A stretch of 14,287 nt of DNA from Dinochytrium kinnereticum (lineage: Eukaryota > Chytridiomycota > Chytridiomycetes > Chytridiales > Chytridiaceae), in the NCBI GenBank assembly GCA_027604005.1, contig JADGJT010000440.1, positions 2,340 through 16,626 on the forward strand. The letters are read 5' to 3'. This document shows, in pieces, positions 1 to 14,287 of the stretch. Position 1 is the first letter of the stretch. Each line of letters begins with the position of its first letter. A model generated the notes under the pieces. That model had not been told where the DNA came from. It did not search any database and saw nothing but the letters and a program-made list of their open reading frames with translations. The position numbers and the translations under genes are program-made.

Positions 1-38
1 GAGCCTCTTTGTTAATTGAGTTTTAGATAACGAAAAGC

Positions 39-250
39 TTGTTTTCATTTCTTTTTCTTTATTTTGGTTGGTGTTTGGTTGATGTGTTGGATTTGGTTTT
101 TTTTTGTTCTCTTTCTTTTTCGCTTCTGGCCGTTCTGGCTCAAGACCTCTTAATTAATGGTTTTTTTTTTCTTCTGGGCCTTTTCACCACCCCATTTTTC
201 TTCTTTTCTTTTTTTTTTCTTTTTCTTCTTTTTCCTTTTCTTTTTTTGGT
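39..250. repeat. Polypyrimidine low-complexity tract
   Basis: About 210 bases in which the plus strand is almost entirely T with scattered C, including T runs of 8 or more. Reading frames across it give Phe/Leu-only peptides on the plus strand and Lys/Arg-only peptides on the minus strand, which is the signature of low-complexity DNA rather than coding sequence. It could be a non-coding spacer. It could also be a purine-rich untranslated region if a minus-strand transcript crosses it. No gene is supported inside it. Confidence 0.8.
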
Positions 251-413
251 TTTGTTTGTGTGCGATGCGTGGGGTGGTTCGCGGAGGCATTTTCTCTGCT
301 TGCTCTAATGGGTGGTTTTGTTTGGGTATCTCAAATATAGCTTATTTCTTTCTTCTTCAAACCGCGTATCTCCGCCATCTTTTTAGTTGTCCAAGGAAGG
401 CCATTTCACTCAC

Positions 414-503
414 CTTTTCCATAATGTATGCCAAAAGCCCCAGCTTTCCGGCAAGGGGAAGCTGATTCTGGCCGAAAACTTGATTCTGGCGTTCACCCGA
501 CAT
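414..503 (-). other. Candidate first exon of an unidentified minus-strand gene
   Basis: On the minus strand an ATG (501-503) opens exactly 30 codons that end in AAG followed by a consensus donor GTGAGTG starting at 413. The peptide begins MSGERQNQVFGQNQ and continues with a hydrophobic stretch (LGLLAYIMEK). A TATA-like element lies about 90 bp upstream near 592-600, about the same spacing as in the secreted-protein gene at 4079. I cannot find a convincing second exon. The next plausible acceptor, near 306, leads into the lysine-coding low-complexity tract. I do not recognise the peptide, and chance remains a fair explanation. Confidence 0.2.
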
Positions 504-903
504 TCCAGCTGGGATCACTTCTCGAAGGCAAGGTGTAAAGTGAAAGCGTGTGATCTTCTTCTGGTTTACGAAAACCAGCGACGAGAGCGATTATAAAAAG
601 AGGGGGTGGTTGTCACTGGAGCGACAACGAGCGTTCTTGAAATGGTTGACGTTGGTTTTCCGGCTGGAAGGGAGGTTTGTGGACTTCAAGATGCTCAACT
701 GACAGGTAGTGGTCATCGTCAGATGAATCGTGGATCCTCAGCAGCGGTTGGACGAGAGGCATTCCTACCTGACCAGATTGCAGCAACGGCGTGCTGTTAG
801 GGGGAAAAGCAGGACTGGTCTGGAATAAGAGCTTAAAATTAAAGTATGAAACAACAAATAGGTAAAGAGTATATGTGGAGGGACGTGTGGTAATTACCGA
901 TAC
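504..903. other. Intergenic stretch with TATA-like element, no supported gene
   Basis: It contains a TATAAAAAG on the plus strand (592-600), preceded by a perfect 7-bp inverted repeat with a 4-nt loop (561-578, CTGGTTT/AAACCAG) and followed by a 6-bp inverted repeat (609-614 with 623-628). A plus-strand ATG at 641 opens about 53 codons of unremarkable sequence without a recognisable domain. I see the elements of a promoter but no gene that I can assign to it. Confidence 0.35.
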
Positions 904-1419
904 CTACCAAGGGTAGATAATAAATGATGATAACGAAAGAAAGAGATAAAAAAGGAGTTTATTCTTATAACGAGAAACCAAGTAAACAGAAGAATAAACA
1001 GTAGAGAAAGTCATGAGTCCTAAAACGTCCTGAATCAAAAAGCTTTGCTCAACTCGACGCACTCCCAAAAGAAAAATAAGGATTAAGTCTGTCCTCCGCA
1101 AACATCCCATTCTCCAAACTTCTCCAACCCAACGCCACACCTTTTTTAAAAAAAAAGCCTTCTTTCCACCCCTCCCACTAGCAGCATGAGGTTCAAGCCA
1201 CCCCTTTGCAACAAACCAGTCGAAGAGCCTACTGGTCTTGTTGACATCAATTTTGCACAGGGATTGAGCCTCCCTCTTGCTGAAGGATCCTCCCTTCCTC
1301 ATCCTAGTCTCCACCAGGTTGTGCTTGATGGAGAGGTATTGAAGCACCGAGAGGCGAAGAATGGAACATGCTTCGATTTCTTCGGCGCTAAGGGTATCGA
1401 AACCCGGCTCATTCGGCAT
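904..1419 (-). CDS. SWIRM-domain protein or SWIRM-gene remnant
   Basis: From the ATG at 1417-1419 the frame gives 171 residues. Residues about 9-76 match the SWIRM fold used in chromatin proteins such as Ada2 of SAGA and Laf1/Fun19-type proteins. The diagnostic pieces are an LSxEE start, CSILRLS, QYLSIKHNL, a KREAQ helix, and then CKIDVNKTSRLFDWFVAKGWL. SWIRM domains bind DNA or nucleosomes and normally sit at the C-terminus of larger proteins. Here there is no ZZ finger, SANT or other partner upstream. The 90 residues after the domain are Trp/Phe/Leu-rich and look like translated non-coding DNA. Residues past about 85 are therefore probably not real, and an unseen intron or a pseudogene is possible. 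A degraded copy of the first half lies just upstream (1470-1555). Domain identity is fairly sure; gene integrity is not. Confidence 0.5.
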   Translation of the reverse strand: MPNEPGFDTLSAEEIEACSILRLSVLQYLSIKHNLVETRMRKGGSFSKREAQSLCKIDVNKTSRLFDWFVAKGWLEPHAASGRGGKKAFFLKKVWRWVGEVWRMGCLRRTDLILIFLLGVRRVEQSFLIQDVLGLMTFSTVYSSVYLVSRYKNKLLFYLFLSLSSFIIYPW

Positions 1420-1469
1420 GATCTTAAGAGGATCTTTGTGACGAAAGAAATGAACGCACGCGAGATATT

Positions 1470-1555
1470 GGAAAGGTATTGAAAAATTGGAGAGGCGAAG
1501 AATTGAGCAGGCCTCCACTTCTTCGGGACTGAAGACTATGGTAACCTATCTTACC
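1470..1555 (-). repeat. Decayed tandem copy of the SWIRM 5' half
   Basis: On the minus strand this segment reads SPEEVEACSILRLS, in the same frame as and about 140 bp upstream of the AEEIEACSILRLS of the SWIRM frame (1330-1415). The DNA is clearly alignable over about 85 bases, with a small indel after the CTTCGCCTCTC core. That indel shifts the copy out of the domain frame before the QYL motif. A stop codon (TAG) lies in frame just upstream. It looks like a local tandem duplication of which one copy has degenerated. Confidence 0.6.
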
Positions 1556-1559
1556 AAGA

Positions 1560-3119
1560 TCTACTCAGTGGGCATCACCATACACCCGAACATGGTCACG
1601 CCGGGGAAATGTGGGCGCTAGGTGACCCCTGTTATATGAGCCTTATGGGCCATAGCAAGTCATAAGCTTGCCATAGATGTCAATCAAGAGTTTTGTTTGA
1701 TCCCTCGAGTGCAGTAGATGCATATATACTCTTCAATTACGATGGCTTAATGGGGAAGGGGGATATTATCCACCTCTTTGTTTTGCTGTGATGTCATGCA
1801 TTGGTTAATTGGAAAGTAAGAAGTATTCATTGTTCTTTATACAATAACAAAGCCGGTAAAATAAATATTAAGGTTAGCCTTTCCAGTGCCAGCAGTTGAT
1901 GGTGGCCAGAGTATCATCTGGACGACGCGATAGTCTTTTTTAATTGAACATAATTTTTCTTTTTAATCAAACAGGATGATATAGGCTTAGGCATTTTTGG
2001 GAAGAGTCATTGAACAGGAAAACGATCAACAAGAAATGATCAACGAGTCAAAGCTAAAATGATGTATTTCACTCTCCTTCATCCTCCATACCCTCAGCAT
2101 CAACAGGTGTTGAAATGAAGTGGCTATGGTAAAGTCGAAGATATGCCGAAAAGATGGGAGGAGGTTCAAGCTAATCTGCCCACCTCCTCTTACTGGTTCG
2201 TGTTCTCTTTACGATGCTTTAAAAGGGGTTGGGCTTTCCTCTCTAGCCCAAGACCAAGGCCCAAAATGAAGCACATTTGTTTAAGGTTTCTACAACATAC
2301 GACTGCTTCCCCATCTTTGTCGTTCTGAGTTGAAAAAGGTCAAGTCTGATTGTAGTGCTGAGGTGTACTATAGTGGCAAAATTGGATAGCACTCAAACCA
2401 ACTCGGCCATATTGCACGATATGGTCTATTTGGTTCAAGTGATATTGAAATAGGGGGACTATGGGACGCTGGTGACGCGACGCGTAGATGATCTTTCAAA
2501 GCCCTCGTTGAGACTGGAGCGCATATATTCTTTTCTTTTCTCCTCCTTTTTTGGTTCTTGATAGCCACAGATTGTTATGGTTTTGACCTTGGGCGATGTT
2601 TTTTGCCGTTTGTAGTCTGTACTTGCCCTTCACCTTTTCTCCTTGCTTTTTTTATGTGGTGCTGCAAGTAAGGTATCATATTCAGCCTTTTCTCTCTGTC
2701 AATTATCTTTTACTTTGGTCTCATTGGTGTTAGTTTATGGGGAAGCGGTGGGATCTTCCTTTTAATGAGAGGTTGCTTTTTCCATTCTTTTCATATTTTG
2801 AAAGACTTAATACCGTCTTTATTGTTTTTCCAATTATTTTTTTTTCTTTCTTGGTGCATATGAAAAAACATTTTTTCAGGGTATTGCCAAATAAGGTTAA
2901 TTCGTCCAAAACGGGTACTTTCCTTTTTTGAAGCAAATGGAGGTTGCCACAAACAACGCCTCCAGCAATGCTCTGAGCTGTCTCAGTCCCCCACCCTTCG
3001 GGTGATCGCGGTCCACACTTTCTCACGACTTCTAACAAAGGCTCACAGGGAGAAGAGAAATAAAAATCAATTGAAAGGAATCGAATGTATTTGTAAACAT
3101 TTGAGTTTCAAAGGGTATT
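1560..3119. other. Long intergenic region, no gene found
   Basis: About 1.5 kb without a reading frame of recognisable content on either strand. Reading frames of 60 to 100 codons exist but show no domain, no signal peptide and no consistent exon structure. Small perfect inverted repeats are visible at 2229-2251 (TTGGGCT/AGCCCAA) and 2407-2424 (CCATAT/ATATGG). Their stems of 6 to 7 bp are within what chance gives. No tRNA, rRNA or transposon signature was seen. Confidence 0.5.
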
Positions 3120-4079
3120 TTAGACGGTATTCAAGAGGGCAATAACCTGCTCCAACATGTTGGCGGCATTGGCCGTGGCATCCTCATCGTCTGAATCCAA
3201 CAAGGCAATAACGTCCTCCAGCATGTTGACTGCAGCTTCAACCGTCACAGTGTCAACAGTTGCGCTATCCTCAACGAGAGCGGCAGGTGCAAGGTTGAGA
3301 GCTGGTGGCGGTGGAATGGACCCGACCAGACTAGCAACAGCGGGAGCAGCAGCACCACCAGGAAACGCAGCAGCAATGTTGGTTCGCTTCCCATTGGCGG
3401 CGTTAAAAGTATCAGCGGCTCGGGCGTTAAGGTTGTCTCTTTGAGGGTCAGCACCACCAGAGAAGCCAGTGACTCCAGAGGCGATGAGTGCCGCTCCGGC
3501 CTGCTCACAAGTTGTCTTGCACTGGCCTTGGGTTGCGCGGTTGCAAATCTGCTGGACGACGATGGCGGGATTGAGGGCCACCTGCCTGCCGTCCTTACCG
3601 AATCGATGCTGTGTGCCCTGAACGATGTAATCCATAGTCTCGGTGTTGCAGTTACCAGCCGCGTTGACTCCTCCGGCAGCAGCCGGCTGAGCAGCACCAC
3701 CACCATTTCCTCCTGCAGCAGCCAGGAAGGCAGCAGCTATGTTGGTTCGCTTCCCGTTGGCGGCGTTGAAAGTATCAGCGGCTTGCGCGTTGAGAACGTC
3801 TTTCTGGGGGTCAGCGGCTCCTGAGAATCCTCTGGCTCCTGATGCAATAAGAGCCGCACCGGCTTGGTTACAGGTTGTCTTGCATTGACCAGCAGGTGCT
3901 TGATCGCAGATCTGTTGGACGACGATGGCGGGATTGAGCGCGACCTGGTTACCGTCCTTGCCAAATCGATGCTCTTGGCCTTGGACGATGTACTCCATGC
4001 TCTTGACATTGCAATTCTGAGCAACAGCCTTGGACGCGGTGGCTGCGACGAGAAGGATGGTGAGGGAAAGAAACTTCAT
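3120..4079 (-). CDS. Secreted Ala-rich protein with two 97-residue Cys repeats
   Basis: A 319-residue secreted protein of unknown function. The start is the ATG at 4077-4079, because it opens a classic signal peptide (MKFLSLTILLVAATASKAVAQ) and sits about 100 bp from a TATA box. The frame is also open further upstream, but without hydrophobic sequence. Residues 22-118 and 143-239 are two copies of one 97-residue module, 79 of 97 identical by hand alignment, each with four cysteines at matching places (23, 58, 66, 70 and 144, 179, 187, 191). These probably form two disulfides per module. A Gly/Ala linker joins them. The tail (240-319) has a Pro run and two near-identical acidic amphipathic segments, NMLEDVIALL and NMLEQVIALL. 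No catalytic motif is visible. It may be a wall-associated or effector-like protein, but that is inference. No intron is needed. The opposite-strand frames are shadows of the repeat. Confidence 0.88.
   Translation of the reverse strand: MKFLSLTILLVAATASKAVAQNCNVKSMEYIVQGQEHRFGKDGNQVALNPAIVVQQICDQAPAGQCKTTCNQAGAALIASGARGFSGAADPQKDVLNAQAADTFNAANGKRTNIAAAFLAAAGGNGGGAAQPAAAGGVNAAGNCNTETMDYIVQGTQHRFGKDGRQVALNPAIVVQQICNRATQGQCKTTCEQAGAALIASGVTGFSGGADPQRDNLNARAADTFNAANGKRTNIAAAFPGGAAAPAVASLVGSIPPPPALNLAPAALVEDSATVDTVTVEAAVNMLEDVIALLDSDDEDATANAANMLEQVIALLNTV
3363..3653 (-). repeat. Second copy of the 97-residue module
   Basis: This encodes residues 143-239 of the secreted protein, paired with the first copy at 3726-4016. 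Both copies share long identical blocks such as HRFGKDG, QVALNPAIVVQQIC, GQCKTTC and DTFNAANGKRTNIAAAF. The differences cluster just after the first Cys, between Cys 2 and Cys 3, and after the AALIASG block. Confidence 0.9.
3726..4016 (-). repeat. First copy of the 97-residue module
   Basis: This encodes residues 22-118, directly after the predicted signal peptide cleavage site. It starts with NCN and ends with NIAAAF, like the second copy at 3363-3653, and the two are separated by a 24-residue Gly/Ala-rich linker. Confidence 0.9.
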
Positions 4080-4177
4080 CTTGTTGGCGATGGGTATAAG
4101 TTGCAGTAGGGTATGATGTTTTTTTGAGTGCTTGTTTGTGAATGGAATGATGTCTGCTGGAGTGAGAGAATGTGTAG

Positions 4178-4185
4178 CTTTTATA
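4178..4185 (-). promoter_or_regulatory. TATA box of the secreted-protein gene
   Basis: The minus strand reads TATAAAAG here, 98 bases upstream of the ATG at 4079. That would give a leader of roughly 60 to 70 nt. It is the best TATA match in the intergenic region and points towards the secreted-protein gene. Confidence 0.65.
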
Positions 4186-4383
4186 TGCACGAACCGCAAG
4201 CTGCGCGTTTCATCTTCTGCCACCCCAGATGCGCGTGTCAACGTAGCCGCAGTGTCGGATGGTCCGCTCCGACATAAGCTGTTCCATGAGACGAAACAAG
4301 TAATCATGGCACATCAGACATCGTTCTTCTCTCAGTTGAAACACGAGAATACGCCGCAACAACAGCCATGCGCGCAGAGCATG

Positions 4384-4549
4384 ATTGGAGGCCTCTGGTA
4401 ACAGGTAAACAGTTTTTGGTGAAGCGCCTTAACTATTGGTTCGCTTTGAGCCGATTATGGCTGGCGCATCCAGTCTCAGAGTTGTGCTCCAATTCCATAG
4501 AAACTGCAGAATGCCTACCAATCAGCCATGCCGCCAATTACGGCTGGTG
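4384..4549. promoter_or_regulatory. CCAAT-box cluster in divergent intergenic region
   Basis: Five CCAAT pentamers occur in about 155 bp: on the minus strand at 4384-4388 and 4435-4439, and on the plus strand at 4489-4493, 4518-4522 (CCAATCAG) and 4534-4538. Fewer than one would be expected by chance. A 17-bp imperfect direct repeat (GCC[GA]ATTA[TC]GGCTGG) is superimposed at 4450-4466 and 4533-4549. The cluster lies 410-565 bp before the VIT1/CCC1 start and 305-460 bp before the secreted-protein start. In ascomycetes the CCAAT-binding complex with HapX controls iron genes, including vacuolar iron import. Applying that here is inference. The rest of the intergenic region (4186-4948) holds no gene that I can support. 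Confidence 0.45.
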
Positions 4550-4924
4550 GAATCTGAGGCCATGGCTTGTCCTTCCGGTGTCTCTGCATGTCTTGATATC
4601 AACATCTGAACATATCCTGGCACATGGGGCCGTTGTTGATCAATTCGTGATTTTGGCTGTCAAAGATACATAGAGACATAAGAACTGGTTCATTGAATGC
4701 CTTGAAACATAGAAGCCACAATAACTGGGACTCAGTGGATAATCCATGAATTGCTGTCGATGGCTTTTGACGGTGCACCTTCTCTTGAGCTTAAGATTTA
4801 TTCCCCAATGCTGTTAAGCCGCTCCGCGCAGTCCATATAACTGGGACGTGCGTTGCTCTGACGCGTCGAGTTCCACCTACAGCAGCAAGGGACGCGACAA
4901 TATTCTTAGAAACTTGACATTTAT

Positions 4925-4931
4925 TGACTCA
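4925..4931 (+). promoter_or_regulatory. TGACTCA motif upstream of VIT1/CCC1 start
   Basis: A perfect Gcn4/AP-1 (bZIP) heptamer lies 17 bases before the ATG. It is so close to the start that it may fall within the leader, so function is uncertain. Confidence 0.25.
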
Positions 4932-4948
4932 TCTCCAGTTTACCCAAA

Positions 4949-6119
4949 ATGACTTCTCCACCTGCGACTCCAGCCGACCATGACGGCCGTCAACATGAGG
5001 GATCGTCGCTTCCCCCAACCACCGTCGAGTGGCTGTCAGCGAACTCGCGTCAGAACGACGACTTCCTAAACACAGCGGACCAGATCTTCGTCGCGCAGTC
5101 ATCTACAACTCTTGACGAAGGAAAGGTTCCCACAACAGCCAGAAGCGCATCAATCATCTCAATAGTAAGCGCCAAAATGAGCACAGCAGACCTCTGCTCG
5201 ATGAATTCAGAACGAAGACGGGTGGGATCGGCGGACCTGGAAGTGAGAGTTGAAAGTGGGGATGATTTGGGGGCTCAACTCAAGATGACGAAGCCGGAAT
5301 TTGGTCATCGGCATTACAGCCATCGTGCACCAAACCTCAGGTGAGGTTCATCATCCATCTCTTCATCCGTTTTTGACACGCATTCAGAGCGGCTGTCTTG
5401 GGAGCCAACGATGGTCTGGTTTCCACTTCCGCCCTCATGTTGGGTTTCGCCGGGGCCGACGACGGAAATAGGAAGGCCATGATCCTTTCTGGTGTTGCCG
5501 GTATGGTCGCTGGGGCATTATCGATGGCTTGCGGGGAGTATGTATCGGTTGCCTCTCAAAAGGATGCTGAAGTCGCAGACGTCAAGCGGGAAAAGGCTGA
5601 ATTCCTAAAAGGGCCAGCTTATGAGACGCAGGAGATGAACGAGCTGGCTCGTAAGTATTTTCTCCTTTATTTTACAACAAGATTATAATCATACCTCTAG
5701 AAATATATGTTTCCCGCGGTCTCTGCCCAGATCTTGCCAGGCAAGTCGTAGAGAACTTACACAGCTCTGCAGGAGGTGACCTGAATAAGATCGTGGCTGT
5801 CCATCTTCGCGATGAATTGGCCATCGACGTCAATGCTCTCTCAAACCCATTTGCGGCATCAGTTCTCTCTGCCTTAACTTTTATCATGGGTGCATTAATC
5901 CCACTCTTGGCCGCATGGTTCATACAAGAAGCAAAATGGAGAGTTTTATCGATCGTTGTGGCCTCCTCAGCAGGGCTGGTCATGTTTGGGGCTGCTGGAT
6001 CAGTTATTGGGGGTGCAAGCTGGTGGAAAGGAGCTGCTAGGGTGCTACTAGGTGGGTGGATTGCTATGGCTGGGACTTACGGAGTGGGACTGCTTTTTGA
6101 AAAAGTGACCGGCGTTTAA
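4949..6119 (+). CDS. CCC1: VIT1/CCC1-family vacuolar Fe(II)/Mn transporter
   Basis: A 357-residue integral membrane transporter that moves cytosolic Fe(II)/Mn(II) into the vacuole by proton antiport. Exons are 4949-5340, 5388-5650 and 5701-6119, with introns of 47 and 50 nt (GTGAGG..CAG, GTAAGT..TAG). The joins restore LRAAVLGANDGLVSTS and ELAQIYVSRGL, both family signatures. Residues 1-130 are a polar cytosolic extension. TM1 is about 134-151 and TM2 about 161-183, with ACGEYVSV. The cytosolic metal-binding helices are 186-260 with a ladder of acids (E192, D195, E199, E202, E210, E213, E216) and HLRDEL at 253-258. TM3 is about 268-290, TM4 299-322 and TM5 331-351. Five TMs plus the insert is the standard fold, so the protein looks intact. 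The start context is AAAATGA. It diverges from the secreted-protein gene and converges on the MUL1-like gene. Iron-responsive control is plausible from the CCAAT cluster. Confidence 0.95.
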
Positions 6120-6202
6120 GAAATAAAGAGTCTTGGTCATGATAGGCTTATTGGGAGGTGATATGCAACTACAAGCATGGGAAACGAACGATGTACATAT
6201 GT

Positions 6203-6208
6203 AATAAA
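6203..6208 (+). other. Candidate polyadenylation signal of VIT1/CCC1
   Basis: AATAAA lies 83 bases after the stop codon. A second AATAAA at 6122-6127 is probably too close to the stop. This signal is only 12 bases from the stop codon of the convergent MUL1-like gene, so the two 3' untranslated regions almost certainly overlap. Confidence 0.4.
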
Positions 6209-6220
6209 GAAAGCGTACTA

Positions 6221-7813
6221 TCAAGTATAAACAGTAATCCGCTGGGAGATCCGAGTTCTGCATATAGGGCAATGGGTAACAGCCTCCGAACAGCTATGAC
6301 ACAAAACTAGATGCTTGCAATCCAAAAGCAGCACACCCCGTCTTCTCTCTAAGCAAACAACGCATCGCTCGGAATCATTTATCTCCTCCAAACCATCATC
6401 ATCGTCTTCTTCTGTCAAATCAAGACCCTTTTCCTCTTCAACCCCTCCATCTCCTAACCTCCGCGTCCTAGACTCCAAAACGCTCCAAGACCCACTAAGA
6501 GAAGCGTCGGTCTCCTCCACAACTGCCACTCTTTTCAGTTCCTTTCTCTTCCTCCGATTCCGTCGCTCGTCTGCCTTCCTCTCCTCCTCTATCCGTCTTC
6601 GTCGCTCCTCAATCTCTCTTCTCCGTCGCAGCATCCATCTCTGCACCATGCTCACACCACGGCGGCCAAGCATGCCAGCCCCTACAAGAGCAAACGCCAC
6701 CGTGACCCACATCCATAATCGAACGGCGGAGACACGACTCTTAAGGAGTTCAGGCAAGGTGCGAGTGGAGACGATAAATGGGAGGTTTTCGGACGTTGGC
6801 CGTGTGATTAACGGGGTGAGGTGGGGTGAGGGAAGGAGGGATGCTGATTCGGAAAGAGCTGAAGCCGATGCTGATGTATTGCTGGGAAACACGAGACGCC
6901 CTACCACTGTGACTTGAGAATCCTCTACTAGTGCCCGTTTAATTGTCTCAATGCCAAGCTGATATTGCGGATTTTAGATATGACCAGTATTAAGAAAAAA
7001 CATGTAAAACTTGATGCAACGGAATATCAAATATCAAAAAGGCTAGAAAGCCAATGCCAGCAATAAAAGAAATACCCACATGCCGTTCTCCCTGTAACAT
7101 ATCTGCTGCAATCTGCGCCATCGAAGTCCCGCTCGACGCCGGCTCAAAAGTGGTTGAGACAACAGGAATCTCGAGCTCCACCCCTTCCATGGAAGGAGAC
7201 CAAGCCAACTGATCGGAAACGTTCACGGAGGAATGCGAGGTCACCGCCTCAGTCGCAGAGCCCACAATAGAGGCTTGAGAGAAGGAAGGCAAATAAATCG
7301 AGAAAGGTATTGCATTTTTCTGAGTTGAAAGGATTTGGCTGCCAGTCACCCAATCCCTCCAAAGCTCAGACCATCTCGCAAAATGGCGAGTGAAAGTATT
7401 CTAATATCTCAAACAAGGTGTAAGGCACCGAATAAACAAAGCCAAACAAACAGGAACGGTGTCGTTATTCAACACAGGAGGTGTGTATATGCATGAGATG
7501 AACGGCAAGCAGCAAACAGCATCCTCACCTCCACAATCACTGCTTTAAGAGTATGTCCGCTGGAATCAACGATGCTCATCATCCGGTCAGGCACACTGCT
7601 TCTTACTGTCCCTGAAACCACCACATACCGCCCATCCCATTCTGCAGCTCGAATGATGCTCGACAGCCCGTCCGAAGTCTGTGTTGCTGGTGGTGGAAAG
7701 ATGGATGCGGACGAGAGTACGGCGAGCTGACGCCGCGTCGTCAAGTAGATAATCCCCGAAACAGCGGAAGCTATCGACGGCAGCCAGAGATCCCAGTAAT
7801 CGTTAAAGGACAT
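6221..7813 (-). CDS. MUL1: MUL1/MAPL-like mitochondrial RING E3 ubiquitin ligase
   Basis: A 447-residue two-TM RING ligase of the outer mitochondrial membrane type. Exons (minus) are 7813-7529, 7400-7080 and 6958-6221. The introns are 128 and 121 nt, and both junctions are phase 0. TM1 is residues about 6-28. A BAM/GIDE domain lies between the TMs, with VVVSGTVRS, HFARWSELWRDW, IPF and, across the second junction, GERH/LGIETIKRAL followed by VTVVGRLVF. TM2 is about 280-300, preceded by VRLW as in animal MUL1. The C-terminal C3HC4 RING (401-435) runs CVVC, DCKH, LCHSC, CPICR and ends ITVY. Unlike the roughly 350-residue animal protein it carries an Arg/Glu-rich helix (309-346) and an acidic stretch (376-397) before the RING. 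The start is the ATG at 7813; no in-frame ATG lies upstream. MUL1 ubiquitinates or SUMOylates mitochondrial dynamics factors in animals. The substrates here are unknown. Confidence 0.9.
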
Positions 7814-7930
7814 TCTTCTCCTCACTCCGCACGACTGTTGTCAAGTCGCTCTTTTTCGGTGGTTTCTTTTTTTTTCGAATGTTTTTGGCACAGTCATGCA
7901 CTGCAGCTGAATTCGAATCACACCCCAATC
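7814..7930. promoter_or_regulatory. Compact bidirectional promoter (MUL1-like / IMPACT-like)
   Basis: Only 117 bp separate the two divergent ATGs, so both leaders and core promoters must share this stretch. It has a T-rich run on the plus strand (7867-7875) and no clear TATA box. Two upstream ATGs precede the IMPACT-like start: 7879 (out of frame, overlapping the main start and closing at 7965) and 7896 (four codons then TGA at 7910). Whether either is transcribed depends on the unknown start site. Confidence 0.6.
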
Positions 7931-9084
7931 ATGAAACGACGACGCCCATCAATCCAAGACTTTGAGGATCCTTCCACGAGGCCCCGCCCTAATGCCCCTC
8001 CAAAGCGCTCCTCTCCACCGGCCAACAGTAGTGGAGGTTTTGTCCGTGACGCCTTCTCCGAGCTCATGCAAAATCCTCGTGAACGTCAGCAATCGCTCGC
8101 CTCCGAATCTCCCCCGATGACTCCCGGCCCTCTAACCATCAATGATCGTCAATCTAAGTTTATCGGACATTCGGCAGCCATTACATCCAGGAAGGAGCTG
8201 GACGCAGTTGTTGCATCTATCTCGTTGAACAATCTTTTGAAGACTGCGACGCATAATATCAGGGCTTGGAGGTACTTGAATCTTCGGCCTGGAAGGTCTG
8301 GGGACAAGGAAGATGATTTTGTGGTCATGGAGGGCCATGAGGATGATGGCGAGCAGTGGGCAGGGAAGAAGTTGTTGCAGCTAATGCAGGTGTCTGGTGC
8401 CTGCGACTGTGTTGTGATTGTTACGCGATGGTATGGCGGTGAGCTTCTTGGTCCTGTACGGTAAGTAAATCTTATCCTCTATGTTGCGTTCCTTCCTTCT
8501 ACTTTTTTTTTTTAAACCATTCCTTATGGGCTCATTTTAGATTCCAACACATCGATGCCGTTGCCCTCTCCGCCCTTCATGCCGGGGGATTTATCAATTC
8601 ACCTCAAGGATTGACCAAAACCTCCACACCATCCTCAACTTCCGTCACGCCTGGGCCGGCTCAACCTCTGCCACCAGTGGATACACCCAATCCAATATCC
8701 AACGAAGCCCAAACAGCCCGCGAAAAGTCAATCCGTCTACTCCGCGCCCGAGACGGCACCATCGAATCCCTCAAACATCAAACCCAGAAGCTTCAGCTTC
8801 GTGTCTTTGAGAACCAAAAATCCATTCGAACCCTGCGAGGAACGAGGGAAGATGATCTAGCCCATGTTGAGCCACCTCCCGCTCCATCTCCTATAAAAGG
8901 CCCTCCCCCTGCATCCGAGTATGCGGGTTTGGAGAACGGTGAGTTGGAGCTGAGGATCAAAGAGAAAGATGATAAGATCTTTGCGTTAAAAAATGTGTTA
9001 GGGGAGTGGAAGGAGAGGCTTGCAATTCAAGAAAAGAGAATTATGGAGTTAAGCTTTGTGGCGGCAAAAGTTGGGGTGGATTAG
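7931..9084 (+). CDS. IMPACT/UPF0029-domain protein without RWD domain
   Basis: A 357-residue protein with exons 7931-8460 and 8541-9084 (80-nt intron, GTAAGT..TTTTAG). The splice restores LLGPVRFQHI, which is conserved across the family. The Impact_N/UPF0029 domain spans about 68-195: INDRQSKFIGHSA, HNIRAWRYLN, EDDGEQWAG, and the strong VVIVTRWYGGELLGPVRF signature. Residues 1-60 are Pro/Ser/Arg-rich and probably disordered. After a Pro/Thr linker the C-terminus (about 230-350) forms one or two coiled coils (KSIRLLRARDGTIESLKHQ; ELRIKEKDDKIFALKNVL). IMPACT/Yih1 proteins carry an N-terminal RWD domain that competes with Gcn2 for Gcn1. That domain is absent here, so Gcn2 control cannot be assumed. 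The closer architectural analogue is the RWD-less class typified by yeast YDL177C. The start is the first in-frame ATG. It shares a 117-bp promoter with the MUL1-like gene. Confidence 0.88.
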
Positions 9085-9261
9085 TGGTGTGGTAACTATT
9101 ATTGTCCTGATACACTTTAGCAATTACTAGTAATATATATTTTTGGTCCGGAATTCAAGGGCCAGGTAAACAAAAAAAAGCAGGTTAAACACAAAAGATA
9201 AGAGCGCAAACGAAACCGAGACAGATTAAGAAAAAAGAAGAAGAAAAAAAAGATCATCTCT

Positions 9262-12200
9262 TCAAACATGAACAATAACAACATGCCCGGCAGGCGTTCC
9301 AATCGCCAAAATCCTTCCCTGGAAGCTTGTTAAAGTCCCACGAAGAGGTGCTGGCACCCACATCCTCCGTGTCCCATTTTCCTTCCTATCCAAAACCCAC
9401 CCATCATCCGCCAATATCCAAGCCGTCGATCCCGACCCTGACGCCCTTAACACCCCACCCTCCAAAGCCGGAGACCCACGCCTAGATAGAGGGTCTGCAT
9501 TAGTAGGAGTCACAACCGACTCTTTCCCCTCTTCCTCAGAAAGGAGCGGCAACGCCTTCTTCGAAACCGATACGCCATTGACGGAAAGAACAGTGGTTCC
9601 AGATCGCCTCAAAAGCGAAGCGTCAGCCAGATCCGGGCTTCCACGGAACCGAGGATGAAAAGCCTCATCTTCATCATCCTCCGGTATCCCTGAAGCACCA
9701 CCATCCGAGATGCCCAACATCTCAGCTTTAGCAACCTTCCTAGCGGCGTCATCCCAACTGGCGACATTCAAAGTCCGCGTCTCGATGACTCGGACAAGCT
9801 TGCCAGTCTCCGCGTTCCAAACCCTGACAGTGGAATCCGCGCCAGCAGATGTGACAAACCGACCATCATCACTCACAGCCAGCGCACGAACCGTGTCTCC
9901 GTGACCTTCTTCCTCAAGTCTGGGTGACATCGGCAGTGACGCAGAAGTGGCAGGTGATGACGCGACTGCTGCAATGGACGCAAAAGATGATGGTAAGAGC
10001 ATTTGAACCCCTTGAATAGTCTTATAAGGATCGCAATCCCAAACGCGAACTGTCCGGTCGTCACTGCCAGAAACAATTCTTCTCCCATCAGGGCTAACAG
10101 CAACGCAATTAACGCTATTCGTATGTCCTTCAAGAGACTGAACGCATCTTCCAGAATCGATGTCCCACACTCGTACAGTGGTATCCTTTGACCCAGAGAC
10201 AATCCATCGACCGTCTGGAGAAACACATACAGCATTGACAACGTTCGCGTGGCCCTCGAGGGTTCGAATGCCTCTTCCAGTTGTCATATCCCAAAGACGA
10301 AGTGTTTTGTCCTCTCCACATGACACGATGTATCGACCATCTGGGCTAACGCAAACCCCGCAAACGGGTGCCTGGTGACCCTTAAGCGTCCACAAAGTTT
10401 CACCATCTCTAGCATTACGAACGATGACAGTCTTGTCAGCAGCCGATATACTAACAATACGAGACCCATCAGGAGTCATAGCAAGAGCGTTCACACTCCA
10501 AGTCTTTCCCTTTGCAGCATGAACGCACCGACCAGTCGCAGCATCCCACGTCCTAACCATTTCATCAGAAGCCCCAGACACAATCCACCTTCCATCCCCG
10601 CTACAATTGATGTTCCAAACCTGATCAGTATGACCCTCAAGGGTCCTACTAAGCATTCCACTTTCTGCATCAAACACTCGAACAACTCTATCATGACCAC
10701 CACTGACAATCCATCGCCCATCCATCGACACGCTCACAGCCGACACAGTCCGAGTGTGAGATCTCAAAGTCCACAGACAAGGGTTCCAACCCTCAGGTGT
10801 TCCGCGGACAACATTCGGCACGCGTCGAAAGGATGGAGCAGAAGAGGCCGCACGATGCAATCTCGGAGAGTAGATGCGATGAAGAACGGAACCAGGCGGA
10901 GAAAAAGGAAGGGCTGAGATGTAAATGTGGTGAGCGGATTTGACAAGAGGGAATCTAAAGTCCTGAACAAAGCGTTGTGCGTCCTTCGCCACGGACTTTG
11001 CCTGTGCCAAATCAATGTTGCTGGAGGAGTTCAGAAGCCGAAAGATGGTTGGCGGGACGGGGCCAGATAAATCGGGAGGAGGACTTGTTACCGTCGAATC
11101 AACTGATGAAGATTTGGCCTTGATGCCAAGTGTGGCCAAATTCCTCTGAAAGAACCCCATAACTGAAGATAGGGCGCTTGCCGGTTTGACAGAGTTAAGA
11201 TAAATCGAGAGAGCTCGGAGGGCAGCAAAAGCGGTGGACTCAATAGATGAGAGCAGCGAAAGATGCTCTAGCCACTCAAGAATCTTCTCCGAGCACATCA
11301 AACACGCCAAGTCCTCCACAGCTTTCAAAATCTTTGGATCAACAGCGGCAGCCATCATCGCCAAATTTGAATTCGTGATCAAAGGAGCGCCAGGAGCAAC
11401 TCCCACAACTCCTAAATCAACTGCACCAGGAGTATCCGACAAAGCCTGTCCTAGTGCCAAAAGATGGAAGCACCAATACTTAACAGAGTACCGAAGCTCC
11501 TCAGATAGTTTGATTTTAATCCGTTTCTCAAGATCCGGCACTTCAGAGTTAAGCCAGGCAGCAGGGTCTTCGAGGTCCAGAGGGTTGGGTCTCAATCCAT
11601 TAAAAAGACAAGCCATAGTACGAAGGCAGAGCTCGGATTCAGCAAGAACGGTGTTAAGCCTAAATCGATCATCTTTACATCTGAATGATGTGATAAAGTC
11701 CTTAAAATCCGTATGGGATAAGCGTATCCGTAGCTGCGATAGAGAACTACCAGAACTCAAGGCCGGTGAGTCGGTTTCCTCACAAAACTCTAAGAAGCTT
11801 TCGACCTTATAAAGTGTCCTTCTGGTATCCGTCAAAGTCAAGTCTAAAATACCTGCCAAAACCGGTATGCTGACAGGCTCCTTAAAAACCAGTAATGAGC
11901 CAACAACTCTCCGAAAAAGGTCCAGGTCGTTAGGTGCAGGATTGCTGCCAAACCTCGAATCCAAAAGCCCCTGATAGACCTTCTCAAGGCCAACAGGGAA
12001 CGTTTCAAGAGATGCTAACAGTTGGCTTGCAGTTGTGGCAATCCCACCGGCGTTTCGAAGCGGCTCAAAAGCCAAATGAATCCAAAGGAATTGTCCTAAC
12101 GATTTTCCTGTCAAGATAGCGCAGGCCTCCTCCTTGTCATCATCATCAATAGCAGGCAGCACGGATTGGATAAGAGAGGAAGAGTAGGCGAATAAGTCCT

Positions 12201-14070
12201 TGCGCTGTAGAACTCCAAAGATCTCAACCTCTTTGGGGTTTAAGGGCTCCATCTGCTGTTTTAGGCTGTCCTCCGATACAGATGAGAAAAGAAATCTGAC
12301 ATTCTTTGGGAACCTATCCCATTCACCAACGATAGCATCCAATAGATCCTTTCTCGGGTCGACAGGCAACGCGTCCAGACCATCTAAGACGACGATCAAT
12401 GAAGTTTGCCGAAGTTCACCACTCTCCTCAGCAGCCCGAAGAGGATCCACCAAAAGCTTCCTTAGACGTTGTGGCATTGAAGTCTCACGATCCGCAATGT
12501 CCGCATTGTTAGCGCAAACAGTTAAAAGATTTTCCATTATGCAATCTATCTCCGTCGCCAGCCGAAAAGCAAGCGTATTGATGATGGTTGAAGGGAGGAG
12601 TCGGTCAGAGTGATCAGGTCGAATCTGAAACCAAACTAGTCGAACATGTCGTGGAAGGCTGGTTGCCCATTTCGCGATTGCCACTGACTTTCCATTCCCA
12701 GACGGTCCAAACAACCACATGGCTTTCGGTGTTCTCTTCTGCTCGCTAGTTGCCCATTCCGAGAGCATGTCGAGCAGCCATAGTCGCGTCGTCGGGTGAC
12801 ACCGTTCAGCTAAATACTCAAGTTCTCTGGTATATCCAAGGGGTTTCAACCACGACCTCAGTAAGTCCATCCCCTTTTGAGGGGCCGGTTTTTGCTGGTT
12901 CTGGAGCGAGCTAGGCCTTCCTGGAATCGGCGAGCTGAGGCGGAGAAAAGCGGATGCCCTTCTCGACCTAGTTCCCGTCGGGGTTCCCGGAGGTGTCGAA
13001 GACGTCGATGTTGAGGAGAAACGCTGGAACATATCCAATTGAAGGAGTGTCGTCCCATCTGCAATCTTGGAAGAGAGTCTGGCTTTGGATGGTGATGGAA
13101 GCTCTGATGCGCCAGCTGCACTCAAGATTAGCTTAAACAGATCATCCATTAAAGTCTTCCATTCATCTTCTCTCTTCTCTAAAGGTTCTGTGAGAACCAT
13201 GGCAGGGCATCCAGCGGTGAAGATCTCTGACCATGACCGACGATTCTGAGATGTAACGATAGGCACAACCGGTCGAAGTATGTCGTCTGCATAAAGCATC
13301 TCCTTTTTACAAATGGGCTCACTCTGCGAGGAATCATTCAGAACAACGATTTGTGGAGTGGATGGGGTCATACCTCATATGATGCTGAAAGGATCGGGCA
13401 AAACACAGCGCTCTCTGCCACCTGATAAGGATCAAACGATTTTGGCTCATCGGAAGCCTCTGAAGTAAGGACAACCTCCAGCTCTAGACTTGAAAGTGAA
13501 GACTTGATCTTGCTGGCCAGCTCAGCATCTGACGGGCTGGAAAGAAATGAATAAGATCTTGTTGCCCATGTTTAATCTCTTCACTTACTTGAAGCTAAGG
13601 AAAACATCATAGCGAATGACAGGCGTAATTACTGAAGCCTGTTCCTCCTCTTCATAGGCGGCTATTGGTAAAAGGCAACAGTCTCAGATCTTCGAAAGAA
13701 CTGATGGATCAGTCAGTACCTGTCAGTTCCGATTCCTCTAGATCCTTCAACAGCTTTGACTCGACGCTAGGGAGACTATCGTCCTTATCCTCCGGCTCTG
13801 CCTGAAGCCGACGGGATGTGATCAATTGGGGGGGAATGGAGGATGGACCTTTGACCAAAGAACGAAGGTTAGAACCAAGATAGGTTGATCCCAAGATTCA
13901 TCTACCATCTCGCTGCACAGGCGCATCGGAAACTGAATCTAACAGAAGTTTTATAAGAATAATAGTGTTAGGGTGCATGAGGGGTCGCTGACGGTTGCTG
14001 CGATGGATACAGGAGGAGCCAACTCACCCCTGTTGAAGATGAGAGACAGCTTTGCCTCCAGAGATGACAT
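9262..14070 (-). CDS. TIR-NACHT-WD40 NLR-like STAND receptor
   Basis: A 1500-residue receptor-like NTPase. Exons (minus) are 14070-14028, 13938-13906, 13848-13720, 13661-13589, 13536-13374 and 13323-9262. Introns of 89, 57, 58, 52 and 50 nt all follow GT..AG, each brings an in-frame stop if retained, and the phases agree throughout. Residues 1-84 are polar. The TIR domain spans 85-212: RYDVFLSF (85-92), helix SDAELASKIKSSL, ILSASY (141-146), CKKE with the putative catalytic Glu155, and RPVVPIV. A Ser/Pro linker follows (250-296). The NACHT-type NTPase has Walker A GPSGNGKS (353-360) and Walker B LIVVLDGLDAL (456-466), in which the usual final acidic residue is Ala. After a winged-helix/helical region and the SAHHIYISALPFSP linker, seven WD40 blades span about 998-1317. 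The C-terminal DGWVL/WVPAP segment is typical of fungal NACHT-WD40 proteins. Such proteins sense ligands through the repeats and oligomerise to fire the N-terminal effector. NAD cleavage is inferred, not shown. Confidence 0.88.
9750..10780 (-). repeat. WD40 repeat array within the NLR gene
   Basis: Seven WD40 units, roughly 105-130 bp apart, encode the C-terminal propeller. Units carry the usual GH, SPDGR, IVSGS-D and VRVWD elements. Units 5 and 6 are the most alike (about 26 of 33 residues from LEGH to VWD). The others have diverged clearly, so this is not a freshly expanded, near-identical array like those of the fast-evolving fungal HET-E class. A Ser/Pro/Ala insert of about 43 residues separates blades 6 and 7. 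Confidence 0.85.
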
Positions 14071-14093
14071 TGATTAAACGAATGCGGATCAGA

Positions 14094-14183
14094 TCAAGGT
14101 GACGGATCGCGGGTAGTGGGTATCGCTGCGGCGGTGATGGATGCGTGTGAAGGATGTGAGAGCTGAAGGGGAGGCAGGATCAT
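14094..14183 (-). promoter_or_regulatory. Upstream ORF in the NLR leader
   Basis: An ATG at 14181-14183 opens 29 sense codons and ends with TGA at 14094-14096, 23 bases before the main ATG at 14070. It is the only ATG between it and the main start. If the transcript begins upstream of 14183, ribosomes would meet this ORF first, a common brake on translation of immune receptors. A weak TATA-like TTTAAAGG lies at 14211-14218 on the same strand and a TGACGTGC (CRE-like) at 14198-14205, so the start site may fall close to the uORF ATG. Confidence 0.4.
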
Positions 14184-14262
14184 GGACGCGGTTGCAGGCA
14201 CGTCAGGTCCCCTTTAAAAATGATTTTAAGGGCAGGCGTTTTTGATCACATTGAGGCGCTGC

Positions 14263-14287
14263 CTTCTTTTTTTTTTTTTTTTTCTTT
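14263..14287. repeat. Poly-T run at the window edge
   Basis: Nearly pure T on the plus strand reaching the last base of the window, with one C. This is a simple homopolymer upstream of the NLR gene and can disturb assembly or mapping here. Confidence 0.85.

Follow-up and report, generated by a model that had tools for sequence, protein, structure and literature searches.

An NLR-like gene with an N-terminal TIR domain in the chytrid Dinochytrium kinnereticum

The locus and its gene model

The window, meaning the whole stretch of DNA analysed here, comprises 14,287 nucleotides of the chytrid Dinochytrium kinnereticum (contig JADGJT010000440.1). Its minus strand carries a gene of six exons that encodes a TIR domain, a NACHT-type NTPase and a WD40 propeller. 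TIR domains are signalling modules in the immunity of plants, animals and bacteria, and NACHT-WD40 is the customary backbone in fungi. Eight neighbouring ORFs were scanned as well; four of them contain a Pfam family, none of a defence type. The features of the gene are the following, P0001 being the ortholog introduced below.

9262..14070, minus strand: TIR-NACHT-WD40 gene from ATG to stop, 1500 aa in six exons
14028..14070, minus strand: exon 1, 43 nt (joined frame; start also found in P0001)
13939..14027, minus strand: intron 1, 89 nt, GT-AG
13906..13938, minus strand: exon 2, 33 nt (joined frame)
13849..13905, minus strand: intron 2, 57 nt, GT-AG
13720..13848, minus strand: exon 3, 129 nt (joined frame)
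13662..13719, minus strand: intron 3, 58 nt, GT-AG
13589..13661, minus strand: exon 4, 73 nt, with TIR strand A, RYDVFLSF (joined frame and P0001 alignment)
13537..13588, minus strand: intron 4, 52 nt, GT-AG
13374..13536, minus strand: exon 5, 163 nt, middle of the TIR (joined frame)
13324..13373, minus strand: intron 5, 50 nt, GT-AG
9262..13323, minus strand: exon 6, with the end of the TIR, linker, NACHT, WD40 and C-terminus (ORF and joined frame)
13249..13605, minus strand: match to Pfam TIR_2 at residues 88-172, split by introns 4 and 5 (29.7 bits, cut-off 28)
13300..13302, minus strand: codon of E155 (in CKKEML), the presumed catalytic glutamate (alignments)
12280..12789, minus strand: NACHT-type NTPase, NPHP3_N, residues 326-495 (49.9 bits, cut-off 24.8)
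12684..12707, minus strand: Walker A, GPSGNGKS (sequence)
12373..12399, minus strand: Walker B, LIVVLDGLD (sequence)
9790..10767, minus strand: WD40 propeller of seven repeats, residues 1000-1325 (borders of the repeats drawn by eye)

The five introns lie exactly where an earlier note, made from the DNA letters, had placed them, with GT-AG borders throughout. Their phases (1, 1, 1, 2 and 0) are mutually consistent, read-through meets at least one in-frame stop inside each, and the spliced frame runs from the ATG at 14070 to the stop at 9262 without an internal stop, giving 1500 residues. How much does such an open frame tell us? A control considered all GT-AG chains with introns of 45-120 nt that lead in frame from the same ATG into the last exon. 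No chain of four introns or fewer stays open, and 128,122 with up to five do. The open frame is therefore necessary but not discriminating, and it is insufficient as proof of splicing.

Independent support for the gene model lies in homology instead. With residues 80-1000 as query, two proteins were returned at E <= 0.001 from 7990 candidates scored: P0001 of Phlyctochytrium planicorne (Chytridiomycota, Chytridiales), with 1481 aa, 53% identity and 100% coverage, and P0002 of P. bullatum, with 1122 aa. P0001 is a database protein, with which the junctions of the window gene were compared at the protein level. It starts with MSSRLEEKLSLIFNRDSVSDA, the window protein with MSSLEAKLSLIFNRDSVSDA, and the two align from residue 1. 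Conserved blocks of the alignment span junctions 1, 4 and 5; around junctions 2 and 3 the sequence is variable or the alignment has gaps. Identical positions amount to 40 of 76 aligned in the first 80 residues, 70 of 130 (54%) in the TIR (residues 84-215) and 132 of 257 between residues 301 and 560; for the WD40 region the count is 223 of 288. P0002 provides no test of the TIR, since its sequence begins just upstream of the NACHT Walker A motif. A query with residues 82-560 of P0001 returned only P0001 itself among the 7991 scored candidates that share most words with it.

Could the upstream exons still be a chance splice chain in front of a plain NACHT-WD40 protein? The large number of equally open chains and the truncated P0002 model would fit this idea, but chance would hardly place the same N-terminus in P0001 from residue 1, keep the TIR piece 54% identical and lift both proteins over the TIR_2 cut-off. 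We give it next to no chance and regard the five introns and the upstream TIR exons as confirmed. The database entries also illustrate how easily these exons are missed when the long frame is read on its own, as the earlier note had predicted: the P0002 model lacks the N-terminus, and both P0001 and P0002 are named 'POC1 centriolar protein A', an identity we reject because WD40 makes up just the C-terminal part.

The TIR domain and its presumed active site

About 83 residues precede the TIR domain. Within the spliced N-terminal 249 aa of the window protein, TIR_2 (PF13676) is the sole Pfam family at E up to 1, its 29.7 bits lying above the cut-off of 28, and P0001 scores 35.2 bits. The hidden N-terminal TIR domain that had been proposed from the motifs thus passes a profile check. 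When the genome is searched exon by exon, PF01582 and PF13676 both miss the window gene, whose TIR spans three exons, and PF01582 gave nothing at E <= 0.001 in the genome-wide search.

Searched by themselves against the PDB at E up to 10, the N-terminal 249 aa of the window protein gave three chance-level matches, none of them to a TIR, and the two-row TIR profile A1 matched just RPS4 constructs (E 0.96 and 1). Clear PDB matches were obtained with profiles A2 (six rows) and A5 (nine rows), both built without the window sequence. The folds closest to a model of the P0001 TIR include RPS4, RUN1 and RPV1; TIR accounts for 13 of the 17 rows of the Foldseek list at E <= 0.001, the rest being other flavodoxin-like folds. 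The N-terminal domain has a true TIR fold.

Which parts of the active site are kept? In helix C, E155 aligns with the glutamate of RPS4 CVREL, and the glutamate of the family profile aligns with that of SARM1 WVHKEI and also with that of tir-1. We take it to be the counterpart of SARM1 E642 and RUN1 E100, the catalytic residue. Mutants of these two residues are named in PDB entries 7cm7 and 7s2z. Six other chytrid TIRs have 29 invariant columns in common. Twelve of these are kept by both the window protein and P0001, among them this glutamate and conserved C, W, T and G residues. Those not kept in both, 17 in number, include the W and D of strand B and the R-L of 'P-x-RL'. While the six chytrid TIRs retain the strand-B W-x-D and NCxREL, the window protein and P0001 do so only in part: they have V and T, respectively, in place of the W, T and a gap in place of the D, and a changed loop after strand B. 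With these alterations in strand B and the loop, the TIR may be a weaker or altered enzyme. The window copy evolves slowly, and its TIR domain is altered in part.

NACHT, propeller and related genes in chytrids

Residues 249-791 contain NPHP3_N and AAA_16 as their sole families at E <= 0.001, with no match to PF05729 NACHT listed for this region at that threshold. GPSGNGKS is the Walker A and LIVVLDGLD the Walker B motif. A connector, HIYISALPFSP, precedes the propeller. Of the 68 returned proteins, 17 contain its loose pattern SAL-x-[FMILV]-x-P, namely ten from chytrids (P0001-P0010), six others (five of them from Dikarya) and one from Synchytrium (P0017), where the context differs. The window protein has this connector in common with fungal NACHT-WD40 proteins. 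The propeller itself is unambiguous, PF00400 reaching 233.5 bits over seven stretches and the best 25 of 63 families in the whole protein all being WD40 or propeller families. The repeats are conserved in place, because they are 71-94% identical to their positional counterparts in P0001 (57-90% in P0002), while their mean pairwise identity among themselves is 45% (maximum 67%).

Profile searches of the genome (22.4 Mb, 558 contigs) were run six-frame and exon-wise on limited candidates, so that the counts given here are lower bounds. NPHP3_N gave at least 15 matches at E <= 0.01, eight of them over the cut-off and five strong, with 53 bits or more (C28, C16, C59, C74 and C434, the last being the window gene). 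TIR evidence precedes the NACHT in the window gene, in C28 (35.5 bits), in C16 (29.7 bits) and weakly in C74, which has 16.4 bits upstream and 20 bits within the NACHT frame, both under the cut-off; the matches listed for C59 include no TIR_2. C16 and C28 are also followed by WD40. Further TIR_2 matches lie in C40 (44.4 bits), with ankyrin repeats downstream, in C111 (25.2 bits, under the cut-off), followed by Sel1 repeats, in a 386-aa frame of C156 (36.0 bits) and, weakly, in C349 (19.3 bits). HET gave a single match, C285, at E up to 1. The two best paralogs of the window gene in this genome are 26-27% identical to it.

How widespread is this arrangement in other chytrids? A family search with residues 1-340 of the C16 paralog ORF returned 66 proteins at E <= 0.001 from 4728 candidates, many of them NACHT proteins, including those of Dikarya, without a TIR listing. 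Most Nowakowskiella and Rhizophlyctis matches combine TIR_2, NPHP3_N and WD40 or propeller families; TIR_2-NPHP3_N was found in Borealophlyctis and TIR_2-NPHP3_N-WD40 in Entophlyctis. TIR_2 is not among the matches listed for P0004 and P0005 of Nowakowskiella, whose sequences start within the TIR, for Rhizophlyctis P0014 or for Synchytrium P0016-P0018; a scan of P0016 gave SH3, NACHT and ankyrin. All eight relatives scanned for TIR_2 exceed the cut-off (P0003, P0006, P0008, P0009, P0011, P0012, P0013 and P0015), having been chosen for an apparent TIR and not as a sample. Rhizophlyctis rosea P0009 and P0011-P0013 and Nowakowskiella sp. JEL0407 P0003 and P0006-P0008 have TIR_2 and NPHP3_N in the same order as the window protein, and all except P0008 also have WD40 or propeller families (P0007 by listing). 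The earlier view that TIR effectors are rare in fungi fails within chytrids, given these four genera and the window's own genome, where TIR evidence accompanies four of five strong NACHT genes. Read from identity rather than from a tree, the window gene and its orthologs would form a separate lineage.

Interpretation and comparison with known systems

A 2014 survey reports no NLR hits in chytrids (PMC4986451). According to a 2022 paper (PMC9815663), TIR has been reported in the NLRs of plants, of bacteria and of Chytridiomycota; the paper itself describes TIR-like effectors for NLRs of Pezizomycotina, so the suggestion in the earlier note that the system is undescribed has to be narrowed. One of the four sources cited for that statement mentions fungi once and chytrids, NACHT and WD40 never (PMC7075850). 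Among the matches listed from titles and abstract openings of the open-licence literature, no description of a fungal TIR-NACHT-WD40 family was found. TIR in chytrid NLRs is thus known; the TIR-NACHT-WD40 family and its conserved, TIR-remodelled lineage were not found described.

We favor, with a probability of roughly 0.6, the reading that the window gene, from a chytrid related to Phlyctochytrium, encodes a single-copy, intracellular, NLR-like STAND receptor whose TIR signals via E155 and whose propeller senses a conserved target. The propeller would keep the protein inactive and respond to a conserved cellular target or to its disturbance; nucleotide exchange in the NACHT would then lead to oligomerisation, and the gathered TIR domains, using E155, would cleave NAD+ or make a nucleotide signal, the product of which could trigger cell death or a stress response. 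The NADase and cell-death functions are what we infer for this protein. A conserved propeller whose repeats are not homogenised suggests that the target is probably conserved as well, as for a guard or a SARM1-like stress sensor, rather than a polymorphic self/non-self ligand. Points that speak against this reading are the 17 columns not kept in the TIR, the strand-B W and D among them, the weak PDB results of the N-terminal 249 aa and of profile A1, the mixture of folds in the Foldseek list, and the scanned neighbouring ORFs, whose Pfam families include none of a defence type.

Two other readings have to be weighed against this receptor. The TIR might lack enzymatic activity and serve as a scaffold, drawing in other TIR proteins of the cell, for example TIR-Sel1 or TIR-ankyrin proteins, by homotypic contact. 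The window protein and P0001 both retain the fold with a changed strand-B W-x-D and following loop, and further TIR matches in the genome adjoin Sel1 or ankyrin repeats; yet both proteins also retain, at conserved columns, the glutamate together with C, W, T and G, and we consider a pure scaffold unlikely. Alternatively, the gene could encode a fast-evolving self/non-self receptor like HET-E, HET-D and HET-R with TIR in place of HET. The domain order is identical, and PMC4986451 describes HET as remotely related to TIR. Against this stand the repeats, which are 71-94% identical to those of P. planicorne by position and 45% identical on average (67% at most) among themselves, with no sign of concerted evolution, and the two best paralogs in the genome, just 26-27% identical. 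The self/non-self recognition entertained in the earlier note is weakened by the repeat-by-repeat conservation, and we regard allorecognition of this type as distinctly improbable.

A broader idea, which we put forward tentatively, is that TIR and not HET may have been the main effector of early fungal NLRs, and that one such gene became a single-copy, slowly evolving, SARM1-like guard with a remodelled active site. Equally tentatively, this guard would monitor a cell function that is conserved, and not an invader that keeps changing. In this genome, most of the strong NACHT genes carry TIR evidence, and TIR occurs beside Sel1 and ankyrin repeats too. Fungal NLR biology has been built on Ascomycota and Basidiomycota. 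A chytrid with TIR evidence in four of five strong NACHT genes offers a testable ancestor for the link between HET and TIR, and with a conserved chytrid TIR-NLR the consumption of NAD+ by fungal TIR domains can be tested directly.

The effector-NACHT-WD40 order of the window protein is that of Podospora HET-E, HET-D and HET-R (HNWD). According to the literature, HET and TIR are remotely related (PMC4986451, PMC12881547), and HNWD repeats show strong internal conservation (PMC12881547). In contrast to HNWD, with its HET domain and internally conserved repeats, the window protein has TIR_2 and repeats that are not homogenised (mean 45%, maximum 67%); no HET (PF06985) was found in its N-terminal 249 aa at E up to 1. 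According to PMC9815663, Pezizomycotina NLRs with SEFIR- or TIR-like N-termini likewise combine a fungal NLR with a TIR-clan effector, but this cluster, compared here by description only, belongs to a different phylum and is SEFIR-like.

The plant TIR-NLRs RPS4, RUN1 and RPV1 share with the window protein an N-terminal TIR followed by a STAND NTPase. Plant TNLs have NB-ARC and LRR, where the window protein has NACHT/NPHP3_N and WD40; its residues 249-791 give NPHP3_N and AAA_16 only. In SARM1, ARM and SAM domains precede the TIR, whereas the TIR of the window protein is N-terminal, and its first 249 aa match no Pfam family but TIR_2 at E up to 1. What the window family has in common with SARM1 and tir-1 is the TIR fold and the aligned glutamate.

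Neighbours of the TIR-NACHT-WD40 gene

Pfam found no defence-type gene among the following neighbours in the window, each named by its Pfam match:

904-1518, -, SWIRM protein
5793-6119, +, VIT1 protein
6221-6907, -, GIDE-RING (MUL1-like) protein
7838-8464, +, UPF0029 (IMPACT) protein

At 3120-4307 (-), a protein with two internal repeats of about 100 residues each is discernible by eye; its sequence, likewise judged by eye, suggests a probable signal peptide, and no Pfam family was found for it at E <= 0.01.

TIR, NACHT and HET matches elsewhere in the genome

On contig C59 (locus L011:1631-5676, -), a 1348-residue frame contains NPHP3_N, a NACHT-type NTPase family; TIR_2 is not among the matches listed for this frame, and its N-terminal part matches only an EF-hand, weakly (E 0.09). 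The sole HET-domain match among the genome matches listed lies at C285:22720-23175 (48.4 bits).

TIR-like exons on C111 (L013:3358-5252, -, and upstream) score 25.2 bits, under the TIR_2 cut-off, and precede a frame carrying seven Sel1 repeats; the product is probably a TIR-Sel1 protein rather than an NLR. On C40 (L023:2458-4776, -), a TIR_2 match of 44.4 bits stands immediately upstream of a frame with many ankyrin repeats.

A possible second TIR type on NACHT-WD40

By eye, C28 (L010:3851-4051, +) and the Entophlyctis luteolus protein P0019 share a second TIR type, recognizable by a 'DNMLLE' stretch and likewise attached to NACHT-WD40, which differs, again by eye, from the NCxREL type.
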